Of a stretch of DNA of 64,000 nt, positions 1-64,000 are shown piece by piece. A program made the translations under genes and the position numbers. Numbering within the stretch: position 1 is the first letter of the stretch; each line of letters opens with the position of its first letter. The notes under the pieces were generated by a model that was not told the DNA's origin, made no database searches, and saw nothing but the letters and a program-made list of their open reading frames with translations. The DNA is taken from positions 62,001 through 126,000 of the forward strand of contig NZ_JAMLJM010000004.1 of NCBI RefSeq assembly GCF_023635005.1, in the 5' to 3' direction. Source of the stretch: Flavobacterium luminosum (GTDB lineage: Bacteria > Bacteroidota > Bacteroidia > Flavobacteriales > Flavobacteriaceae).

Positions 1-1
1 C

Positions 2-1075
2 ATACTCATACTCTTTATAATCACGGGATTACACAGTTTCGCACAAACTGCCCGAAAGTATTCCAATGAATTCATGAATATTGGGGTCGATGCCCGTGCC
101 TTTGGGATGGCTAATGCCATGGTATCCCATACTAGTGATGTCAATTCAGGCTATTGGAACCCAACGGGATTATTACAAATCGAAGATCAGGAGGCAGCAC
201 TGATGCATGCCAACTATTTTGCCAATATTGCTCAATACGACTATGTCGCTTATGCTAAAAAAATAGACGATCGAAGCGCTTGGGGACTGTCTGTAATTCG
301 CTTTGGAGTCGATGATATTTTAAACACGACCCAATTGATTGATTCTGAAGGAAACATCGATTATAATCGTATCAGCTTGTTCTCTACTGCCGATTACGGC
401 GTTACTTTCTCCTATGCTAGAAAATTACCGGTACAACGTTTTCAATATGGTGTGAATGCCAAAGTTATCCGAAGAATTATTGGTGATTTTGCCAGTTCTT
501 GGGGCTTCGGTTTTGATTTGGGTATGCAATACTATGTCAAAGACTGGAAATTTGGACTTATGGTACGGGATATCACCACTACGTATAACGTTTGGAACAT
601 CAACGAAGAAGAGTTTAAAAAAATTCAGGAGGCACAAACTCAAAATCCTTCACAAAATCAGGAATTACCTGAAAACACCGAAATTACTTTACCCAAAGCA
701 CAATTGGGTGTCGCTCGAAAAGTGGACTTTCACAACGGAATGAGTTTATTAACTGCAGTTAATCTTAATATGGAATTCCAACGAACCAACGACATTTTGT
801 CTTCTGAGGTTCTGAGCATGACACCTGCTGTGGGCTTCGAATTCGGATACGACAATTTGGCTTTTATCCGAGCGGGAGTGGGTAACTTCCAAAACAGTCC
901 CTCTTTGCTCATTGATAGCAACCGCAATCGAGTTACTTTTCAACCCAATATTGGACTAGGATTTCACTACAAAGGGATTTCCGTTGATTATGCCCTGACC
1001 GATTTAGGGAATCAAAGTGCAGCTTTGTATTCGAATGTCTTTTCTTTGAAAGTAGATTTATCCATTTTCAGATAA
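2..1075 (+). CDS. PorV/PorQ family outer-membrane protein, 5' end outside window
   Basis: The open frame runs to the left window edge, and the residues before the first in-window Met read as the end of a signal peptide (ILFIITGLHSFAQ) followed by a mature start. The Met at 74 is therefore internal and the true start is off the window. About 357 codons are visible. The mature start KYSNEFMNIGVDARAFGMAN and the glycine- and aromatic-rich strand pattern ending in a basic-aromatic C-terminus fit the PorV/PorQ family of FadL-like barrels. Members of that family belong to, or resemble, type IX secretion components of the Bacteroidetes outer membrane. Whether this is true PorV, PorQ or a paralogue cannot be decided here. 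Confidence 0.75.
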   Translation: MLILFIITGLHSFAQTARKYSNEFMNIGVDARAFGMANAMVSHTSDVNSGYWNPTGLLQIEDQEAALMHANYFANIAQYDYVAYAKKIDDRSAWGLSVIRFGVDDILNTTQLIDSEGNIDYNRISLFSTADYGVTFSYARKLPVQRFQYGVNAKVIRRIIGDFASSWGFGFDLGMQYYVKDWKFGLMVRDITTTYNVWNINEEEFKKIQEAQTQNPSQNQELPENTEITLPKAQLGVARKVDFHNGMSLLTAVNLNMEFQRTNDILSSEVLSMTPAVGFEFGYDNLAFIRAGVGNFQNSPSLLIDSNRNRVTFQPNIGLGFHYKGISVDYALTDLGNQSAALYSNVFSLKVDLSIFR

Positions 1076-1142
1076 CTGTTTTTACACTCATGAAGCACTA
1101 TCCTGCTACTTTAAGTCAACGTTAGGCTGCCTTAAAATTTAT

Positions 1143-1150
1143 TATCTTTG
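1143..1150 (+). promoter_or_regulatory. Bacteroidetes -7 promoter element (TATCTTTG)
   Basis: TATCTTTG matches the Bacteroidetes consensus TAnnTTTG and lies 27 bases before the ATG at 1178. No clean TTG is seen at the usual -33 distance; TTAGG at about 1122 is the nearest. This placement makes the upstream TTG at 1148 an unlikely start codon because it lies inside the promoter. Confidence 0.5.
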
Positions 1151-1177
1151 ACCGAATCAACTGCTTTTGACCCAAAC

Positions 1178-2290
1178 ATGAAAAAACTTAGATATTTCCT
1201 ACTACTGATCTTATTTCCCTTTGCTGTTTTTTCTCAGAGTAACCCTATCACCGAAGAAACCCAAATCAGCATACTAACTGTCGATGTGGCTCAGGAATCG
1301 CATACTTTATATGGTCATACTGCCATCCGAATCAAAAATGAAGCCCAACAGTTTGATTATGTTTGGAATTATGGAATGTTTGATTTCAACACCCCTCATT
1401 TTATTCTCAAGTTCATCAAAGGAGATTTACAGTATTTTGCCGAAGCCTATCCTTTTCAGATTTTTGAGTACAGTTACCAACAGGAAAATCGCACGATATA
1501 TGAACAAACATTACACCTTTCTCTAGAAGAAAAACAACAATTGTTTGATAAACTCAGCCGTTCTATATTCACAGAAGAAAAATTTTATACCTACAAATTC
1601 ATCGACCGTAATTGTACCACCAAAGTAATCGATGCCGTCAATTCGGTGTTAGAAGGTCAACCCATACGAAACACCCTTCACGCCGAAGAAAGTTATCGTA
1701 GTGTACTCTATCCTTATCAGAAGGACCAATTCTGGATGAATTTAGGGATCAATGCTATTTTCGGGAAACGAACGGACGAACCGGCTCAGGTACTTTTTTT
1801 ACCTTTAGACTTAATGCAAGTCTTAACAAGCACTATGTACAAAGGGAAACCCTTGGCTTCGGCACCGGTTACTTTATTTCAGGCCACTACAGTCGAAAAG
1901 CCTTTTAATTTTTTCAATAGTATTTATGCCTTAATCGCTCTTGTAGCGCTTTTTGTGTTACCCAATAAAAAAGCAACCACCATCGTTTATATTAGTATTT
2001 TAGGAAGCATTGGATTGTTCTTTGCCGTTGTTGGCTTTTATTCTTTACACCGAGAAGTACTATGGAACTACAACATGCTATTATTCAATCCGCTATTGTT
2101 AGTACTAGCCTATATGCTAGCAAAACAACAAACCGCAAGAGTTCGAAAGTTTAGTGGGTTAATCTTATTACTACTCGGAGCTTACGTCATTTATGGTTTC
2201 AATAAAGCACATTTCGTAATGATGTCTCCACTTCTGATAGGCACCGCAATTGTATTGTTTCGTTTGTATCGTAAGAGAGGGGCTAAGTGA
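1178..2290 (+). CDS. DUF4105 (Lnb N-terminal periplasmic domain) membrane protein
   Basis: A signal peptide (MKKLRYFLLLILFPFAVFSQ) is followed by a DUF4105-type domain at about residues 25-190, with the hallmark segments YGHTAIRI, VWNYGMFDF and a conserved Cys in DRNCTTK. The C-terminal half has about five hydrophobic segments. The ATG at 1178 was chosen because a promoter element sits over the earlier TTG. The family is common in Bacteroidetes and is annotated from similarity to the lacto-N-biosidase N-terminal region, without an established function. The gene is probably monocistronic and lies just before the convergent glycan cluster. Confidence 0.8.
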   Translation: MKKLRYFLLLILFPFAVFSQSNPITEETQISILTVDVAQESHTLYGHTAIRIKNEAQQFDYVWNYGMFDFNTPHFILKFIKGDLQYFAEAYPFQIFEYSYQQENRTIYEQTLHLSLEEKQQLFDKLSRSIFTEEKFYTYKFIDRNCTTKVIDAVNSVLEGQPIRNTLHAEESYRSVLYPYQKDQFWMNLGINAIFGKRTDEPAQVLFLPLDLMQVLTSTMYKGKPLASAPVTLFQATTVEKPFNFFNSIYALIALVALFVLPNKKATTIVYISILGSIGLFFAVVGFYSLHREVLWNYNMLLFNPLLLVLAYMLAKQQTARVRKFSGLILLLLGAYVIYGFNKAHFVMMSPLLIGTAIVLFRLYRKRGAK

Positions 2291-2397
2291 TAGGAAAAAT
2301 AAAGTATTATCTCATGCTTTCTCTTCAGTTCTAATTATTTTTGGAATAGAATCAAAATAGTATACCCGTACGAACTAATCGTATTAATACGACAACA

Positions 2398-3786
2398 CTA
2401 TTGTCCTCGGTAAAACAAAATCGTACTGATCGTCTTCACCGTAATATTCAAATCTAGAAATAAACTACGGTGTTTGATATAATAGAGATCGTATTGCAGT
2501 TTAATCAGACTATCTTCCAAGGTTTCACCATACGAATAATTGACTTGCGCCCAACCGGTTAATCCTGGTTTCACCACATGTCGGGTCTCATAAAAAGGCA
2601 TGATCGCTGCTATTTCTTTCACAAAAACCGGACGCTCTGGTCTCGGACCTATTACTGCCATATCACCCTTGAGTACATTGATGAATTGTGGCACCTCATC
2701 CAAACGGGATTTTCGAAGAATCTTACCAAAAGTTGTCACTCTCGCATCGTTAGAAGTCGCGAATACTGCTCCATTTTTTTCAGCATCTACCACCATCGAT
2801 CGCAATTTGTAAATTTTAAAAAGTCGCCCGTTTTGCCCTACCCGTTCCTGAGTATAAAACAAAGGCCCCGGATTGGCCACCGCATTTCCAATGAGAATGA
2901 TTGGACTAATTAGAATCGCTAGTCCCAAACCGACTAACGACAGTGTAATTTCAAGAGTCCGTACCACAATCAAATACAGTTTGTTCTGATTGTTTCGTGA
3001 AAACGGAAAATATTTATAAAAATCTCTAGCAACAAATTGCACGGGAATACGATGAGTAATGCTTTCATACACTTGGGTATATTCTCTGACTTGTATACCC
3101 TTCTCCAACAACTCGATTAAATGATGGTACAATTCCTGTGTAATACCCTCCGTTTTTTGGGTAGCTATGATAATTTCCGGCACCTTATGCTCCTGCAAGT
3201 ACAACTCTAATTCCTGAAGTTTGATATGTTCTATTTCGGTAAGACCTTCTACAAAATCCGCAGAAAGATTCACAAATCCCACTACTTTAAAATGAGGATC
3301 TATTTTTTGAATCCCCTTTACCAATTCCGAAAGTTCACTCTGATGACAGACAAAAATAGCCCTTTTGATAAATCGATTGGCCGCCAAAAACTTAACATAC
3401 ACCATTCGCCATAACAACAAGGCTCCGAAAACTGAAAAATAAAACAAGAGGATTTGCAAACGGTTATCCGGCAACGTAGGCGTTACTTTGGGTGTTAACA
3501 AATACACCAAAACAGTCATTGAAGTGGTGAGTACAATACTTTTACCGATTAGAAACTGATTACTGGCCACTTGTAGGTTGTACATTTCAAACACCGTTCC
3601 GAAAAACAACAGATAAAAAGCCAACACCATGGTCCAGAGATAATTCTCTGACGAAATCGTGAAATAATGAAAGTCCAGCAAAGAACCGACCAAATGCAAG
3701 ACCGACAAGACAAAGAAAACATCCATCAAACGAAGTAAAATTTTTCGTTCTGAAACTTCAAAGTGAATGGGATGATGCGAGGCCAT
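2398..3786 (-). CDS. Polytopic undecaprenyl-phosphate sugar phosphotransferase (WcaJ type)
   Basis: 462 aa. Four N-terminal membrane helices within about the first 130 residues are followed by a cytosolic nucleotide-binding-like domain, a further hydrophobic hairpin near residue 272, and the bacterial sugar-transferase domain. Its motifs are visible: FYTQERVGQNGR, KLRSM, the catalytic Asp-Glu in SRLDEVPQ, GDMAVIGPRPER and GLTGWAQVNY. Family members transfer a hexose-1-phosphate, often glucose or galactose, to undecaprenyl phosphate at the inner membrane and so start a repeat unit. It is the last gene of the minus-strand run from 9753. A second, monotopic enzyme of the same superfamily lies at 60743-61345. 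The sugar used cannot be read from the sequence. Confidence 0.88.
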   Translation of the reverse strand: MASHHPIHFEVSERKILLRLMDVFFVLSVLHLVGSLLDFHYFTISSENYLWTMVLAFYLLFFGTVFEMYNLQVASNQFLIGKSIVLTTSMTVLVYLLTPKVTPTLPDNRLQILLFYFSVFGALLLWRMVYVKFLAANRFIKRAIFVCHQSELSELVKGIQKIDPHFKVVGFVNLSADFVEGLTEIEHIKLQELELYLQEHKVPEIIIATQKTEGITQELYHHLIELLEKGIQVREYTQVYESITHRIPVQFVARDFYKYFPFSRNNQNKLYLIVVRTLEITLSLVGLGLAILISPIILIGNAVANPGPLFYTQERVGQNGRLFKIYKLRSMVVDAEKNGAVFATSNDARVTTFGKILRKSRLDEVPQFINVLKGDMAVIGPRPERPVFVKEIAAIMPFYETRHVVKPGLTGWAQVNYSYGETLEDSLIKLQYDLYYIKHRSLFLDLNITVKTISTILFYRGQ

Positions 3787-3873
3787 TAGAATCTATATTT
3801 TGCCGAAATTAAGAAAAATTTAAGAAAAATAAACCTTCTCATGTTAAATTATCTACAACTATAATACAAAAGT

Positions 3874-4881
3874 CTACGACAACAAATCAATCCACTGTTT
3901 TTGAACTACTTGCCAATCCCAACTTTCTACTTTTTTTCGAGAAGCTGTTGTCAATCGGTTGACCAATTCCGGAGATTGTAAAAGATTGATTACTGCCTCT
4001 TTCATCGCCAAAACATCATTATCTGGAACCAAAAGCGCTTCTTCTTTGTCTTTGACTAAATAGGGAATTCCTCCCACATTGGTAGAAACCACGGGCAATC
4101 CCAAAGCCATGGCTTCCATAAGACTCACCGGTGTATTGTCGAAATGGGTGGTGTTGATAAACACCTCATAGTCCTGAGCTAGTGTGGTCCATTCCGCTTT
4201 GCTCAAACCTCCGGTAAACCGAACCGAAACGCCCTCTTGACGGGCATAGTCTTGAGTTGTCTGTAAGCTACCGTCTTTATCCGGACCTACCATACACAAC
4301 TCGGCATTGGGGTAGTGTTCCTGTACTTTTTTCAACACCGCTACTGCTAGGGTCGGATTGTAAATCGCTGCAAAAGCACGAACCCATAAGAGTTTAGGTT
4401 TTAAATGGCTTCGCTTTTGGAAAGGATACTGCTGAATCTCAATCGTATTGGGAATAAAAAGCACTCTTTGATATCCCTCTCGTTCGAAAACCTCTTTTAG
4501 GTAAGTAGAAGGAGCTACATTTTGATAGGCCTGTCCAAAAAGCATCTTACAGAGTATGGGATTTTTTTTCAATCGCTGTGGTAAATTACCACCATGCAAA
4601 ATAGGAATATACGGAATCTTCAGAAGCCTTGCCAGCTGACTCGATAAAAAAGCATACCAAAAAGCCTTGGTACTGTAGGTATCGATTAGCACATACGACA
4701 CTTGTTGCCGATACACCACAACCGCTCGCAACATTTCCCACAGGCGAAGTACAAAAGACGACTGATTGGAAGCATAAAAAACAGTATAGCCTTGCTGCTC
4801 CAACTGCGGCCCTAATGTTTCTATGGTGGTTTTATTGAAACCGTGCTTACTGAGCTGATTCCCGAGGTACAGTATTTTCAT
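3874..4881 (-). CDS. Glycosyltransferase family 4
   Basis: 335 aa, GT-B fold. The N-terminus MKILYLGNQLS is the usual first strand of a GT4 enzyme, which is why the ATG at 4881 is preferred over the TTG six bases upstream. The C-terminal Rossmann half carries PKLLWVRAFAAIYNP (donor-side loop), VGPDKDGS and the E-x7-E type segment HFDNTPVSLMEAMALGLPVV. It overlaps the 3' end of the upstream Wzy-like gene by 35 bases, so the two are probably translationally coupled. It would act at the cytosolic face of the inner membrane. Donor and acceptor are unknown. Confidence 0.85.
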   Translation of the reverse strand: MKILYLGNQLSKHGFNKTTIETLGPQLEQQGYTVFYASNQSSFVLRLWEMLRAVVVYRQQVSYVLIDTYSTKAFWYAFLSSQLARLLKIPYIPILHGGNLPQRLKKNPILCKMLFGQAYQNVAPSTYLKEVFEREGYQRVLFIPNTIEIQQYPFQKRSHLKPKLLWVRAFAAIYNPTLAVAVLKKVQEHYPNAELCMVGPDKDGSLQTTQDYARQEGVSVRFTGGLSKAEWTTLAQDYEVFINTTHFDNTPVSLMEAMALGLPVVSTNVGGIPYLVKDKEEALLVPDNDVLAMKEAVINLLQSPELVNRLTTASRKKVESWDWQVVQKQWIDLLS

Positions 4882-6202
4882 TCTCAAATCTTACTTTTAA
4901 AAGTGCTAGGGCATACACAAAAGCTGGGGCTGCCAGTCGCATAGACGCATGATTGATTGTCAGTAGCCAAAAGGCAACAAATGGGAGTACAAAAAAATTC
5001 ATCCTATTGTTAAATGCCAATATCAATGGCGTCACCACTAAGATCATTAAATTGAATGCTCCAAACATCCCGTGTTCGGCCAACATCCGGGTGATTTCAT
5101 TGTGTGAGGCCGCTTGTATTCCCGTTGTCTCTTCCCGGTACTCTTTATTTTTTCCAACCCCAATTCCTAAAATAGGATTGTCCATAAACATTTTCAATTC
5201 CGATTCAATCAATTGTTCCCTACCGGTTAACTTGCTTGCTTTTTCTCTCCCTCTTGCATCTTTATTCGCATACCGGTTTTCAATTAATCCCCCTGTTTGT
5301 AACGAACTGTACGTCCAGACACCTAAGGCTGCAAACAATGAAAAAGCAAAAATTACCGCGATTCGCATCTTCACTTTAGGTCGGGAGTACAGGAACAATA
5401 TTCCCAACAACAACACTATCATCACCACTCCGGTAATCACTCCTCCTCTGGAAAATGTTACAATTCCTCTAAAAGCAAAAACCATCGCTAGAGACGCATG
5501 TAATAATCGTAGTTTATTTGTAGGAGAATTTAGCAGTAGTTGCGCAAAAAAAATAAAAATCCCAAATCCTAAAATAGTTGACATCTGATTGGGACCAAAA
5601 CCTCCTGAAGTTTCAAAATTAGATTGCGTATCCGTAACCACATCCTTAATACTAGGGGTATATAAAAAAAGGTAGACTACAATCGCTACTAATGGTAAAC
5701 CAAACGCACTTAAAATCGTCTTAAAACGACTCCAACTGATCTGGCGGCTGTAACAATAGAGTGCGGAAATTCCCAAACAAACCGGTCCTGAAATATTAAA
5801 GGCTATCGCTTTTCGAATATTGGCTTCAAAAGAAAGTGTCACCGTAGATAAGACCACTCCGGGGATTAGAAACAGTAAAAACAATATATACACAAAGGAT
5901 TTTAAAGACATCCCTGAATATATCATCCCTAAAATCATATAAATAATGATACTGTACTTGGCGTACTCGTTAAAGTGCATTCCATTGGTCATTCGCAACA
6001 ACACCTCTACTCCTACTACATAAGCCGACATCACTAGGGCCTCATTATTTTTATTTTGATGCTTGTAAATAAAATAAACCCCATACAGAAAAATTAGTAT
6101 ACTGTATATCTTCATTAGTATTGGAAGTACAAAAGCTACCCCTCCAATCGCTGCATGCCCCAGCAAAAGTTTGATGTATCCGCTCTCCTTACTTTGTTCC
6201 AT
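4847..6202 (-). CDS. Wzy_C / O-antigen ligase family membrane protein
   Basis: 451 aa with about ten to twelve hydrophobic segments and one large periplasmic loop holding the Wzy_C signature: DNPILGIGVGKN, then SHNEITRMLAEHG. These are the conserved Gly-rich and His-Asn/Glu-His blocks of O-antigen ligases and polymerases. The ATG at 6202 (MEQSKESG) is preferred to the TTG at 6211. The gene overlaps both neighbours. It could polymerise repeat units or transfer a finished glycan to lipid A or protein. The family is known for both activities and sequence alone does not separate them. Confidence 0.82.
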   Translation of the reverse strand: MEQSKESGYIKLLLGHAAIGGVAFVLPILMKIYSILIFLYGVYFIYKHQNKNNEALVMSAYVVGVEVLLRMTNGMHFNEYAKYSIIIYMILGMIYSGMSLKSFVYILFLLFLIPGVVLSTVTLSFEANIRKAIAFNISGPVCLGISALYCYSRQISWSRFKTILSAFGLPLVAIVVYLFLYTPSIKDVVTDTQSNFETSGGFGPNQMSTILGFGIFIFFAQLLLNSPTNKLRLLHASLAMVFAFRGIVTFSRGGVITGVVMIVLLLGILFLYSRPKVKMRIAVIFAFSLFAALGVWTYSSLQTGGLIENRYANKDARGREKASKLTGREQLIESELKMFMDNPILGIGVGKNKEYREETTGIQAASHNEITRMLAEHGMFGAFNLMILVVTPLILAFNNRMNFFVLPFVAFWLLTINHASMRLAAPAFVYALALLKVRFENENTVPRESAQ

Positions 6203-7277
6203 GAAGTACAAACTTTAAATATCGTTCCATAACAGCCTCTTGCGTATAGTTTAGCTGTATCTCATTTTTCCAATGCGTCCCCATTTTTCGTCGTAACTCT
6301 TCGTTGGTTACCAATTGGGTCAGGGCTTGCACCAACTCGGATTCATTTCCGGAAGGTACTACCATGCCACTTTCCGGACTTAATACTTGAGGAATTTCTC
6401 CCACTGCCGTTGCCACCACAGGCAATCCTCCATACCCATATTCTAACAAGGCTACGGGTAAGCCTTCAGACAAGGATGTCAAAATACCGATATCCGATTG
6501 ACGAACCACTTTTTCCACTGCTGTGGTGCTACCATATAGATACACTGTATTTTCTAGCGCTTTTTGCCCGATTTCCTTCTTAACACTCTCTGAGTAAGCA
6601 TCCTGAAAATCTTTTCCTACCAAATGAAAAGTCCAATCTGGAAAACTTTGATGTATTTTTTCCGCAACACGGATTAACAAACCGTGATTTTTCTGAGGTC
6701 TAAAATTGGCTAGACATAGGATTCTTTTGCCTGAGGTTCCTGCCATAACAAAAGGAATATCACTTGGTTGCAGGTCAACAAAATTAGGCAAATACATCAC
6801 TCTTGAACACCATAAATGCTTAATCGCCCATTGTTGCAATTGAAAATTAACCGCAATAATCCCATCAAAACCTAAAGAACACCACTTGAGTATCCACAAA
6901 GGCCTGTTCTCTAGAAATTCACTATTCCCAAAATGATCATGCCATACTATCTTTACATTACAACTTAATTTAAGCAGTATCGCCATAAAAAAAGAACTAC
7001 TGTGGGCATGTATAGTGTTGATTCGGTGTTTTTTTATATAATTTCTTAATCGGATCAGCGCTTGCAGATCCACACTACTCTTTTTTTTAAGGAAAAGATA
7101 ATCTACCTCAGCCGCCAAATGTTCCTTTAAAAGCCCTTCCGCCCGTGTCGCTACTAAACTAGAGAACCCCACCTTTTTAGCCAAAGCATTAGCATAATTC
7201 ACCGCCATACGTTCCGCTCCGCCAGGTTCTAGACTGTCAATTAATTGAATCACTCGTATTTCTTTGGGATTCGCCAA
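6189..7277 (-). CDS. Glycosyltransferase family 4
   Basis: 362 aa. The N-terminal acceptor domain starts with RVIQLIDSLEPGGAERMAVN, a very typical GT4 opening with the Gly-Gly-Ala-Glu loop. The donor domain shows ILCLANFRPQKNHGLLI, HLVGKD and SDIGILTSLSEGLPVALLEYG, corresponding to the E-x7-E region. It is the first gene of the sub-operon 7277 to 2398 and overlaps the Wzy-like gene by 14 bases. The upstream 480 bases are non-coding, so a promoter is expected there, but no convincing TAnnTTTG was found. Donor sugar unknown. Confidence 0.87.
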   Translation of the reverse strand: MANPKEIRVIQLIDSLEPGGAERMAVNYANALAKKVGFSSLVATRAEGLLKEHLAAEVDYLFLKKKSSVDLQALIRLRNYIKKHRINTIHAHSSSFFMAILLKLSCNVKIVWHDHFGNSEFLENRPLWILKWCSLGFDGIIAVNFQLQQWAIKHLWCSRVMYLPNFVDLQPSDIPFVMAGTSGKRILCLANFRPQKNHGLLIRVAEKIHQSFPDWTFHLVGKDFQDAYSESVKKEIGQKALENTVYLYGSTTAVEKVVRQSDIGILTSLSEGLPVALLEYGYGGLPVVATAVGEIPQVLSPESGMVVPSGNESELVQALTQLVTNEELRRKMGTHWKNEIQLNYTQEAVMERYLKFVLHGTK

Positions 7278-7759
7278 TGGTTGTAGTGGATTTGGTTAAA
7301 GTTGTAAAAATAGAAAAAATCAAAAGAAGAAGCGTCAATTCAAGTAAAAGTTAATTTATAAAAGAAAATAGAAGCTATCGCTTTATTTTACGGAAATTTC
7401 AACCCTTTTACCCAGAACACATTCAACGTTTTGTTTGTCTTACTTCAAAGCGTCTCTTACACCACAAAACATAAGAAAATTTTAAAGATTTTCTTCCAGT
7501 TCACCAATCCGTGTTCCCAAAAAACTAAAATTTAAAAACCTATAAATCCTGTACGTTTTTTGTTTGATGGATTATGTTATAAAATTCATCCTAGAGATGC
7601 TGAAACGAGTTCAGCATGACAAACAAACTATTATGTACACGAATTGCTTCCCTCTGTATTCCTGAAACTCGACACTTGAAGCCTACAACAAATTACAAAA
7701 ACCATCGATTCCTGAACTCCGCCAAGGCAGATCCGTTCGATCCGAGGCCAATCTTCAAA
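7278..7759. other. 482-bp intergenic gap with hairpin repeat
   Basis: No credible gene. It contains one perfect hairpin repeat at 7594-7620 (listed separately) and an A/T-rich stretch of about 200 bases next to the GT4 gene starting at 7277. An 84-codon frame on the plus strand covers part of it but has no protein-like composition. Confidence 0.6.
7594..7620 (+). repeat. GAG-hairpin-GAC repeat
   Basis: The sequence is GAG, then ATGCTGAA, a 5-base loop ACGAG, then TTCAGCAT and GAC: an 8-bp perfect stem flanked by GAG and GAC. The same frame (GAG, stem beginning AT and ending AT, GAC) recurs with an unrelated stem at 11908 and in the 117-bp repeat at 49732-50135. Confidence 0.7.
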
Positions 7760-8959
7760 CTAGCCTATCAACAATTTTCTAATCTCTTCTTCAAATTTAT
7801 CCGTAGTAAATTGTCGAGACCAAGTTTGTCCTTCGAAAGCCATTTTTTGACATACTTCTTGGTTATTTAAAACGGTTTCTATTTCTCTTACATCTTGATC
7901 TATTTGTTCTTGTAAAAGAACCCCTCTACTTCCATTGCCTAACATGTACCGCACACAGGAAACGGGAGAGGCTGCTGGTACACAACCCCAAAATAGTGCT
8001 TCTGCCACCACTTTGGGCCAACCTTCACTTTTGGAAGGTAAAATTAGAAAGTGACTGGTTTGGTATGCTTTCCGAATAATTTCTTTGGACTGATTTCCTC
8101 GTAAAAATACTATAGCTCCTAAATTCTTTTGGGCAATATACTGCTCTAGTTCCGTTCTTAACACTCCTTCCCCATACAACTCTAAGTTTACTTTTCTGCC
8201 TTTTTGAGACAATTGTTCTACTAACTGAATGGCATATAAAGGTTGTTTGCCTTTGGATAGTGTTCCGACAAAAAGAAATTTTATTGGAGTGACCAATGCT
8301 ATGGGTTGTCTGGTGTCAGGTTGTTTAGCTTGCGCTGAGCGCGTTGAAGAGCAATCACTTTCCTCAGGGCTCACCTTGGCTTCGAGTGACCACAATCTAG
8401 CTTCTTCTTGGCTGTAGGTAGCCGTAAAAAACGGTTTAATATTCTTCGTACTTCCTTCCCATTCCCCATATACCAGTACCTGCATATTTCGTGTTAAAAA
8501 AGTATTGGATAAAATCCATTTTTGAAGGCGATAACTCCAAGGTTGTTGGCTTTTAGGATCCCAATTTCCTGCGTATTTAGCCGTTTTTTGTTTATTAGGA
8601 AATAAAATTTGAACCAAACAAGCCAACAAAGCAATATTCCCTGGGCAACGCAAATGAATATGGTCGGCCTGTTTCATGGCTTTGAAGATTTTTACTAAAG
8701 CCACAAAGGCAAGAGGAATTGCTTTCAGTTTATTTGAAAATGAAGTGATATCAAATTCTTGAAGTGCTACAATTGAATCAACTTTAAAAGAAATCGGAGC
8801 AATTAAAAGTTTTCTATCTTCTTTCCAAATGGGACAACAAAATTGAATTGTATTAGCATGTTTCGCCCACCATTGCATTTCTTTTTCGTAAGGGGCATAC
8901 AAATAGGATTTACCCTCCATTTCAACCACTGGTGCTGAAGATATAACTAAAAGCTTCAA
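7760..8959 (-). CDS. Glycosyltransferase family 4 with in-frame repeat-like insert
   Basis: About 400 aa. The donor half is clear: PIKFLFVGTLSKGKQP, LELYGEGVLR and HFLILPSKSEGWPKVVAEALFWG. The acceptor half starts KLLVISSAPVV. No ATG precedes it, so the TTG at 8959, which gives the canonical first strand, is taken as start; a TTG at 9007 would add 16 residues. Residues about 186-217 (DNA about 8310-8402), between the two Rossmann halves, are rich in Ser, Glu, Gln and Lys. The DNA there ends in TTCGAGTGAC, like the intergenic repeats of this window, which suggests a repeat landed in frame. It is probably first in its own transcript after the acetyltransferase at 9202. Confidence 0.8.
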   Translation of the reverse strand: MKLLVISSAPVVEMEGKSYLYAPYEKEMQWWAKHANTIQFCCPIWKEDRKLLIAPISFKVDSIVALQEFDITSFSNKLKAIPLAFVALVKIFKAMKQADHIHLRCPGNIALLACLVQILFPNKQKTAKYAGNWDPKSQQPWSYRLQKWILSNTFLTRNMQVLVYGEWEGSTKNIKPFFTATYSQEEARLWSLEAKVSPEESDCSSTRSAQAKQPDTRQPIALVTPIKFLFVGTLSKGKQPLYAIQLVEQLSQKGRKVNLELYGEGVLRTELEQYIAQKNLGAIVFLRGNQSKEIIRKAYQTSHFLILPSKSEGWPKVVAEALFWGCVPAASPVSCVRYMLGNGSRGVLLQEQIDQDVREIETVLNNQEVCQKMAFEGQTWSRQFTTDKFEEEIRKLLIG

Positions 8960-9201
8960 GATACATTGATTTTTGTTGCAAGTTACGATTTCAACTAGAA
9001 ACAACAAACTCTGATACGTGTAATCAATCTCTCTGGATAAATCATTTAATATCTCTTATTTTAAAAAACATAAAAATTTTAAAACATATAAGGCATGTAA
9101 GGGAATATAAGTAAACACTACGCAGAATAAAATTTTTTAGAGAGTACTCGTATTTCTTACATCGCGTCCCAAAAAACTTAAAACCTGAATGTTGAAACTG
9201 A

Positions 9202-9753
9202 CTAAATATAGCCCTCCGAACTTTTTTCTGAAACTTTTATGGCAGGAACCCCTAGCATTACACCATTTGCTGTGACGTTAGTGTTCACCAAAGAACAAGC
9301 CGCAATCAAAACATTGTCTTCTACTATAATATTCCCTGCAAGTACAGCATTGGCTCCGATGTAGACGTTATTCCCAATTCTGGGTACTCCTCTTTTCTCT
9401 CCCAGACCCGAAACCCCTATCGTAACGCCTTGAGAAATATTACAATTATCTCCAATGATTGTTTTTGCATTTAAAATAATGCCTCCAAAATGACCAATGT
9501 AGAATGAATGGCCGATTTGAACAGAAGATGGAATGGAAATTCCTGTGGTTATTTCAATACCTTTTTGCCAAAACAAACAAAGGCCTTGTAACAATTGCTT
9601 AACTATTGGGAATGACATCTTATAGACTGCATGTGCTATTCGATATTGAAAACAAGCCCAAAAACCTTGTGTAAAAAAAACGATGGTAATAAAGTTACCT
9701 CCATATTTTTTATACTTTTTGTAATCGGATGAAATTAACTGTGATAAATTCAT
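9202..9753 (-). CDS. Serine acetyltransferase-like hexapeptide acyltransferase
   Basis: 183 aa. A short helical N-terminus is followed by a left-handed beta-helix of hexapeptide repeats from about residue 70: IPSSVQIGHSFYIGHFGGI, IIGDNCNISQGVTIG, PRIGNNVYIGANAVLAGNI and VLIAACSLVNTNV, ending GVPAIKVS. The His-Phe-Gly-Gly and SQGVTIG blocks are typical of the CysE/SAT-like branch. It lacks the long CysE N-terminal domain, and in glycan clusters such short members usually O-acetylate a sugar. It sits directly before the GT4 gene ending at 7760, so a role in polysaccharide acetylation is more likely than cysteine synthesis (inference). Confidence 0.8.
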   Translation of the reverse strand: MNLSQLISSDYKKYKKYGGNFITIVFFTQGFWACFQYRIAHAVYKMSFPIVKQLLQGLCLFWQKGIEITTGISIPSSVQIGHSFYIGHFGGIILNAKTIIGDNCNISQGVTIGVSGLGEKRGVPRIGNNVYIGANAVLAGNIIVEDNVLIAACSLVNTNVTANGVMLGVPAIKVSEKSSEGYI

Positions 9754-9805
9754 TACCTTTTAAAAGATTTAAAAAGTAAATATACAATTAACCTAAATAC
9801 AATTG

Positions 9806-10012
9806 TTATTTCCCTTTGTAAAATTCTTTCAACTCCTGTATAACATCATTAACATCCAAACCTTGATCTCTACAAAATTCTTTTACTGTTATTTTCTGAT
9901 ATTTTTCTTTTTTATTTTTTCTTTTGATAACTCTAACTACTCTTCTTGCATAGCTAGAACTTACTCCTAAAATAACCTCAACGTCTTTTGGTCTAATAAT
10001 TAATCGTGACAT
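9806..10012 (-). CDS. Small putative helix-turn-helix protein
   Basis: 68 aa, lysine/arginine-rich. Residues 7-30 (RPKDVEVILGVSSSYARRVV) look like a helix-turn-helix in which KDVEVILGVS and SSYARRVVRVIKR form the two helices, followed by a basic linker and an acidic C-terminal helix (VNDVIQELKEF). Size and layout resemble excisionase-like or accessory DNA-binding proteins, but I do not recognise a named family. It borders the 980-bp repeat-bearing gap. An ATG is present, and the coding composition is plausible for its length. Confidence 0.6.
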   Translation of the reverse strand: MSRLIIRPKDVEVILGVSSSYARRVVRVIKRKNKKEKYQKITVKEFCRDQGLDVNDVIQELKEFYKGK

Positions 10013-10168
10013 ACTCTATAATTTATTAAATTACTATTCTTTTCTTAAAATTCATATTCGTTTTCAAATTATATTTCAAATTAAAAACAAGCTCAAAACA
10101 AAATGTGTAACGTGAAAATTTACACTTTTTAAAATTTTATTTTACAAATGTAAAATCAGCACTTTATT

Positions 10169-10426
10169 AAAAATAGGACACATCATTTTACTTCTTATAA
10201 CTTATTGAAAACAAAGTAAAATCAACTTATTTTTAAAAGTTGTGACATGAAACAAATTTCTCTATGCAAACTTACTTTCAAGTCTTTTTAAAAAATAGGA
10301 CACATCGTTTTACTTCTTATAACTTACTTGAAGCAAAGTAAAATCAACTTATTTTTAAAAGTTGTGACATGAAACAACTTTCTGTATGCAAACTTACTTT
10401 CAAGTCTTTTTAAAAAATAGGACACC
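10169..10426. repeat. 122-bp tandem repeat, 2 copies plus partial third
   Basis: The word AAATAGGACAC recurs at 10171, 10293 and 10415, giving an exact 122-base spacing. Units 10169-10290 and 10291-10412 are nearly identical; a third unit stops after about 14 bases. Each unit contains an inverted repeat of ATTTTACTT with AAGTAAAAT (one base shorter in unit 2) and another of CAACTT with AAGTTG. No coding capacity is seen. Confidence 0.85.
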
Positions 10427-10700
10427 TTGTTTTTGCAATTGTATTGCTAATTTACTTCAACTTTTTACTGTTTTAACGCTAGAGAAAATTTGGTAGTTGT
10501 TGATAAAAATATTTGGAAAATTGTTTCCATTTTTAATGTTGGGATATGAGGTAATTTGTGGTGATAAGTCTTATTAGAGAATTGCAGATTTACCACAAAA
10601 GCCTCTAAATCTTATAATTTTTACTGTTGAAAACTTTTTTTGGACGACCTCCCTATTCCTGAAAAAAAATCGAACTTATTTATACTTCATTGTATTAGAG

Positions 10701-10744
10701 GATATATGGGATATGTACGGGATATGTATGGGATATGTATGGGA
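10701..10744. repeat. 11-bp tandem repeat (GGGATATGTAT)
   Basis: About four copies of an 11-base word of the form GGGATATGTAT or GGGATATGTAC, visible as GGATATAT, GGGATATGTAC, GGGATATGTAT and GGGATATGTAT. Such a run can vary in copy number by slippage. Confidence 0.75.
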
Positions 10745-10991
10745 CAATTACGAATTAACAATTACGAATTATGGGGTAAAGGTTGCAAGATTGAAGAATT
10801 AAAAACATAAGTGAAATTGGTTGTGTAGGTGATTTTTTAAGCGGTTATTATGTTACAAAATGAAACAAAATGGCACATTTGAGTGCAAACGGAACCTATT
10901 GTTTTTTTGATTGTAAAAGTCGTATTAGTTTTGAAATCGAATTCAGGGCCCGATTCAAAAATTTATTGTTTCATTTTTAATTTTTATTATT

Positions 10992-11740
10992 ATGGCTAAG
11001 CAAAAGTCGTTTTTAAAAGTAGCGGGAACGCTAGATGGTCTCACTTTTTATAAAAGTGTAGATGGGCACTTGGTTCGTACCAAGGGTGGGGTTTCAAAAG
11101 GTAGAATCATGAATGATCCTGCCTACATCAGAACTCGTGAGAATATTGCAGAATTTGGCACTACAGCTCAGTCTGGAAAATTATTACGTAATGCCATTGG
11201 AACGATGCTGAACCGAGCAAAAGATCCTCGCATGAGTAGTCGTATGATAGGCATTTTGAGTAAAGTTCGACAATTGGATAGCAGTTCTGCAAGAGGTGAA
11301 CGAGTAGTCAGCGAAGGATTATTGACTTTAAATGGCAAACAATTATTAAAAGGTTTTGATTTTAATAATTGTTTGCCTTACAAGCTGTATTTCATGCACC
11401 TTTCAATTTAGACACTCTAACTGGAGTTGTAACTATTGCAGATTTTGTTCCGTTAGATCAATTGCAGATTCCTGAAGGAACTTCTCACGTGTCTTTCCGT
11501 AGTGCTTTTATTAATTTGGATTTTGTTTCTGGCGAGTTTGACACACAGTATAGTACTGTTGTAAATACGGTACTTGATATGAATCCGACAACTATTACAC
11601 TAACTCCAGCTGGAGTACCAACAGGTACTGGAACACAACTGTATTTGTTACTTATTGAATTTTTTCAAGAGGTTAATGGTGTACAATATCCGCTACGTAA
11701 TGGAGCTTTTAATGTATTGAACTTAATTGATATTGTTTAA
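10992..11740 (+). pseudogene. Conserved Flavobacteria-type protein of unknown function, frameshifted
   Basis: The first frame starts at 10992 (MAKQKSFLKVAGTLDGLTFY) and ends at 11411 after an out-of-place tail. The continuing frame is open from 11369 to 11740 and reads as the natural second half (LQAVFHAPFNLDTLTGVVTIADF). Restoring one T in the TTT run near 11370 would join them as GFDFNN-CFALQAVFHAP. The family, as far as I recall it, is a roughly 250-residue protein that begins MAKQKSF and has a C-terminal domain with GTTH-like and beta-rich segments; no function is known to me. A real indel or a sequencing error are both possible. A terminator follows at 11764. Confidence 0.7.
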
Positions 11741-11763
11741 TTTTGAGTAGCACTAAATTTAAA

Positions 11764-11795
11764 GAGCCTCAACAATTTGTTGGGGCTTTTTGTTT
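11764..11795 (+). terminator. Rho-independent terminator
   Basis: AGCCTCAACAA and TTGTTGGGGCT form a GC-containing stem of up to 11 bp with one G-U pair, followed directly by TTTTTGTTTT. It lies 23 bases after the stop of the frameshifted gene. Confidence 0.85.
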
Positions 11796-11907
11796 TATAA
11801 CCACAAGGTACAAAGGCTTGCACTAAGCACACAGTGTTATTTTAAACAATTTGGAAAAAATAAGGGCAATTGTTTTCGCTTTGCTTAAAGATTGACCTAC
11901 TTTGTAG

Positions 11908-11933
11908 GAGATTCCTACTTTGGCGGAATGACA
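11908..11933 (+). repeat. GAG-hairpin-GAC dispersed repeat
   Basis: GAG-ATTCC-TACTTTGGC-GGAAT-GAC: a 5-bp stem with the same GAG/GAC edges as the repeat at 7594. Nearly the same sequence, with a TCCTTTGTC loop, is the head of each 117-bp unit at 49732-50135. Confidence 0.75.
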
Positions 11934-12033
11934 AATTCAAGGGCAAGTTCAAAAAACAACTTGAAACTTGAAATCTAGCCAGAAGCTCAGCCGAACAGAA
12001 CGAAGTTAAACCAGAAACGAAACTCATTCATTA

Positions 12034-12081
12034 GTTCTCGATACTTCGACAAAGCTCAGCACAGGCAAGCTCGAAGTGACA
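12034..12081 (+). repeat. TTCTCGA...GTGACA dispersed repeat
   Basis: A 48-base element starting GTTCTCGATACTTCGAC and ending CTCGAAGTGACA. A close copy, diverged at the start (CTTCGA) and in the tail, occurs at 29133-29178. The ends match the ends of shorter repeats at 29250 and of the 53-bp repeats near 51.2-53.7 kb. Confidence 0.75.
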
Positions 12082-12294
12082 ATTCTGAGAAAAAAATTCA
12101 AGATAACTCCTTAATTTAATTTTCATCATTTCTTACATTCTCCAATCTAAGTTCAAAAACAAAAATCAACAACTAAACATTAACCACATACAGCAAACAA
12201 AAAATCCGCTACCTCCACGTTTTGTTCTAGCAAATCCGTTTTATCCGCGTGCCACAAACCCAAAACCCAAAACCTAAAAAATACGTAATCATAC

Positions 12295-12573
12295 ATGTTT
12301 CAAAGAACACCTGAAAATACATCTGAATTAGTACTGAAAATCGAATTTAATAGTCGTGAAAAAGTAGGAAATCCTTTGTTTGATTCCTTTACTACGAATA
12401 TTAAAAGTGGGGATGGAACTTTGGAGGTGGCTATTCCTTCGTTTGTTTCTACAAACATGATTGCTCCTATAGTGGAGCTACTCACTTTTAGGTATTTGCT
12501 TAAAGCTACTAATAATTTTATAGGTGAAACTTATAATATTGAGCAAAAACTACAAAGAGAAACAATTTGCTAA
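12295..12573 (+). pseudogene. Decayed C-terminal fragment, paralogue of the 10992 gene
   Basis: The 92-codon frame contains FEFN-like and TLEVAIPSFVSTNMIAP segments that correspond to the second half of the protein at 10992-11740 (VVTIADFVPLDQLQIP). Just after NMIAP, the +1 frame reads SGATHF, the expected continuation (compare EGTSHVSF at the same place in the neighbour), before a stop, so at least one indel is present. The 5' part of the gene is missing. This is a gene remnant rather than a small protein. I infer a former tandem duplication. Confidence 0.55.
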
Positions 12574-12605
12574 ACGAATAAAAATAACATCCAATAATAA
12601 CGGGT

Positions 12606-13238
12606 TTATATCAATTTATTTTCCGTAGCTATTTTGACCAATTCGATCATGTTTTTAGCCTTGAATTTTTGCAATAAATTTCTACGATGCGTTTCTACAG
12701 TAATAATAGAAATAAATAATTTTTCAGCAATTTCAGCTGATGTATTTCCTATGGCAATTGATTCCAATACCTGCTGTTCTCGCTTGGTCAGTCTCGGTAA
12801 TTCAAAAGAGTTGGATGCGGTACATAACATAATTTCCTGAACTTCTTTGCTTAAAGCAATTCCTCCATTTATAGCATTATCAATACATTGAATGATTTCA
12901 TCAGCATCTGCATTTTTTAAGATGTAGCCGTTTCCACCATTTTCCAAAAAACGAAATATAATACTGCGTTCTGCTTGATTACTAATTCCGATGACAATGG
13001 TTTTAGGCGATTTTTGTTTAATCAACTGACAAAAATTCAAACCACTTCCGTCACTTAAAACAATATCAAGTAAAACAATGTCGGTTTTATTTTCTTGAAT
13101 AAAATCCAATGCCGATGATCCTTTTGTAAAAGCGAATATTCGAAATTTCTCTTCCTGATGCAATAGCGATTTTAATCCTTCCAATACCATTGGATGATCA
13201 TCAACAATTACCAAATTCAAATCATCATTTTTATACAT
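12606..13238 (-). CDS. LuxR/NarL-type response regulator
   Basis: 210 aa. The receiver domain spans residues 8-120 with the acidic pair Asp13-Asp14, phospho-acceptor Asp58 (IVLLDIVLSDGSG) and the switch Lys at about 108 (YILKNADADE). A LuxR helix-turn-helix occupies about residues 145-205 (LTKREQQVLESIAIGNTSAE, then ITVETHRRNLLQKF). It overlaps the histidine kinase stop by 8 bases, so the pair is one operon. It would bind DNA when phosphorylated by the partner kinase. Target genes are unknown; the divergent lipoprotein genes at 15352 and 15881 are candidates by position only. Confidence 0.93.
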   Translation of the reverse strand: MYKNDDLNLVIVDDHPMVLEGLKSLLHQEEKFRIFAFTKGSSALDFIQENKTDIVLLDIVLSDGSGLNFCQLIKQKSPKTIVIGISNQAERSIIFRFLENGGNGYILKNADADEIIQCIDNAINGGIALSKEVQEIMLCTASNSFELPRLTKREQQVLESIAIGNTSAEIAEKLFISIITVETHRRNLLQKFKAKNMIELVKIATENKLI

Positions 13239-15189
13239 GGCATGCTACATTTATTGTGGTTCCTTTTCCTTCTTCCGACAAAATCTCTACCGTTCCATTC
13301 ATAAGCGCAGCACGGTTTTTAATATTTTTTATGCCTAAACCATAAGCTACTTTAGTGGTGTCAAAACCAATTCCGTCATCTTCAATCGTCAGATTTAAGA
13401 TGTTTTCGTGCTGACTAATTTGCACAATAACATTGTTTGCCTGAGCATATTTTATGATGTTACTGATGCTTTCTTGAACAATGCGGTACAAAGGCAATTG
13501 AACCTTAAAAGGGATGTTATCGGATAAATCAAAAGCTTCAAACTGAATGTGAAATTGTTTTTGGGACATGGATTCACAAAGTTCTTTCACTGCAATTTCC
13601 AATCCAAGGTTTTTCAAGGTTTCGGGCATTAGGTTTCGAGCAATACGACGCATTTCTACAATGGATTTATCGATCTTTTGCAATAACGCATCCGAATTTT
13701 GATCCTGTTTTTGAGAAATCGACATGCGAATGTTCGCAAGCATGCCTCCCATACTATCATGTAAGTCTTGTGCTATGCGTTGCCGTTCTTGCTCTTCGCC
13801 CTGCAAGACTGCTTTTGTAGCTTCGTATTTGCGTTCGTTTTCAATATGTAAAAGATCTTGCTGGTGGCTGATGCTGATTTGCTGGTTCAATTTCTTTTGA
13901 TTCTTGTAGGTAAGATAAATTAAAAAAGCAATAATCAAACTCAACCCTAGGGCTATAGCTAAAATGGTTATCCGTAGATTTTTATTTTTGGCAATCAGCT
14001 CATTTTCTTTTTTTTCTTGCTTCAATGTATCAATCATCTGTTTTTTTTCAGCGGTTTGGTGTAAGATGTCAAGCTCATTCATCTTTTCCAATAATTTCTG
14101 CTGTTGCAAACTATCACTCAGAGCACTCGATTTCTTCATCCAATCATAAGCTTCTTTATAATTTCCCAATACATCATTTACCGCCGCCAATTGTGTGTAG
14201 GTAATTTTGCGGTTTACAGCTTCTTTACTTAAAATGTTTTCTTGTAAGATATGCTCTAACTGCATCTTAGCTTTATGATAATCTTTCTGCATCAGATAAA
14301 CGTTATACGCCCGAAAATAAAGCATATGCAACAGTTTGCCTTGGTTCTTGCTTTTGGCTAATCTTGCTCCCTGATCCAAACTGATTAACGCTTTTTTAAA
14401 ATCCTGTTTCGTAGTGTAATACATCGCCTCTTGGTAATAATAGTTGGCATAATGCTGCGAATTGGGATAGGGTGCAATAAGTTGCTTTGCTTTTTTAAGA
14501 TATATCTCAGCAGACTTACTGTCGGGTTTGTAACAATAATTACTCACAAGATTGAGATACGTTATCAGGTGAACCGTTGTTGATTGGGGAATTTCATCAA
14601 GTTGCGCTAACGCTTTTTTATGATACTCTTCTGCTTTTTCGAACTGTCCTACCGACATAAAAGTCAAACCCAATTGGGTATAACTAAAGGCCAATAGTTC
14701 TTTGTTTTTACTTTTTTCACCCAATGGAATACAGCGCTCGGTTAGTGTTTTAACCATAAAATCGTAGCCTTTGCTTTCTACTTGCATGTAGGTGTAATTG
14801 TATAAAGATTTTATAAGAAAATCGATGTTTTTAGAACCTTTTTCTAAAGTATGTATCGCCTTTTCATAATATTGTAAAGCACGGGGTTTATCACCTTGAT
14901 GCGAATAAAAAACACCCTGATAATAATCTAAAATACCTTCAGGTAATATCTTTTTTTTGGAGGATAGTACAGTGTTTAGTGCTTGCCTGCTTTTTAGACT
15001 ATCGGTTTGGGACCAATATTCGGAAAGTAATAAATAATTATGCAAACGAATACTATCATTTGCATTGTTTTTAATTTCACTATTGATTTGTGTTAAATAC
15101 TTTATTTCGTCTAAAGGAACAAGTTGCTGTGCTGTCAGCATAGTACTAAAGAAAAAAAGAGATAGAATAGCGAAAATAGTTCTGAACAT
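13231..15189 (-). CDS. TPR-containing sensor histidine kinase (HisKA_3)
   Basis: 652 aa from the ATG at 15189 (MFRTIFAILSLFFFSTMLTAQQ, a signal peptide), preferred to the TTG at 15210. The periplasmic region to about residue 400 consists of TPR-like helical pairs (for example DKPRALQYYEKAIHTLEKG, and QFEKAEEYHKKALAQLDEI). One membrane helix lies at about 405-425 and is followed by a coiled coil. The HisKA_3 box is QDLHDSMGG with its phospho-His at about 473. The HATPase part has ESISNIIKYA, EDDGIGFD and GLGIKNI. This is the Bacteroidetes form of NarX/DesK-like kinases. It is paired with the LuxR regulator at 12606. The signal is unknown. Confidence 0.93.
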   Translation of the reverse strand: MFRTIFAILSLFFFSTMLTAQQLVPLDEIKYLTQINSEIKNNANDSIRLHNYLLLSEYWSQTDSLKSRQALNTVLSSKKKILPEGILDYYQGVFYSHQGDKPRALQYYEKAIHTLEKGSKNIDFLIKSLYNYTYMQVESKGYDFMVKTLTERCIPLGEKSKNKELLAFSYTQLGLTFMSVGQFEKAEEYHKKALAQLDEIPQSTTVHLITYLNLVSNYCYKPDSKSAEIYLKKAKQLIAPYPNSQHYANYYYQEAMYYTTKQDFKKALISLDQGARLAKSKNQGKLLHMLYFRAYNVYLMQKDYHKAKMQLEHILQENILSKEAVNRKITYTQLAAVNDVLGNYKEAYDWMKKSSALSDSLQQQKLLEKMNELDILHQTAEKKQMIDTLKQEKKENELIAKNKNLRITILAIALGLSLIIAFLIYLTYKNQKKLNQQISISHQQDLLHIENERKYEATKAVLQGEEQERQRIAQDLHDSMGGMLANIRMSISQKQDQNSDALLQKIDKSIVEMRRIARNLMPETLKNLGLEIAVKELCESMSQKQFHIQFEAFDLSDNIPFKVQLPLYRIVQESISNIIKYAQANNVIVQISQHENILNLTIEDDGIGFDTTKVAYGLGIKNIKNRAALMNGTVEILSEEGKGTTINVACHV

Positions 15190-15351
15190 AGCATTGCAAT
15201 TAAAATGCAAATATCTAAATAAAAGTGTTTCATTTTTGCCCTTTCGAAAAAACCATGGTAAACCATTAGAAATAAAATCAAGGTTTTCGATGATTGTTCT
15301 AATTTCTCATTTTGTAGAATTTTGTATTTGAAAATAAATAACATTTACATT

Positions 15352-15822
15352 ATGAAAAAACTAAGCACAAGAATGGCAGGTCTAGGAATTTTAGCGTTAC
15401 TAACATTGGGGACCCTAACAACAAGCTGTAGTAACAGTGATGATAATGAGGGATTCGAACAACCAGCACAAGGCACTATTGATGCGGCTGTAGGAACGTA
15501 TAAAGGAAGGTTATATACATCGCCTTCTAATCCTGGTGATGTACATGAATGGTTCGATGCCACTGTTATCGTAACAAAAGAAGGTGTTAATAAATTAAAA
15601 ATTGTGCCCAAATCAGGCGAACCGTACTCTTTTGTTACTCCTAAAACCTTTACCGTAGAAACAGGCGCTTTTTTTGGTGAAAACACACAGGATATTGTTT
15701 CTTTATCAGGGAGCTTAGAAGGTTTTTTTCATTATTATGGTTCGAATCAAAACATCAATGTTAGCACAAATGAGCAATCCGCAACAGATATTTATTTTGA
15801 TTTTGAAGGTGCAAAACAATAA
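15352..15822 (+). CDS. Putative lipoprotein of unknown function
   Basis: 156 aa from the ATG at 15352 (MKKLSTRMAGLG). The signal sequence ends in a lipobox, LTTSC, with Cys at about residue 27, followed by an Asp/Ser-rich tether (SNSDDNEGFEQ). The rest is beta-rich, with alternating polar and aromatic strands (AVGTYKGRLYTSP, ATVIVTKEGVNKLKIVP, VSLSGSLEGFFHYYG), suggesting a small barrel or lipocalin-like fold. I do not recognise the family. It lies divergent to the kinase and just before the OmpA-type lipoprotein gene, with a 58-base gap, so they may be co-transcribed. Confidence 0.75.
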   Translation: MKKLSTRMAGLGILALLTLGTLTTSCSNSDDNEGFEQPAQGTIDAAVGTYKGRLYTSPSNPGDVHEWFDATVIVTKEGVNKLKIVPKSGEPYSFVTPKTFTVETGAFFGENTQDIVSLSGSLEGFFHYYGSNQNINVSTNEQSATDIYFDFEGAKQ

Positions 15823-15880
15823 ATGGAATACTTTTTTTGATTCATACAACACTAAACTTTAGCCTACAAATAGTAAAAAA

Positions 15881-16888
15881 ATGAAAAAAACAGCTTTTAT
15901 TCTTGGATTAGCCGCCTTGATGGTTTCCTGTAATCAATCTGCGAAACAACAGGAGAGCACAGCAGATGCCACAGCAGTCACCTTGGAATCAAACGAAGTA
16001 AAAACAGAAGAAACAAATACCGCTGCTAATTTCAACATTGAAGATATTGCATTTTCTACTGCCGATATTGGCGATTTCCCTTTTATGCATCTTCCAAAAG
16101 GATTAGAAGCTCACAAAGGGGCTATTCAAAGAAAATTTGATGTTTGTTTCTTTCCAATCAAGGGGGTTATGACACCTTTTGAAGGCAAATTGTATAAAGC
16201 AAATATTTCCGCAGTGCGTGGCGAAGCATATTCGCAACGTTATTTCGAAAAAAGTATGGAAGATTATTTGCTTTCAGTCGGAGCGGTTAAGGTTTTTGAT
16301 GGCGAAATCACCCGAGAAGAATACGACAATTACAACAAACAAGACCCTAATAAAGGAGATGCTGGAGACATGGGGTATTGGGACCAAAACATCAAGTTTT
16401 TTATTATTCGAACTAAGGACAAAGGGAATATTTATATCCAATTCACTTCGGATAATGCAGGAGGAATAGTAAATATTGTTCAGGAAGAAGCTTTTAAACA
16501 AACCATTACCCGCGTAACTTCCGATGCTATTGCGAAGGATTTGACTGAAAAAGGAAAATCGATTTTGTACATTAATTTCGATGTCGATAAATCCAATATT
16601 ACGACTGATGGAAAGGAAATGGTCACACAAATTGCGGAAGCACTTCAAAAAGATAAAATGATAAAAATTTCGATTGAAGGCCATACGGACAATACAGGGA
16701 ATGCGGTACACAACAAAAAACTATCTAATGCTCGGGCAAATGCGGTGATGAATGCTTTAATTACAGAAGGGATTGATAAAACTCGATTATCAGCTATAGG
16801 TTTTGGTTCGGAAAAACCTTTAGTGACCAACGATTCAGACGAAAATAAAGCTAAAAATCGTCGCGTTGAATTGGTAAAAGTTAATTAA
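15881..16888 (+). CDS. OmpA-family lipoprotein
   Basis: 335 aa. Lipoprotein signal MKKTAFILGLAALMVSC with the lipid-anchored Cys at 17, then a Ser/Thr/Glu-rich linker. A central domain of unknown type follows at about 60-210. The C-terminal OmpA domain is at about 220-335: ILYINFDVDKSNIT, IEGHTDNTGNAVHNKKLS, ARANAVMNALI, RLSAIGFGSEKP and KAKNRRVEL. The HTDNTG and NRRVEL motifs are the peptidoglycan-binding signature, so the protein probably tethers the outer membrane to the wall. A clear terminator follows. Confidence 0.9.
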   Translation: MKKTAFILGLAALMVSCNQSAKQQESTADATAVTLESNEVKTEETNTAANFNIEDIAFSTADIGDFPFMHLPKGLEAHKGAIQRKFDVCFFPIKGVMTPFEGKLYKANISAVRGEAYSQRYFEKSMEDYLLSVGAVKVFDGEITREEYDNYNKQDPNKGDAGDMGYWDQNIKFFIIRTKDKGNIYIQFTSDNAGGIVNIVQEEAFKQTITRVTSDAIAKDLTEKGKSILYINFDVDKSNITTDGKEMVTQIAEALQKDKMIKISIEGHTDNTGNAVHNKKLSNARANAVMNALITEGIDKTRLSAIGFGSEKPLVTNDSDENKAKNRRVELVKVN

Positions 16889-16892
16889 AAAT

Positions 16893-16930
16893 AAAAAGCT
16901 GTTTCTTGAAAATAAGGAGACAGCTTTTTT
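16893..16930 (+). terminator. Rho-independent terminator
   Basis: AAAAAGCTGTTTC and GAGACAGCTTTTTT form a stem of about 13 bp, with one wobble pair, around an 11-base loop and end in a T run. It starts 5 bases after the OmpA-family stop codon. The A run on the other side could let it work for the minus-strand cluster ending at 17098 as well. Confidence 0.85.
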
Positions 16931-17097
16931 AAAACTTTTGAATAGGCTATTTTAAAAGTATTATAAGAAAAATAATCTATCTCCATCAGCGCTTCGCCCA
17001 AGCAGACACGTTTAATACGCGTTCCAACCCATTCAAAATTCAAAATTCGTTAATCACTATTCATAATTCCACAAAAATTAAAACCTGAAACTCGAAA

Positions 17098-18093
17098 CTA
17101 AATCTTAGGCCTATCCCAAAACAAAGAACACCAACCTACGACTCTTCCTAACGTTTCTGTAAACGCCTCTTTCTTTTTTGAGGTAGTAATGATATTAGTA
17201 GCTCTGATTGCTGTCAATAAAAGTGTGATGGCGTGCCATTTCCATCGTGCCGAAAAAGAAGGATAGGGATATTTCACACGCCATACATACCAGCCGTTAC
17301 GCACGACCATTTTTCCATAATGGTATTGATTTGGACGACCGGCGGGATCATGGTGGTGTTCTAATTGTGCTTGAGTACAAATTACATTGCTGCCGAACTG
17401 TAACGCCCGTATACTAAAATCGGCATCCTCATATAAACCGTATCCTTCGAAATATTTTGAAAATGAAATGGAATCCACCACTTTCTTTCTAAAAGACATT
17501 GACATTCCTATCAATAAATCCACTTCATAATTTTTTCCGGTTAAAGGATAACCACAAGTTCTGCCATGCGAATAGTCGGGCATTTTCCCCGGTAAAAGAT
17601 TTGATTGTAACCCTAGATCGTTTCTTATCTTGTTCCTTAGCGCTTCTTTTACTACAAATCCTTCCAAAGTAAAAAACTCGTTTCTCTTGTACTTTTTAGA
17701 AGGATTTATTGGCACCCATTGGTTCTCATTTACAGCCACTCCTCCCACACCGGTTATTTTTTCATTGCTTTGAAACGCTGTAATAACCGCTTCAAAATAA
17801 TTTGGCTTCAACACCGTATCGTCATCTAGAAAACAAACTACTTCACTGCTTGGGGCTACCCGGGCTATACCATAATTGCGTTGTTTCGTTAATCCTCTGT
17901 TCGACTCATCCACCTTGTAATAGGTCAAATGCACCATAGGATTGGCTTCTAACATCCTTTGTGTAGCGTCATCCGGCGAACCATCCACAATCAAAATTTC
18001 ATCGGGGTATACCGTTTGTAACTTTACCGAAGCCAATAAATTCCCTAAAGCATGGGGACGTTTGTAAGTGCAAACAATTAGTGTAAATTTCAT
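17098..18093 (-). CDS. Glycosyltransferase family 2
   Basis: 331 aa, GT-A fold. KFTLIVCTYKRPHALGNLLA is the nucleotide-binding first strand, and VVCFLDDDTVLKPNYFEAV holds the metal-binding Asp cluster. GVGGVAVN and YGLYEDADFSIRALQFG, a general-base region, follow. A C-terminal hydrophobic stretch (WHAITLLLTAIRATNIIT) may anchor it to the membrane. It overlaps the upstream exostosin-like gene by 4 bases and is the last gene of the minus-strand operon from 28083. Substrate not known. Confidence 0.88.
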   Translation of the reverse strand: MKFTLIVCTYKRPHALGNLLASVKLQTVYPDEILIVDGSPDDATQRMLEANPMVHLTYYKVDESNRGLTKQRNYGIARVAPSSEVVCFLDDDTVLKPNYFEAVITAFQSNEKITGVGGVAVNENQWVPINPSKKYKRNEFFTLEGFVVKEALRNKIRNDLGLQSNLLPGKMPDYSHGRTCGYPLTGKNYEVDLLIGMSMSFRKKVVDSISFSKYFEGYGLYEDADFSIRALQFGSNVICTQAQLEHHHDPAGRPNQYHYGKMVVRNGWYVWRVKYPYPSFSARWKWHAITLLLTAIRATNIITTSKKKEAFTETLGRVVGWCSLFWDRPKI

Positions 18094-19109
18094 GATGACA
18101 TTATTTCTTTTGAGATCGCAATAAAATAAGCTTTTCGGTTCAAAACCTCCTTTGCTAATTGACGATTACTTTCCTGAATCTTTTTCAATTCTTGCTCCGA
18201 ATGTTGCTGGTGAAAATCCACAAGTTTTTCAATATAATTTTCTCTAGTTGCTAGCACACAATGTTGGTGCCATTGTATCCTGTCATGAAAGGGCAATCTA
18301 ACATCCGTATCGATCAGTAAAGGAATTCGCCCCATCATTAAGGTCTCATAAAAGCGAACCGAAAAATTTCCTGAACCTCTCAAACAAAACGTATACAAAT
18401 TCTTCTCTATATTCTGGTAAAAGGCTAAAGACGTTTTCCTTTTTTCTTCTTCGTTGGTTGCTCCAGCCCTATATTTATTTCGGTAAATAAAATCCGTCTG
18501 TACCCTACTCGATTCTTTAATTTTTTGCAACATTTGAAAACGAATGATGCTGGACGGAAAAAAAGATTGCCAATCGGTAGGATCTTTTTTCAAAAGACGG
18601 TTCAGACTTTGTTTACCATAAATCAAGAACTCCTTGAGCCATTTATTGAATGAACCTTCCGCATTTCCCACAAAGCCAATTGTTGGTTTTTCTGTCTTTG
18701 TTAAAGGAAACCAAGTACCTGTCAATAGCACTTCATACGGATCATTGATAAAAGAGGGCATTACATTAGTATTCGCATTCATCTTGCTGTGAAAACCACC
18801 CAGTCTAAACGTAGTCACCTCTTCAGATAAAGTCGTGCCAAAATCACCGCCACTGTATACCCAAACTTTTTTATGGGCTTCCTTGGCTGATTGAATAAAT
18901 CTCTCCTCTTCTTTCTTTTGGCCATGCTTCAAATAATACCCTAAATCGATAGGTAATATCGCAACCTCAGCTTCTTCGAGGGTTGCTACTTGTTGAAAAT
19001 GATTTCTTAGTTCTGCATCTTCGAGATAGCACCAATCAAAAAGCAAAGGAAAAATCCGTCTGCGATGCTCCGGTGTAATCTCTTGGGTAAGGGTATAGAA
19101 TTTAAGCAT
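18090..19109 (-). CDS. Exostosin-like (GT47) glycosyltransferase
   Basis: 339 aa. The N-terminal half has AEVAILPIDLGYYL and VWVYSGGDFG. The C-terminal half carries LYTFCLRGSGNFSVRFYETL-type residues followed by MMGRIPLLIDTDVRLPF and WHQHCVLA. This arrangement (RGxGNFS.RFYE..  GRIP.. D.. LPF) is the exostosin/GT47 donor-binding signature. Bacterial members are found in polysaccharide clusters, but their sugars are mostly untested. It overlaps the FkbM gene by 8 bases and the GT2 gene by 4, which indicates tight co-expression. Confidence 0.75.
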   Translation of the reverse strand: MLKFYTLTQEITPEHRRRIFPLLFDWCYLEDAELRNHFQQVATLEEAEVAILPIDLGYYLKHGQKKEEERFIQSAKEAHKKVWVYSGGDFGTTLSEEVTTFRLGGFHSKMNANTNVMPSFINDPYEVLLTGTWFPLTKTEKPTIGFVGNAEGSFNKWLKEFLIYGKQSLNRLLKKDPTDWQSFFPSSIIRFQMLQKIKESSRVQTDFIYRNKYRAGATNEEEKRKTSLAFYQNIEKNLYTFCLRGSGNFSVRFYETLMMGRIPLLIDTDVRLPFHDRIQWHQHCVLATRENYIEKLVDFHQQHSEQELKKIQESNRQLAKEVLNRKAYFIAISKEIMSS

Positions 19110-19929
19110 GATTTCTTACATAAAGCGTATTAAACTTATCTCGTCGATAATCAGTGATTTGATTCAGTTTTTTACTCTCAAAATCATACTGATGAGGATA
19201 AAATCCTTTATCAACTAAAAATTTATGAATTAGTTCATCTTGAATTGAAAACTTAATCCCAGAATTATTCAACTCTATTAAAATATACTTTAATTTTTTG
19301 TTTTCTAACAAATCTTTTGCTCCTTGTAAAACAAACCATTCAAAGCCTTCAACATCTATTTTAATCATTGAGGGTTCCATCGATTTTAATGCCTCATCTA
19401 ATTTTACTACTTCTATTTCTAGAGAAGCAATTGTTGCATCAAAAACAACACTATTCATCACTCCTCTCTGAGTAGAGAAATTTAAAATACCCTTTTCTGC
19501 CCCTACCCCTTTATTTAATGCACAAACTTTTAAATTATTTAATTCAATATTTTTTATCAATTTTTCATAGGTTGAAGGCACAGGTTCAAAAGCATAGACT
19601 TTGCACTTTTTCGAAGCCGCTAACATTGTAAAGTGCCCCACATTAGCCCCTACATCTATAAAAACATCCTTTTCTCCTAAGTTATCCAAAACAAATCTAG
19701 AATCCTCATAATCAAAAAGTTTAAAATAGATATTAGGCACTATTCCTGCATCCCCCCTCTGAGCCAAAAATTTCAACCCATTGATCCAATTATATATTCT
19801 AGGGCGATTGTTTATTTTTGCTGTTATATTAAAAAGCAAATACCTAAAAAGCGCTCCATAAGGATTCGTTTTCGTTAATGGATGTGTGTTAAATTTTAAA
19901 AATCTGTTTTTTATTTTCCTTAGGAGCAT
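19102..19929 (-). CDS. FkbM family methyltransferase
   Basis: 275 aa. The SAM-binding fold starts with DVFIDVGANVGHFTMLAASK (motif I, with the V-G-A-N-V-G loop), then VYAFEPVPSTYEKLIKNIEL (motif II acidic residue), and SMIKIDVEGFEWFVLQGA, the IDVEG motif that defines FkbM proteins. It would O-methylate a sugar of the growing chain in the cytosol. It precedes the exostosin-like gene with 8 bases of overlap and follows the two-domain GT2 gene by 3 bases. A capping role is possible but not shown. Confidence 0.9.
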   Translation of the reverse strand: MLLRKIKNRFLKFNTHPLTKTNPYGALFRYLLFNITAKINNRPRIYNWINGLKFLAQRGDAGIVPNIYFKLFDYEDSRFVLDNLGEKDVFIDVGANVGHFTMLAASKKCKVYAFEPVPSTYEKLIKNIELNNLKVCALNKGVGAEKGILNFSTQRGVMNSVVFDATIASLEIEVVKLDEALKSMEPSMIKIDVEGFEWFVLQGAKDLLENKKLKYILIELNNSGIKFSIQDELIHKFLVDKGFYPHQYDFESKKLNQITDYRRDKFNTLYVRNHA

Positions 19930-19932
19930 TTC

Positions 19933-21450
19933 TTATAATGTTTTAACCCAATATTCACTTTGTTGCCATTGTTTCTGAAAACTTGAAAATTTCCAAATTT
20001 TATATTTATGAGTTTTAAAAAACAATCGTATTTTATATCCTAAAATTTGATGTTTTGTACTGAATTTTTGTTTTACAAACATAATAGTAGGAGAAGGTTT
20101 TGGCTGGATGCTTTCATTACTCCAAGGATGAACAAATTTTGTCCTAAACCCTCCTATTGGAGCTTTAAGATGTAAGATTTTAAGATCCGGGATGTAAATC
20201 ACATCCACCCCTTTATTCCTCAACTGCAAACCAAATTCAGTATCCTCCCCATAACCAAATTCTAATTTAAGATTGAATCGGATAAACTTTAAAACATTAG
20301 AGTTTACAAAAGCATTTCCAGATCCAAAAATAGTCGTTTGGCTGATATGAAAATATTTTTGGACTTCTGATTTTACAGGATAATAGGTTATAATCGCTTG
20401 TACCTCTAATTGTCTTAAATTAAGAATCGCATTTTTAAGTAAATTAGAATCAAATCTGTTGTCATCATCATTTAAAAAACACCACTTACTTTCTACCCAT
20501 TCTAATGCTCTATTTCTAGCCTGACAGGCACCGGTTTGATGGGTAAAAATATGCCGAATCGAAAAAGGCCATGACTCGCTCTCTAAATAATCTAGTTCTG
20601 AAACACTGCCTTCTTGTGGATTTTGTTCTACTATAATCACATTTTTGGGCAGATGGGTCTGTACACTCAAATCCTTTAGCACATCCCTTAGATACGTTTT
20701 TCTTCCAATGGTGGGAATGATGACGTCTATCGTTTCTTGCTCCCAATCTATCGTTATTGGGTTATGATCAAATGACAAGGCTTCATCAGAAGTGCTTCCT
20801 TGTTTCTTAAAAAAAGACAATACCCAAGCCGCTAAAGGGAATTTCTTATCATAGATACCCATACTCAACACTAGAAAATGCTTCCATACCCATTTGTAAT
20901 GCTGAGCTACAAAGGAAAACAATTCCACCGCATTGGCTTTAGGAAAGGATAATGAAAGCATCGGATCCTTTAAAAGTTGAGGCTCTGAATAGCAGAACAT
21001 CCCCAACGGTTGATACTGTTTCGCTACAGCACTCAAAACCCAATCAAAATGTTCCCTTTTTTCCCAAAATGATTTTGATATCTTTAAAATAGTACTCGAA
21101 TGTATTGCTCCTACCACGCTACTCATTTGCCAAGTAGGATAGTGAACCTTTTTATTGACCTTAATATAGGGAGATTCTTCAATATACCCTATGGCATCCG
21201 GGAAAAAATTCCCCGAAGGATTGAATGAATACATATACCGATTGTGCGGAAAAGCCCTTACAATAAAATCAAAATCTACTTGAGCATACAACTCCTTGTA
21301 ACACCAAACTACTATTTTGTCTGGAAAGTACTCCGCTACTTTGTAAAGGCTAAATGCCATAGGCTTTCCTAGACATTCCGTCTTTACCTTTTCGTGCTCA
21401 ACGCCGACTATATCGGTAACTGTTGAAAAATTGTGAAGTAGTACAATCAT
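19933..21450 (-). CDS. Glycosyltransferase family 2 with extra N-terminal domain
   Basis: 505 aa. The catalytic GT2 domain is C-terminal, from about residue 245: IDVIIPTIGRKTYLRDVLKD, VIIVEQNP, CQARNRALEWV, KWCFLNDDDNRFDSNLLKN and GYGEDTEFGLQLRNKGVD. The first roughly 240 residues (MIVLLHNFSTVTDIVG) form a separate domain of glycosyltransferase-like length but lack a DxD motif that I can see. It could be an inactive or non-GT2 partner domain. The stop of the upstream GT4 gene overlaps by 4 bases. Substrates unknown. Confidence 0.85.
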   Translation of the reverse strand: MIVLLHNFSTVTDIVGVEHEKVKTECLGKPMAFSLYKVAEYFPDKIVVWCYKELYAQVDFDFIVRAFPHNRYMYSFNPSGNFFPDAIGYIEESPYIKVNKKVHYPTWQMSSVVGAIHSSTILKISKSFWEKREHFDWVLSAVAKQYQPLGMFCYSEPQLLKDPMLSLSFPKANAVELFSFVAQHYKWVWKHFLVLSMGIYDKKFPLAAWVLSFFKKQGSTSDEALSFDHNPITIDWEQETIDVIIPTIGRKTYLRDVLKDLSVQTHLPKNVIIVEQNPQEGSVSELDYLESESWPFSIRHIFTHQTGACQARNRALEWVESKWCFLNDDDNRFDSNLLKNAILNLRQLEVQAIITYYPVKSEVQKYFHISQTTIFGSGNAFVNSNVLKFIRFNLKLEFGYGEDTEFGLQLRNKGVDVIYIPDLKILHLKAPIGGFRTKFVHPWSNESIQPKPSPTIMFVKQKFSTKHQILGYKIRLFFKTHKYKIWKFSSFQKQWQQSEYWVKTL

Positions 21451-22589
21451 AGTATTGTTTTGTAAAACCGAATATTTTCCTTTACTATTTTTTGGATATC
21501 AAATCTCTGTGTTACAAAGGTATTTGCTGCCACTCCCATTTCTCTGCATAATGCCTCCTCTTTTAGCAATGTAATAATCCGATGCGCATACTCCTCATGA
21601 TGCGAAGGATGTACTAGAAAACCACTCTTCCCGTCTTCCATCAATTCTTGGGCCCACCCCAAACTGCTGTTCACCACCGGTTTTTGCATTGCCATCGATT
21701 CGATGGTCACCATCCCCAAGGTTTCTGCATAAGTAGGAAAGACGCAAACATTTGCTTTCTTCATATACTCTTGCACCTCGTTATACGGTATTTTCCCTAG
21801 ATAAGTAACATAGGCTCGGTCTTCTTCGTTACACTGTTGTTCTACCAATTCCCAAGTAGAAGCGCTGCCGCTTTGAATGTCGGCTGAATCACTTCCTACC
21901 AACACCAATCGAGCCTCTGGACATTGTTTTCTGACCAGATTAAAAATGGAAGGGAGCTCCAAAACACCTTTTTTTCTGATTATCGTTCCTATGTATAGGA
22001 TCAGTCCTTTTTCAAAATACTCTGGTTTTTCATTTTGAAATTGTGTCAAATCCAATCCATAATGAATGGTTTTTACCTGTTGTTCAGACAGTCCAAACAA
22101 TTTTGCCGAAACTTCCCCTGCATATTTTGTGGGAGCTATATATGCCTGAGCCCTCCGAACCGCTATGGTTTCAAACCAGCGGTTTTTCCATTTTTGGTGG
22201 CGTTGCTCCAAATGACAAAAATACGTATCACTTCCATGAAAACGAATCACCAAGGGGACTTTAAACCGCATAAAAGCAGTAATTCCTGTCCAATCCGGTG
22301 CTTCGATCAAATCGATCCCTTCTTTTTGTATCACCTTATTTGTATAGTTTTGGAGGTATTTTCGATAGAAAAACCATTTGCCGAATCGGTATTTTTTATC
22401 TGCTATCAAATGGAATACGATTCCTTTTTCTTCAAAAACAACATCACGGGATTGCCCATACACTAAAACCGTTACCTGAACCCCTTGCGCCACCAAAGCC
22501 TCGGCTAGGTTTTTTATACTAGTCCCTAAACCGGCGGCGTGCTTCACTTCAGGATGAGGGTATTCGGGTGTAAGAAAAGCTATTTTCAT
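21447..22589 (-). CDS. Glycosyltransferase family 4
   Basis: 380 aa. KIAFLTPEYPHPEVKHAAGL is a textbook GT4 N-terminus, with the Gly-rich acceptor loop in GLGTSIKNLAEAL. The donor half has GLILYIGTIIRKKGVLELPS (the R-K-K-G loop), LVLVGSDSADI and VCVFPTYAETLGMVTIESMA (E-x7-E). PLVIRFHGSD contains a conserved His-Gly. Overlaps of 4 bases on both sides place it in the middle of a translationally coupled operon. Donor unknown. Confidence 0.9.
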   Translation of the reverse strand: MKIAFLTPEYPHPEVKHAAGLGTSIKNLAEALVAQGVQVTVLVYGQSRDVVFEEKGIVFHLIADKKYRFGKWFFYRKYLQNYTNKVIQKEGIDLIEAPDWTGITAFMRFKVPLVIRFHGSDTYFCHLEQRHQKWKNRWFETIAVRRAQAYIAPTKYAGEVSAKLFGLSEQQVKTIHYGLDLTQFQNEKPEYFEKGLILYIGTIIRKKGVLELPSIFNLVRKQCPEARLVLVGSDSADIQSGSASTWELVEQQCNEEDRAYVTYLGKIPYNEVQEYMKKANVCVFPTYAETLGMVTIESMAMQKPVVNSSLGWAQELMEDGKSGFLVHPSHHEEYAHRIITLLKEEALCREMGVAANTFVTQRFDIQKIVKENIRFYKTIL

Positions 22590-23467
22590 TTCTTCTTCAA
22601 CAAATCATTAATAATTATTTCCGTGAACTTTCTTGCCCCCCTATCATTCAAATGCCCACAGGAAGAAAAGTATTCATCACCTTGTACCGCTTGTTCGTAT
22701 TCCCTGATTTCAGGATACAACTGCTTTACTTTGCTAAAATACTCCATCCCTTCCGTATTCTCACACATCGGTGTGGTAACCGCAATCAATTGGATGTTGT
22801 TTTTTCGGCAAATATCTTTAATCTCTTCGTAATAGCGGTTTCGCAGAGGGCGCAGTGCCTTAATATTGTTTTTCATGTTCCCTTTACTAGTATTGGGCAG
22901 TGGGTAATAGCCTTGATTCTTCAGGAACACCGTAGGCTGCTGTGTTGCGGTTTTCCATAAGGCTCTAAAGCCTATGCGATTGTCAAACTCGATATAGCGA
23001 TAAAACGGGATGTAATAGAGTTGGTTAAAATCCGGTTCCTTGTAGTAATGCTCCCGAATGGTTTCGGAACGGTGTAAAAAAGGCATCATCCATGCACTGG
23101 TTCCGGGATCTCTTTTTTCGTTGGATAAATTCAAATCGGTTTCCAAGAGGATCTGTTTGATGTCCCAACCGCGTTCCACCATCAATTTCAGTAACAACGA
23201 CGCTTCGAATAAGTGCGAGCCACTCATCCCATAATTAAAGGTTTTCAAGCCTTGTTGTTCGAATAATTCCGGCACAAAATGATTGTTTGCTCTTGACGTT
23301 CCTAAAATAATCACATCATAATTTTGAGGTTTCGAATTAATAACCTTTTCGACCTTATTTCGATTTTCAGACGCTGCAAAAACAGTCGTATACACAAAAT
23401 CCAAAGCGACTGCCACGAGCAAAAGCAAGAGCAAAATTTTTGCGATAAATACTAAAAATGACTTCAT
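22586..23467 (-). CDS. SGNH/DltD-like membrane-anchored protein, partner of MBOAT
   Basis: 293 aa. One N-terminal membrane anchor (residues about 5-30) precedes an exported domain. VIILGTSRANNHFVPELF at about residue 50 has the G-x-S block I, and SCGHLNDRGARKF near 270 has the Asp/His pair of SGNH hydrolases. It overlaps the MBOAT gene by 1 base. In alginate (AlgJ/AlgX with AlgI) and related systems such a pair moves an acetyl group across the membrane and onto the glycan, and I infer the same role. A paralogous pair lies at 30499-32822. Confidence 0.75.
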   Translation of the reverse strand: MKSFLVFIAKILLLLLLVAVALDFVYTTVFAASENRNKVEKVINSKPQNYDVIILGTSRANNHFVPELFEQQGLKTFNYGMSGSHLFEASLLLKLMVERGWDIKQILLETDLNLSNEKRDPGTSAWMMPFLHRSETIREHYYKEPDFNQLYYIPFYRYIEFDNRIGFRALWKTATQQPTVFLKNQGYYPLPNTSKGNMKNNIKALRPLRNRYYEEIKDICRKNNIQLIAVTTPMCENTEGMEYFSKVKQLYPEIREYEQAVQGDEYFSSCGHLNDRGARKFTEIIINDLLKKK

Positions 23468-24900
23468 TAGAACTGGAAATAAATAAATTCTTTGTAATCC
23501 GAATACACTCCTAAAGCCAATAAAGCCATCAGGGCCAAACTGACTTTTACCCAGCTGCCTTTTCCGGACAATGGTTCTACTTTAGAGCGATTCCACCATT
23601 CTACTCCCACAAATACGAATACTAACAACAACAATTCATAGTTGTAACGTTCGTTATTTAAGTATTGACTTTCAAAATGAAAATCGGTGACCATCCTTTT
23701 TATATACCCTAAAGCTTCGGATATGGATTTCGCACGGAAGAAAATCCAAGCCAAGCAAGTGATTGCAAAAGTTCCTAAAATACTTACTAGGGTTTTCACA
23801 CTCGCTCTATTCCAACCCATTTCAATTTCCCCCATATTAGAGCGATTCTTGTTTTGTAACAGTAGCGGCAGGAAATAAATCGCATTCAACAAACCCCAAA
23901 CGATAAAGGTCCAATTGGCTCCATGCCAAAAGCCGCTCACCAGAAAAATGATAAACGTATTGCGTACTTTCATCATCATCCCCCCTTTACTTCCTCCTAA
24001 AGGAATGTACAAATAATCGCGGAACCACGATGATAAGGAGATATGCCAACGACGCCAAAACTCGGCTATGTCTCTAGAGAAATAGGGATAATTGAAATTC
24101 TTCAGCAAATCAATACCGAATAATTTAGACGTTCCTAAGGCTATATCCGAATATCCTGAAAAATCGCCATAGATTTGAAAAGCAAAATAGACCGCTCCTA
24201 AGGCTAAAGACAAGGAATTCATGGATTCGTAATTGTCAAAAACCGCATTCGCATAGGTGGCACAGCTATCGGCAATGACCACTTTTTTAACTAATCCCCA
24301 AAGGATTTGATATACCCCTTCTTTGGCTTTTTCAAAATTGAATTCCCGTTTCACTTTCACTTGTGGTAACAAATGCGTTGCCCGTTCAATCGGTCCCGCC
24401 ACCAACAAAGGAAAATAACTCACAAACAAGGAATAGTCCACAAAATTACGCTCGGCAGTGATGCGCTTGTAGTAAATATCAATCACATAGGATAAACCAT
24501 GGAAGGTATAAAACGAAATCCCTACTGGTAGGATTAATTTTAACAAAACCGGATTGACCTGAAACCCGAAACCATTGAGTAAATCGGCAAAGGATTGGGC
24601 AAAGAAATCATAGTACTTAAAAACTCCCAGGAACCCTAAATTAATCCCAATGGTCAACCACAACCAAAACTTTCGTTTTCTGTCGGAAGTGCTGTTTTCC
24701 ATCATGATCGCACTGGAATAATCCAGTAAAGTAGAAAACACCAACAAAAACAAAAAACGCCAATCCCAACAGGAATAAAAATAATAACTCGCTACAATTA
24801 AGAGCGTATTTTGAGTGGTTTTGTTTTTATTGAAAACCAACCAATACAATATAAAAACGATGGGTAAAAATAGGGCGAAGGATAAAGAGTTGAAAAACAT
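23467..24900 (-). CDS. MBOAT family O-acyltransferase (AlgI-like)
   Basis: 477 aa with about ten hydrophobic segments. Hallmarks of the AlgI branch are IYGDFSGYSDIALGTSKL, DIAEFWRRWHISLSSWFRDY, YIPLGGSKGG and VSGFWHGANWTFIVWG. The putative active-site His in FWHGANW is at about residue 321, the position seen in AlgI. It would move acetyl groups from a cytosolic donor across the inner membrane. The SGNH partner gene overlaps by 1 base, and the upstream glycosyltransferase-like gene ends 4 bases away. It is very similar in layout and motifs to the MBOAT at 31386-32822. Confidence 0.93.
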   Translation of the reverse strand: MFFNSLSFALFLPIVFILYWLVFNKNKTTQNTLLIVASYYFYSCWDWRFLFLLVFSTLLDYSSAIMMENSTSDRKRKFWLWLTIGINLGFLGVFKYYDFFAQSFADLLNGFGFQVNPVLLKLILPVGISFYTFHGLSYVIDIYYKRITAERNFVDYSLFVSYFPLLVAGPIERATHLLPQVKVKREFNFEKAKEGVYQILWGLVKKVVIADSCATYANAVFDNYESMNSLSLALGAVYFAFQIYGDFSGYSDIALGTSKLFGIDLLKNFNYPYFSRDIAEFWRRWHISLSSWFRDYLYIPLGGSKGGMMMKVRNTFIIFLVSGFWHGANWTFIVWGLLNAIYFLPLLLQNKNRSNMGEIEMGWNRASVKTLVSILGTFAITCLAWIFFRAKSISEALGYIKRMVTDFHFESQYLNNERYNYELLLLVFVFVGVEWWNRSKVEPLSGKGSWVKVSLALMALLALGVYSDYKEFIYFQF

Positions 24901-24904
24901 AATC

Positions 24905-26299
24905 TTATTTTAGAATTGCATTGATTCCTTCCCAAATTTTTTCCGAAGCTTTAGTGGGTTCGGCGCCGACCACGACCTCAAACCATTTTTTTCCGACTGG
25001 TACATTCGTTACTTTCCCCTCTAAAATTGCTTTTACGATCGACGTCAATTCTTTTTTATCGTATACAAACAAAGCCGCTTCTTTGGAAGGCATCGAACGG
25101 AAATGAATGTATTTATAATTTTGTCCAATATCACGAATCCCTTTCTTTAATTGGGGTTGCTCATAATCAAAAAACAAACAGGATTTATTGTGTGCTACAA
25201 AATCAAATACCATAGATGATGCGATATTCCCCACAAACTCGGTATGCTCGCAGATATTGGCTTGTAACGCAAAATCTTCTTTGGTCGGCATGATTTCGTT
25301 CCAACTGCTTCCCACCGGTCGCCACAAAGGAGCAATAGAAACAATTACATCCTGGTATTGTTTTAGAATGGCCTCATATCTGTCGGTAAAATCTACCGGA
25401 CATTTTCTGTAAATAATCCCTAAATTATATCCTTGTTGATTCAACTCTCGAACTGAAAGGGCTAAATCTTCTAAATAATACTGATCCAATGGAGAGGTCA
25501 CGATATCATCACCTGAAAAACAAATGTATTTTTTGTCCAAATCCAGCTGATGTTCTTGATAAAACGCTTCCTTGGTTTGCAGTAAATGTGAATCGAAATG
25601 ACTTTCAAATTGAGGAGTCCCCGTTATAAAAACTTGCTCGGGATTCACATACGGACAATATTGTAACAATTCCTTTTTCATGTAATCACTCCACACAAAA
25701 TAGAAATCAGGTTCTATTAAGGTGGTCGCTTTGGGTAAATTGTCCCAAGAAAAAATAAAGGAAGCCGTAGGGATTCCTAAATCTTGCGCCGCTAAAATAG
25801 GGGCTATGGCTTGGGTAGGTCTTGGATTGGTACAAAAAACAATAGCGGGTTGGTGCTCTAGTAATTGCTTTTTACAATACTCATATTTCGCAGTACTGCG
25901 TTCTAATTTTTTAATTTTGGCTCGAAGTTGTTCCACCCCTTTCTCGGTTGACTTTGTAGCTACCAGAAAATCGACAGACAAACTTTTAATGGCATTTTTT
26001 ATTCCCTTGTACGATTGTGGAAAATTATAGGTATTGTACACCGTTTCATTGAATTTTTTATCAAAGACGTTCAATTCACAACGTTTTCTGGCACGTGTGT
26101 AAACGGTTGTCCAAGGATGTAATTCCTGATTCGTAATCCTTACTTCCTCGTACCCTAATTCTTCTTTTATTTTAAAAGGTGTATTATTCCAATACACAAT
26201 TTCGTATCCTAACGCTTTCCCTATTGGATTAAAATGGGTTAACGCGAAATTGCGTAACCCCACGCCATCCGGCAAAAAGACAAAGGCTTTTTTATTCAT
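24905..26299 (-). CDS. Putative GT-B glycosyltransferase (UDP-glycosyltransferase-like)
   Basis: 464 aa with no membrane segments. The first half begins KAFVFLPDGVGLRNFALTHF and holds VFCTNPRPTQAIAPILAAQD and SFIFSWDNLPKATTLIEPDF, a SWDN block seen in surface-glycan transferases. The second half has VFITGTPQF, YICFSGDDIV, VGNIASSMVFDFVAHNKS and CLFFDY, similar to donor-side loops of GT-B enzymes. I assign it to the GT-B superfamily on these loops. Its family number and substrates are uncertain. It sits between the pyruvyltransferase/NeuB pair and the MBOAT gene, so a role in adding a nonulosonic acid is possible. Confidence 0.6.
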   Translation of the reverse strand: MNKKAFVFLPDGVGLRNFALTHFNPIGKALGYEIVYWNNTPFKIKEELGYEEVRITNQELHPWTTVYTRARKRCELNVFDKKFNETVYNTYNFPQSYKGIKNAIKSLSVDFLVATKSTEKGVEQLRAKIKKLERSTAKYEYCKKQLLEHQPAIVFCTNPRPTQAIAPILAAQDLGIPTASFIFSWDNLPKATTLIEPDFYFVWSDYMKKELLQYCPYVNPEQVFITGTPQFESHFDSHLLQTKEAFYQEHQLDLDKKYICFSGDDIVTSPLDQYYLEDLALSVRELNQQGYNLGIIYRKCPVDFTDRYEAILKQYQDVIVSIAPLWRPVGSSWNEIMPTKEDFALQANICEHTEFVGNIASSMVFDFVAHNKSCLFFDYEQPQLKKGIRDIGQNYKYIHFRSMPSKEAALFVYDKKELTSIVKAILEGKVTNVPVGKKWFEVVVGAEPTKASEKIWEGINAILK

Positions 26300-26371
26300 T
26301 TTTTAATATTTCGTGTGAAAACAAATATAGTATTTCTGAAGGTATTGAAAAGATTTTTCAACAAAAACGGA

Positions 26372-27205
26372 TCAAAAACAATCTATTTTTTTTAAAAAAG
26401 GACAGACCTCCATTAATCCATTTCGTAAATCTTCCACCACTTGAGAATTAGGCAATGTCTTGTATTGCTCAAATAAGCTTTCCATCTCATCGTCCGTATA
26501 AGCTTTGGCTTTTATTTCGGGATGATAAAATGGAATATGTACCGATTCCATATAATCTTGGTATTTGATATCGTCGCCAAAAACTTTATCTGAAAATTTC
26601 TGCCAAACCGCCGGGATTCCATAAGCATGGGCTATAATTATTCCATGTAGAGAAGAAGAAATAATTTTTTCGCATTGCAAAAACTCGACCGTTTTAGACT
26701 CAATATCATTTGTCATCATATCGATTAAATGAATATCGGAGCGATTTTCAAACCACTTCTCCACTACTTTATAATCGTTATAATGTGGCACTATTCCGTA
26801 TCGGTATTTTTTTTCAACTTCTGGATGAAAATAACGTGGTAATAACAATGCAGGGTCACCGTATATTTCTGGTACGTCATAACCTAAATCCATTAAGAAT
26901 TTTCGAGTTTGAGGACCGCGAACGGCTAAAAACTTCGCTTTTTTAATTTTTACTTGTCGGTTAATGATACCGCTCCCCCAAACAATGCATTTAGAGTTCA
27001 CGTTTGCCAAGATACTGCCAACAGTCACATAAATTGGACTAAAAAAATCCAAAAAAGAAAACTTTTTAGGCCAAGCAAAAATCACTCTTTTACCGGAAAT
27101 TTTTTCTACTAAAAATTTACCCAAGACATCCCCATAATTTTCTTTGGATTTGCCTTGGATAATTATTTCATTCCACCAGAACAATCGGAGGGTATTTTTA
27201 AACAT
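26372..27205 (-). CDS. Polysaccharide pyruvyl transferase family protein
   Basis: 277 aa. NYGDVLGKFLVEKISGK near the N-terminus, YVTVGSILANVNSKCIVWGS, LAVRGPQTRKFL, EIYGDPALLLPRYF and IISSSLHGIIIAHAYGIPAV are the ordered motifs of the pyruvyl transferase family (CsaB/WcaK type). The SLHG-AHAYGIP block is diagnostic. Members usually add a 4,6-ketal pyruvate to a sugar; the fold is also related to some glycosyltransferases, including sialyltransferases. It ends the pair with NeuB, 2 bases apart, so it might act on a nonulosonate (inference). Confidence 0.82.
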   Translation of the reverse strand: MFKNTLRLFWWNEIIIQGKSKENYGDVLGKFLVEKISGKRVIFAWPKKFSFLDFFSPIYVTVGSILANVNSKCIVWGSGIINRQVKIKKAKFLAVRGPQTRKFLMDLGYDVPEIYGDPALLLPRYFHPEVEKKYRYGIVPHYNDYKVVEKWFENRSDIHLIDMMTNDIESKTVEFLQCEKIISSSLHGIIIAHAYGIPAVWQKFSDKVFGDDIKYQDYMESVHIPFYHPEIKAKAYTDDEMESLFEQYKTLPNSQVVEDLRNGLMEVCPFLKKIDCF

Positions 27206-27207
27206 AC

Positions 27208-28083
27208 TTATACCTTCTTGTTTTTTAGTTTGTCTCTTTGCACTTGCTCTATTGGCAATATGTCTTGACTTTTAAAACGTAACGCTTTATAGACCGCTTT
27301 TAAATCACGACATAATTTACGTAAGCCTTCCGGTTCTAAGGAAGCCGCGTGGTCCGTTCCTTTCCAGGTTCTGTCTAAAGTATAGTGTCGTTCAATCACG
27401 TTAGCCCCTAAAGTATAGGCTGCCACATCTACCGCAATTCCTAAATGGTGACCTGAAAAACCGATGTGTTTTACTTTATCCCCATATTTTTCTATTAACC
27501 TATATATCTCTAACAAACAAACGTCTTCAAAAGGTACTGGGTACCCCGACGTACAATTGTACAATACTAGATCTTGGTTTCTTCCCTTATCCACAAAAAA
27601 GTTAACCAAATCATCTGTCTCATTTTTTGTCGTCATCCCAGTAGAAATATGAATTTCTCCTTTGTAGTGATCACATAACCACCCCAACATCTCGTAGTTG
27701 TTATTACAAGCCGAAGGGATTTTAATGAATTCTGGTTCTAAAGAAGCGATTTCTTTTGCTGAGGTCGTATCCCAAACAGAAGTCGAATACACGATTCCTA
27801 AATCTTCACAATATTTTTTTAGTTCAGCGTGTTGATGCACATCAAACTCAAGGTATTCTCTATGCGCTCCATAGGTTTCTCCATAAGAATTGGAAGGATT
27901 AGGATGAGGCGCATTGTATTGTTCTTCCGTTAATAATTCTTTGTTGTTTCTTTTTTGGAATTTTACTGCATCGGCATTGCTAAAAATCTTAGCGATTTTA
28001 ATCAACTCTTTAGCAATTTCCATTTCTCCTTTGTGGTTACAACCTATTTCAGCAATTACATAAGGGGCTTTGTATGTATTCAT
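27208..28083 (-). CDS. neuB: NeuB-type nonulosonic acid synthase without SAF domain
   Basis: 291 aa. The TIM barrel is recognisable: YVIAEIGCNHKGEMEIAKEL, AVKFQKRNN, IPSACNNNYEMLGWL, HISTGMTTKNE, YNCTSGYPVPFEDV and ANVIERHYTLDRTWKGTDHA. The enzyme class condenses phosphoenolpyruvate with a mannose-type sugar to give a nine-carbon acid. Standard NeuB is about 350 residues with a C-terminal antifreeze-like SAF domain; this protein ends right after the barrel, so that domain is absent. No hydrolysing 2-epimerase (NeuC) is seen nearby, and a CMP-transferase fused to a phosphatase lies at 29338. Exact product (Neu5Ac, KDN or other) is open. Confidence 0.85.
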   Translation of the reverse strand: MNTYKAPYVIAEIGCNHKGEMEIAKELIKIAKIFSNADAVKFQKRNNKELLTEEQYNAPHPNPSNSYGETYGAHREYLEFDVHQHAELKKYCEDLGIVYSTSVWDTTSAKEIASLEPEFIKIPSACNNNYEMLGWLCDHYKGEIHISTGMTTKNETDDLVNFFVDKGRNQDLVLYNCTSGYPVPFEDVCLLEIYRLIEKYGDKVKHIGFSGHHLGIAVDVAAYTLGANVIERHYTLDRTWKGTDHAASLEPEGLRKLCRDLKAVYKALRFKSQDILPIEQVQRDKLKNKKV

Positions 28084-28104
28084 CCTTCTTTTATATTAGA
28101 TGAA

Positions 28105-28136
28105 CAAAGAAAAATAATTTTATCGAATAATCACAA
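28105..28136 (-). promoter_or_regulatory. Possible promoter of the neuB operon
   Basis: Read on the minus strand, a TTG at 28136-28134 is followed after 21 bases by TTTCTTTG (28112-28105), one base off the TAnnTTTG consensus, and the ATG comes 22 bases later. It would drive the run from neuB down to 17098. Confidence 0.35.
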
Positions 28137-28614
28137 TGTTAAAGGATTATTATTTGGTTAACGCTTTAGTGAACAAACTGAAAGTCTTTGAGACATTTAT
28201 GAACTAGAAGCCTGTCTGGTCGAGCGGAGTCGAAATATTTTTTACTTTACTCACTTTTCAGTCTAAGTAAGTAATACTCTTTAACTTGTTAAAAGAGGTT
28301 CAAAGTCATTCTATATTTTAAAACTTAATAAATGAGTCTCGACTTCCCTTCGACCAGTTCAGGACAGGCTAAAGCTTTTTTATTGTTCTCGACTTCGCTC
28401 GAACTGACAAGAAACTCCGAACTGACAAGAGGCTAAAACTTAACAAACAATTTTCTGTAATATCGATGATTTTGCTAAACTGAGTATACTAGACGAAATT
28501 CTTATTAACTACTTTGTCAGACTGAGCGCAATCGAAGTCCTTTTTTACTCTACCAAACTTTCAGACTGAGCAATCTTCTCTGAGCTTAACTATAAGAGGT
28601 CTATTTTGAATTGT
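28137..28614. other. Non-coding gap with TTCTCGA/GTGACA-type repeats
   Basis: No gene seen in about 480 bases. Several degenerate copies of the short dispersed repeat are present: a reverse-oriented one around 28211-28235 (GTCGAGCGGAGTCGAAAT), and forward ones around 28337-28368 and 28385-28411 (TTCTCGACTTCGCTCGAACT). CAGACTGAGC words recur near 28519 and 28562. Confidence 0.6.
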
Positions 28615-28938
28615 CTAGTGAGAGTCGAACGCTTTATTTCGATGATGGGTCTCATTCTTACATTCGGACAACTTCGGTAAGACCTCCCAATTGTCTTGGA
28701 TGATTGCTTCTTTTTTGGCTCGACTCCATTTCTTTATTTTCTTTTCAAAAGATATTGCCTGATTAGGCTCTAAAAAATCCTGATACCAAACTAGTTCCAC
28801 TGGTCTTCTCGTAAAGGTATAGGCGTTTTGGAATTTTCCGAGGTTGTGCTCTATGATTCTCTTATCTAGATTTGAAGTCATTCCTACATAATAAGAACTG
28901 TCAGAGCATTTGAGGATGTATACATAATAAATTTTCAT
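28615..28938 (-). CDS. GIY-YIG domain protein (UPF0213/YhbQ-like)
   Basis: 107 aa. MKIYYVYILKCSDSSYYVGM contains the YV(Y)IL...YYVG variant of the GIY-YIG motif; DKRIIEHNLGKF supplies the Arg and His, and FEKKIKKWSRAKKEA the Glu. Stand-alone proteins of this size are very common in Flavobacteria, often in several copies and next to short repeats. Nuclease activity is assumed from the fold. It is isolated between two repeat-filled gaps and does not look like part of the glycan pathway. Confidence 0.85.
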   Translation of the reverse strand: MKIYYVYILKCSDSSYYVGMTSNLDKRIIEHNLGKFQNAYTFTRRPVELVWYQDFLEPNQAISFEKKIKKWSRAKKEAIIQDNWEVLPKLSECKNETHHRNKAFDSH

Positions 28939-29337
28939 GGCGTGTATATTTGTATTTGTAAAAATAGGAATTATTCAATAAATAAAAAAAGTCTCGACTT
29001 CGCTCGACTTGACAAAATCTTGATTTAAATTATTAACAATCAAATCACATAACTCAAGCACTACTGCGCTATCATATCAAGCAAAGTCGAAAACTTGTCA
29101 AATTGAGTAAAGTTGAGATAGTTTTCATCAGCCTTCGATACTTCGACAAAGCTCAGTACAGGCAAGCTCAGGGTGACAATAGTAGAATTTAGATTTTCTA
29201 AGAATCACTGCTTTGTCAAATCGAGTGGAACTGAGATGGTTTTCAGTAGTTCTCGACTGCGCTCGAAGTGACAATAGCAGGATTACATATCTTAAGCACT
29301 GCTCTGTCAAATCGAGCGAAGTCGAGATTAATTTAAT
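28939..29337. other. Non-coding gap with dispersed repeats
   Basis: About 400 bases with no credible gene. Repeats: 28990-29013 (GTCTCGACTTCGCTCGACTT), 29133-29178, 29250-29274 (GTTCTCGACTGCGCTCGAAG then TGACA), and a reverse copy at about 29305-29329 (CAAATCGAGCGAAGTCGAGA). A 60-codon minus-strand frame here is made of repeat sequence. Confidence 0.65.
29133..29178 (+). repeat. TTCGATACTTCGAC...GTGACA dispersed repeat
   Basis: A near copy of the element at 12034-12081: TTCGATACTTCGACAAAGCT shared, the middle (CAGNACAGGCAAGCTC) also shared, and only the start and the tail (AGGGTGACA here, GAAGTGACA there) differ. Confidence 0.75.
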
Positions 29338-30495
29338 CTAAAACCTAGCATTATACTTCATCACCCACTCACAAACTTCTCTGATGGCACCATCGGCAGA
29401 ATTGTGAGATAACGTAAAATCTACTTGTTGTTTTACAACTGATGTCGCATTAGCTGGAGCAAATGACCAACCTACCGTGCAAAGATTAGCCAAATCATTT
29501 ACATCATCACCCACATAGGCCAAATTAGCCCATGAAGTTTGTTGTTGGTTTATAAAATTTTGAAGGAATGAATATTTATCTTTAACTCCTAAAAAGGTAT
29601 GTTTGATTTGAAGTTTCTGCATGCGTTTTGCTACTAAATCTGAATTTTCAGAAGTGATTACCACTACCTCTACCTGATTTTGTCTTAGAATCTCCAGTCC
29701 CATCCCGTCACGCATGTTGAATTTTTTCATCAGCTCTCCTTCTGCACCATAATACACCCCTGCATCTGTAAAAACTCCATCTACATCTAAAACTAAATAG
29801 TTAATTCGTTCCTGACGTTTCGCTGTTTTTTGACGTTCGGCCAACAAATTTTCAACGATATTCCAATCGGAAAGACTATCAATTTCCACCAACGTTTCCT
29901 CTGGCATGGTCACCAAACCTATCTTCTCGCTTACTCTATTTTTACTTTTCACGAAAGCCTCTTTAGTGGTAGCATATACGGCGCCATTCTCCATTAAAAG
30001 TCCTTCAAAATCCTGTCGTCTTGGTCGGTTAAAAACATCGTAATTTTGGGGTGTGCCCTCTGCATTCCAAGTAAAACGATGGGTTTTTACCACACTTAAT
30101 GCTGATGTTTTTCCTTCATTAGTTATTTGGAATAACGCATTATTAATATCTTGTGAAGTGGTTAAAGGCGATGTAGCTTGTAACAAACACAACACCTCAA
30201 AATCGTAATTGATTTTCTCTGCCCATTCCAGCATAGCACTTTCCGTGGACGCTGTATCGTTGGCATTGATCTCACTGCGTAAAAGGCCCTTCACTTTTGG
30301 GGTCCAATCATACTCTCTTTGGACAAAAGACAAAATCTCTTCATCATCCGTAAACACATACACTTCGTCCAAATCAGAAAAAACAGCTGCCCCCAACACC
30401 CATGAAAACAAGGGACGTCCTAATAATTTCTTTTTGTTTTTTCCTGGAATTCCTTTAGAACCTTTTCGTAAGGGGATAAGGGCTACTTTTTTCAT
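29338..30495 (-). CDS. neuA: CMP-nonulosonate synthetase fused to KdsC-like HAD phosphatase
   Basis: 385 aa, two domains. Residues 1-225: acylneuraminate cytidylyltransferase with IPLRKGSKGIPGKNKKKL (nucleotide loop), LLQATSPLT and ENGAVYATTKEAF. Residues about 230-385: HAD phosphatase with DVDGVFTDAG (motif I), VVITSENSD (motif II), the Lys in LGVKDKYSF and YVGDDVNDLANL (motif IV), all catalytic residues in place. The same order occurs in animal CMAS proteins, whose second domain is related to KdsC. With NeuB the pair can explain a route via a 9-phosphate intermediate that is then dephosphorylated. It lies 3 bases after the SGNH gene stop and starts the run to the right. Confidence 0.9.
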   Translation of the reverse strand: MKKVALIPLRKGSKGIPGKNKKKLLGRPLFSWVLGAAVFSDLDEVYVFTDDEEILSFVQREYDWTPKVKGLLRSEINANDTASTESAMLEWAEKINYDFEVLCLLQATSPLTTSQDINNALFQITNEGKTSALSVVKTHRFTWNAEGTPQNYDVFNRPRRQDFEGLLMENGAVYATTKEAFVKSKNRVSEKIGLVTMPEETLVEIDSLSDWNIVENLLAERQKTAKRQERINYLVLDVDGVFTDAGVYYGAEGELMKKFNMRDGMGLEILRQNQVEVVVITSENSDLVAKRMQKLQIKHTFLGVKDKYSFLQNFINQQQTSWANLAYVGDDVNDLANLCTVGWSFAPANATSVVKQQVDFTLSHNSADGAIREVCEWVMKYNARF

Positions 30496-30498
30496 GAT

Positions 30499-31386
30499 TT
30501 ATGGATTTAAAAGTAAAAATGTACTGATTTCTTGCGTAAATAGATTAGCACCCAACTGATTTAAGTGCGAAACATCATAAAAGTAACGATGATTGGGTGT
30601 CGTATACTTCCTTTGGTAGGTGTAGCATGCAGTAGAAGGCCAACATTGTTCCTTCAACGTTGATACAAATGCTACATCCAATGGTTCATTATTAGGAGGA
30701 ATGGCAACCACTAACTGGATTCCATTTTTTTTACACAACTTTTGTAATTGTTGGAAATCCTCTATTTTCTTGCTATCCTCCACTATTTTTTTATGAGCCA
30801 CAAAATGGTCTCCATTGCCTCTATATTTCTCAACGGGCAAAGGATTAGAACCTCTCGTATCCGTATGATTTTCTATGGTTTTTCTAGGTGTAGTAAAAGC
30901 CGTCTGATAAGTACTTTTGGCAAAATTCAAACCATAAGCCAGTTTCGATAAAGCTCCCTGACGAATTAACTCTTTGTTATATTCTGAATAACATACAAAT
31001 GGTAAGAGTAAATCGGTTCTGTATTTTAAGGCTTCTTGATCAAAAAGAAAAGGCACATCCGCGACATATACAAGAATCTTAGGCGTCTTATTTTTTTGCA
31101 AATACCACTGTAACACTTGCAGATGAAAAGAAACATTGGTTCCTCTGAACCCAAGATTGAAAGCACTTTGATGTACTTGTTTTTCTAATTCTTCAGCCAA
31201 AAGGTTATGTGCTGCGCGTGAAGATCCTAAAATAAGAATATCGGCATTGATTTTTCCTGTAATGAGCTTTTCCAATCTTCTGTCCGGCTGTTTTACAGGA
31301 ATCTGTTTGAGCACCCAAAAATAGCCGGTATCCAAGACTAAAAAGCAAAGACTAAACAAAGCGATATGTAATCCCCATTTTTTCAT
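30499..31386 (-). CDS. SGNH-like membrane-anchored protein, second MBOAT partner
   Basis: 295 aa from the ATG at 31386 (MKKWGLHIALFSLCFLVL, membrane anchor), which overlaps the MBOAT stop as TAATG; upstream in-frame codons lie inside the MBOAT gene and are not used. ADILILGSSRAAHNLLAEEL near residue 48 holds the block I Ser and DVSHLNQLGANLF near 275 the Asp and His. It resembles the protein at 22586-23467 in size, topology and both motifs. It probably transfers acetyl groups delivered by the adjacent MBOAT to the glycan in the periplasm. Confidence 0.72.
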   Translation of the reverse strand: MKKWGLHIALFSLCFLVLDTGYFWVLKQIPVKQPDRRLEKLITGKINADILILGSSRAAHNLLAEELEKQVHQSAFNLGFRGTNVSFHLQVLQWYLQKNKTPKILVYVADVPFLFDQEALKYRTDLLLPFVCYSEYNKELIRQGALSKLAYGLNFAKSTYQTAFTTPRKTIENHTDTRGSNPLPVEKYRGNGDHFVAHKKIVEDSKKIEDFQQLQKLCKKNGIQLVVAIPPNNEPLDVAFVSTLKEQCWPSTACYTYQRKYTTPNHRYFYDVSHLNQLGANLFTQEISTFLLLNP

Positions 31387-32822
31387 TAAAACTGAAAATA
31401 AATAAATGTTTCCGGTTCCCCCTGAAACAAAAATAATAAAACTAGAAGTAATAGATACAAACTCCAACGAAGGATTCTGGATTGCTTCACCCAAAGCTTT
31501 TCTAGCGCAAAATTACCTTTTCTCCCCCACCATTCTACCAACACAAAAAACAGTAACAAGACTATTAAAAATGTAGGTCTTACCGTTGGCCATTGTAATA
31601 CACTTTTTGAGCATATCTTCTGAATAAAATACAACGCATCGGATACTGAAGGCGCTCTGAAAAAAATCCAAGCAAAAACCGTTAATAAAAAAGTAATCCC
31701 CATACCGATGATTTCTTTGAATGAAGGAAACATTGAGTGATTAGCCACAATTTCAACATGAGAACGATTCTTGTTGGTTAACAACAAAGGGAGAAAATAC
31801 AATGCATTTAAAAAACCCCACGCAATAAATGTCCAATTGGCTCCGTGCCAAAAACCACTGACTAAAAAGATAATAAACGTATTGCGAATTTGCATCCAAC
31901 GACCACCCTGACTTCCCCCTAATGGAATGTATACATAATCTTTAAACCAAGTGGATAGAGAAATGTGCCAACGACGCCAGAACTCCGCAATATCCCTTGA
32001 AAAATACGGAAATGAAAAATTCTTCAAGAGTTCAATCCCTAACAATCTGGAAGTCCCCAAAGCAATATCAGAATACCCTGAAAAATCGCCATAGATTTGA
32101 AAAGTAAAAAATAAAGCCCCCATAAAGAGCGTACTTCCCGAATACGCCTCTGGATTATTAAAAATAGGATTGGCATACTGTGCACAAGTATCCGCAATCA
32201 CTATCTTTTTAAACAAACCCCATAAAATTTGTCGCAAACCAGAGACACCTTGTTCGTAGGTAAAGATTCTTTTTTGTTTCAACTGAGGCAACAAGTGTGT
32301 AGCCCGTTCAATAGGACCCGCCACCAACAAGGGAAAATACGAGACAAACAAACTATACACCACAAAATCTCTTTCCGCGGCAATGCGGCGTTTGTAAATG
32401 TCAATCACATAGGACAGGCCGTGAAACGTATAAAAAGAAATCCCTACCGGAAGTAACACTTGTAATGTAGCAAGGTGTAACGAAACACCGAAAGAGGCGA
32501 ATAATTCCACCAACGAATCCACAAAGAAATTGTAATACTTAAAAACCCCTAAAAAACCTAAATTGATCAAAATACTCAACCAAAACCAAAACTTTCTCTT
32601 TTTTTCAGAAGTACTCTTCTCAATTTGAATCCCTGAGGCATAATCCAAAGCTGTCGAAAAAATCAATAAGAACAAAAACTTCCAATTCCAACACGCATAG
32701 AAATAATAACTCGCCACGATTAACAAGCCGTTTTGCCACTTTAAATCTTTCTTTTGTAACAACCAATACAAAACAAAAACTAGTGGAAAAAACCAAGCAA
32801 ACGTAAAAGTGTTGAATAGCAT
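31386..32822 (-). CDS. MBOAT family O-acyltransferase (AlgI-like), second copy
   Basis: 478 aa, about ten membrane segments. IYGDFSGYSDIALGTSRL, DIAEFWRRWHISLSTWFKDY, YIPLGGSQGG and VSGFWHGANWTFIAWG match the other MBOAT almost residue for residue, with the His of FWHGANW near 322. The C-terminal thirds differ more. The two copies point to two acetylation steps, different positions or sugars, or a recent duplication. Neighbours: SGNH partner downstream (TAATG overlap) and a GT2 gene 3 bases upstream. Confidence 0.93.
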   Translation of the reverse strand: MLFNTFTFAWFFPLVFVLYWLLQKKDLKWQNGLLIVASYYFYACWNWKFLFLLIFSTALDYASGIQIEKSTSEKKRKFWFWLSILINLGFLGVFKYYNFFVDSLVELFASFGVSLHLATLQVLLPVGISFYTFHGLSYVIDIYKRRIAAERDFVVYSLFVSYFPLLVAGPIERATHLLPQLKQKRIFTYEQGVSGLRQILWGLFKKIVIADTCAQYANPIFNNPEAYSGSTLFMGALFFTFQIYGDFSGYSDIALGTSRLLGIELLKNFSFPYFSRDIAEFWRRWHISLSTWFKDYVYIPLGGSQGGRWMQIRNTFIIFLVSGFWHGANWTFIAWGFLNALYFLPLLLTNKNRSHVEIVANHSMFPSFKEIIGMGITFLLTVFAWIFFRAPSVSDALYFIQKICSKSVLQWPTVRPTFLIVLLLFFVLVEWWGRKGNFALEKLWVKQSRILRWSLYLLLLVLLFLFQGEPETFIYFQF

Positions 32823-32825
32823 GTC

Positions 32826-33704
32826 CTAATAAGTTAAAGATTTAAGAGCCCTAATTTTATCTAATGTTTTTACCGAAATTGGTTTTCTAAACTTTTTTTT
32901 CTGTTGATAATTCAAAATAATATTCGCGATTACTTTAAAATACAACCTAAAATAGGTGCCATCTTGCAAAGCATATTTCTTAAAATTATGATAGAATAAT
33001 TTTACAATAGGTAAAAAAGGTTGAGGATAATAATTCAAGAAGGTAAAAAAAGAATTTTGTAACTGCTTTTCAAAGCGAAAATAATTTTTCCCTTGTAGTT
33101 TACGTTTGTCTCTATCTATTCGATGATTCACCGCTATTTGATTCGTAAACCAGATTTCATAGCCTAAATCAAGTACTTCAAAGGATAAACATGGTTCTTC
33201 TCCATAAATATCTACCCAAGTGGGAAAACCTCTAGTTGCATCATAAACTTCTTTTCTTATTGCAAAACCACAACCAATGAAATCATTTGTTGGATAACAC
33301 CATACTTTTGTTCCTACTTCCTCTAAAGCCTCAACATCCGATTCAAAAATTCCTTTCACCTCCTTAAAGGCCAATATACCCACTTTTGAATTACTGAATA
33401 ATGTACGGAGAACCTCTTTATGATTACTGGTTATAATATGAGCATCATCATCTAAACCAATCAAATAAGTTCCCAATGCTTTAGGATACAGAAAAGCTCT
33501 TGCGGGAGAAGCTGATATTTTTTTAGTACCTGAAAACCAACGTACCCAAGGATAACTAGTCCGAAGTAGTTCTGTCGCTTCACAAGCATCAATATACACT
33601 AGTACTTCTTCCTTTTGCAAGTCAATGGAGGAGTAGATTGTATCTAACGTTTTAGACAAATCAGCGACACGATTATTGGTAACTATGAGATACGAAAACT
33701 CCAT
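32826..33704 (-). CDS. Glycosyltransferase family 2
   Basis: 292 aa. FSYLIVTNNRVADLSKTLDT is the first strand of the GT-A fold; ARAFLYPKALGTYLIGLDDD gives the metal-binding Asp cluster (LDDDAH); GCGFAIRKEVYDATRGFP and DIYGEEPCLSFEVLDLGY supply the acceptor-side and base residues. The stop of the upstream GT4 gene overlaps its ATG by 1 base. Substrates are unknown. Confidence 0.87.
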   Translation of the reverse strand: MEFSYLIVTNNRVADLSKTLDTIYSSIDLQKEEVLVYIDACEATELLRTSYPWVRWFSGTKKISASPARAFLYPKALGTYLIGLDDDAHIITSNHKEVLRTLFSNSKVGILAFKEVKGIFESDVEALEEVGTKVWCYPTNDFIGCGFAIRKEVYDATRGFPTWVDIYGEEPCLSFEVLDLGYEIWFTNQIAVNHRIDRDKRKLQGKNYFRFEKQLQNSFFTFLNYYPQPFLPIVKLFYHNFKKYALQDGTYFRLYFKVIANIILNYQQKKKFRKPISVKTLDKIRALKSLTY

Positions 33705-34849
33705 TATTGTAAAATTTGAGAATACAAAGCTACTATTTTTGCTCGAAGTTGATCTCGCTCGTACTGTGAATGCATGAAATTTACATTGTATTCTTGTGCT
33801 TCCTCTCTTAATGTACTGTTGGTAATGGCTTGCCTCATCAAATTCGCTATCTCTTCCTCGCTTTCAGGAAATGCAATCAACAAACCATTTTTACCGTGCT
33901 GAATTACTTCTTCTGTTACTTGTCCTGGATTGGATTGAATTGGGAAAGCGCCCATTCCCATAGCCTCTAGTACCACATTGGGCATTCCATCAGAAACACT
34001 GCTCGCAACATGTAAAGCCGATTGCCCCATAAGAGTTAAAATTTGTTCATTGGGTTGGTGCTGATTTCTGGGAAAAACCATAGGCTGTACTTTTTGGTAA
34101 TACGCTGATGCCCCCAGATATTTCAATACCGGTTCATCTGCACTATAGACTATCAGTTTATATTCCTCTAAAATTTGTGGTATATAATGCGCCATGGCTT
34201 TTAGAATCACCAATGCTTTACCCACCCCATCCTCATAGCCTTTTACCATAATATACTTTCGTTGTGTTTGTGGCTGGATCGCCTCTTGTAAGAAATGTAT
34301 TCCACCATTGCCAGGAAACACTCCCAAAAAAGTATTCTTAAACCCTAAGGATAAAGCTTTATCATGATCCCGATGACAATCTGTAATTAAAAAATCAACT
34401 CGTTGTAAAAACCGTTGCACAAAAGTCGTGGTTAATCCTAAGCGTTCATATTGAAACATATCACTTCCCCAAGAGGAATAGATTAATGGAATCGCTGCGT
34501 ATTTCTGTAAAACAGAAAATATGGGGTACCCTGCTAATTGCATTTCAAACACATGAATCACATCCGGTTGTATTCTTTCAACTAAACGAGAAAAAACCTT
34601 AGCCGCGGAACGCTCGTTTCTATTTTGGATCCAAGAATACCACTGAGGAAAATATTTTTTAACACGGTGTCGAAAAGGATAATTCCATTTTATTTTCCAA
34701 CCCGCATATTGAGTAACCCAATCTATTTTAGAGGAAAAACCTGCCCCATCTGTGATGTCAAACCAATACACTTCATGTCCTGAATCTTTTAATTGGTTCG
34801 CCCATTGAAAGAAATGGTGGTTGGGTATGGATACAAATAGAATCTTCAT
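33704..34849 (-). CDS. Glycosyltransferase family 4
   Basis: 381 aa from the ATG at 34849 (MKILFVSIPNHHFFQWANQL); the 16 codons before it in frame would run into the upstream acyltransferase gene and are not used. VIHVFEMQLAGYP and LIYSSWGSDMFQYERLG lie in the acceptor half. The donor half has YIMVKGYEDGVGKALVILKA, LHVASSVSDGMPNVVLEAMG and GAFPIQSN, the E-x7-E region. Donor unknown. It begins 28 bases after the acyltransferase stop. Confidence 0.85.
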   Translation of the reverse strand: MKILFVSIPNHHFFQWANQLKDSGHEVYWFDITDGAGFSSKIDWVTQYAGWKIKWNYPFRHRVKKYFPQWYSWIQNRNERSAAKVFSRLVERIQPDVIHVFEMQLAGYPIFSVLQKYAAIPLIYSSWGSDMFQYERLGLTTTFVQRFLQRVDFLITDCHRDHDKALSLGFKNTFLGVFPGNGGIHFLQEAIQPQTQRKYIMVKGYEDGVGKALVILKAMAHYIPQILEEYKLIVYSADEPVLKYLGASAYYQKVQPMVFPRNQHQPNEQILTLMGQSALHVASSVSDGMPNVVLEAMGMGAFPIQSNPGQVTEEVIQHGKNGLLIAFPESEEEIANLMRQAITNSTLREEAQEYNVNFMHSQYERDQLRAKIVALYSQILQ

Positions 34850-34877
34850 GTATTTTTTACAGTTATTATCTAAATTA

Positions 34878-35930
34878 TTACAATTTATATTTTTCAAAAA
34901 AATATTGAGTTCTTGTATAAGAAAGACTCATACATTTCTTCTCCACCCAATGCCAAGATAGATATCCAAAAATTACAGATAGTAAACAAGAATACACAAT
35001 TAATGAATAAGTATCTAACTGAAAATAATACACTAAAGCTTGTTGAATTGGAAAACTATAGATATAAATTCCATAAGAAGCATCTCCATATTTACCAAAT
35101 GTACTTAAAAAAGGTAGTGTGTAATATCCTGAAAAAATTATGATTATTGGAAAAACGATATGTTTCACCATTGAATAGTAGTTGTAATAAATGCTTCCTA
35201 CAAAAAGTAAAACTGCCATGCCAAAAAAAACAAAGTTGTATTTGTATTTTTCAAATTTCACACAAGCCAAAATACTCCCTGCTATAAAAAAAGTACCTAA
35301 ATTTAAAATTTCATAGCCCAACATTCCAAAAATCTCAGCACTAGCAAAGCGTTCTAAATAGAACTGATACAAAATATAAAAGGAGAAAAAAGCCAATAGC
35401 AGCAACAATAACGTTATTACCTTTCTACCTTTGAGAAAAAACAAACAGGCAACAGCAATATAAAGTGAAAATTCGTAGCGAATGGTCCAAAGAGAGCCAT
35501 TAATTGCATGGTAATGATTAGAATCAAAAACCCCATCTATTGTAGCTTGGAAACCATACAAGGATAAATTATTAGGTAAGTAAGTCCAAACTTCTTTATT
35601 GTATAAGAAAGGAACTTTCCCTTCGTATACAAAAGGAGACAATAAGAGTGTTAAAAATAAAACCACGAACAAACCGGGTAAAATTCGCCATAGTCTTTTA
35701 GTGAAATATTGCACTAGGTTTTGACTACGCTGCATGCTCTGAAAAATAAAAAAACCGCTGATGACAAAGAAGCCGTTTAAACCTATGGAGGAATAAACCA
35801 TTTGACCATTTGTAAATTGATAAATCCACTGCTCTTTTTCGTATATTCCTGATAAAGGAAAAGAATGAGAAATTACTACCAAAAGTGCAAATAAAAACCT
35901 AAAAAAGTCAAAATTATTATGATGCTTCAT
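34878..35930 (-). CDS. Acyltransferase family 3 (OafA/YrhL-like)
   Basis: 350 aa with about ten membrane helices. FDFFRFLFALLVVISHSFPL holds the R and H of the family N-terminus, SSIGLNGFFVISGFFIFQSM the G-FF-ISGF motif, and GSLWTIRYEFSLY the third conserved block. These enzymes O-acetylate glycans using a cytosolic acyl donor. There is no extra periplasmic SGNH domain here, so it resembles the short OafA form. It is the third O-acyltransferase type in the cluster, besides MBOAT and hexapeptide enzymes. Confidence 0.9.
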   Translation of the reverse strand: MKHHNNFDFFRFLFALLVVISHSFPLSGIYEKEQWIYQFTNGQMVYSSIGLNGFFVISGFFIFQSMQRSQNLVQYFTKRLWRILPGLFVVLFLTLLLSPFVYEGKVPFLYNKEVWTYLPNNLSLYGFQATIDGVFDSNHYHAINGSLWTIRYEFSLYIAVACLFFLKGRKVITLLLLLLAFFSFYILYQFYLERFASAEIFGMLGYEILNLGTFFIAGSILACVKFEKYKYNFVFFGMAVLLFVGSIYYNYYSMVKHIVFPIIIIFSGYYTLPFLSTFGKYGDASYGIYIYSFPIQQALVYYFQLDTYSLIVYSCLLSVIFGYLSWHWVEKKCMSLSYTRTQYFFEKYKL

Positions 35931-35939
35931 CTCTGCCTT

Positions 35940-36719
35940 CTAAAATTTTTTAGGTTTGTTTGTAACAAATCTAACAAGAAAAACAAAACGTTTTACAATA
36001 TAATAGAGTTCTACAAAAAAAGATTGTACAAGCTTTATTAATGACATTAACGTTTTGTTGAAAATATTTCTCCAGGTCACCTCCTGATGCCACAATTGAT
36101 AGTTTCCTACCACATCATTTTTAAATCTAAAAAATAACTGAGCTGGTGTTCGTTTAACATCATAGCAAAAAATAGCTGGTACTATCTCAATTTCATACCC
36201 TGCTTTCAATACCCTAACCGTCCATTCTTTATCTTCAAAGGTGGCTACCTCTTCTTTAAAAGGGATTTTTTGCCAAATTTCTCTATTGAATGCAGAACCC
36301 GCAAAAATCAAACCTGACTTGTTAGGATCTTCACTAGCTTTAATACCATTGATGAAATTTTTGTAATCATTAGGCTGATGCAAACAACGTATTCCTGCAA
36401 TTGATGGTTTCTCTATAAATTTTTGTTGTATTAATTTAAAGAAATCATGACTTACCGGATACGAATGTGCACTAAAAATTACCACAATCTTGTTTTTAGC
36501 TTTTGAAGCGGCTAAGTTCGCACTTCCTCCAAAACTAAATTTTTCAATGGTCACAAATTCGGCGCCGTATCGTTTGGCAATCTCCTCACTATTGTCGGTA
36601 GATAAATTATCTAAAACAATGATTTCATCGATGTCATTGGCATAACGTTGTGTCAAATTTTTCAACAAAAATTCAAGTGCGGGAGCCTCATTTTTATTTC
36701 TAATAACAACTGAAATCAT
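35940..36719 (-). CDS. Glycosyltransferase family 2, DxD replaced
   Basis: 259 aa. MISVVIRNKNEAPALEFLLK and DEIIVLDNLSTDNSEEIAKR are standard GT2 strands, with GIRCLHQPNDYKNF and EVATFEDKEWTVRVLKAGY later. Where the DxD usually follows the fourth strand, this protein reads VVIFSAHSYP (Ser-Ala-His). That may be a non-canonical metal site or a changed mechanism. A C-terminal hydrophobic stretch (SFFVELYYIVKRFVFLVRFV) may bind the membrane. Overlaps the upstream GT2 gene by 4 bases. Confidence 0.82.
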   Translation of the reverse strand: MISVVIRNKNEAPALEFLLKNLTQRYANDIDEIIVLDNLSTDNSEEIAKRYGAEFVTIEKFSFGGSANLAASKAKNKIVVIFSAHSYPVSHDFFKLIQQKFIEKPSIAGIRCLHQPNDYKNFINGIKASEDPNKSGLIFAGSAFNREIWQKIPFKEEVATFEDKEWTVRVLKAGYEIEIVPAIFCYDVKRTPAQLFFRFKNDVVGNYQLWHQEVTWRNIFNKTLMSLIKLVQSFFVELYYIVKRFVFLVRFVTNKPKKF

Positions 36720-37564
36720 TTTTTACTTATTTTTTCCAACCATTTTAAAGGTTTTGTTAACCATTTTCCAATCTTAAACTCAAGAGATCTCTTATTTTTT
36801 TGATATGCATCATTTTTTTGTTGTAATTCAAAAAAAAGCACCTCGATTACGTTTTCAAATTTTTGAACATAGAGGTCTTTGTGTTTTAACATAATTCCTT
36901 TACGAACTTCATAAAAATGATTTGAAACCGTATTCTGCAACATCGATATTTTCGCTTTTCTGTAAAAGAACAAAAATTCATGGACTATTTCATAATGGTA
37001 ACCTTTTTTTGTTACCGACAACCAAAAATCCCAATCTTCAAAACCTTTTTTCATACGTTCATCATATCCTCCCACTTTTTCCCAACATTCTCTTTTAAAC
37101 AAAGATGTTGCTATCAGTTGATTTACAAACAATAAATCTTCCCAAGTGCTCCCGATAGGTTTGAGTTGGAAAACAACATTACTCGTATTTTGATAGAAGA
37201 AATTGCTAAAACAAGACACTATACCTAAATGCTTATTTTCCTTTAATAACGGAACCGCTTTCTGTAAATAATCAGGATGTAAAATATCATCCGCATCAAG
37301 AGGTAAAATGAACTCCCCTTTCGCAATTTGAATACCGGCATTTCTGGCACTGCTGAGGCCTCCGTTTTGCTTTTCTAGATATGTAAATCGTGAATCTTTT
37401 TTAACCCAAGTTTTTGATACTTCTTTGGTATTATCTGGGCTTCCATCATTTACAATAATACACTCCCAATCGGAAAATGTTTGATCTAAAACCGATTGTA
37501 ACGATTCTTTTAAATAATGCGCCTGATTGTAACAGGGGACTACTATAGAAACTAAAACCTCCAT
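36716..37564 (-). CDS. Glycosyltransferase family 2 (tandem paralogue A)
   Basis: 282 aa. VSIVVPCYNQAHYLKESLQS, WECIIVNDGSPDNTKEV, GGLSSARNAGIQIAKGEFI then LPLDADDILHPDY (DxD as DAD), and GFEDWDFWLSVTKKGYHYEI. The C-terminus RSLEFKIGKWLTKPLKWLEK resembles the next gene closely (NSLEYKIGKAVLYPLRMIKK), as do the EDWDFW/EDWEFW blocks, so the two are tandem paralogues. It overlaps its neighbours on both sides. Sugar specificity unknown. Confidence 0.9.
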   Translation of the reverse strand: MEVLVSIVVPCYNQAHYLKESLQSVLDQTFSDWECIIVNDGSPDNTKEVSKTWVKKDSRFTYLEKQNGGLSSARNAGIQIAKGEFILPLDADDILHPDYLQKAVPLLKENKHLGIVSCFSNFFYQNTSNVVFQLKPIGSTWEDLLFVNQLIATSLFKRECWEKVGGYDERMKKGFEDWDFWLSVTKKGYHYEIVHEFLFFYRKAKISMLQNTVSNHFYEVRKGIMLKHKDLYVQKFENVIEVLFFELQQKNDAYQKNKRSLEFKIGKWLTKPLKWLEKISKK

Positions 37565-38403
37565 TCTATGATTTTTTTAATCATTCGTAAAGGATATAAA
37601 ACAGCTTTACCGATCTTATATTCTAATGAATTTTTAAATTTATGTACATTGTTCTTTAAAACCGAATTAATCCTTAACATTTCTATGAGATAAAAATCCA
37701 GATGCTCTAAATACACTTCTTTATGCTTCTCAAAAATATACTTCCTTAATTCAAAATCGTGCTTTTGGAAAGCAGTTTTATCCCTAGATGTTTTTTTTAT
37801 CCTATAATGCGACAAAACTTCAGGAATAATTTCCATTCGCCAATGGTTTTTTAAAATAGCAATCCAAAATTCCCAATCTTCATAACCGTTTAGCATCTTC
37901 TCATCATAACCGCTCACTTGTTCCCAACATTTTTTTCTGAATAGCGCACTAGCTCTGCCATTATTTTTAACTATGAAATCTTTAGTTACACCACCTAGAG
38001 GCTCAATAATTTCGATAGTTTCTCCTTTATGATTAAATGTTCTACAAAAAGAACTCACTACTCCTACTTGTGCGTCTCTGTTTATCACTAAAAGGGCTTT
38101 TTCTATAAAAGTCGGTTCATAATAATCATCCGCATCTAAATTTAATATGTAAGTAGTATTCGCTTTTTTTATGGCATTGTTTCGCGCTACACTTACCCCT
38201 TGATTTTCTTGGTATATTATTTCAAGTAGCGGGTGCTTTAGTGATTCTAATACTATTTTAGTTTCTACCCGCGATCCATCATCAATAATGATAATTTTAT
38301 CTGGGGGAACTGTTTGATTGATCACCGAATACAACGCTTGCTTAATATATTTACCATCATTATAGCATGGAATAACAACAGTTACATCGCTTTTTAAATT
38401 CAT
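37552..38403 (-). CDS. Glycosyltransferase family 2 (tandem paralogue B)
   Basis: 283 aa from the ATG at 38403 (MNLKSDVTVVIPCYND); a TTG 39 bases earlier is possible but less likely. DKIIIIDDGSRVETKIVLES, GVSVARNNAIKKANTTYILN then LDADDYYEPTF, and GYEDWEFWIAILKNHWRMEI. It shares the C-terminal SLEYKIG helix with the neighbouring paralogue. The 13-base overlap with that gene suggests coupled translation. Donor and acceptor unknown. Confidence 0.88.
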   Translation of the reverse strand: MNLKSDVTVVIPCYNDGKYIKQALYSVINQTVPPDKIIIIDDGSRVETKIVLESLKHPLLEIIYQENQGVSVARNNAIKKANTTYILNLDADDYYEPTFIEKALLVINRDAQVGVVSSFCRTFNHKGETIEIIEPLGGVTKDFIVKNNGRASALFRKKCWEQVSGYDEKMLNGYEDWEFWIAILKNHWRMEIIPEVLSHYRIKKTSRDKTAFQKHDFELRKYIFEKHKEVYLEHLDFYLIEMLRINSVLKNNVHKFKNSLEYKIGKAVLYPLRMIKKIIEWRF

Positions 38404-38449
38404 TGATGAATGGTTAAAAATAAAGACTTCAAAACTTTTCAAATTCTAT

Positions 38450-39391
38450 TTATTTAAAAATAAAGGGAAATATCTTTTTCCTCTTTTGAACGAGTGGAAA
38501 ATATTTAATACTTAAGTACGTAAGAAAAACACTAGGGGCATTGCTAAATAAGAACAACCAATACTGTATATCTTTGAGTAGAGATTTATTTTGTTTGAAT
38601 CGCAACAACCAAATCCATTTTAATAAGATATCTACAAAATATAACGACAATTTGCTTTTTGCTGCCCAAAAAAACATTGATTCATACATTTTGATCGTGT
38701 ATACAGCGTAAACCTCTTTATTATTAAATATGTTAGTTTCATGCACTCCTCGTGAAGCCAATGGCTTATCGATAATACCTGAAACTAACTTTCCTTTTAA
38801 AGCCATTTTCCAAAATATATCCGTATCTTCAGCCACTTTCAGTTCCTCATTAAAAAGACCAATTCTGTCAAACAATTCTTTTTTTACCGTTAATCCGTCA
38901 ATTTGAAAATGTCCGTATTTCCCCGAAATCAGGGCCTCAAACAATTGGCTAGGCTCAATTGGTTGTGTAACTGTATTTAAAACTAATTGTTTTTTTTCTT
39001 CTTCACTAATGGCTCTGTAACAATAGAAATCTACGGCATTGTATACCCCATCGATATCAGGATGCTCACTAAAAAGTTTTGCGTCATTTTTAAATCTGTT
39101 GGATAAATAAAAATCATCTGAATCCAAAAAAGCTATGTATTTTGAAATTGCCTTTTGGATCCCAAGATTACGAGTTGCCGAACGTCCTCTATTCACTTTA
39201 CCTGGATGATGGAGCAATTTGATTTTATCTTCTGTTTTTTGAAGATCCGTAACAATCTCTTCTGTAGCATCTTGACTCCCATCATTTACAATGATTACCT
39301 CAACGACTTCTGGTTGTTCTAAAGCTGATTTTATTGCTTTTTCAATAAATTGAGAAGCATTGTAAGCGGGTATAATTACTGATACATTCAT
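38450..39391 (-). CDS. Glycosyltransferase family 2
   Basis: 313 aa. NVSVIIPAYNASQFIEKAIK, VEVIIVNDGSQDATEEIVTD, RGRSATRNLGIQKAISKYIA and FLDSDDFYLSNRF (DxD as DSD), KVAEDTDIFWKMALKGKLVS. The C-terminal 60 residues (YWLFLFSNAPSVFLTYLSIK) are hydrophobic and end with a Lys-rich tail, as in many membrane-associated GT2 enzymes. Overlap of 4 bases with the upstream GT2 gene. Substrates unknown. Confidence 0.9.
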   Translation of the reverse strand: MNVSVIIPAYNASQFIEKAIKSALEQPEVVEVIIVNDGSQDATEEIVTDLQKTEDKIKLLHHPGKVNRGRSATRNLGIQKAISKYIAFLDSDDFYLSNRFKNDAKLFSEHPDIDGVYNAVDFYCYRAISEEEKKQLVLNTVTQPIEPSQLFEALISGKYGHFQIDGLTVKKELFDRIGLFNEELKVAEDTDIFWKMALKGKLVSGIIDKPLASRGVHETNIFNNKEVYAVYTIKMYESMFFWAAKSKLSLYFVDILLKWIWLLRFKQNKSLLKDIQYWLFLFSNAPSVFLTYLSIKYFPLVQKRKKIFPFIFK

Positions 39392-40296
39392 TTAAAATTA
39401 AATTTTGCTAAATACATTCGTCTCCAAAAACGTAATAAATCATAGATAGAACCTCTTTTTAAAAATTTGAAAGTAACTAATACTATGTTTTTTAAAGATA
39501 TTTCATCTAATTCTTTGATCAAAATCCCAAATTCAAAGAGAATATCACTTTGTTGCTTTCTTGTAAATAAATTTAAATACTTAGTAATCAAATCATAAAA
39601 AAACAATTTGCTAGCTTGTTTTTTTATTTGTTCATTATCTGTTTGACCTGAAATGTTGAAGTTTGTTAAACGAAAATAAATAATAGCTTCATTGGAACAG
39701 CATATATTTCCTCCTTCAGAGAAATCAAACCATGCTCTATCATCCGCATGCCAAGCTAAAGGATAATTTTCAAAACCATGTTTAATATAACTAGTTCTTC
39801 TAAAAATATATTCTGAAAGAGAACTTCTACTTTCCCATATGAATTTTCTATAATATGCTGTTGCCACATTTTCTTTTAATGGGTGCATATATTTTTTTGA
39901 AATTACAATACCTTTATCATCTATGTTTACTGTGGCAAACTTTAAAACATTACTGTTTTCGGAGTCAACCAATCCCTTGTTTTTATAAAACTCCTCTACC
40001 ACATTCTCTCCCAACAAATCATCATCCCCCAAAATCATCAACCATTCTTCCTCTTCTGAAAGCGCAATACATCGTTCCCATTGTTGTGTTAAACTTGTGC
40101 CTCCTAAATTCGTTTCAAATCGATGATACGTAAAATCAAATTGTCCTTCAAATTGCTTTAATAGTGATGTACAATCCTCTGGACTCGCATCATCCCCAAT
40201 ATATACTTTAAATCGTTTATCCGTTTGATTGGCTAAGGATTGTAATGTTGCCTCAAAGAAAGTGAGTTTGTAAAATGGGATAACGATTGCTAACAT
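39388..40296 (-). CDS. Glycosyltransferase family 2
   Basis: 302 aa. LAIVIPFYKLTFFEATLQSL, RFKVYIGDDASPEDCTSLLK, FETNLGGTSLTQQWERCIAL and EEWLMILGDDDLLGENVVEE (metal site GDDD), then YPLAWHADDRAWFDFSEGGN. The acidic WHADDRAWFDF block fits the general-base position. The neighbours are 1 base (upstream) and minus 4 bases (downstream) apart. Substrates unknown. Confidence 0.87.
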   Translation of the reverse strand: MLAIVIPFYKLTFFEATLQSLANQTDKRFKVYIGDDASPEDCTSLLKQFEGQFDFTYHRFETNLGGTSLTQQWERCIALSEEEEWLMILGDDDLLGENVVEEFYKNKGLVDSENSNVLKFATVNIDDKGIVISKKYMHPLKENVATAYYRKFIWESRSSLSEYIFRRTSYIKHGFENYPLAWHADDRAWFDFSEGGNICCSNEAIIYFRLTNFNISGQTDNEQIKKQASKLFFYDLITKYLNLFTRKQQSDILFEFGILIKELDEISLKNIVLVTFKFLKRGSIYDLLRFWRRMYLAKFNFK

Positions 40297-40297
40297 T

Positions 40298-41146
40298 TTA
40301 ATTTATCAATGATTTAATGAAAGAATAGTGGAATCTAGAAATTGGTTTTATAAAAAATAATCGAAACCAATACTGCATTGCTTCTTTTTTTAGATTGTAT
40401 AGTACTAAATCATTACAAAAACGCATTCCATTTTTAAACTCTTGATTTTTAATCTGTTCTTTTGAAATTACATTTTCTATCTTCAATGGTAAAAATTGTT
40501 TTAACAAGTTATCAAAACGCAATGTAGACAGATACCAATCTTTATTAATTTTTCCTAATGAAAAATGTTCTAATAAAACAGTCTGTGTTACCATTATTTT
40601 GTATCCGTTAAGCTTGTATACCATTGAAAGATAAATATCATAATTATGATACCCTTTTAATCGCTCATCAAAATGAATCGCATTATCCTTTTTACCCATC
40701 ATAAAAACACCATCTATCACCGCCACTTCCTCGCATTGTTTTTCATTGAAACCCAAAAACCAATTTTCTTTACGATTATTTGGAAAATGTTGTATAATAT
40801 TTAAGATTTTTTGATCTTCTGGACAATCCCACCATGTGGAAGGCATTTTTGTTTTCATTTTGGCACCAGCCACTCCTATCAATCCTATTTTATTATCACT
40901 GTCAAATATACTAATTAACTCTACCCCCCAATTTTTTGTATGTAACAAAATATCATCGTGCATAAAACACCAAAAATCACCTTTACTTTTTTGGATTCCT
41001 AAATTATAGGCTTCAAAAATAGAATAAGTATTTTCAGAGTTATCAATGACAATTAGTTCATAAGGACAACCTATGGTTTTCTCAATATTCTGAGAGAGTT
41101 CTTCACTAATTCTTGGTTCACGTGAACAAATTATTATTGAAATCAT
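40298..41146 (-). CDS. Glycosyltransferase family 2-like
   Basis: 282 aa. MISIIICSREPRISEELSQN, YELIVIDNSENTYSIFEAYN, GIQKSKGDFWCFMHDDILLH (metal site HDD) and AKMKTKMPSTWWDCP. This matches the shorter GT-A type often annotated as streptomycin-biosynthesis-like glycosyltransferase (Pfam Glyco_tranf_2_5), where the HDD triad is normal. VAVIDGVFMMGKKDNAIHFD and LKGYHNYDIYLSMVYKLNGY support the C-terminal half. It overlaps the upstream GT2 gene by 4 bases. Confidence 0.82.
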   Translation of the reverse strand: MISIIICSREPRISEELSQNIEKTIGCPYELIVIDNSENTYSIFEAYNLGIQKSKGDFWCFMHDDILLHTKNWGVELISIFDSDNKIGLIGVAGAKMKTKMPSTWWDCPEDQKILNIIQHFPNNRKENWFLGFNEKQCEEVAVIDGVFMMGKKDNAIHFDERLKGYHNYDIYLSMVYKLNGYKIMVTQTVLLEHFSLGKINKDWYLSTLRFDNLLKQFLPLKIENVISKEQIKNQEFKNGMRFCNDLVLYNLKKEAMQYWFRLFFIKPISRFHYSFIKSLIN

Positions 41147-42138
41147 ACAACTTTAAAAAAAGAAAAAAAACAATTTCTACGTTTTTTCTCCCAATTAATA
41201 TTCTTCAGATACAAATCTAAAACCATTAATAGGGTAGAATACCCCTTTACCTTTTGACCTCTTTTAATCAGAAGTAAAGCCTTTTTATAGATATCATTTT
41301 TTTTAACTGAATTATTGTTTGTTACTATTTGACTCAAATTAGAAACCTCTTTATTAGCAAAAGACTTTCTGATCTTATTTCTCATATCAATATCAATGTC
41401 AATGATTGCTATCAAACTTTCATTGTTTACTGTATTAGCTATGACACTAGAAGAATGATATCTAAAATTATTTAAAGACTCTGCAATGAAAGCTACTTTA
41501 TTATTTAAAAGAAAATTTATGTAAAATAACCAATCCCCACAAGTTCTAAAGTTTTTAGAAAGTTTTAAATGTTCTTCAAAATTAAGGCTTAACTTTCTAA
41601 ATATTGCTGCACTTGCATTAGGTATTACATTTTTGAAAATTAAAAATTTTTCAATAAATAGGTTCCCGTCCATCACAAAATCATTTTGAAATAAACTTGC
41701 CTCTAAATCATCTGTATGGGTAATCCAGTTACCCGTAATCTCTCCATTTTCATTGACCCTATTTGATTGGCAATAACTCAGAACGACCTCTGTATCATTA
41801 ATTAAGGGCTTAATTAATTCTTCTAAAAAATTAGGGGAGCACGTATCGTCACTTTCCGCTATCCATATATAATCTCCTTTTGACAGCCTTATTCCTTTTT
41901 CCCACTGAGAAAAAGTATTTCCTGAATTCATTTCATTAAAAACACAATGTGTTACCTTCGTATTTTTAGCACATTGAGACAAAATAACTCTACTCTGATC
42001 AGTACTACAATCATCTAACAAAATAACTTCAAAATTAGAGTATGTTTGGTTAAAAATACTATCTAAACGTTGCTTTAGATATTTTTCATGATTGTAATTT
42101 GGGACAATTACAGAAACTAAAGGTAGACTCAAATTCAT
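41143..42138 (-). CDS. Glycosyltransferase family 2
   Basis: 331 aa. LPLVSVIVPNYNHEKYLKQR, FEVILLDDCSTDQSRVILSQ, NTFSQWEKGIRLSKGDYIWI and AESDDTCSPNFLEELI (DxD as ESDD), SKNFRTCGDWLFYINFLLNN. The gene is visibly A/T-richer than the right-hand cluster (17 G/C in 41521-41580). It overlaps the acyltransferase gene by 1 base. Substrates unknown. Confidence 0.88.
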   Translation of the reverse strand: MNLSLPLVSVIVPNYNHEKYLKQRLDSIFNQTYSNFEVILLDDCSTDQSRVILSQCAKNTKVTHCVFNEMNSGNTFSQWEKGIRLSKGDYIWIAESDDTCSPNFLEELIKPLINDTEVVLSYCQSNRVNENGEITGNWITHTDDLEASLFQNDFVMDGNLFIEKFLIFKNVIPNASAAIFRKLSLNFEEHLKLSKNFRTCGDWLFYINFLLNNKVAFIAESLNNFRYHSSSVIANTVNNESLIAIIDIDIDMRNKIRKSFANKEVSNLSQIVTNNNSVKKNDIYKKALLLIKRGQKVKGYSTLLMVLDLYLKNINWEKKRRNCFFSFFKVV

Positions 42139-42746
42139 TATTTAATTTTCTTTATAACAATTGCTGGAACACCTGCAACAACAGAATTTGCAGGTATATT
42201 TTTTGTTACAACTGCATTGGAAGCGATTATGCTGTTCTCACCAATAGTTACATTGGGCATAATACAAACACCTTCCCCAACCCAAACATTTTTTTTAATT
42301 AAAACCGGACCTTTGGAGATTAATGGTCTTTTATTAGGAACTATTTCTAACATTTCCTCAGATGTATCCCCATGATGATGATCTGTTATATATATTCTAC
42401 TTGCGAACAAACAATTATCTTCAATAATAATTGAATTTGTACAACCTATATGACAATCTGTATTGAATGTAACATTATTCCCAATTATAATTCTAGGAGA
42501 AAATTTTTCTTCATTATATTGATCAATAGCTTCAAGTCTTAGTCTGTGAAGTGACAAAAAATTATCACCAATTTCAATGTGTTCAGGGCCTAAAATTCGA
42601 AAATCACGTTCCAAAACACAATTGCTTCCCATTTTTTTAAATTTTGAAAATAATATTCCTAGCTCTTTCTGATTTTTATCTAAAAGATAATTATCATAAG
42701 CTTTGAAGATTTTTAATTTAAAATATTTTTTAACTTGTTTTAACAT
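42138..42746 (-). CDS. Hexapeptide-repeat acyltransferase (maltose/galactoside acetyltransferase type)
   Basis: 202 aa. A basic N-terminal helix precedes the left-handed beta-helix: FRILGPEHIEIGDNFLSLHR, IIIGNNVTFNTDCHIGCTNS, IIIEDNCLFASRIYITDHHH (loop with conserved His), VLIKKNVWVGEGVCIMPNVT and IGENSIIASNAVVTKNIPAN, ending GVPAIVIKKIK. Typical of sugar O- or N-acetyltransferases in glycan clusters. It precedes the GT2 gene and follows WecE by 5 bases; it could acetylate the WecE amino sugar or a chain hydroxyl. Confidence 0.85.
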   Translation of the reverse strand: MLKQVKKYFKLKIFKAYDNYLLDKNQKELGILFSKFKKMGSNCVLERDFRILGPEHIEIGDNFLSLHRLRLEAIDQYNEEKFSPRIIIGNNVTFNTDCHIGCTNSIIIEDNCLFASRIYITDHHHGDTSEEMLEIVPNKRPLISKGPVLIKKNVWVGEGVCIMPNVTIGENSIIASNAVVTKNIPANSVVAGVPAIVIKKIK

Positions 42747-42751
42747 ATATC

Positions 42752-43879
42752 CTATTTAAAACATTCTATGATCCTATCTATTTCTTTTTCATTTAGTTCA
42801 TAAAACAATGGTAATCTCAATAAAGTATCGGTAAATTTATCACTATTTTCTAACACCCTTCCATCATGTTTATCTTGATAATACGGGCTAGAATGCAAAG
42901 AAATATAATGAAAAACGGCCAAAATATCTTTCTCTTTCAGCTTCTGTATTACCTTCGTTCGCTGTTCTAAACTTTCAAAATTTATGAAAAACATATGTCC
43001 ATTATTGGTAGCATATTCTGGAATTTGCGGTAAATAAATGGCTACTTCCGAAGCTACAGCACTCATTTTTTCATAGTAATATTCCCAGAGTTGTTTTCTT
43101 TTGGTTTGAATGGTTTGAATATTCTCTACTTGTGCCCATAAAAAAGCCGCGGTCACTTCTGAAGGCAAAAAAGAACTTCCTGTATCCACCCAACCGTATT
43201 TATCTACTTCTCCTCTAAAAAACTGAGATCGGTTGGTTCCTTTTTCCCAGATGATTTCGGCTCGTTCTACAAAACGATCATCATTAATCGTTAACATTCC
43301 CCCTTCTCCTGAAATAATATTTTTGGTCTCATGAAAAGAAAAAGCCGCTAAATGTCCGATGGAACCTAATGCTTTTTTTACCCCCTCTTTACCTGTATAA
43401 AAACTATCTATGGCTTGTGCCGCATCTTCAATTACTAACAAGTTATATTTATTAGCCAAATCCATAATCAGATCCATATCACAAGCGATGCCCGCATAAT
43501 GGACTGGTACAATGGCTTTTGTTTTTGGAGTGATTAGTGCTTCTATTTTAGTGGCATCCATATTTGGATTGTCCGAATACGAATCTGCAAAAACAATCTT
43601 AGCTCCTTGTCTTACAAAAGCTAGAGCCGTTGACACAAAGGTATAACTTGGGATTATTACTTCATCGCCTTCTTTAATATCAGCTAAAATGGCCGCCATT
43701 TCTAACGCATCTGTACAAGAAGACGTTAATAAGGCCTTTTTAAAACCATACTCATGTTCAAAAAATTGTTGGCACATTTTAGTATACTTTCCGTTCCCTG
43801 AAATCTTTCCGGAGCGCACCGCATCTTCAATGTATTTAATTTCACTACCTATTAAAAAAGGTTTGTTAAATGGTATCAT
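42752..43879 (-). CDS. wecE: dTDP-4-amino-4,6-dideoxygalactose transaminase (WecE/RffA)
   Basis: 375 aa, DegT/DnrJ/EryC1/StrS fold. The segments MIPFNKPFLIGSE, LLTSSCTDALEMAAIL, EVIIPSYTFVSTALAF, VPVHYAGIACDMD, VIEDAAQAIDS, FSFHETKNI (PLP Lys) and KGTNRSQFFRGEVDKYGW follow the E. coli WecE sequence closely as I recall it. It would turn dTDP-4-keto-6-deoxyglucose into dTDP-Fuc4N with glutamate as amino donor. The dTDP-glucose genes rmlA and rmlB are not in the window. The next gene (1-base overlap) is a NeuD-type acetyltransferase, the likely N-acetylation step. Confidence 0.9.
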   Translation of the reverse strand: MIPFNKPFLIGSEIKYIEDAVRSGKISGNGKYTKMCQQFFEHEYGFKKALLTSSCTDALEMAAILADIKEGDEVIIPSYTFVSTALAFVRQGAKIVFADSYSDNPNMDATKIEALITPKTKAIVPVHYAGIACDMDLIMDLANKYNLLVIEDAAQAIDSFYTGKEGVKKALGSIGHLAAFSFHETKNIISGEGGMLTINDDRFVERAEIIWEKGTNRSQFFRGEVDKYGWVDTGSSFLPSEVTAAFLWAQVENIQTIQTKRKQLWEYYYEKMSAVASEVAIYLPQIPEYATNNGHMFFINFESLEQRTKVIQKLKEKDILAVFHYISLHSSPYYQDKHDGRVLENSDKFTDTLLRLPLFYELNEKEIDRIIECFK

Positions 43880-44508
43880 TAGCGTATAAATTTAGCGGGA
43901 TTACCTACGTATAAACCGCTTTTTTCTATTGATTTTATGACTATAGTTGCTCCTCCCAATTGGGTATGCGCAACAATATTTAAATTATCGATGATCGTAG
44001 AATTGATTCCTAAAATACAACTTTCTTGAACGGTTACAAAACCCGCTACTGCCACTCTTGGAGATAAAAAACAATGTGATCCTATATGCGTATCATGCGC
44101 TATAGTACAACCGATATTTAAAATGGTATTGGTATGAATAACGGTATTCGCATCTATAATACAACCCGGATAAATCACACAACCTTTTTCTACTACAGCA
44201 GTTGTATCTATCCAGGAACTGGAATGAATTATTGTTCCAAATGGAATTGTTGATGAGAATTTCTCAAATAATTCTTTTCTCACTTGTAGATGCTTGTAGC
44301 CTATTCCAATAATTAATTCATCAAATTGTTTCGCTTCAAAAGCTTTACTAATTTCCGAAGTTTTACCTAATATGAGACAGCCATTTATTTCGGTTTGAGT
44401 AGTAAAATCATCAAAAAACACCACTGTATCATAGTGCTTATCACTCAGCGCATAATGTGCTATTTGCTGACCTAAATCGCCTGAACCTATTATGGCAAGT
44501 GTTCTCAT
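43879..44508 (-). CDS. NeuD/PglD-type sugar acetyltransferase
   Basis: 209 aa. LAIIGSGDLGQQIAHYALSD is the N-terminal nucleotide-sugar-binding Rossmann part; the beta-helix follows with CVIYPGCIIDANTVIHTNTI, GCTIAHDTHIGSHCFLSPRV and ILGINSTIIDNLNIVAHTQL, then GLYVGNPAKFI. The His of IAHDTHIG is at the catalytic position seen in PglD. It overlaps wecE by 1 base, so acetylation of dTDP-Fuc4N is the simplest role (inference); O-acetylation is an alternative. Confidence 0.83.
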   Translation of the reverse strand: MRTLAIIGSGDLGQQIAHYALSDKHYDTVVFFDDFTTQTEINGCLILGKTSEISKAFEAKQFDELIIGIGYKHLQVRKELFEKFSSTIPFGTIIHSSSWIDTTAVVEKGCVIYPGCIIDANTVIHTNTILNIGCTIAHDTHIGSHCFLSPRVAVAGFVTVQESCILGINSTIIDNLNIVAHTQLGGATIVIKSIEKSGLYVGNPAKFIR

Positions 44509-44512
44509 TTAT

Positions 44513-45199
44513 CTAATATTTTAAAAACTTACGGGAGTTATCTCCTTCATTAAAAATTAAATCTAATATGGAAACTCCATGTTCAAAAGGTATATTTAGT
44601 TGATTATATTCTTTATAACCAGAATAATCCATCCATTCTAGATCAATTTTATTCTCATTAAACAGAACCTCATCAATATAATCTTTTGCTGATGGTCCAG
44701 ACAGATATACTGAGGCATCCGCCTGTTTGCACAAATTAATTAATCTTTCCGATTTTCCAACTCCCAAAATGTAATCGGTTGAAAAACTTATTTTCGTTTT
44801 AATCCCCAAAAAATCACAAATTCCTTTAATAAAAATATAATTTATTTCCGATAAATTTTCTTTATTTTCTACTTGCTCATACAAACCAAAAATAAAATCT
44901 TTTGTTTCATTAAAACAGCTAGCCTTAGCATAATTGGTTTGTAAAGTAGCTTTGTGCTTTTTTACCCATTTTTTATCAAAAATTTTGGTATCGCATATTC
45001 TCTGAGACAAATTTTCAACTCTAACGGGGATCGTAATCCATTCTAATCCATTGACTGTTTTAATTTTATTTCTATTCCTCCAATCATTTTTAGTATACTG
45101 CATCTCATCATAGATAATGAATTCATCTACGGAAGCAATAAGATCAAAATAACCTTTCCAAGGAATGTAATTAGATTGTAATATGGCCAGTTTCTTCAT
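44513..45199 (-). CDS. WbqC-like family protein
   Basis: 228 aa. LAILQSNYIPWKGYFDLIAS, DEFIIYDEMQYTKNDWRNRN, ITIPVRVENLSQRICDTKIF, INYIFIKGICDFLGIKTKIS and YLSGPSAKDYIDEVLFNENK are the ordered blocks of the WbqC family. WbqC proteins are found in O-antigen and capsule clusters, commonly beside amino-sugar genes; the family activity is not settled as far as I know. Here it sits 4 bases upstream of the wecE/acetyltransferase pair, in keeping with a step in amino-sugar modification. Confidence 0.88.
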   Translation of the reverse strand: MKKLAILQSNYIPWKGYFDLIASVDEFIIYDEMQYTKNDWRNRNKIKTVNGLEWITIPVRVENLSQRICDTKIFDKKWVKKHKATLQTNYAKASCFNETKDFIFGLYEQVENKENLSEINYIFIKGICDFLGIKTKISFSTDYILGVGKSERLINLCKQADASVYLSGPSAKDYIDEVLFNENKIDLEWMDYSGYKEYNQLNIPFEHGVSILDLIFNEGDNSRKFLKY

Positions 45200-45202
45200 A
45201 TT

Positions 45203-47083
45203 TTAATTGAGTTTTTTTACAAAATCATCTTCCCATTTAAACTCATATGATTCAACATATTTAAAAATTTCACCTGCTTTTCTCCATGGAGTATTAATTT
45301 GATTTTTTAAAAAATTATACTCCCATTTTTCTTTAGCGTATACTTCTTTATAGTAAACTTTATAACTTACAATCCTGTATTTGCTATTAACTTCGAAATA
45401 TTTCAAATACTTTATAATCTCCTCAGAATAAATTGACAATTTAAAATTCGAACTATTAACTCTAAAAGCAGCATTTGCCCAAACTGAACCATTTTCATAG
45501 CTTTTACTAGGCATTCCATTTTTATCTAGAAGGGGAAAATCAATTTTATTCCCATAAACATCAATAGCTTCAATTCTAAAAATCTTATTGTAAGTTTTAA
45601 AATGATCATCAAAAATAAAAACAGCATGATGTGTTATTCCAAAAAAATCTGTGTAAACATCTCTTGAATATTCATAAAGAACAAAAACAAACTTGTTAAT
45701 TTTTTCAACCTTTGGAAAATTATTCTGAATAGTCGGTGAAAACCAAATCATCAACAATTGTCCAAAGCTTAGAAACAAAATAACACACTTCCAAAAAACA
45801 GTAGTCAATAGTACTTTATTCCAGCCCTTAATTAAAAAATCATCGTTTTCACTTGGCGGTGGTGTATAAATAGGTATAGTACAATTTTCAGCTGTACAAC
45901 GCTCTGTTACCCTATTTCCTGCAATGTAGTCGTATATCTTTTGTCCAAGAGAAGAAATCAAAGGCAAGGAAATCAACAGCCCTAATAAGTAGGTATAACG
46001 CATCGCTTTTAATAAGGAAACGTAAGCCCAAAATCCTGAAACCACTTTTCCTGAACTCGTTACGCCATGAATATTAATAAGTAATGTTTCTTCATCGTAA
46101 TTGAGTAGTGCCTCATTATTTTTATAATTTCCTTGAACAGGTAAGCATTCTACTGTATTAAAAATATCGAAATGACGAATTACAATGACCACCTTGTTAC
46201 ATAAAGGACACTCTAAATCATAGTAAAAAGTATAGATAGGATTTTTACATTTAATCTTTGAAGCCAAAAATTTCCAATATTTAACAGGAACTAGTAATAA
46301 ATAAACCGCGATTACTGTTAAAGCAAACCAAGGAATGGGATATGCTATTAAGATTCCTACGTGAAAAAAAACGCCTAAAATAAAAAAGGGCACTCTAAAT
46401 TTTTTGAACCAAAACAAAAAGATAAAAACAGTCTCAAATGCTAACACCAAATAACCAAGAAAAAGCATTAACCCTTTTTGATTTAGTAATACACTAGTGT
46501 CGTTCCAAGTAACCATTGGCAAGCTTGAGGGTAACCAAACCCCTAAACCATCCATCCACATTTTACTTGACAATTTGTGAAAAATAGAATCAAAATAGAC
46601 TAATCCAATTGCAACAAAAACGGGTATGACATAATTAATTTTCAATACCTTTCTATCTTCCAAAAATGGTTTATACAAAGTCGAATATTTCAGTTTTTTC
46701 AAAAGACTGTCCAACGATAGTACTCTTGATATTGGCATAAAAATCAATAAGAAATTGATTCCTACATAGGCATAAAACACATGATATTCGAACTTTATGG
46801 CCGAACTAAATATAATGACTCCAAAAATATAATTGAGTATTGTAATGTAACGTGTAAATAAACCCAAAAACAAAAAAACAACTACTGGAAACCAAAAATA
46901 AAAGATGAAACTTACATCTATTTCTCCGGTATATTGATACGGTTCTTTATCGTAAATAATACTTCTGAAAGTATACAATTGTAGTAATTCTAAAAACAAA
47001 ACCACACTATAGAACATCCTGAAAACAGATATTCCTATGGCATCAACTTTTGTGGTAAATAAAGAATTAATTATGTTTTTCAT
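45203..47083 (-). CDS. HTTM domain fused to DCC-type thiol oxidoreductase domain
   Basis: 626 aa in three parts. Residues 1-275: a multi-helix membrane domain of the HTTM type (related to vitamin K-dependent gamma-carboxylase), with VFRMFYSVVLFLELLQLYTF, a strongly helical core and HKLSSKMWMDGLGVW. Residues about 280-390: a DCC-family thiol-disulfide domain with FYYDLECPLCNKVV (Cys-Pro-Leu-Cys near 291-294) and LLLINIHG-like strands. After two more hydrophobic segments comes a 170-residue hydrophilic C-terminal domain of unknown type. It lies between WbqC and a GT4 gene with 3-base gaps, so it is co-transcribed with glycan genes. Role unknown; membrane redox or modification is a guess. Confidence 0.78.
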   Translation of the reverse strand: MKNIINSLFTTKVDAIGISVFRMFYSVVLFLELLQLYTFRSIIYDKEPYQYTGEIDVSFIFYFWFPVVVFLFLGLFTRYITILNYIFGVIIFSSAIKFEYHVFYAYVGINFLLIFMPISRVLSLDSLLKKLKYSTLYKPFLEDRKVLKINYVIPVFVAIGLVYFDSIFHKLSSKMWMDGLGVWLPSSLPMVTWNDTSVLLNQKGLMLFLGYLVLAFETVFIFLFWFKKFRVPFFILGVFFHVGILIAYPIPWFALTVIAVYLLLVPVKYWKFLASKIKCKNPIYTFYYDLECPLCNKVVIVIRHFDIFNTVECLPVQGNYKNNEALLNYDEETLLINIHGVTSSGKVVSGFWAYVSLLKAMRYTYLLGLLISLPLISSLGQKIYDYIAGNRVTERCTAENCTIPIYTPPPSENDDFLIKGWNKVLLTTVFWKCVILFLSFGQLLMIWFSPTIQNNFPKVEKINKFVFVLYEYSRDVYTDFFGITHHAVFIFDDHFKTYNKIFRIEAIDVYGNKIDFPLLDKNGMPSKSYENGSVWANAAFRVNSSNFKLSIYSEEIIKYLKYFEVNSKYRIVSYKVYYKEVYAKEKWEYNFLKNQINTPWRKAGEIFKYVESYEFKWEDDFVKKLN

Positions 47084-47086
47084 TCC

Positions 47087-48403
47087 TTAAAGATTGTGGA
47101 TTTTGTTAAATATTTGATCCGCACTTTCCATGGAAGAAAACTCTTGAATAGTCCTGTAAGCATTTTTTGAAAAATTATCATATTCTGGTTTGGGCAAACC
47201 AAAAATTTGATGAATTCCATTTGCTAAATCTTCACTGTCTTTTAGTTTCGCTTTATATCCATTATACCCTGTTACCACTAAATTATTTACTACCCCCATA
47301 TCAAAACCAACCACAGGTGTTCCGCAAGCCATAGCTTCTGAAACCATTAAAGGTCCTGAATCTTCAATAGATGAGTTTACAAAAACATCAACTGCCTGAT
47401 ATAACAAAGTCAACAATCTATAATCCTTAATAAAGTCTATGTGTTTTTTTGAAAAAGGGATTTCATTAAAAGATTCAGAGACATCTTTTGAAACAACAAT
47501 TACTTCTATCTTATTTTTTTCAGTAGGGCTGATTTTTTCTTCTACTATTTTCAGTGATTCTACTAAATACTCAAAACCTTTTCTTTTAGCTTTGGCATTT
47601 TGACATCCCATTAATATGTAAAACTTATCTTCATCTAACTCAAAAATTCTCTTTGCAATGTCTCTATTTTTATTGTTAAATAGGTTTAAATCAATTAAAC
47701 TATTTACATTAAATATTACCGCTTGGTTTTTATAAATTTTAGATTCTTTTGCTTGTTGCAGCGTCCATCCAGAACCCGCCAAAATTTTAAAATTCCCTAG
47801 CTGTGCATTTTTTAATTTTGTATCAAAATTTATTTTAGGAATATCTTTTCCATACTCACTTAGTATTGCAGGGCATTTGTCTGAACATCCTTCAATATAC
47901 CCTTTACACTCCCAAGCAAAATGGCACCCCCCTGTAAAATGGTTCATATCAACCGTGATGTTATAAACCTCTGCATTGGTTAACTGCTGAAGATTTAGTA
48001 AATCCGTTGAATTCATGAAGTTATCTGTCATTCCTCTGTAAATGAAATCAGGATTAAATCCAACTAATTCAATGATTCGAGTTGGAGACACATTTACTTT
48101 TGTTTCCTCTACACTGATAAAGTCATAGTTAAAATCATAATCAATTTTTAAAGTAGCTTTAGGACTACTTAACTTTTGTTTCAATTTTAAATGAGCCCGT
48201 TCGAGAATACTTTTTCGCTTATATGGTTTGGGTACGTCAGTATAAGTCGTTATAAAACTATCCGATTTAGTTTTAATTTTAACCAACATTTTAACTTGAT
48301 GTCCTTGTAAATCAAAATGTTTCCCTAAACGAAACATTACTTCGTAGGCACCATTTATATCTCCTGTTGAAAGTAATAGTATTTTCTTTTTTAACTGATC
48401 CAT
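47087..48403 (-). CDS. Glycosyltransferase family 4 with Cys-rich insert (WcaC-like)
   Basis: 438 aa. KILLLSTGDINGAYEVMFRL opens the GT-B fold. Residues about 150-180 contain MNHFTGGCHFAWECKGYIEG and CSDKCPAI, the four-cysteine insert typical of the WcaC-like branch of GT4, perhaps a metal-binding lid. The donor half has FYILMGCQNAKAKRKGFEYL, VDVFVNSSIEDSGPLMVSEA and ACGTPVVGFDMGVVNNLVV. It overlaps the wzt stop by 13 bases. Substrates unknown. Confidence 0.87.
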   Translation of the reverse strand: MDQLKKKILLLSTGDINGAYEVMFRLGKHFDLQGHQVKMLVKIKTKSDSFITTYTDVPKPYKRKSILERAHLKLKQKLSSPKATLKIDYDFNYDFISVEETKVNVSPTRIIELVGFNPDFIYRGMTDNFMNSTDLLNLQQLTNAEVYNITVDMNHFTGGCHFAWECKGYIEGCSDKCPAILSEYGKDIPKINFDTKLKNAQLGNFKILAGSGWTLQQAKESKIYKNQAVIFNVNSLIDLNLFNNKNRDIAKRIFELDEDKFYILMGCQNAKAKRKGFEYLVESLKIVEEKISPTEKNKIEVIVVSKDVSESFNEIPFSKKHIDFIKDYRLLTLLYQAVDVFVNSSIEDSGPLMVSEAMACGTPVVGFDMGVVNNLVVTGYNGYKAKLKDSEDLANGIHQIFGLPKPEYDNFSKNAYRTIQEFSSMESADQIFNKIHNL

Positions 48404-49641
48404 TGAATTGGTATTTTAAAGATTCCGTTCTCCGTATCTCCATACTTAAATTCATCTTGAGCGATATTAACAATGCTTAAATTGATTTTTTCAGAAGGTA
48501 AATCTAAAAGTTTCACTTTAGGAATATCCAAGGCTAACCCAATTTTGTACAGATTAGCAATCATACAATCACCAGGAATTTTAACTATCCACTCTGCTGT
48601 TCCTATAAAATCTAAGTCTTTCCTATTAATAAAAATTACATTTTCAAATTTATCTAAGATAGAAAAATTTAATCTAGCACCTTTATTAAATAGACTATTT
48701 CTCAAAGTAATATGAACAAATATTTCTTGATTGGAATAAAATTCAATGATTTCATTACCCTCTTTATCCTTAAGGGCTACTTTTAAAATTTGTGCTTCTT
48801 TGGATTCATCGATTTCATAACTAAGTTCAGATTGTTTCTCATTTGAAGAATAATTTAGTAAATAAGAATCAAGTGTAGTATCAATACTTCCTTCATGAAT
48901 CAATTGTCCATGATGCAACAACACTCCTTTATCACAGAGCTTTTTTACGGCATCTAAATTATGACTCACAAACAACACCGTTCTTCCTTCCCCTTTGCTC
49001 ACGTCGTTCATTTTACCTAAACACTTCTTTTGGAACTCGGCATCTCCTACTGCCAATACCTCATCGACAATTAAAATCTCGGATTCTAAATGTGCGGCAA
49101 CCGCAAATGCCAAACGGACGTACATTCCTGAAGAATAGCGTTTTACCGGGGTATCAATGTAACGTTCTACCCCTGAGAACGCAATGATTTCATCAAATTT
49201 TCGGGTAATTTCATGCTTGCGCATGCCTAAAATAGCGCCATTCAGATAGATATTCTCGCGTCCCGTCATTTCTGGATGAAAACCCGTTCCTACTTCCAAC
49301 AAAGAAGCAATCCTTCCTTTAGTATAAATTTTACCGGTAGTGGGTTGGGTCACTTGACTTAATATTTTTAACAAGGTTGATTTCCCTGCTCCATTACGGC
49401 CAATAATCCCCACCGAATCCCCTTGGTTGATTTCAAAATTGATATCGCGCAAACTCCAAACGTAATCGCTTTCGCCTTTACTGCTTCTATCATTCGCTTC
49501 TCCAATTTTTAAAAACGGATCTTCTTTTCCACGCAAATTATACCACCAACGCTTTAAGTCATCCTTCACTGTACCGGTACCTACCAACCCTAGACGGTAT
49601 TGCTTCGAAATATGTTCGGCTTTTATTACTACTTTACTCAA
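48391..49641 (-). CDS. wzt: Polysaccharide ABC transporter ATPase with C-terminal Wzt domain
   Basis: 416 aa. The ATPase covers about residues 1-255: Walker A GRNGAGKST near 79, the signature YSSGMYVRLAFA near 172, Walker B ILIVDEVLAVGDAEF near 190, and FVSHN with the switch His. Residues about 270-416 form a beta-sandwich-like extension (ILKVALKDKEGNEI, ARLNFSILDKFENVIFINRK) of the Wzt C-terminal type, which in O9a/O8 antigen systems reads the chain-end modification before export. With Wzm it would flip the finished glycan across the inner membrane. The permease gene is unusually far upstream, beyond a 117-bp tandem repeat. Confidence 0.92.
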   Translation of the reverse strand: MSKVVIKAEHISKQYRLGLVGTGTVKDDLKRWWYNLRGKEDPFLKIGEANDRSSKGESDYVWSLRDINFEINQGDSVGIIGRNGAGKSTLLKILSQVTQPTTGKIYTKGRIASLLEVGTGFHPEMTGRENIYLNGAILGMRKHEITRKFDEIIAFSGVERYIDTPVKRYSSGMYVRLAFAVAAHLESEILIVDEVLAVGDAEFQKKCLGKMNDVSKGEGRTVLFVSHNLDAVKKLCDKGVLLHHGQLIHEGSIDTTLDSYLLNYSSNEKQSELSYEIDESKEAQILKVALKDKEGNEIIEFYSNQEIFVHITLRNSLFNKGARLNFSILDKFENVIFINRKDLDFIGTAEWIVKIPGDCMIANLYKIGLALDIPKVKLLDLPSEKINLSIVNIAQDEFKYGDTENGIFKIPIQWIS

Positions 49642-50189
49642 TTTCCTATTATTTTATATTCTAAATTTTGAATTTTAAATTATTTCTCTTTTATTCAAAA
49701 TCATAACTTCTTGTTTATACTTTTATCTTTACCCTTCTTTATGAGATTCCTCCTTTGTCGGAATGACACCCTAGGCGTGTAAAAATACTAATCGCTCACC
49801 ATTCACTCTTAACGATTCACTCCTCACCATTCACTCCTCACTAACTCTCCCTTCTTTATGAGATTCCTCCTTTGTCGGAATGACACCCTAGGCGTATAAA
49901 AATACTAATTGCTCACCATTCACTCTTAACGATTCTCTCCTCACCATTCACTCCTCACTAACTCTCCCTTCTTTATGAGATTCCTCCTCTGTCGGAATGA
50001 CACCCTAGGCGTATAAAAATACTAATCGCTCACCATTCACTCTTAACGATTCTCTCCTCACCATTCACTCCTCACTAACTCTCCCTTTTTTATGAGATTC
50101 CTCCTTTGTCGGAATGACACCCTAGGCGTATAAACAGCTAATCAATCCCCTCTATTCACTCCTCACCACTCTCCACTCACCATTCACTG
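49642..50189. other. 548-bp non-coding gap between wzm and wzt
   Basis: No gene seen. About 400 of the 548 bases are the 117-bp tandem repeat listed at 49732-50135. The rest at the left is A/T-rich, and the bases next to wzm repeat words such as CACTCCTCACC and ACCATTCACT. Confidence 0.8.
49732..50135. repeat. 117-bp tandem repeat, 3 full copies plus partial fourth
   Basis: The word ATGAGATTCCTCC occurs at 49741, 49858, 49975 and 50092, an exact 117-base period. Units are 49732-49848, 49849-49965 and 49966-50082; a fourth ends near 50135 with degenerate tail words to about 50189. Each begins with the GAG-ATTCC...GGAAT-GAC hairpin seen alone at 11908 and continues with repeated ACCATTCACTC / CTCACC words. 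Units differ by only a few substitutions, which indicates recent amplification or copy correction. Confidence 0.92.
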
Positions 50190-51047
50190 CTACACCGTAT
50201 CCATAAACGTCTTCTGTGTCTTATTGAACACCAAAACCCCTATCATCAGGATTACTATAGAAAATACGGAAGGATAAATCAAATCCACTATTGAAAAATC
50301 ACCCACACCCAGATAGGCATAACGCATGTAATCAAACAAACCGACTAAAGGATTTAAGTCTGTCACCCATGCATACTCTTGTGGCACGGAAGAACTCGGG
50401 TAAATTACGGGAGTAGCATACATGAACAGTTGTACTCCGAAACCAATTAATTGGTTCAAGTCTTTGTATTTGGTCGTCATGGACGATAAAATCAATCCAA
50501 ATCCCATAGAAATTAAAGCCATGAGCACGATAATGAAAGGAGTCAGTACAATCGAACTGTTCGGCGCTATTTGACTTTTAAACGTGAAATAACCTACAAA
50601 GCCTACAAACAGTAAAAACTGTACCCCGAACTTCATTAGATTGGAGATCACTATCGTTAAGGGCATAATCAATCTAGGAAAATACACTTTCCCAAAAATG
50701 CCCGCATTGGCATTAAAAACTCCGGAAACACTGGTCAGACACGTAGAAAAATAGTTCCACAAGGTAATCCCCGCCATGTAGAATACCACCTGTGGTGCCC
50801 CGTCGGTAGACAATTGGGCTACATTCCCGAAAATAATGGTAAAGGTAATCGTGGTTAATAAGGGTTGAATGAAAAACCAAAGCGGTCCCAAAATGGTTTG
50901 TTTGTAAACCGTTACAAAATCTCTTCGTACAAACAAGAATAGTAAATCTCTATACTGCCAGACCTCTCTTAATTTCAGATCCCATAAGGAAGTTTTTGAT
51001 TCTATGACATGATCCCAGTGCTCTTGGGGTAAAGCTTCCTGCTTCAT
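50190..51047 (-). CDS. wzm: Polysaccharide ABC transporter permease
   Basis: 285 aa from the ATG at 51047 (MKQEALPQEHWDHVIESKTS); the in-frame TTG at 51101 is less likely. WQYRDLLFLFVRRDFVTVYK and TILGPLWFFIQPLLTTITFT are the conserved N-terminal amphipathic and first membrane segments of ABC-2 type O-antigen permeases, followed by five more hydrophobic segments and MYATPVIYPSSSVPQEYAWV (periplasmic loop). It pairs with Wzt at 48391. It is the only gene between the two repeat-rich gaps. Confidence 0.92.
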   Translation of the reverse strand: MKQEALPQEHWDHVIESKTSLWDLKLREVWQYRDLLFLFVRRDFVTVYKQTILGPLWFFIQPLLTTITFTIIFGNVAQLSTDGAPQVVFYMAGITLWNYFSTCLTSVSGVFNANAGIFGKVYFPRLIMPLTIVISNLMKFGVQFLLFVGFVGYFTFKSQIAPNSSIVLTPFIIVLMALISMGFGLILSSMTTKYKDLNQLIGFGVQLFMYATPVIYPSSSVPQEYAWVTDLNPLVGLFDYMRYAYLGVGDFSIVDLIYPSVFSIVILMIGVLVFNKTQKTFMDTV

Positions 51048-51160
51048 TTTACTTCTCTTTTTATTGGATTGCAACTTAGTAATAAAATAGATGTTAAACA
51101 AATACTAAAAAAGGTATTATGGTTAAATTTTAAGGTGTTTTTATTGGTTGAAGCAGGTTG

Positions 51161-51213
51161 CTTCTCGATACATTTTTTCTCTGTTTCACTGCGAAAAAAC
51201 ACTCGAAGTGACG
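51161..51213 (+). repeat. 53-bp dispersed repeat, copy 1
   Basis: Starts CTTCTCGATACA and ends CTCGAAGTGACG, with TTTTTTC ... GAAAAAA in the middle. Copies 2 and 4 lie at 51407 and 53654, and a copy with an internal insertion at 53525, all in the same direction. Confidence 0.85.
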
Positions 51214-51406
51214 GGAAACCTCAAAACCTTATCTTTTCTTATAACGTCAGTTCGAGTAATTTTTAAAGCTATGGTGAGTTACTGTTCTCGACTGGATGCT
51301 GTTTTAAAAATTGTATCGAGAACTCGAGGGTGACGACTCTATTTATTTTGTATACGATTCATCATGCCTTTTGAAATGTACGCGGGATCGTTATCTCGTT
51401 GGGTCG

Positions 51407-51459
51407 CTTCTCGATACATTTTTTCTCCGTTCCACTTCGAAAAAACACTCGAAGTGACG
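51407..51459 (+). repeat. 53-bp dispersed repeat, copy 2
   Basis: Same length as copy 1 with a few substitutions. Here the CACTTCGA / TCGAAGTG inverted repeat is perfect over 8 bp around an 8-base A-rich loop. Confidence 0.85.
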
Positions 51460-51485
51460 AGGAGAGTACAAAATCTTCTTGTCTC

Positions 51486-51514
51486 TTGGTTAGTTTAAAT
51501 TTTCCTTATCTTTG
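51486..51514 (+). promoter_or_regulatory. Promoter of the PHP phosphatase gene (TTG-N18-TATCTTTG)
   Basis: TTG at 51486-51488 and TATCTTTG at 51507-51514 are 18 bases apart, the normal Bacteroidetes -33/-7 arrangement. The ATG at 51530 follows 15 bases after the -7 box, so the leader is short. Confidence 0.75.
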
Positions 51515-51529
51515 CACAAAAATATCTTT

Positions 51530-52264
51530 ATGTTTTTCTTTACCAAAAACAGACCCATTCTTCAAGACCTTATCCCAGATGGCGCTATCGATATTCATTC
51601 TCACCTGTTACCGGGTATCGATGATGGAGCCAAAACGATAGAAGACACCGAATATCTGATTGGAGCCCTTCAAAAAATTGGTTTTACAAAATTCATTACC
51701 ACGCCGCATACTTTTAGTGGATTTTGGGACAATACCAAGGAAGGGATTGAAGCCAAAGCACAAGAAACCCAGCAACATCTCGCTACCAAGCAGTTCGACA
51801 TGCCTTTGCAAGCGGCCTCTGAGTATTTGTTAGACGATCACTTTGCCACGCTTTTTAAAAAAGGAGAGCTATTGACCCTAAAAGACAATTTGGTACTCGT
51901 GGAAATGTCGTACCTGAATGCTCCTATTCATTTATATGATTTGCTTTTTGATTTGCAAGTAGCCGGGTACCAGCCCGTGTTGGCCCATCCGGAACGCTAT
52001 GCTTTTTACCATAAAAACTTTGACGAATACCGAAAGTTGAAAAATGCAGGGTGTTATCTGCAACTCAATCTGTTAGCTACTGTTGGTTACTATGGCAGTG
52101 ACGTAGCGGAAGCGGCCAAAAAACTCTTGGAACAAGGTCTCTATGATTTTGTGGGTTCCGATGTACACCATCAGAAACACATCAATGCATTTCAACAAAG
52201 GGTTTTAATCAAAGATACTAAAGCTTTGGAAGCTGTGATTCAAAACAATCGTTTCTTTGTTTGA
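51530..52264 (+). CDS. CpsB/YwqE-like PHP-domain tyrosine phosphatase
   Basis: 244 aa from the ATG at 51530 (MFFFTKNRPILQDLIPDGAI); a TTG at 51512 is inside the promoter. IDIHSHLLPGIDDGAKTIED holds the metal-binding HxH of PHP enzymes; TTPHTFSGFWDNTKEGI, LVLVEMSYLNAPI, PVLAHPERYAFYH and YDFVGSDVHH give the remaining His/Glu/Asp ligands. Members remove phosphate from tyrosines of capsule kinases of the BY type. The kinase Wzc lies at 53787 on the other strand. This is the only plus-strand gene in the glycan region. Confidence 0.9.
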   Translation: MFFFTKNRPILQDLIPDGAIDIHSHLLPGIDDGAKTIEDTEYLIGALQKIGFTKFITTPHTFSGFWDNTKEGIEAKAQETQQHLATKQFDMPLQAASEYLLDDHFATLFKKGELLTLKDNLVLVEMSYLNAPIHLYDLLFDLQVAGYQPVLAHPERYAFYHKNFDEYRKLKNAGCYLQLNLLATVGYYGSDVAEAAKKLLEQGLYDFVGSDVHHQKHINAFQQRVLIKDTKALEAVIQNNRFFV

Positions 52265-52432
52265 TTTTTTTGCTACTTTATTTTTTAGCAATAGTACTTC
52301 CCGCTGGTTTGGCCTGCCGTTGAAGTATTTGTTCTCATAACATAACAAATATAAACAGTTTCTGGTTAAACGATTCATTTTCAAAATATGCCTGAGACCC
52401 ACAATAGTAACAAACCGCTGTTGTGCGTAGTT

Positions 52433-53386
52433 TTAATGCTTTCTATAAGTGGTTGTTTTTTTATCTCCATATTTTGTAATGATTCCCATTTCAACCGCTT
52501 TTTTTAAATCTCTGCTCGCTGTTGCTGATGATAAATCCTTGAAATAATGTAAATAATCCTTTCTTGTAAATTCTTCATCAAAATCTTCAATAAAAATTTG
52601 AATTCTATCTTCAATAGAAAGTTTTTTTGTTGCATTCTCTAAAAGTTCATTCAAAGATTGATCCATAACACTGAGCATATACTCAATGAATTTAGTAGAT
52701 TTTCCTTCTTTGTCAGAAGCAGATAATGCATTGTAATAGGCTGTTTGGTTTTTTGAAATTAAAGTTTCAAAAGGTAAAAATTCAAATACCTGATATTCTT
52801 CCATTAAAATCAACGTTTGCCATAATCTTCCCATTCTTCCGTTCCCATCCATAAAGGGATGAATGAATTCCATTTCGTAGTGAAATACACAACTTTTAAT
52901 TAATGAAATTTCTGATTCATCCTTTACATATTGAAATAAATCGTTCATTAAAAATGGTACATTTTCATAAGGAGGAGCAACATGCTCGATTTTTGAGCCT
53001 TTCACAATTCCAACTCCTTTTGTTCTGTATTTTCCTGAATTTTCTATAAGACCTTTCATCAGCATTTTATGCGCTTTTAAAAAATCTTTTTCAGAATAAT
53101 GTTTAAGGGTATTTATGTTTTTATACACTTCCAAAGCATTCAAAACTTCTATGATGTCTTTCTGAGGCCCAACAACTCGTTTATTTTCTACTATTGCTGT
53201 GATTTGTTCTTCCGACAGCGTATTTCCCTCAATACTTAATGATGAATGTATTGTTTTTATTTGATTTTGTTTTCGTAAACTTGGATTCGTTTTGACTAAA
53301 TATTTTGCATTTACCTCTCCAATTTTCTCTGAAATCGAAGAGATGTATTTCAATATTAGTGAAGTTATTTCGTAGGGTGGTTTCAT
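52433..53386 (-). CDS. Fic/DOC family protein with N-terminal inhibitory helix and winged-helix tail
   Basis: 317 aa. The Fic motif HPFMDGNGRMGR is complete at about residues 175-186 and contains the catalytic His. SSLSIEGNT at 48-56 fits the (S/T)xxxE(G/N) inhibitory helix, with Glu53, placing it in the class with N-terminal inhibition. The last 60 residues (RKDYLHYFKDLSSATASRDL, KKAVEMGIITKYGDKKTTTY) form a winged helix. Typical Fic enzymes of this layout transfer AMP to a target hydroxyl, and many modify or regulate themselves. It stands alone between the phosphatase and Wzc genes; no antitoxin gene is present. Target unknown. Confidence 0.9.
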   Translation of the reverse strand: MKPPYEITSLILKYISSISEKIGEVNAKYLVKTNPSLRKQNQIKTIHSSLSIEGNTLSEEQITAIVENKRVVGPQKDIIEVLNALEVYKNINTLKHYSEKDFLKAHKMLMKGLIENSGKYRTKGVGIVKGSKIEHVAPPYENVPFLMNDLFQYVKDESEISLIKSCVFHYEMEFIHPFMDGNGRMGRLWQTLILMEEYQVFEFLPFETLISKNQTAYYNALSASDKEGKSTKFIEYMLSVMDQSLNELLENATKKLSIEDRIQIFIEDFDEEFTRKDYLHYFKDLSSATASRDLKKAVEMGIITKYGDKKTTTYRKH

Positions 53387-53524
53387 ATTTTGATACTATC
53401 ATTTGATACTATCAAAAATATGAATTTAATTCGATTCCTAACACTTTAGTTGGGGGGAAAAATTATGCATAACAGATCCATAAATGCTAGTGTGAGAGAT
53501 AAGATGTGTTTTGTTGATGCTAAG

Positions 53525-53606
53525 CTTCTCGATACATTTTTTCTCCGTTGCACTGCGAAAAAACACTCGACCCGAGGCGAAGCCGAACGGAGCGAAGCTA
53601 AGTGAC
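53525..53606 (+). repeat. 53-bp dispersed repeat, copy 3 with internal insert
   Basis: Begins like the others (CTTCTCGATACATTTTTTC) but, after AACACTCGA, about 29 extra bases (CCCGAGGCGAAGCCG and on) precede the shared AGTGACG end. The insert itself contains GAGGCGAAGC-type words seen in other Flavobacteria repeats. Confidence 0.75.
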
Positions 53607-53653
53607 GGGTTGAAAAAAGCAAAAGTAAAATTGATGTTTCATTGTTGCTAAAA

Positions 53654-53706
53654 CTTCTCGATACGTTTTTTCTCCGTTGCACTTCGAAAAAACACTCGAA
53701 GAGACG
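53654..53706 (+). repeat. 53-bp dispersed repeat, copy 4
   Basis: Begins CTTCTCGATACG, ends CTCGAAGAGACG; 53 bases as in copies 1 and 2. Confidence 0.85.
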
Positions 53707-53734
53707 AAACTTGAACTTATTTCTAGTAAAATAT

Positions 53735-53766
53735 AAAAAAACCACACGATTTCGTGTGGTTTTTAG
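53735..53766 (-). terminator. Rho-independent terminator of the wzc operon, possibly bidirectional
   Basis: ACCACACGA (53741-53749) and TCGTGTGGT (53752-53760) form a perfect 9-bp stem with a 2-base gap, extended by A/T pairs, and flanked by AAAAAA to the left and TTTT to the right. On the minus strand it follows the wzc stop by about 20 bases and ends in a T run. Confidence 0.92.
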
Positions 53767-53786
53767 GTTTAAGGCTCTATTTAAAA

Positions 53787-56144
53787 CTAGCTATTCCAAA
53801 TTCTTTTATACCATGGTTTTTTCTCTTCTGTTACTCCATAGCCATAGCCGTAGCCATAACCTTTTGAGGTATCGGTATCATTCAATAACAGACACATGCT
53901 TGGTAATTTCTTTTCGTCGTATAACGATTTCGGTGTTTTTAATAGTTCTTTATCCAAATAATTCGCTCTGACTACATAGACAAAAGCATCGGCATGCTGA
54001 GAGATCAATAAGGTATCTGTCACCAAGCTCACTGGGGCAGTATCTACGATGATATAATCATACACTCCTTTTAGCTTGTCGAACATTACTTCCAACTTTT
54101 GACTCATTAATAATTCTGCCGGATTTGGAGGAATCACCCCAGCCGGAAGAATATCAAATCGGTTGTATCCTGCTTGTGGCACGATATAATTCTCTATCTC
54201 AGCCTCAGTTGTCGATAAGAAATTTGTCAATCCTCTATTGGGTAAGGTCACATAATCATCTAGTCTTGGGTTGCGGACATCCATTCCGATCAACAAGACT
54301 TTCTTTCCTGAAATGGCAATGGTTGCCGCTAAATTAACTGCGATAAACGTCTTCCCTTCCGACGGCAAAGTAGAGGTCAACATAATGGTTTTGGCTCTAT
54401 CGCGCACGGCATTGTTGACAATGAATTCTAAGTTGGTTCTGACAATGCGAATGGCTTCCGCGGCACTGGTACGGCTATCGGTTTTGATAATCTCATTATG
54501 AGAATCCGAATGTGGTACATCGCCCAAGAACGGAATTTTCAGCTCTTCTAAATCTGCTCTTGTTTTTACTTTGGTATCTAATAAATCTTTTAGATAAATG
54601 ATCGAAAAGGGTATTAACAATCCAAAAATAAAGGCGGTCAAATAAATCAATTGTCTTTTTGGGGAAACGGGAACACCGTTAGAATAAGCCTGATCCACCA
54701 CCTTTGAATTGGGTGCCGTAGCCGCCAATGCGATAGCCGTTTCTTCTCGTTTCTTAAATAGGTATAGGTACAATTCCTCTTTGATTTGCTGTTGTCTGAA
54801 AATATTACGGAATTCTCTTTCTTGCTGTGGTATTTTTGCTATTCTACCTTCAAGAAGATTCTCTTGATTACGAATATCATTTTCTTTAACCGCTAATGAG
54901 GCTTTCAGTCGCAACAAACTTTCGTTGATCGTAATTTTAAGCGTATTAATTTTATCGTTAAGCCTAACTACCAGTGGGTTTTCTGGTGTAGAACTTTTAA
55001 GAATACGGTCTCTTTCTACTACGAGGTTATTATATTCTGCTATTAACTGAGTCGAATTGTTATCTGACGGAATAATATTGGCCGGAATGATATCCGAATT
55101 CACATTTAATTTCATGTATCGGAGCATCATGTCGACTACCCTCAATTGAGTTCCCACCGCAATCTCTTCGGCTTTGAATTCACTAGCTGTTTTCAAATTC
55201 AATTCTGCTTCCGATGGAATATCCGTAATTTTATTTCTCTTTTTGTAGCTTTCTGCTTCTCTCTCAACTCCGCCTAATTCCTCTGTGATAATTAGTAATC
55301 TTTCGTTTATGAACTTGGCCGTTTTTTCCGAAATCAGGTTTTTGTCATTGATCGCCTCTTTATTATAGATTTCTACTAATTTATCCAGAAAATCGTCTGC
55401 TTTTTCACTGACTTGATCCGTCATAGAAATTTCAACTACATTGGAGAATTTAGACAATGTAGAAACGTTCACTCTTCCTTTGAAATCATCCACTACTTTT
55501 TCTAATTTAGAAATAGCCACCATGATTTTGCCTTTTTGGATCGGTTTAGGTTCCTCGTATTCATTCAGCAATACGCTTTTATTTACTGTAAAATCTCCGA
55601 ATACCTTAGAATGAACGGTCTGCCCAAAAGTATATCTTCCCACTTTATTATTCTCTTGATTCACTAAATCGAATTGATTTTCTGAAACAATATCAACATA
55701 CAGAATGGTGTCCGTTTTATACAATCGGGGTGATTTTTTAGCAAAAATAAACTTTACCGGACTAGAACCGTAAGCATCAGAAGATTTGATACGTCCTTCA
55801 GCAATGTACTTGATAAAAAACTCTCCTTCCTCCACCGTTTTTTCAATAAGTTTTCTAGACTTTAAAATTTCCACCTCATCATCTATTTTATTTTTGGGAC
55901 CTGCAAAAAGACCAATATCTTGAAAAGCAGATAATTCCGAAGCAATATTTCCAGATTTATCGTCTTTTATTAGGATTGTTGTAGAAGATTTATAGACCGG
56001 CACCGAATACCGAAGGTATAATTTTGCGCCAACTAAAAACACCAAGACACTTACTAAAAACCATTTCCAATGGATTAAATATTTCATCAGTAAATCCCTA
56101 AGATTTAGCGTACTATCTTCTGTATTGTCATTTATAGAATGCAT
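53787..56144 (-). CDS. wzc: Wzc-type polysaccharide co-polymerase and tyrosine autokinase
   Basis: 785 aa. The Wzz-like N-terminal part has a membrane helix at about 30-50 and a second near 510 (QLIYLTAFIFGLLIPFSIIY), with a long periplasmic coiled region between. The cytosolic BY-kinase has TLPSEGKTFIAVN (Walker A, near 600), KVLLIGMDVRNPRLDDYV (Walker A'), YDYIIVDTAPVSLVTD (Walker B) and a C-terminal tyrosine cluster with four GY pairs (GYGYGYGYG) near 763-770, the autophosphorylated tail. It is last in the operon, 11 bases after wza. Its phosphorylation is expected to be reversed by the PHP phosphatase at 51530. Confidence 0.95.
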   Translation of the reverse strand: MHSINDNTEDSTLNLRDLLMKYLIHWKWFLVSVLVFLVGAKLYLRYSVPVYKSSTTILIKDDKSGNIASELSAFQDIGLFAGPKNKIDDEVEILKSRKLIEKTVEEGEFFIKYIAEGRIKSSDAYGSSPVKFIFAKKSPRLYKTDTILYVDIVSENQFDLVNQENNKVGRYTFGQTVHSKVFGDFTVNKSVLLNEYEEPKPIQKGKIMVAISKLEKVVDDFKGRVNVSTLSKFSNVVEISMTDQVSEKADDFLDKLVEIYNKEAINDKNLISEKTAKFINERLLIITEELGGVEREAESYKKRNKITDIPSEAELNLKTASEFKAEEIAVGTQLRVVDMMLRYMKLNVNSDIIPANIIPSDNNSTQLIAEYNNLVVERDRILKSSTPENPLVVRLNDKINTLKITINESLLRLKASLAVKENDIRNQENLLEGRIAKIPQQEREFRNIFRQQQIKEELYLYLFKKREETAIALAATAPNSKVVDQAYSNGVPVSPKRQLIYLTAFIFGLLIPFSIIYLKDLLDTKVKTRADLEELKIPFLGDVPHSDSHNEIIKTDSRTSAAEAIRIVRTNLEFIVNNAVRDRAKTIMLTSTLPSEGKTFIAVNLAATIAISGKKVLLIGMDVRNPRLDDYVTLPNRGLTNFLSTTEAEIENYIVPQAGYNRFDILPAGVIPPNPAELLMSQKLEVMFDKLKGVYDYIIVDTAPVSLVTDTLLISQHADAFVYVVRANYLDKELLKTPKSLYDEKKLPSMCLLLNDTDTSKGYGYGYGYGVTEEKKPWYKRIWNS

Positions 56145-56155
56145 AAGAATGGAAC

Positions 56156-56953
56156 TTAATTTTTATTGATTAAGAGGATGGAAAAAATTGCGGAAGAAAC
56201 CAATGACGCGATTGAAATCCATACCGAGGTGTTTTGATTGAAGGTCGACGAATTACTTTTTGGCTTATTGGGTTCTACATAAACCAAATCGTTTTGTGCC
56301 AAATAATAATAAGGAGAATTGATGAAGTCTGCTTTGGTTAAATCGACTCTTCCCACCGTTTTCTTACCCTGAATTTCTCGAACGACCACAATATTGTTTC
56401 TTTTCCCATAGATGGTTAAATCCCCTGCCATACTGAGTGCCTCTACCAATGTGATCCTTTCACTAGTCACTGGATAACTTCCTGGTCTAGTTACTTCACC
56501 TTGCACCGTTACTTTATAATTCATGATACGAATGTTAAGAATCGGATTTTTTATGTATTGTGCTAACTTTTCTTTGAGTACTTTAGAAACCTCTGTTTTG
56601 GCTAGTCCACCCACTTGAATTTTTCCCAAGACCGGAAAATCAATATTCCCTTCTTTATCTACCAAATACAATTGTTGTTGACGCTGCGCCATAGCAGCCT
56701 GTCCTACGACAGTAGGTATATTTTCTAAAGTTAGATTAAAAGGAGCTGCAGCTTCGGGGTCGGCCGCTGAGACAATAATTAACAATAAATCATCTGGTTG
56801 TATTGAAGGTTCAAAAGTAGCTGCATTTAAATCCTGAAGTTGATCAATATTTTGAAAATAAACAATATTTTTTTGTTGACTGCAACTGTTCAATCCGATT
56901 ATTGCCATTAAGCAAAAAGCGACAGTTACCATCTTGGGTAATCTCATCATCAT
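56156..56953 (-). CDS. wza: Wza-type polysaccharide export outer-membrane lipoprotein
   Basis: 265 aa. MMMRLPKMVTVAFCLMAIIG ends in the lipobox GLNSC. The Poly_export domain follows: QPDDLLLIIVSAADPEAAAP, LYLVDKEGNIDFPVLGKIQV, then an SLBB domain with YKVTVQGEVTRPGSYPVTSE and RITLVEALSMAGDL. A C-terminal hydrophobic stretch (VWISIASLVSSAIFSILLI) would be the outer-membrane helix. It forms the export channel with Wzc; the genes are 11 bases apart. Confidence 0.93.
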   Translation of the reverse strand: MMMRLPKMVTVAFCLMAIIGLNSCSQQKNIVYFQNIDQLQDLNAATFEPSIQPDDLLLIIVSAADPEAAAPFNLTLENIPTVVGQAAMAQRQQQLYLVDKEGNIDFPVLGKIQVGGLAKTEVSKVLKEKLAQYIKNPILNIRIMNYKVTVQGEVTRPGSYPVTSERITLVEALSMAGDLTIYGKRNNIVVVREIQGKKTVGRVDLTKADFINSPYYYLAQNDLVYVEPNKPKSNSSTFNQNTSVWISIASLVSSAIFSILLINKN

Positions 56954-56955
56954 TA

Positions 56956-58932
56956 TTAATTATTTTTTTTATCTAGTATTTCAAAAATAGAATTTAAGCT
57001 TTTAAACTCGGGTACTAAGGCCTTCATCTTTGTCACTATCAAATGATTGTTGTATTGTGACGAAGCTTCCATAATGTCGGCTATGGCTTCCGAAACTTTC
57101 TCGAAGGCATCGATTTCCTCCTGAGCCACCATTATTTTCTCATGGTGTGTGGGTAATGTTTTGGATGTATCGTTTAACAATTCTTCGTACAATTTTTCTC
57201 CCGGGCGCAAACCTACAACTTTTATTTGAATATCGCTATCCGGGACATAGCCCGCCAAACGAATCATTTTCTTGGCCAAATCGTATATTTTTACCGGCTT
57301 GCCCATATCGAACATATAGATTTCTCCTCCATTGCCCATGGCTCCCGCTTCTAACACCAACTGGCAAGCTTCGGGAATCGTCATAAAGAAACGAATGATT
57401 TCCTTGTGGGTAATGGTTACCGGACCTCCTTCTGCAATTTGTTTCGAAAAGAGTGGCACCACGGATCCATTAGAGCCTAGAACGTTTCCAAAACGGGTCG
57501 TGATGAATTTCGTAGTTTCTTTGTTTTTCTCTAATTCATGGAAATACAGCGATTGTACATACTTTTCCGCAATACGCTTACTGGCTCCCATTACGTTACT
57601 TGGATTCACCGCTTTGTCTGTAGACACCATGACAAACTTTTCGACTCCAAACGCTAAGGCTAAATCTGCCAAGTTTTGAGTTCCCATCACATTCACCAAT
57701 ATCGCTTGGGAAGGATTATCTTCCATGAGAGGAACGTGTTTGTAAGCCGCGGCATGGTAAATCAGATTCGGACGATACAATTCGAATAACTTTTCTAATC
57801 CTGATTTATCGCGAATGTCTGCTACTACTGAGACAATATTGGTTTGTATCAATAATTTCTGAATCTCGAGGGTCAACTCATGTAAAGGGGTCTCTGCCTG
57901 ATCTAAAATAATTACCGTTTTTGGATTGAATTCTAATACCTGACGTACAATCTCACTCCCAATTGATCCGGCAGCACCAGTAATCATGATCGTCTTATTA
58001 TTCAATTGGGCAGAAATCATTTTATTATCCAATACAATGGGTTTTCGATCTAATAAATCCTCGATCTGGAAACTTTTAATCTTTTGAGAAATTTCTTTTT
58101 GATTTTCCCAATTGGAGATCAACGGAACCGTATACACTTTCAGATTATATTCTAAGCAATCGTCAACTATGGCCAATTGTTCTTCTTTTGACAATCCTTT
58201 ATCGGCTATAATCAAGGCTTCTGCCTGTAACGACTTCATGATTACCGATATTTTTTTCTTTTGATTGATAATCGGTAACCCTAGGATTTGCTTCGATTCA
58301 TTAAGACTGTATTTATCGATAAAACCCAACAACTTAAAACGCGTTGGAATTTCAGACATCAGCGCATTGGTTACCGAAATGGCATTGGCATCGGCTCCAT
58401 AGACCAGTGCATTGACCAATTGTCCGCTTTGAATTCCTTTGAAGTAGACCTCAAAAATTTGCTTTACCAATACTCTGTATAAAAACAGAAGACAAAAATT
58501 AAAGATGATATTGATTAATAACGCGGTGACTATAAAGATATTTTCTTCTAGCGCAACGGAGAAAATGATCTTAACCGCTAGCATTACCAAAAATACGGCT
58601 AACTGAGAAAAGAAAATTTTAATTGCATCGATAAAAGAAGAGTGTCGAATAATTCCCGAATAGGTTTTGAACCACCAGAAGAAGAAAATATTGAGTCCTA
58701 CATAAAGCCCAAAAGCCATTACCTTACGGGATTCATCAAAATACTCGAGTCCAAGGCCTTTGAAAAGATAAAAGGTAACCACTCCCGAGAAGGTTACTGT
58801 CAAAATATCAATCAAGAATATCACCCACCGAGGCAAATAACCTAAATTTTTTAGATTAAAACCCTCTCGTGAGCGTAACAAAAACCCTTGCTTAAAGACT
58901 GATTTTACAGTCTCTTCCTCTAGTTTCCCCAA
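56956..58932 (-). CDS. Membrane-bound UDP-GlcNAc 4,6-dehydratase (PglF/CapD/WbpM type)
   Basis: 658 aa, starting with TTG at 58932 as no ATG precedes the first membrane segment. Four N-terminal membrane helices, a CoA-binding-like domain (about 150-290), and a C-terminal short-chain dehydrogenase domain: ITGAAGSIGSEIVRQ near 321, STDKAVNPSNVMGASKR near 440 and RFGNVLGSNGSVVP. The catalytic Tyr is replaced by Met (NVMGASK), as is usual in the large PglF/WbpM branch, where it makes UDP-4-keto-6-deoxy-GlcNAc. With the PglE-, PglD- and PglC-like genes to its right it completes a bacillosamine-type pathway. It precedes wza by 2 bases. Confidence 0.9.
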   Translation of the reverse strand: MGKLEEETVKSVFKQGFLLRSREGFNLKNLGYLPRWVIFLIDILTVTFSGVVTFYLFKGLGLEYFDESRKVMAFGLYVGLNIFFFWWFKTYSGIIRHSSFIDAIKIFFSQLAVFLVMLAVKIIFSVALEENIFIVTALLINIIFNFCLLFLYRVLVKQIFEVYFKGIQSGQLVNALVYGADANAISVTNALMSEIPTRFKLLGFIDKYSLNESKQILGLPIINQKKKISVIMKSLQAEALIIADKGLSKEEQLAIVDDCLEYNLKVYTVPLISNWENQKEISQKIKSFQIEDLLDRKPIVLDNKMISAQLNNKTIMITGAAGSIGSEIVRQVLEFNPKTVIILDQAETPLHELTLEIQKLLIQTNIVSVVADIRDKSGLEKLFELYRPNLIYHAAAYKHVPLMEDNPSQAILVNVMGTQNLADLALAFGVEKFVMVSTDKAVNPSNVMGASKRIAEKYVQSLYFHELEKNKETTKFITTRFGNVLGSNGSVVPLFSKQIAEGGPVTITHKEIIRFFMTIPEACQLVLEAGAMGNGGEIYMFDMGKPVKIYDLAKKMIRLAGYVPDSDIQIKVVGLRPGEKLYEELLNDTSKTLPTHHEKIMVAQEEIDAFEKVSEAIADIMEASSQYNNHLIVTKMKALVPEFKSLNSIFEILDKKNN

Positions 58933-59003
58933 AACAATAGTTTTTTATTAAGAGTATAATAAACGTAATAATATTCTTTTATTGTACTAAAGTACGCAAA
59001 GTA

Positions 59004-60140
59004 CTAAAAAAAACTTTTTAAAGCGCTTAGAATTCTATTTTTTTGTTCCTCAGTAGTATTAGAGCCCGAAGGTAAACACAGTCCCTTTTCAAATAACTGC
59101 TCTGCTACGTTGGTTCCGTAATAAGGGTATTTTTCAAAAACAGGTTGTAGATGCATCGGTTTCCAGAGCGGACGGGTTTCGATGTTTTCTTTCTCTAAAA
59201 ACAAACGCAGATCTTCTCTTGTTTTACCCCCTGTTTTTTCCGGATCGATGACCGTGGCGGATAACCAATGATTGGAAAAATACTCCTTGGAAGGCTCTTG
59301 AAAAACGGCGATTCCCTCAATGTTTTTGAAGAAATCCACATAAAAATCATGCATTGTTCTTCTCAAGGCCACATGCTTTTCCAATACTTCCATTTGACCA
59401 CGACCAATACCGGCAGATATGTTACTCATGCGATAATTGTATCCCACTTGACTGTGTTGATAATGGGGTGCTTCGTCTCTGGCTTGAGTAGACAGAAAAA
59501 CCGTTTTGTCTTTTGTTTCTTTATTTTTAGCTACCAAAGCCCCTCCCCCGGAAGTCGTAATAATTTTATTCCCGTTAAAAGACAAGATTCCAATATCGCC
59601 CAACGTACCACACTTTTGCCCTTTGTAGGAACTGCCCAAAGCCTCTGCACTGTCTTCTACTATTGGTATATCGTATTGTACCGAAATGGCCTTGATTTCA
59701 TCATATTTGAAAGGCATTCCGTAGAGATGCACCGCAATGATTGCTTTTGGTTTTTTCCCTTTAGCCATTCTATCTTGTATCGCTTTTTCTAGAGCGACTG
59801 GACACATGTTCCAAGTTTCCGGTTCGCTATCGATAAAAATAGGCGTGGCACCCAAATACATAATAGGATTCGCTGAAGCCGAAAAAGTCATGCTTTGACA
59901 GATTACTTCGTCACCTGCTTGCACCCCCAATAAAATTAAAGCCAAATGCAAGGCTCCTGTTCCAGAACTCAGGGCCGCTACCTGAACATTTTCTTCTAGG
60001 TATTGCTCTAAATCCTGCTCAAAACCATTCACATTAGGTCCTAGGGGCGCTACCCAATTCGTATCGAAGGCTTCCTGTACGTATTTTTGTTCGTTTCCTC
60101 CCATGTGTGGAGACGAAAGCCATATTTTTGAGTTATTCAT
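59004..60140 (-). CDS. PglE-like UDP-4-keto-6-deoxy-GlcNAc aminotransferase
   Basis: 378 aa, DegT/DnrJ/EryC1/StrS fold. KIWLSSPHMGGNEQKYVQEA opens as in PglE/PseC-like enzymes; ALSSGTGALHLALILLGVQA, CQSMTFSASANPIMYLGATP, VEDSAEALGSSYKGQKCGT, SFNGNKIITTSGGGALV (PLP-binding Lys) and PHYQHSQVGYNYRMSNISAG follow. Between the dehydratase (downstream) and the PglD-like enzyme (8-base overlap) it would add the 4-amino group from glutamate. Context makes the UDP-linked substrate likely; it differs clearly from the WecE at 42752. Confidence 0.88.
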   Translation of the reverse strand: MNNSKIWLSSPHMGGNEQKYVQEAFDTNWVAPLGPNVNGFEQDLEQYLEENVQVAALSSGTGALHLALILLGVQAGDEVICQSMTFSASANPIMYLGATPIFIDSEPETWNMCPVALEKAIQDRMAKGKKPKAIIAVHLYGMPFKYDEIKAISVQYDIPIVEDSAEALGSSYKGQKCGTLGDIGILSFNGNKIITTSGGGALVAKNKETKDKTVFLSTQARDEAPHYQHSQVGYNYRMSNISAGIGRGQMEVLEKHVALRRTMHDFYVDFFKNIEGIAVFQEPSKEYFSNHWLSATVIDPEKTGGKTREDLRLFLEKENIETRPLWKPMHLQPVFEKYPYYGTNVAEQLFEKGLCLPSGSNTTEEQKNRILSALKSFF

Positions 60141-60753
60141 TAGTGTGAAATTTTATAGATTTTGCGGGAATCCCCACCATTACAGCGAAATCAGGCACGT
60201 CATTTATAACCACTGCCCCGGCTCCTATTACTGCCCATTTACCAATTTTAACATTTTGAATTACTGAAGCTCCAAGTCCAACCTGTGTCCCTTCTCCAAT
60301 TTGAACCCCTCCGGCTAAAGAGGCATTTGGCGAAATATGAACAAAATCAGAAATCACACAATCGTGTTCTACAATAGCACTTGTATTAATAATGACATGT
60401 TTCCCAATTACTGCCCCTGCATTGACTATAGCTCCTGCCATTACCACTGTTCCAGGATTAATGACTGCATGATTTGAAATTATCGCTTTTGGGTGAAAGG
60501 CATTCGTATAATCTATCTGATGTAATTGTAACGACAGTTTTTTTCTTATTTCATTATTCCCAATAGATAAAATCATCTGGTACTTTTCAGAGAAATCCAA
60601 ATCACTAGGTCTATGGACTTTTAAACCTAAAATAGACTCACAATTAGGATTATCATCGATTACAGCATGAATCGATACATTATTTTTTTGTAGTATATCG
60701 ATAATCACTTTCCCATGTCCACTTGCTCCGTAGACAATCACTTTATTCTCCAT
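60133..60753 (-). CDS. PglD-like acetyltransferase
   Basis: 206 aa from the ATG at 60753 (MENKVIVYGASGHGKVIIDI); an ATG 24 bases upstream is also possible. The N-terminal Rossmann part is followed by hexapeptide repeats: VNPGTVVMAGAIVNAGAVIG, IVEHDCVISDFVHISPNASL and GIGEGT-like loops, ending GAGAVVINDVPDFAVMVGIP. The His of EHDC is at the catalytic position of Campylobacter PglD, which acetylates the 4-amino group of UDP-4-amino-sugar with acetyl-CoA. Overlap with the PglC-like gene is about 11 bases. Confidence 0.88.
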   Translation of the reverse strand: MENKVIVYGASGHGKVIIDILQKNNVSIHAVIDDNPNCESILGLKVHRPSDLDFSEKYQMILSIGNNEIRKKLSLQLHQIDYTNAFHPKAIISNHAVINPGTVVMAGAIVNAGAVIGKHVIINTSAIVEHDCVISDFVHISPNASLAGGVQIGEGTQVGLGASVIQNVKIGKWAVIGAGAVVINDVPDFAVMVGIPAKSIKFHTNE

Positions 60754-61345
60754 TAAACGGCTCAATTGTTGCTGCATCAGCAGCGTTAATCCCTTCTTTT
60801 TTAATCACTTTTAGAAAAGTCATTGCTAAAATTTTGAGGTCTGTCAATAGACTGCAATGATCGACATACCAAACATCATACGCAAATTTTTGATCCCAAG
60901 AAATCGCATTTCTTCCATTTACTTGTGCCCAACCTGTTATCCCCGGTTTTACTTCATGTCGTCTGTTCTGAAAATCATTGTATAAATGCACATAATCCGT
61001 TAATAAAGGTCGTGGTCCTATGAGACTCATGTCTCCTTTCAAAACATTTAACAACTGAGGTATTTCATCCAACGATGTTTTTCTGACAAATTCCCCAATA
61101 GGTGTTAATCTTTGTGCATCATGCAGTAGTTTACCGTCCGGACCTTTTTTATCATTCATTGTTTTGAATTTGATTATAGAAAAAACTTTACAGTTTTTCC
61201 CAGGACGTTGTTGAATAAAAAAAGGTTTTCCTTGATTGGCAAAAAATAATAAAACAGTTACCAATACAAAAACAGGCAACAGAAGTATAAATCCTAACAC
61301 CGCTAAAGAAACATCTATTATTGGCTTAAATAATTTTTGATACAT
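60743..61345 (-). CDS. Monotopic sugar-phosphate transferase (PglC-like)
   Basis: 200 aa from the ATG at 61345 (MYQKLFKPIIDVSLAVLGFI), the length and start of Campylobacter PglC; an ATG 45 bases upstream lies in the previous gene. A single re-entrant membrane helix is followed by PFFIQQRPGKNCKVFSIIKF, KTSLDEIPQLLNVLKGDMSL (catalytic Asp-Glu) and IGPRPLL, GITGWAQVNGRN. Members transfer a UDP-amino-sugar phosphate, diNAcBac in Campylobacter, onto undecaprenyl phosphate. The PglD and PglE neighbours agree with that. A second, polytopic enzyme of the same catalytic family lies at 2398-3786. Confidence 0.93.
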   Translation of the reverse strand: MYQKLFKPIIDVSLAVLGFILLLPVFVLVTVLLFFANQGKPFFIQQRPGKNCKVFSIIKFKTMNDKKGPDGKLLHDAQRLTPIGEFVRKTSLDEIPQLLNVLKGDMSLIGPRPLLTDYVHLYNDFQNRRHEVKPGITGWAQVNGRNAISWDQKFAYDVWYVDHCSLLTDLKILAMTFLKVIKKEGINAADAATIEPFNGE

Positions 61346-61361
61346 TTTTAAACTACTTCTT

Positions 61362-62567
61362 TTACTCGACTCTTTTGTTGATGATATCATAACTATGTGC
61401 AGGAGTCACATGGTGAATAAAATATTGATACCCATTTTCCCCCATCTCTTTACAAAGTTGTGGATTTGAACGCAATAAATCAATTTTTTCTTTAATAAAA
61501 TGAGGTTGATTCGAAGGGGCCCAAAATCCTGCCTTCACCTCTTCTTGGATATGTTTTCCGTAGTCGGTATTCATGTCAATTGCTGCTATTATTGGAATTT
61601 TAGCATTGAAATAACTCATGGATTTAGACGGAATATTTGGAATGGTAAAATCTTCATGTAAACTAATTAATCCACAATCTGCTACCGATATAATATTTTG
61701 GTAATCTTCTCTCGGTACAGCATCTTTGATAATAACATTTTGAAGTCTTTTTTCATGAATCAAACGTTCAATTTTTGCTTTTTCTGTTCCTTGTCCGACT
61801 ATAAAAAATAATACCTTATCATGAGGTTGAAACAATTCTGCTACTGCTAAAATATTTTCTAATTTTTGTGGCAATCCAATATTTCCACCAAAAATAATTA
61901 CAAAATTATCATTGAAATGATATTTAGTTCTTAAACCCATTCGATCTCCTGAAAATTGAGGGATTTCCTTTTGCCAATTTGGCAATAAATGTAATTTTTT
62001 GATTTTTATTTTTGGATTATGTTGCAGCACATAATTTATATTCCCTTGTGACATACAACCAATTTCATCTGCTATTTCATACAACATTTTCTCTTTCTTT
62101 CGGAAGAAATTATACAAGCACCCGCCTTTTTTCATCAAACCTAAATCTACTGCATTTTGAGGGAAGATATCCCTTAAAATCAAATATAAGTTTGATTGGT
62201 ATCGCTGCTTTAACCAATGCGCTACAGAGACCAAACTAACAGGTGGTGTAGGCATAATGATTAGATCTAAAGTAGTAGATTGAAAATATTTTTTTATCGC
62301 CTTTTTATATTGAAAGGGCAACAATACGTTAGCGATTCCTTTTCTAATAGGATTCACATTTAAAAGAGGTAAGGTCTTCACCCGAATGACTTGAATTCCT
62401 TCTTCTTCAATTAATCCCACTTCGTGATTGTTCAAGGCAGGAGCCACAACAAATACTTCGTGTCCTTGATTACGGAATTCTTCCATTAAATCAGTATATA
62501 AATTACTTGATTTTGGAATTTTAGGATACGCTAAGGCAAGAAAAAGTATTTTACTATTGGGTTTCAC
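61362..62567 (-). CDS. GT4 glycosyltransferase, WbuB-like
   Basis: 401 aa. LFLALAYPKIPKSSNLYTDL, DLIIMPTPPVSLVSVAHWLK, LYLILRDIFPQNAVDLGLMK (a block typical of WbuB-type L-FucNAc transferases), FVIIFGGNIGLPQKLENILA, LFFIVGQGTEKAKIERLI and TIPNIPSKSMSYFNAKIPII. It lies between the PglC-like gene and fnlC, which suggests that it puts L-FucNAc on the lipid-linked first sugar. The sugar assignment is an inference from family and neighbours. Confidence 0.85.
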   Translation of the reverse strand: MKPNSKILFLALAYPKIPKSSNLYTDLMEEFRNQGHEVFVVAPALNNHEVGLIEEEGIQVIRVKTLPLLNVNPIRKGIANVLLPFQYKKAIKKYFQSTTLDLIIMPTPPVSLVSVAHWLKQRYQSNLYLILRDIFPQNAVDLGLMKKGGCLYNFFRKKEKMLYEIADEIGCMSQGNINYVLQHNPKIKIKKLHLLPNWQKEIPQFSGDRMGLRTKYHFNDNFVIIFGGNIGLPQKLENILAVAELFQPHDKVLFFIVGQGTEKAKIERLIHEKRLQNVIIKDAVPREDYQNIISVADCGLISLHEDFTIPNIPSKSMSYFNAKIPIIAAIDMNTDYGKHIQEEVKAGFWAPSNQPHFIKEKIDLLRSNPQLCKEMGENGYQYFIHHVTPAHSYDIINKRVE

Positions 62568-62698
62568 GTTGTTTTATTTTTATTCCACACAGATGGAAAG
62601 TAATTTAAAGAATTCTTTTCTATTTTTTAATTTTATCTAGGCTGAGCATCCCGAAGTTTCCATTAATACATTTTGTTATTATAAAATTTCAAGAAACA

Positions 62699-62721
62699 TT
62701 TCGACTACGCTCAGTGTAACT
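62699..62721 (+). repeat. Short dispersed repeat (TTTCGACTACGCTCAGTG)
   Basis: A partial copy of the TTCTCGA/GTGACA repeat set, in the 164-base gap between the WbuB-like gene and fnlC. Only the left part is conserved (TTTCGACTACGCTCAGTG then TAACTG). Confidence 0.5.
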
Positions 62722-62731
62722 GAACTCTATA

Positions 62732-63868
62732 CTACTTTTTAGACCAAACTACTCTATTTACATAATCCGTATAACTTAAAATGATACGCACCATTTTTTC
62801 TGACACATTAGGCATAGAATAATCGGCCACCGTACGGAAATTACGTTCTGATCCCGTTTTTTGTTGTTCGAGTTGAACTAAACCTTGCATAATTCGTTCC
62901 GGTGATAGCCCTACCATCATTACCGATGCTTCTTCCATAGCTTCAGGTCTTTCATGTGCTTGACGAATATTTAAAGCTGGAAAATTCAATATAGAAGATT
63001 CTTCTGAAATGGTACCGCTATCTGACAATACCGCCAAAGCATTCATTTGTAAAGCATTATAATCATGAAATCCTAGTGGTTTTAAAAATTGAACTTCTTC
63101 TCGCACTTGGACTTTTGAAGCTTCAATTTTATTTCTTGTTCTTGGATGTGTACTTACGATAATTGGATAGTTGTATTTTTCGGCGATTACATTTAAGCTT
63201 TCTATTAATCCGAAGAAATTTTCGTCATTATTGATATTCTCTTCTCTGTGTGAAGACACTACAAAATACTTGCCTTTTTCTAAATTTAATCGGCTCAAAA
63301 CCTCTGAAGTTTGAATGGATGGCAAATAATGATGTAACACTTCAAACATTGGAGATCCCGTTTTAATGATTCTATCGGCTGGTAAACCTTCTCGAAGTAA
63401 ATATTCGCGGGCGATATCACTATACGTCAAATTAACATCTGAAATATGATCTACTATTTTACGATTGGTTTCTTCTGGAACTCTTTGATCAAAACAACGG
63501 TTTCCAGCTTCCATATGGAAAATAGGGATTTGACGTTTTTTTGCTGGGATAGCACACAAACAACTGTTAGTATCTCCTAAAACTAAAAAAGCATCCGGTT
63601 GAATTTCTTCTAGTAAAGGATCAATTTTAATTAGTATTTGTCCGACCGTTTCGGTGGCTGTTTTACCCGCTGCATTTAAAAAATAATCGGGTTTACGAAT
63701 TCCTAAATCTTCAAAAAAGATTTGGTTTAATTCATAATCATAGTTTTGACCTGTATGAACTACAATGTGTTCAATTGCTTCAGAAGCATCTAAAGCGGCC
63801 ATCACACGGGACAATCGGATGATTTCAGGTCTAGTTCCTACTACTGTTATTACTTTTAATTTTTTCAT
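62732..63868 (-). CDS. fnlC: UDP-sugar 2-epimerase, non-hydrolysing, FnlC/WbjD/Cap5G type
   Basis: 378 aa. MKKLKVITVVGTRPEIIRLS, HTGQNYDYELNQIFFEDLGI, FLVLGDTNSCLCAIPAKKRQ, HMEAGNRCFDQRVPEETNRK and YSDIAREYLLREGLP are the specific blocks of the FnlC/WbjD branch; WecB proteins read EAGLR at the GNRCFDQ place. The enzyme makes UDP-L-FucNAc from the 2-epimer. The fragment of fnlB upstream supports this assignment over plain WecB. A hydrolysing NeuC is thus not encoded here. Confidence 0.9.
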   Translation of the reverse strand: MKKLKVITVVGTRPEIIRLSRVMAALDASEAIEHIVVHTGQNYDYELNQIFFEDLGIRKPDYFLNAAGKTATETVGQILIKIDPLLEEIQPDAFLVLGDTNSCLCAIPAKKRQIPIFHMEAGNRCFDQRVPEETNRKIVDHISDVNLTYSDIAREYLLREGLPADRIIKTGSPMFEVLHHYLPSIQTSEVLSRLNLEKGKYFVVSSHREENINNDENFFGLIESLNVIAEKYNYPIIVSTHPRTRNKIEASKVQVREEVQFLKPLGFHDYNALQMNALAVLSDSGTISEESSILNFPALNIRQAHERPEAMEEASVMMVGLSPERIMQGLVQLEQQKTGSERNFRTVADYSMPNVSEKMVRIILSYTDYVNRVVWSKK

Positions 63869-63896
63869 TTTTACCAGAAAGGCTCTAAATTATCTT

Positions 63897-64000
63897 TTAA
63901 ACTTGTTCAAAATAGGTATCAGTATCATTGGGATCGAAAAATTCGTTGATCCAAAAATTAGTGTATAGTAATTCTTCCCCAATATTTTTGATATTGTGAG
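63897..64000 (-). CDS. fnlB: C-terminal end of FnlB/WbjC/CapF bifunctional reductase/epimerase
   Basis: The last 33 codons before the stop at 63899-63897 read HNIKNIGEELLYTNFWINEF then FDPNDTDTYFEQV, the expected end of the cupin domain of CapF/WbjC (compare the family ending ANEIFDPNKPDTYFEKV). The rest of the gene is beyond the window. It is 28 bases from fnlC and completes, with FnlA expected further right, the UDP-L-FucNAc pathway. Confidence 0.85.
   Translation of the reverse strand, partial: HNIKNIGEELLYTNFWINEFFDPNDTDTYFEQV

Follow-up and report, generated by a model that had tools for sequence, protein, structure and literature searches.

A carboxylase-like membrane protein carrying a DCC domain recurs in flavobacterial sugar clusters and points to a surface-sugar modification

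The window studied here, the whole 64,000-nucleotide stretch of Flavobacterium luminosum DNA that was analyzed, encodes a membrane protein in which an HTTM domain is joined to a DCC1-like domain and to a further C-terminal domain. The recurrence of this carboxylase-like protein in flavobacterial sugar clusters suggests a form of surface-sugar modification that has yet to be studied. The genomic link to glycans is strong, and we consider a glycan role of any kind highly probable. The fuller proposal, that the protein is a periplasm-facing, probably menaquinol-using HTTM enzyme acting on a surface glycan that bears an N-acylated 4-amino-4,6-dideoxyhexose, which it modifies, with DCC as an accessory, is about an even call. 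The protein, its parts and its neighbors are as follows.

45203..47083, minus strand: HTTM-DCC-C-terminal domain protein, 626 aa, ATG start (AlphaFold model pLDDT 82.4, pTM 0.82)
46283..47083, minus strand: HTTM membrane domain, residues about 1-267 (TM1-8), from fold match, profile comparison and conservation
45908..46225, minus strand: DCC1-like domain, residues 287-392, with CPLC at 292-295 (PF04134, E 1.1e-15)
45206..45817, minus strand: TM9 (about 423-447) and C-terminal domain to residue 626, from the AlphaFold model and alignment to GGCX, the human vitamin K-dependent gamma-carboxylase
42752..43879, minus strand: WecE/RffA-type dTDP-4-amino-4,6-dideoxygalactose transaminase (NF008687, 563.5 bits, cut-off 375; TIGR02379, 513.4 bits, cut-off 434.85)
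43879..44508, minus strand: NeuD/PglD-family sugar acetyltransferase (TIGR03570, 170.1 bits, cut-off 160.8)
44513..45199, minus strand: WbqC-like protein (PF08889, E 6.2e-76), 3 bases from the HTTM-DCC gene
47087..48403, minus strand: GT4 glycosyltransferase (PF00534, E 1e-17), 3 bases from the HTTM-DCC gene
48391..49641, minus strand: Wzt-like ABC ATPase (polysaccharide-export models best, below their cut-offs)
50190..51101, minus strand: Wzm-like ABC permease (PF01061 over its cut-off; Wzm/KpsM models below theirs)

The coordinates bear out the 3-base gaps to the WbqC and GT4 genes described in the initial annotation. Both sugar enzymes pass NCBIfam cut-offs, the acetyltransferase for the NeuD/PglB/VioB model and the transaminase for dTDP-4-amino-4,6-dideoxygalactose transaminase. 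Also inside the polysaccharide region, the protein encoded at window positions 52433-53386 has, as read by eye, a Fic-like HPFxDGNGRxGR motif.

In a Pfam scan of the window protein, the DCC1-like domain is found at 59.3 bits (PF04134, cut-off 27.8) with its CxxC motif, which confirms the DCC domain with CPLC originally called. The HTTM model PF05090 scores only 9.9 bits (E 0.67, residues 13-266) and does not reach its cut-off of 27.7, so that the HTTM domain is invisible in a single-sequence scan; this curated cut-off is taken as operational, not defining, for membership in the HTTM superfamily. Among 16 family members, 12 match PF05090 at E <= 10 (best 1.1e-10), and one relative, L039, lies above the cut-off at 41.4 bits. 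Profile comparison (hhalign) of the HTTM part gave 98.6% (E 4.9e-16) with three VKGC-like proteins, 98.9% (E 1.1e-17) with 18 VKGC-like proteins, and 99.7% (E 3.4e-27) with eight stand-alone HTTM proteins. The 18 VKGC-like frames were taken from both strands of 22 loci (L009-L030), of which L009, L014, L020, and L025 yielded none. The better score against HTTM proteins linked to DUF5819 than against VKGC-like proteins speaks against a GGCX-like reading, and the two E values, 3.4e-27 and 1.1e-17, are not strictly comparable because the stand-alone set is more diverse. With the DCC columns omitted, the VKGC-like match spans query columns 3-312 (E 1.1e-17), past the HTTM part to about the end of TM9; with the natural DCC-free members as query, it ends at column 275 (E 2.4e-17). 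A search of PDB chain sequences with the window protein alone gave no match at E <= 1, and the same search with the family profile returned no GGCX, its sole match being a glyoxalase at E 0.39.

The predicted structure leads to the same family of proteins. GGCX entries make up the 16 best PDB matches of the AlphaFold model (Foldseek E 3.8e-5 to 0.086, best probability 1.00), with VIA Z scores of 17.8-24.6 for GGCX rows and 5.7 for the best non-GGCX row. In the best row (Z 24.6), 388 residues align between model positions 1-625 and GGCX 42-505 with an rmsd of 8.1, while a tighter row aligns 315 residues, model 1-501 to GGCX 34-411, with an rmsd of 4.1. The model thus has the HTTM membrane fold, as judged by its Z of 24.6 to GGCX. 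Profile comparison, the L039 score, and this predicted GGCX-like fold together uphold the HTTM-type membrane domain first proposed from the sequence, and they place the protein in the HTTM superfamily as a real but remote member.

Because the model aligns with GGCX along nearly its whole chain, DCC is predicted to be an insertion before TM9. The C-terminal part likely occupies the place of GGCX TM9 and the lumenal domain, in a different pose, and it is this position that makes the protein resemble a single carboxylase-like chain into which DCC has been inserted; the shared position need not mean common descent of the C-terminal and GGCX lumenal domains. Predicted alone (pLDDT 80.4, pTM 0.62), the C-terminal domain has no Foldseek match at E <= 0.001, and against solved structures its best VIA Z is 4.5, with no GGCX row. 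The VKGC lumenal family PF22777 is not among the 10 families matched by any of 16 members at E <= 10, and hhalign of the C-terminal domain gave below 1% with the VKGC lumenal profile and 1.3%, no link, with DUF5819-type small proteins. A known fold was therefore rejected for this domain, there being neither a convincing structure match nor a VKGC-like or DUF5819-type profile match. The structure prediction called for at the outset is accordingly divided, as the domain finds no convincing match alone but is placed at the TM9-plus-lumenal region of GGCX in the whole chain. The description of about 170 residues without relatives holds outside the family, where sequence comparison found none, but not within it: all 22 full-length members have the domain, with G482, T484, H486, V488, and F489 invariant.

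Topology was derived from helices set by hand from the AlphaFold model. The TM4-TM5 loop holds 8 Lys plus Arg versus 3 Asp plus Glu, and by the positive-inside rule the N terminus and DCC are thus predicted to be cytoplasmic and the C-terminal domain periplasmic. The TM5-TM6 loop beside K170 is likewise predicted to face the periplasm, as in GGCX.

GGCX residues were mapped onto the family by aligning GGCX to the VKGC-like protein L043 and L043 to the window family. As described in PMC12589487, GGCX K218 serves as the base taking the proton from vitamin K hydroquinone; the substrate Glu is coordinated by N159, H160, and Y395; and F286, F294, F299, H160, V210, M401, and W223 form the naphthoquinone pocket. 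The numbers H287 and I296 are our own count, neither residue being named in the portion of PMC12589487 on which the mapping draws. In the 23 sequences, K170 (GGCX K218) is invariant, as is H101 (GGCX H160, as aligned via L043). W176, H241, and F253 are also invariant (23/23), and the equivalents of GGCX H287 and F299 are thus kept in all. Position 248 (F294) is Tyr or Phe in all 23, and position 240 (F286) is Leu in 12, Phe in 10, and Met in 1. The Asn of N159 is not kept, position 100 being Tyr in 22 of 23 and Asn in one, nor is the Lys of K217, position 169 being variable. The spacing between the Lys and W176 exceeds that to GGCX W223 by one residue, and VKGC-like proteins have Leu in the W176 column. 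When the three groups are aligned together, all 23 family members, 3 VKGC-like proteins, and 8 DUF5819-linked HTTM proteins have the Lys; as every HTTM protein compared has it, K170 by itself gives no argument for carboxylation. The H101 column holds His in the 23 family members, Asn in VKGC-like proteins (where the His follows one residue later), and either Gly or Ser in the DUF5819-linked set of 8. From the conserved pocket, quinol use by the window protein can fairly be inferred.

Relatives were collected from samples which overlap in part, each orthologue count including the window's own. The window protein matched 31 of 249 genomes of the family at 1e-3, with 8 counted as orthologues, and 9 of 398 genomes of the genus at 1e-20, with 9 orthologues; a 16-row alignment matched 7 of 296 genomes of the order at 1e-15 (6 orthologues) and 3 of 395 genomes of the phylum at 1e-15 (1 orthologue). 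Left out were 23 of the 31 matching genomes in the family sample, being more distant HTTM proteins or short pieces, and likewise G174 and a partial match in G948. A named collection gave matches in Flavobacterium limnosediminis, Flavobacteriaceae bacterium CRH, Flavobacterium sp. LC2016-13, and an uncultured Aquimarina. The total is 23 distinct loci, two of them from the named collection, with L031/L054 and L033/L056 treated as identical contigs and each counted once. The gene is sparse and, within the sampled genomes, confined to the order.

One of the 23 proteins (G637) ends at a stop after the membrane domain, and the other 22 are full length. DCC with CPLC and RCTxxNC is present in 16 of these 22, absent in five (L034, L037, L038, L040, and L041), and represented in L039 by an aligned remnant without the CPLC and RCTxxNC cysteines. 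The L039 gene (2923-4677, minus strand) thus joins a cysteine-free DCC stretch to an HTTM part over the Pfam cut-off, and none of the glycan markers lies nearby. As the DCC-bearing fusion recurs at 15 other loci, a chance joining or a frame artefact was rejected. In a tree built on the membrane and C-terminal parts, with the root placed on L039 by choice, the DCC-free members group together in a clade (support 94) that also includes the DCC-bearing L036; several nodes have support below 75. Most simply, these sequences suggest that DCC is ancestral and was lost more than once.

To survey the gene neighborhoods, the DNA around each of the 23 genes was searched by tblastn (E <= 1e-8) for 17 marker proteins; the stretches span about 10-22 kb, in most cases 20 kb and less at contig ends. 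At 22 of the 23 loci, one or more of the Wzm, Wzt, acetyltransferase, and transaminase markers are found, although these counts are not independent events, as many loci come from close relatives. Every one of the 16 loci that carry the DCC-bearing fusion has glycan genes, and the five DCC-free members retain the glycan context. An acetyltransferase, a transaminase, and one ligase-type gene occur together at 20 of 23 loci, the first two being assigned outside the window by similarity to the window's proteins. The ligase slot is filled by SDR, ATP-grasp, and HAD genes at 13 loci, by a D-Ala-D-Ala-ligase-like ATP-grasp at five, and by WbqC at two, the window included; ATP-grasp is thus present at 18, and at none of the 23 loci were ATP-grasp and WbqC seen together. 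The swapping of WbqC and ATP-grasp ligases in the same cassette hints that WbqC may perform an analogous acyl or aminoacyl step. Gene order is HTTM gene, ligase, acetyltransferase, and transaminase, with small insertions, except at L034, where the HTTM gene is last.

Other components vary. Wzm and Wzt match in 15 of 23 stretches and are absent from 8. NeuB- and NeuA-type genes are found at 4 of 23 loci (L036, L038, L040, and L041), where they lie upstream of the HTTM gene; three of these also hold a NeuC-type gene. None of the 17 markers surrounds the gene in G197 (L039), G288 lacks the acetyltransferase and ligase, and the short contig of G637 holds Wzm and Wzt only. As a control, a small one, the surroundings of four other HTTM genes (L042-L045) were screened, and all 17 markers were absent. 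The fusion was not found mainly outside glycan loci, as glycan genes occur at 16 of 16 DCC-bearing loci and at 22 of 23 in the family as a whole. The neighborhood survey supports both the surface-glycan link and the possible modification of a sugar or carrier that the initial annotation had suggested. Its glycan export operon stands in part: glycan genes are recurrent, but ABC export is not universal, with Wzm/Wzt at 15 of 23 loci.

The protein resembles GGCX in the predicted fold of nearly the whole chain, the place of TM9 and the extracytoplasmic domain, the base lysine, the glutamate-pocket His, and most of the naphthoquinone pocket, whereas it differs in its DCC insertion before TM9, its surrounding glycan genes, the absence of a recognizable lumenal-domain sequence, and the residues N159 and K217, which are not kept. 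Flavobacterial HTTM plus VKGC_lumenal proteins (about 455 aa, L043 type) share the HTTM domain, base lysine, and glutamate-pocket His; in contrast, L043 has a clear PF22777 lumenal domain, and these proteins have no DCC and no glycan markers at the three loci checked. DCC1-like oxidoreductases (PF04134) share the domain, over the cut-off, and the CxxC motif, but elsewhere they are mostly frames of about 130-215 aa. In a 99-genome sample of the phylum, seven DCC matches lie in frames of more than 250 aa and the window's alone has an HTTM part; the six others (G910, G915, G960, G525, G923, and G442; both strands) gave no HTTM match at E <= 1. Frames of 277-287 aa at L113, L114, and L115 have an N-terminal DCC and a hydrophobic, by eye probably multi-helix C-terminal half with no HTTM match. 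In open-licence PubMed Central, we found no paper joining an HTTM domain and DCC or, among the titles listed, giving HTTM proteins a glycan role, and nothing on Flavobacterium O-polysaccharide with wzt and an aminotransferase or on gamma-carboxylase with Leptospira. Judged by title, the listed papers that use the word HTTM nearly all concern other subjects, with one on human GGCX, and those naming WbqC are likewise mostly unrelated. To our knowledge, what most bacterial HTTM proteins do is an open question.

Stand-alone HTTM genes have their own pattern. At all eight loci examined, the adjoining gene encodes a protein of 164-231 aa, and when four such proteins were tested, DUF5819 (PF19136) was matched by two of them but not by the other two. 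These HTTM and small DUF5819-type pairs may be SdpB/SdpA-like. At seven of the loci (L105-L111; DUF5819 in two of three tested), the pair may be a split form of what GGCX has in one chain, HTTM plus a TM9-lumenal part. At L042 (8862-10936), genes for a 216-aa protein with FFAPPP, a 297-aa HTTM protein, and a free-standing 130-aa DCC follow one another with no glycan markers around, modules like those of the window protein but as separate genes. The DUF5819-linked HTTM proteins are like the window protein in being its best-scoring HTTM sequences, in the base lysine (8/8), and in the DCC gene next door in L042. They are unlike it in having no fused C-terminal domain and no His in the H160 column (0/8), and L042, the one locus checked for glycan context, showed none; the window gene, for its part, adjoins WbqC and GT4 rather than a separate DUF5819-type gene.

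These likenesses allow the protein to be read as a single-chain counterpart of an HTTM and DUF5819-type partner, SdpB/SdpA-like, which matures a peptide or protein and not a glycan. The best HTTM score (E 3.4e-27) is indeed to HTTM proteins beside 164-231 aa proteins (8/8 loci), with DUF5819 in two of four small proteins tested. As the C-terminal domain has no profile link to the small proteins (1.3%) and the shared neighbors are sugar genes at 20 of 23 loci, we regard this as very improbable. A redox protein, in which DCC handles membrane thiols and HTTM is the quinone-linked electron partner, serving thiol balance and not glycan chemistry, would fit the presence of CPLC and RCTxxNC in all 16 DCC-bearing members and the L042 run of an HTTM gene and then a free-standing DCC gene without glycan markers. 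However, DCC is absent in five and cysteine-free in one of 22 full-length members, and the five keep the glycan cassette. DCC as the core activity was rejected on these DCC-free, cassette-bearing members and on the tree, and thiol handling as the main job, a role raised in the initial annotation, is not supported. DCC is moreover predicted to be cytoplasmic, away from the predicted quinol site, leaving the redox reading quite unlikely.

Key pocket residues invariant over 23 sequences are not what is expected of a non-catalytic subunit with a vestigial quinol pocket, a scaffold or a chaperone binding the glycan, whose task would be to link assembly enzymes or the ABC exporter at the membrane. 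This alternative draws on the gene's position directly after Wzt (8 loci) or Wzt and GT4 (6 loci), 14 of 23 in all, and on a C-terminal domain with its own invariant residues (22/22); 8 of 23 stretches have no Wzm/Wzt, and we think a scaffold rather unlikely.

For the glycan-modifying enzyme, gene context and sequence conservation are observed and fold and topology are predicted; we infer quinol use, a periplasmic side of action, and a glycan substrate. Menaquinol would be bound in the pocket that matches the vitamin K site of GGCX, and K170 would be the base, acting on the periplasmic side. The target would be a surface glycan with an N-acylated 4-amino-4,6-dideoxyhexose, its 4-amino sugar being made by the neighboring WecE-type transaminase, NeuD-type acetyltransferase, and ATP-grasp or WbqC partner. 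DCC would be a cytoplasmic accessory, dispensable for core function. Carboxylation is one of several possible reactions. Its specific form, in which a menaquinol-driven enzyme applies strong-base chemistry like that of the vitamin K cycle to a surface polysaccharide, is unlikely; the group carboxylated could, for instance, be an acyl or aminoacyl one attached to the 4-amino-4,6-dideoxyhexose by the neighboring ATP-grasp or WbqC and NeuD-type enzymes.

With its transaminase, acetyltransferase, and ligase, the conserved cassette confines the likely substrate to a single type of sugar and makes the chemistry testable. The family also presents the DCC module as a dispensable insertion in a carboxylase-like chain. 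If the carboxylation reading is true, gamma-carboxylase chemistry would have a glycan-directed branch, acting on an acyl or aminoacyl group of a 4-amino-4,6-dideoxyhexose.
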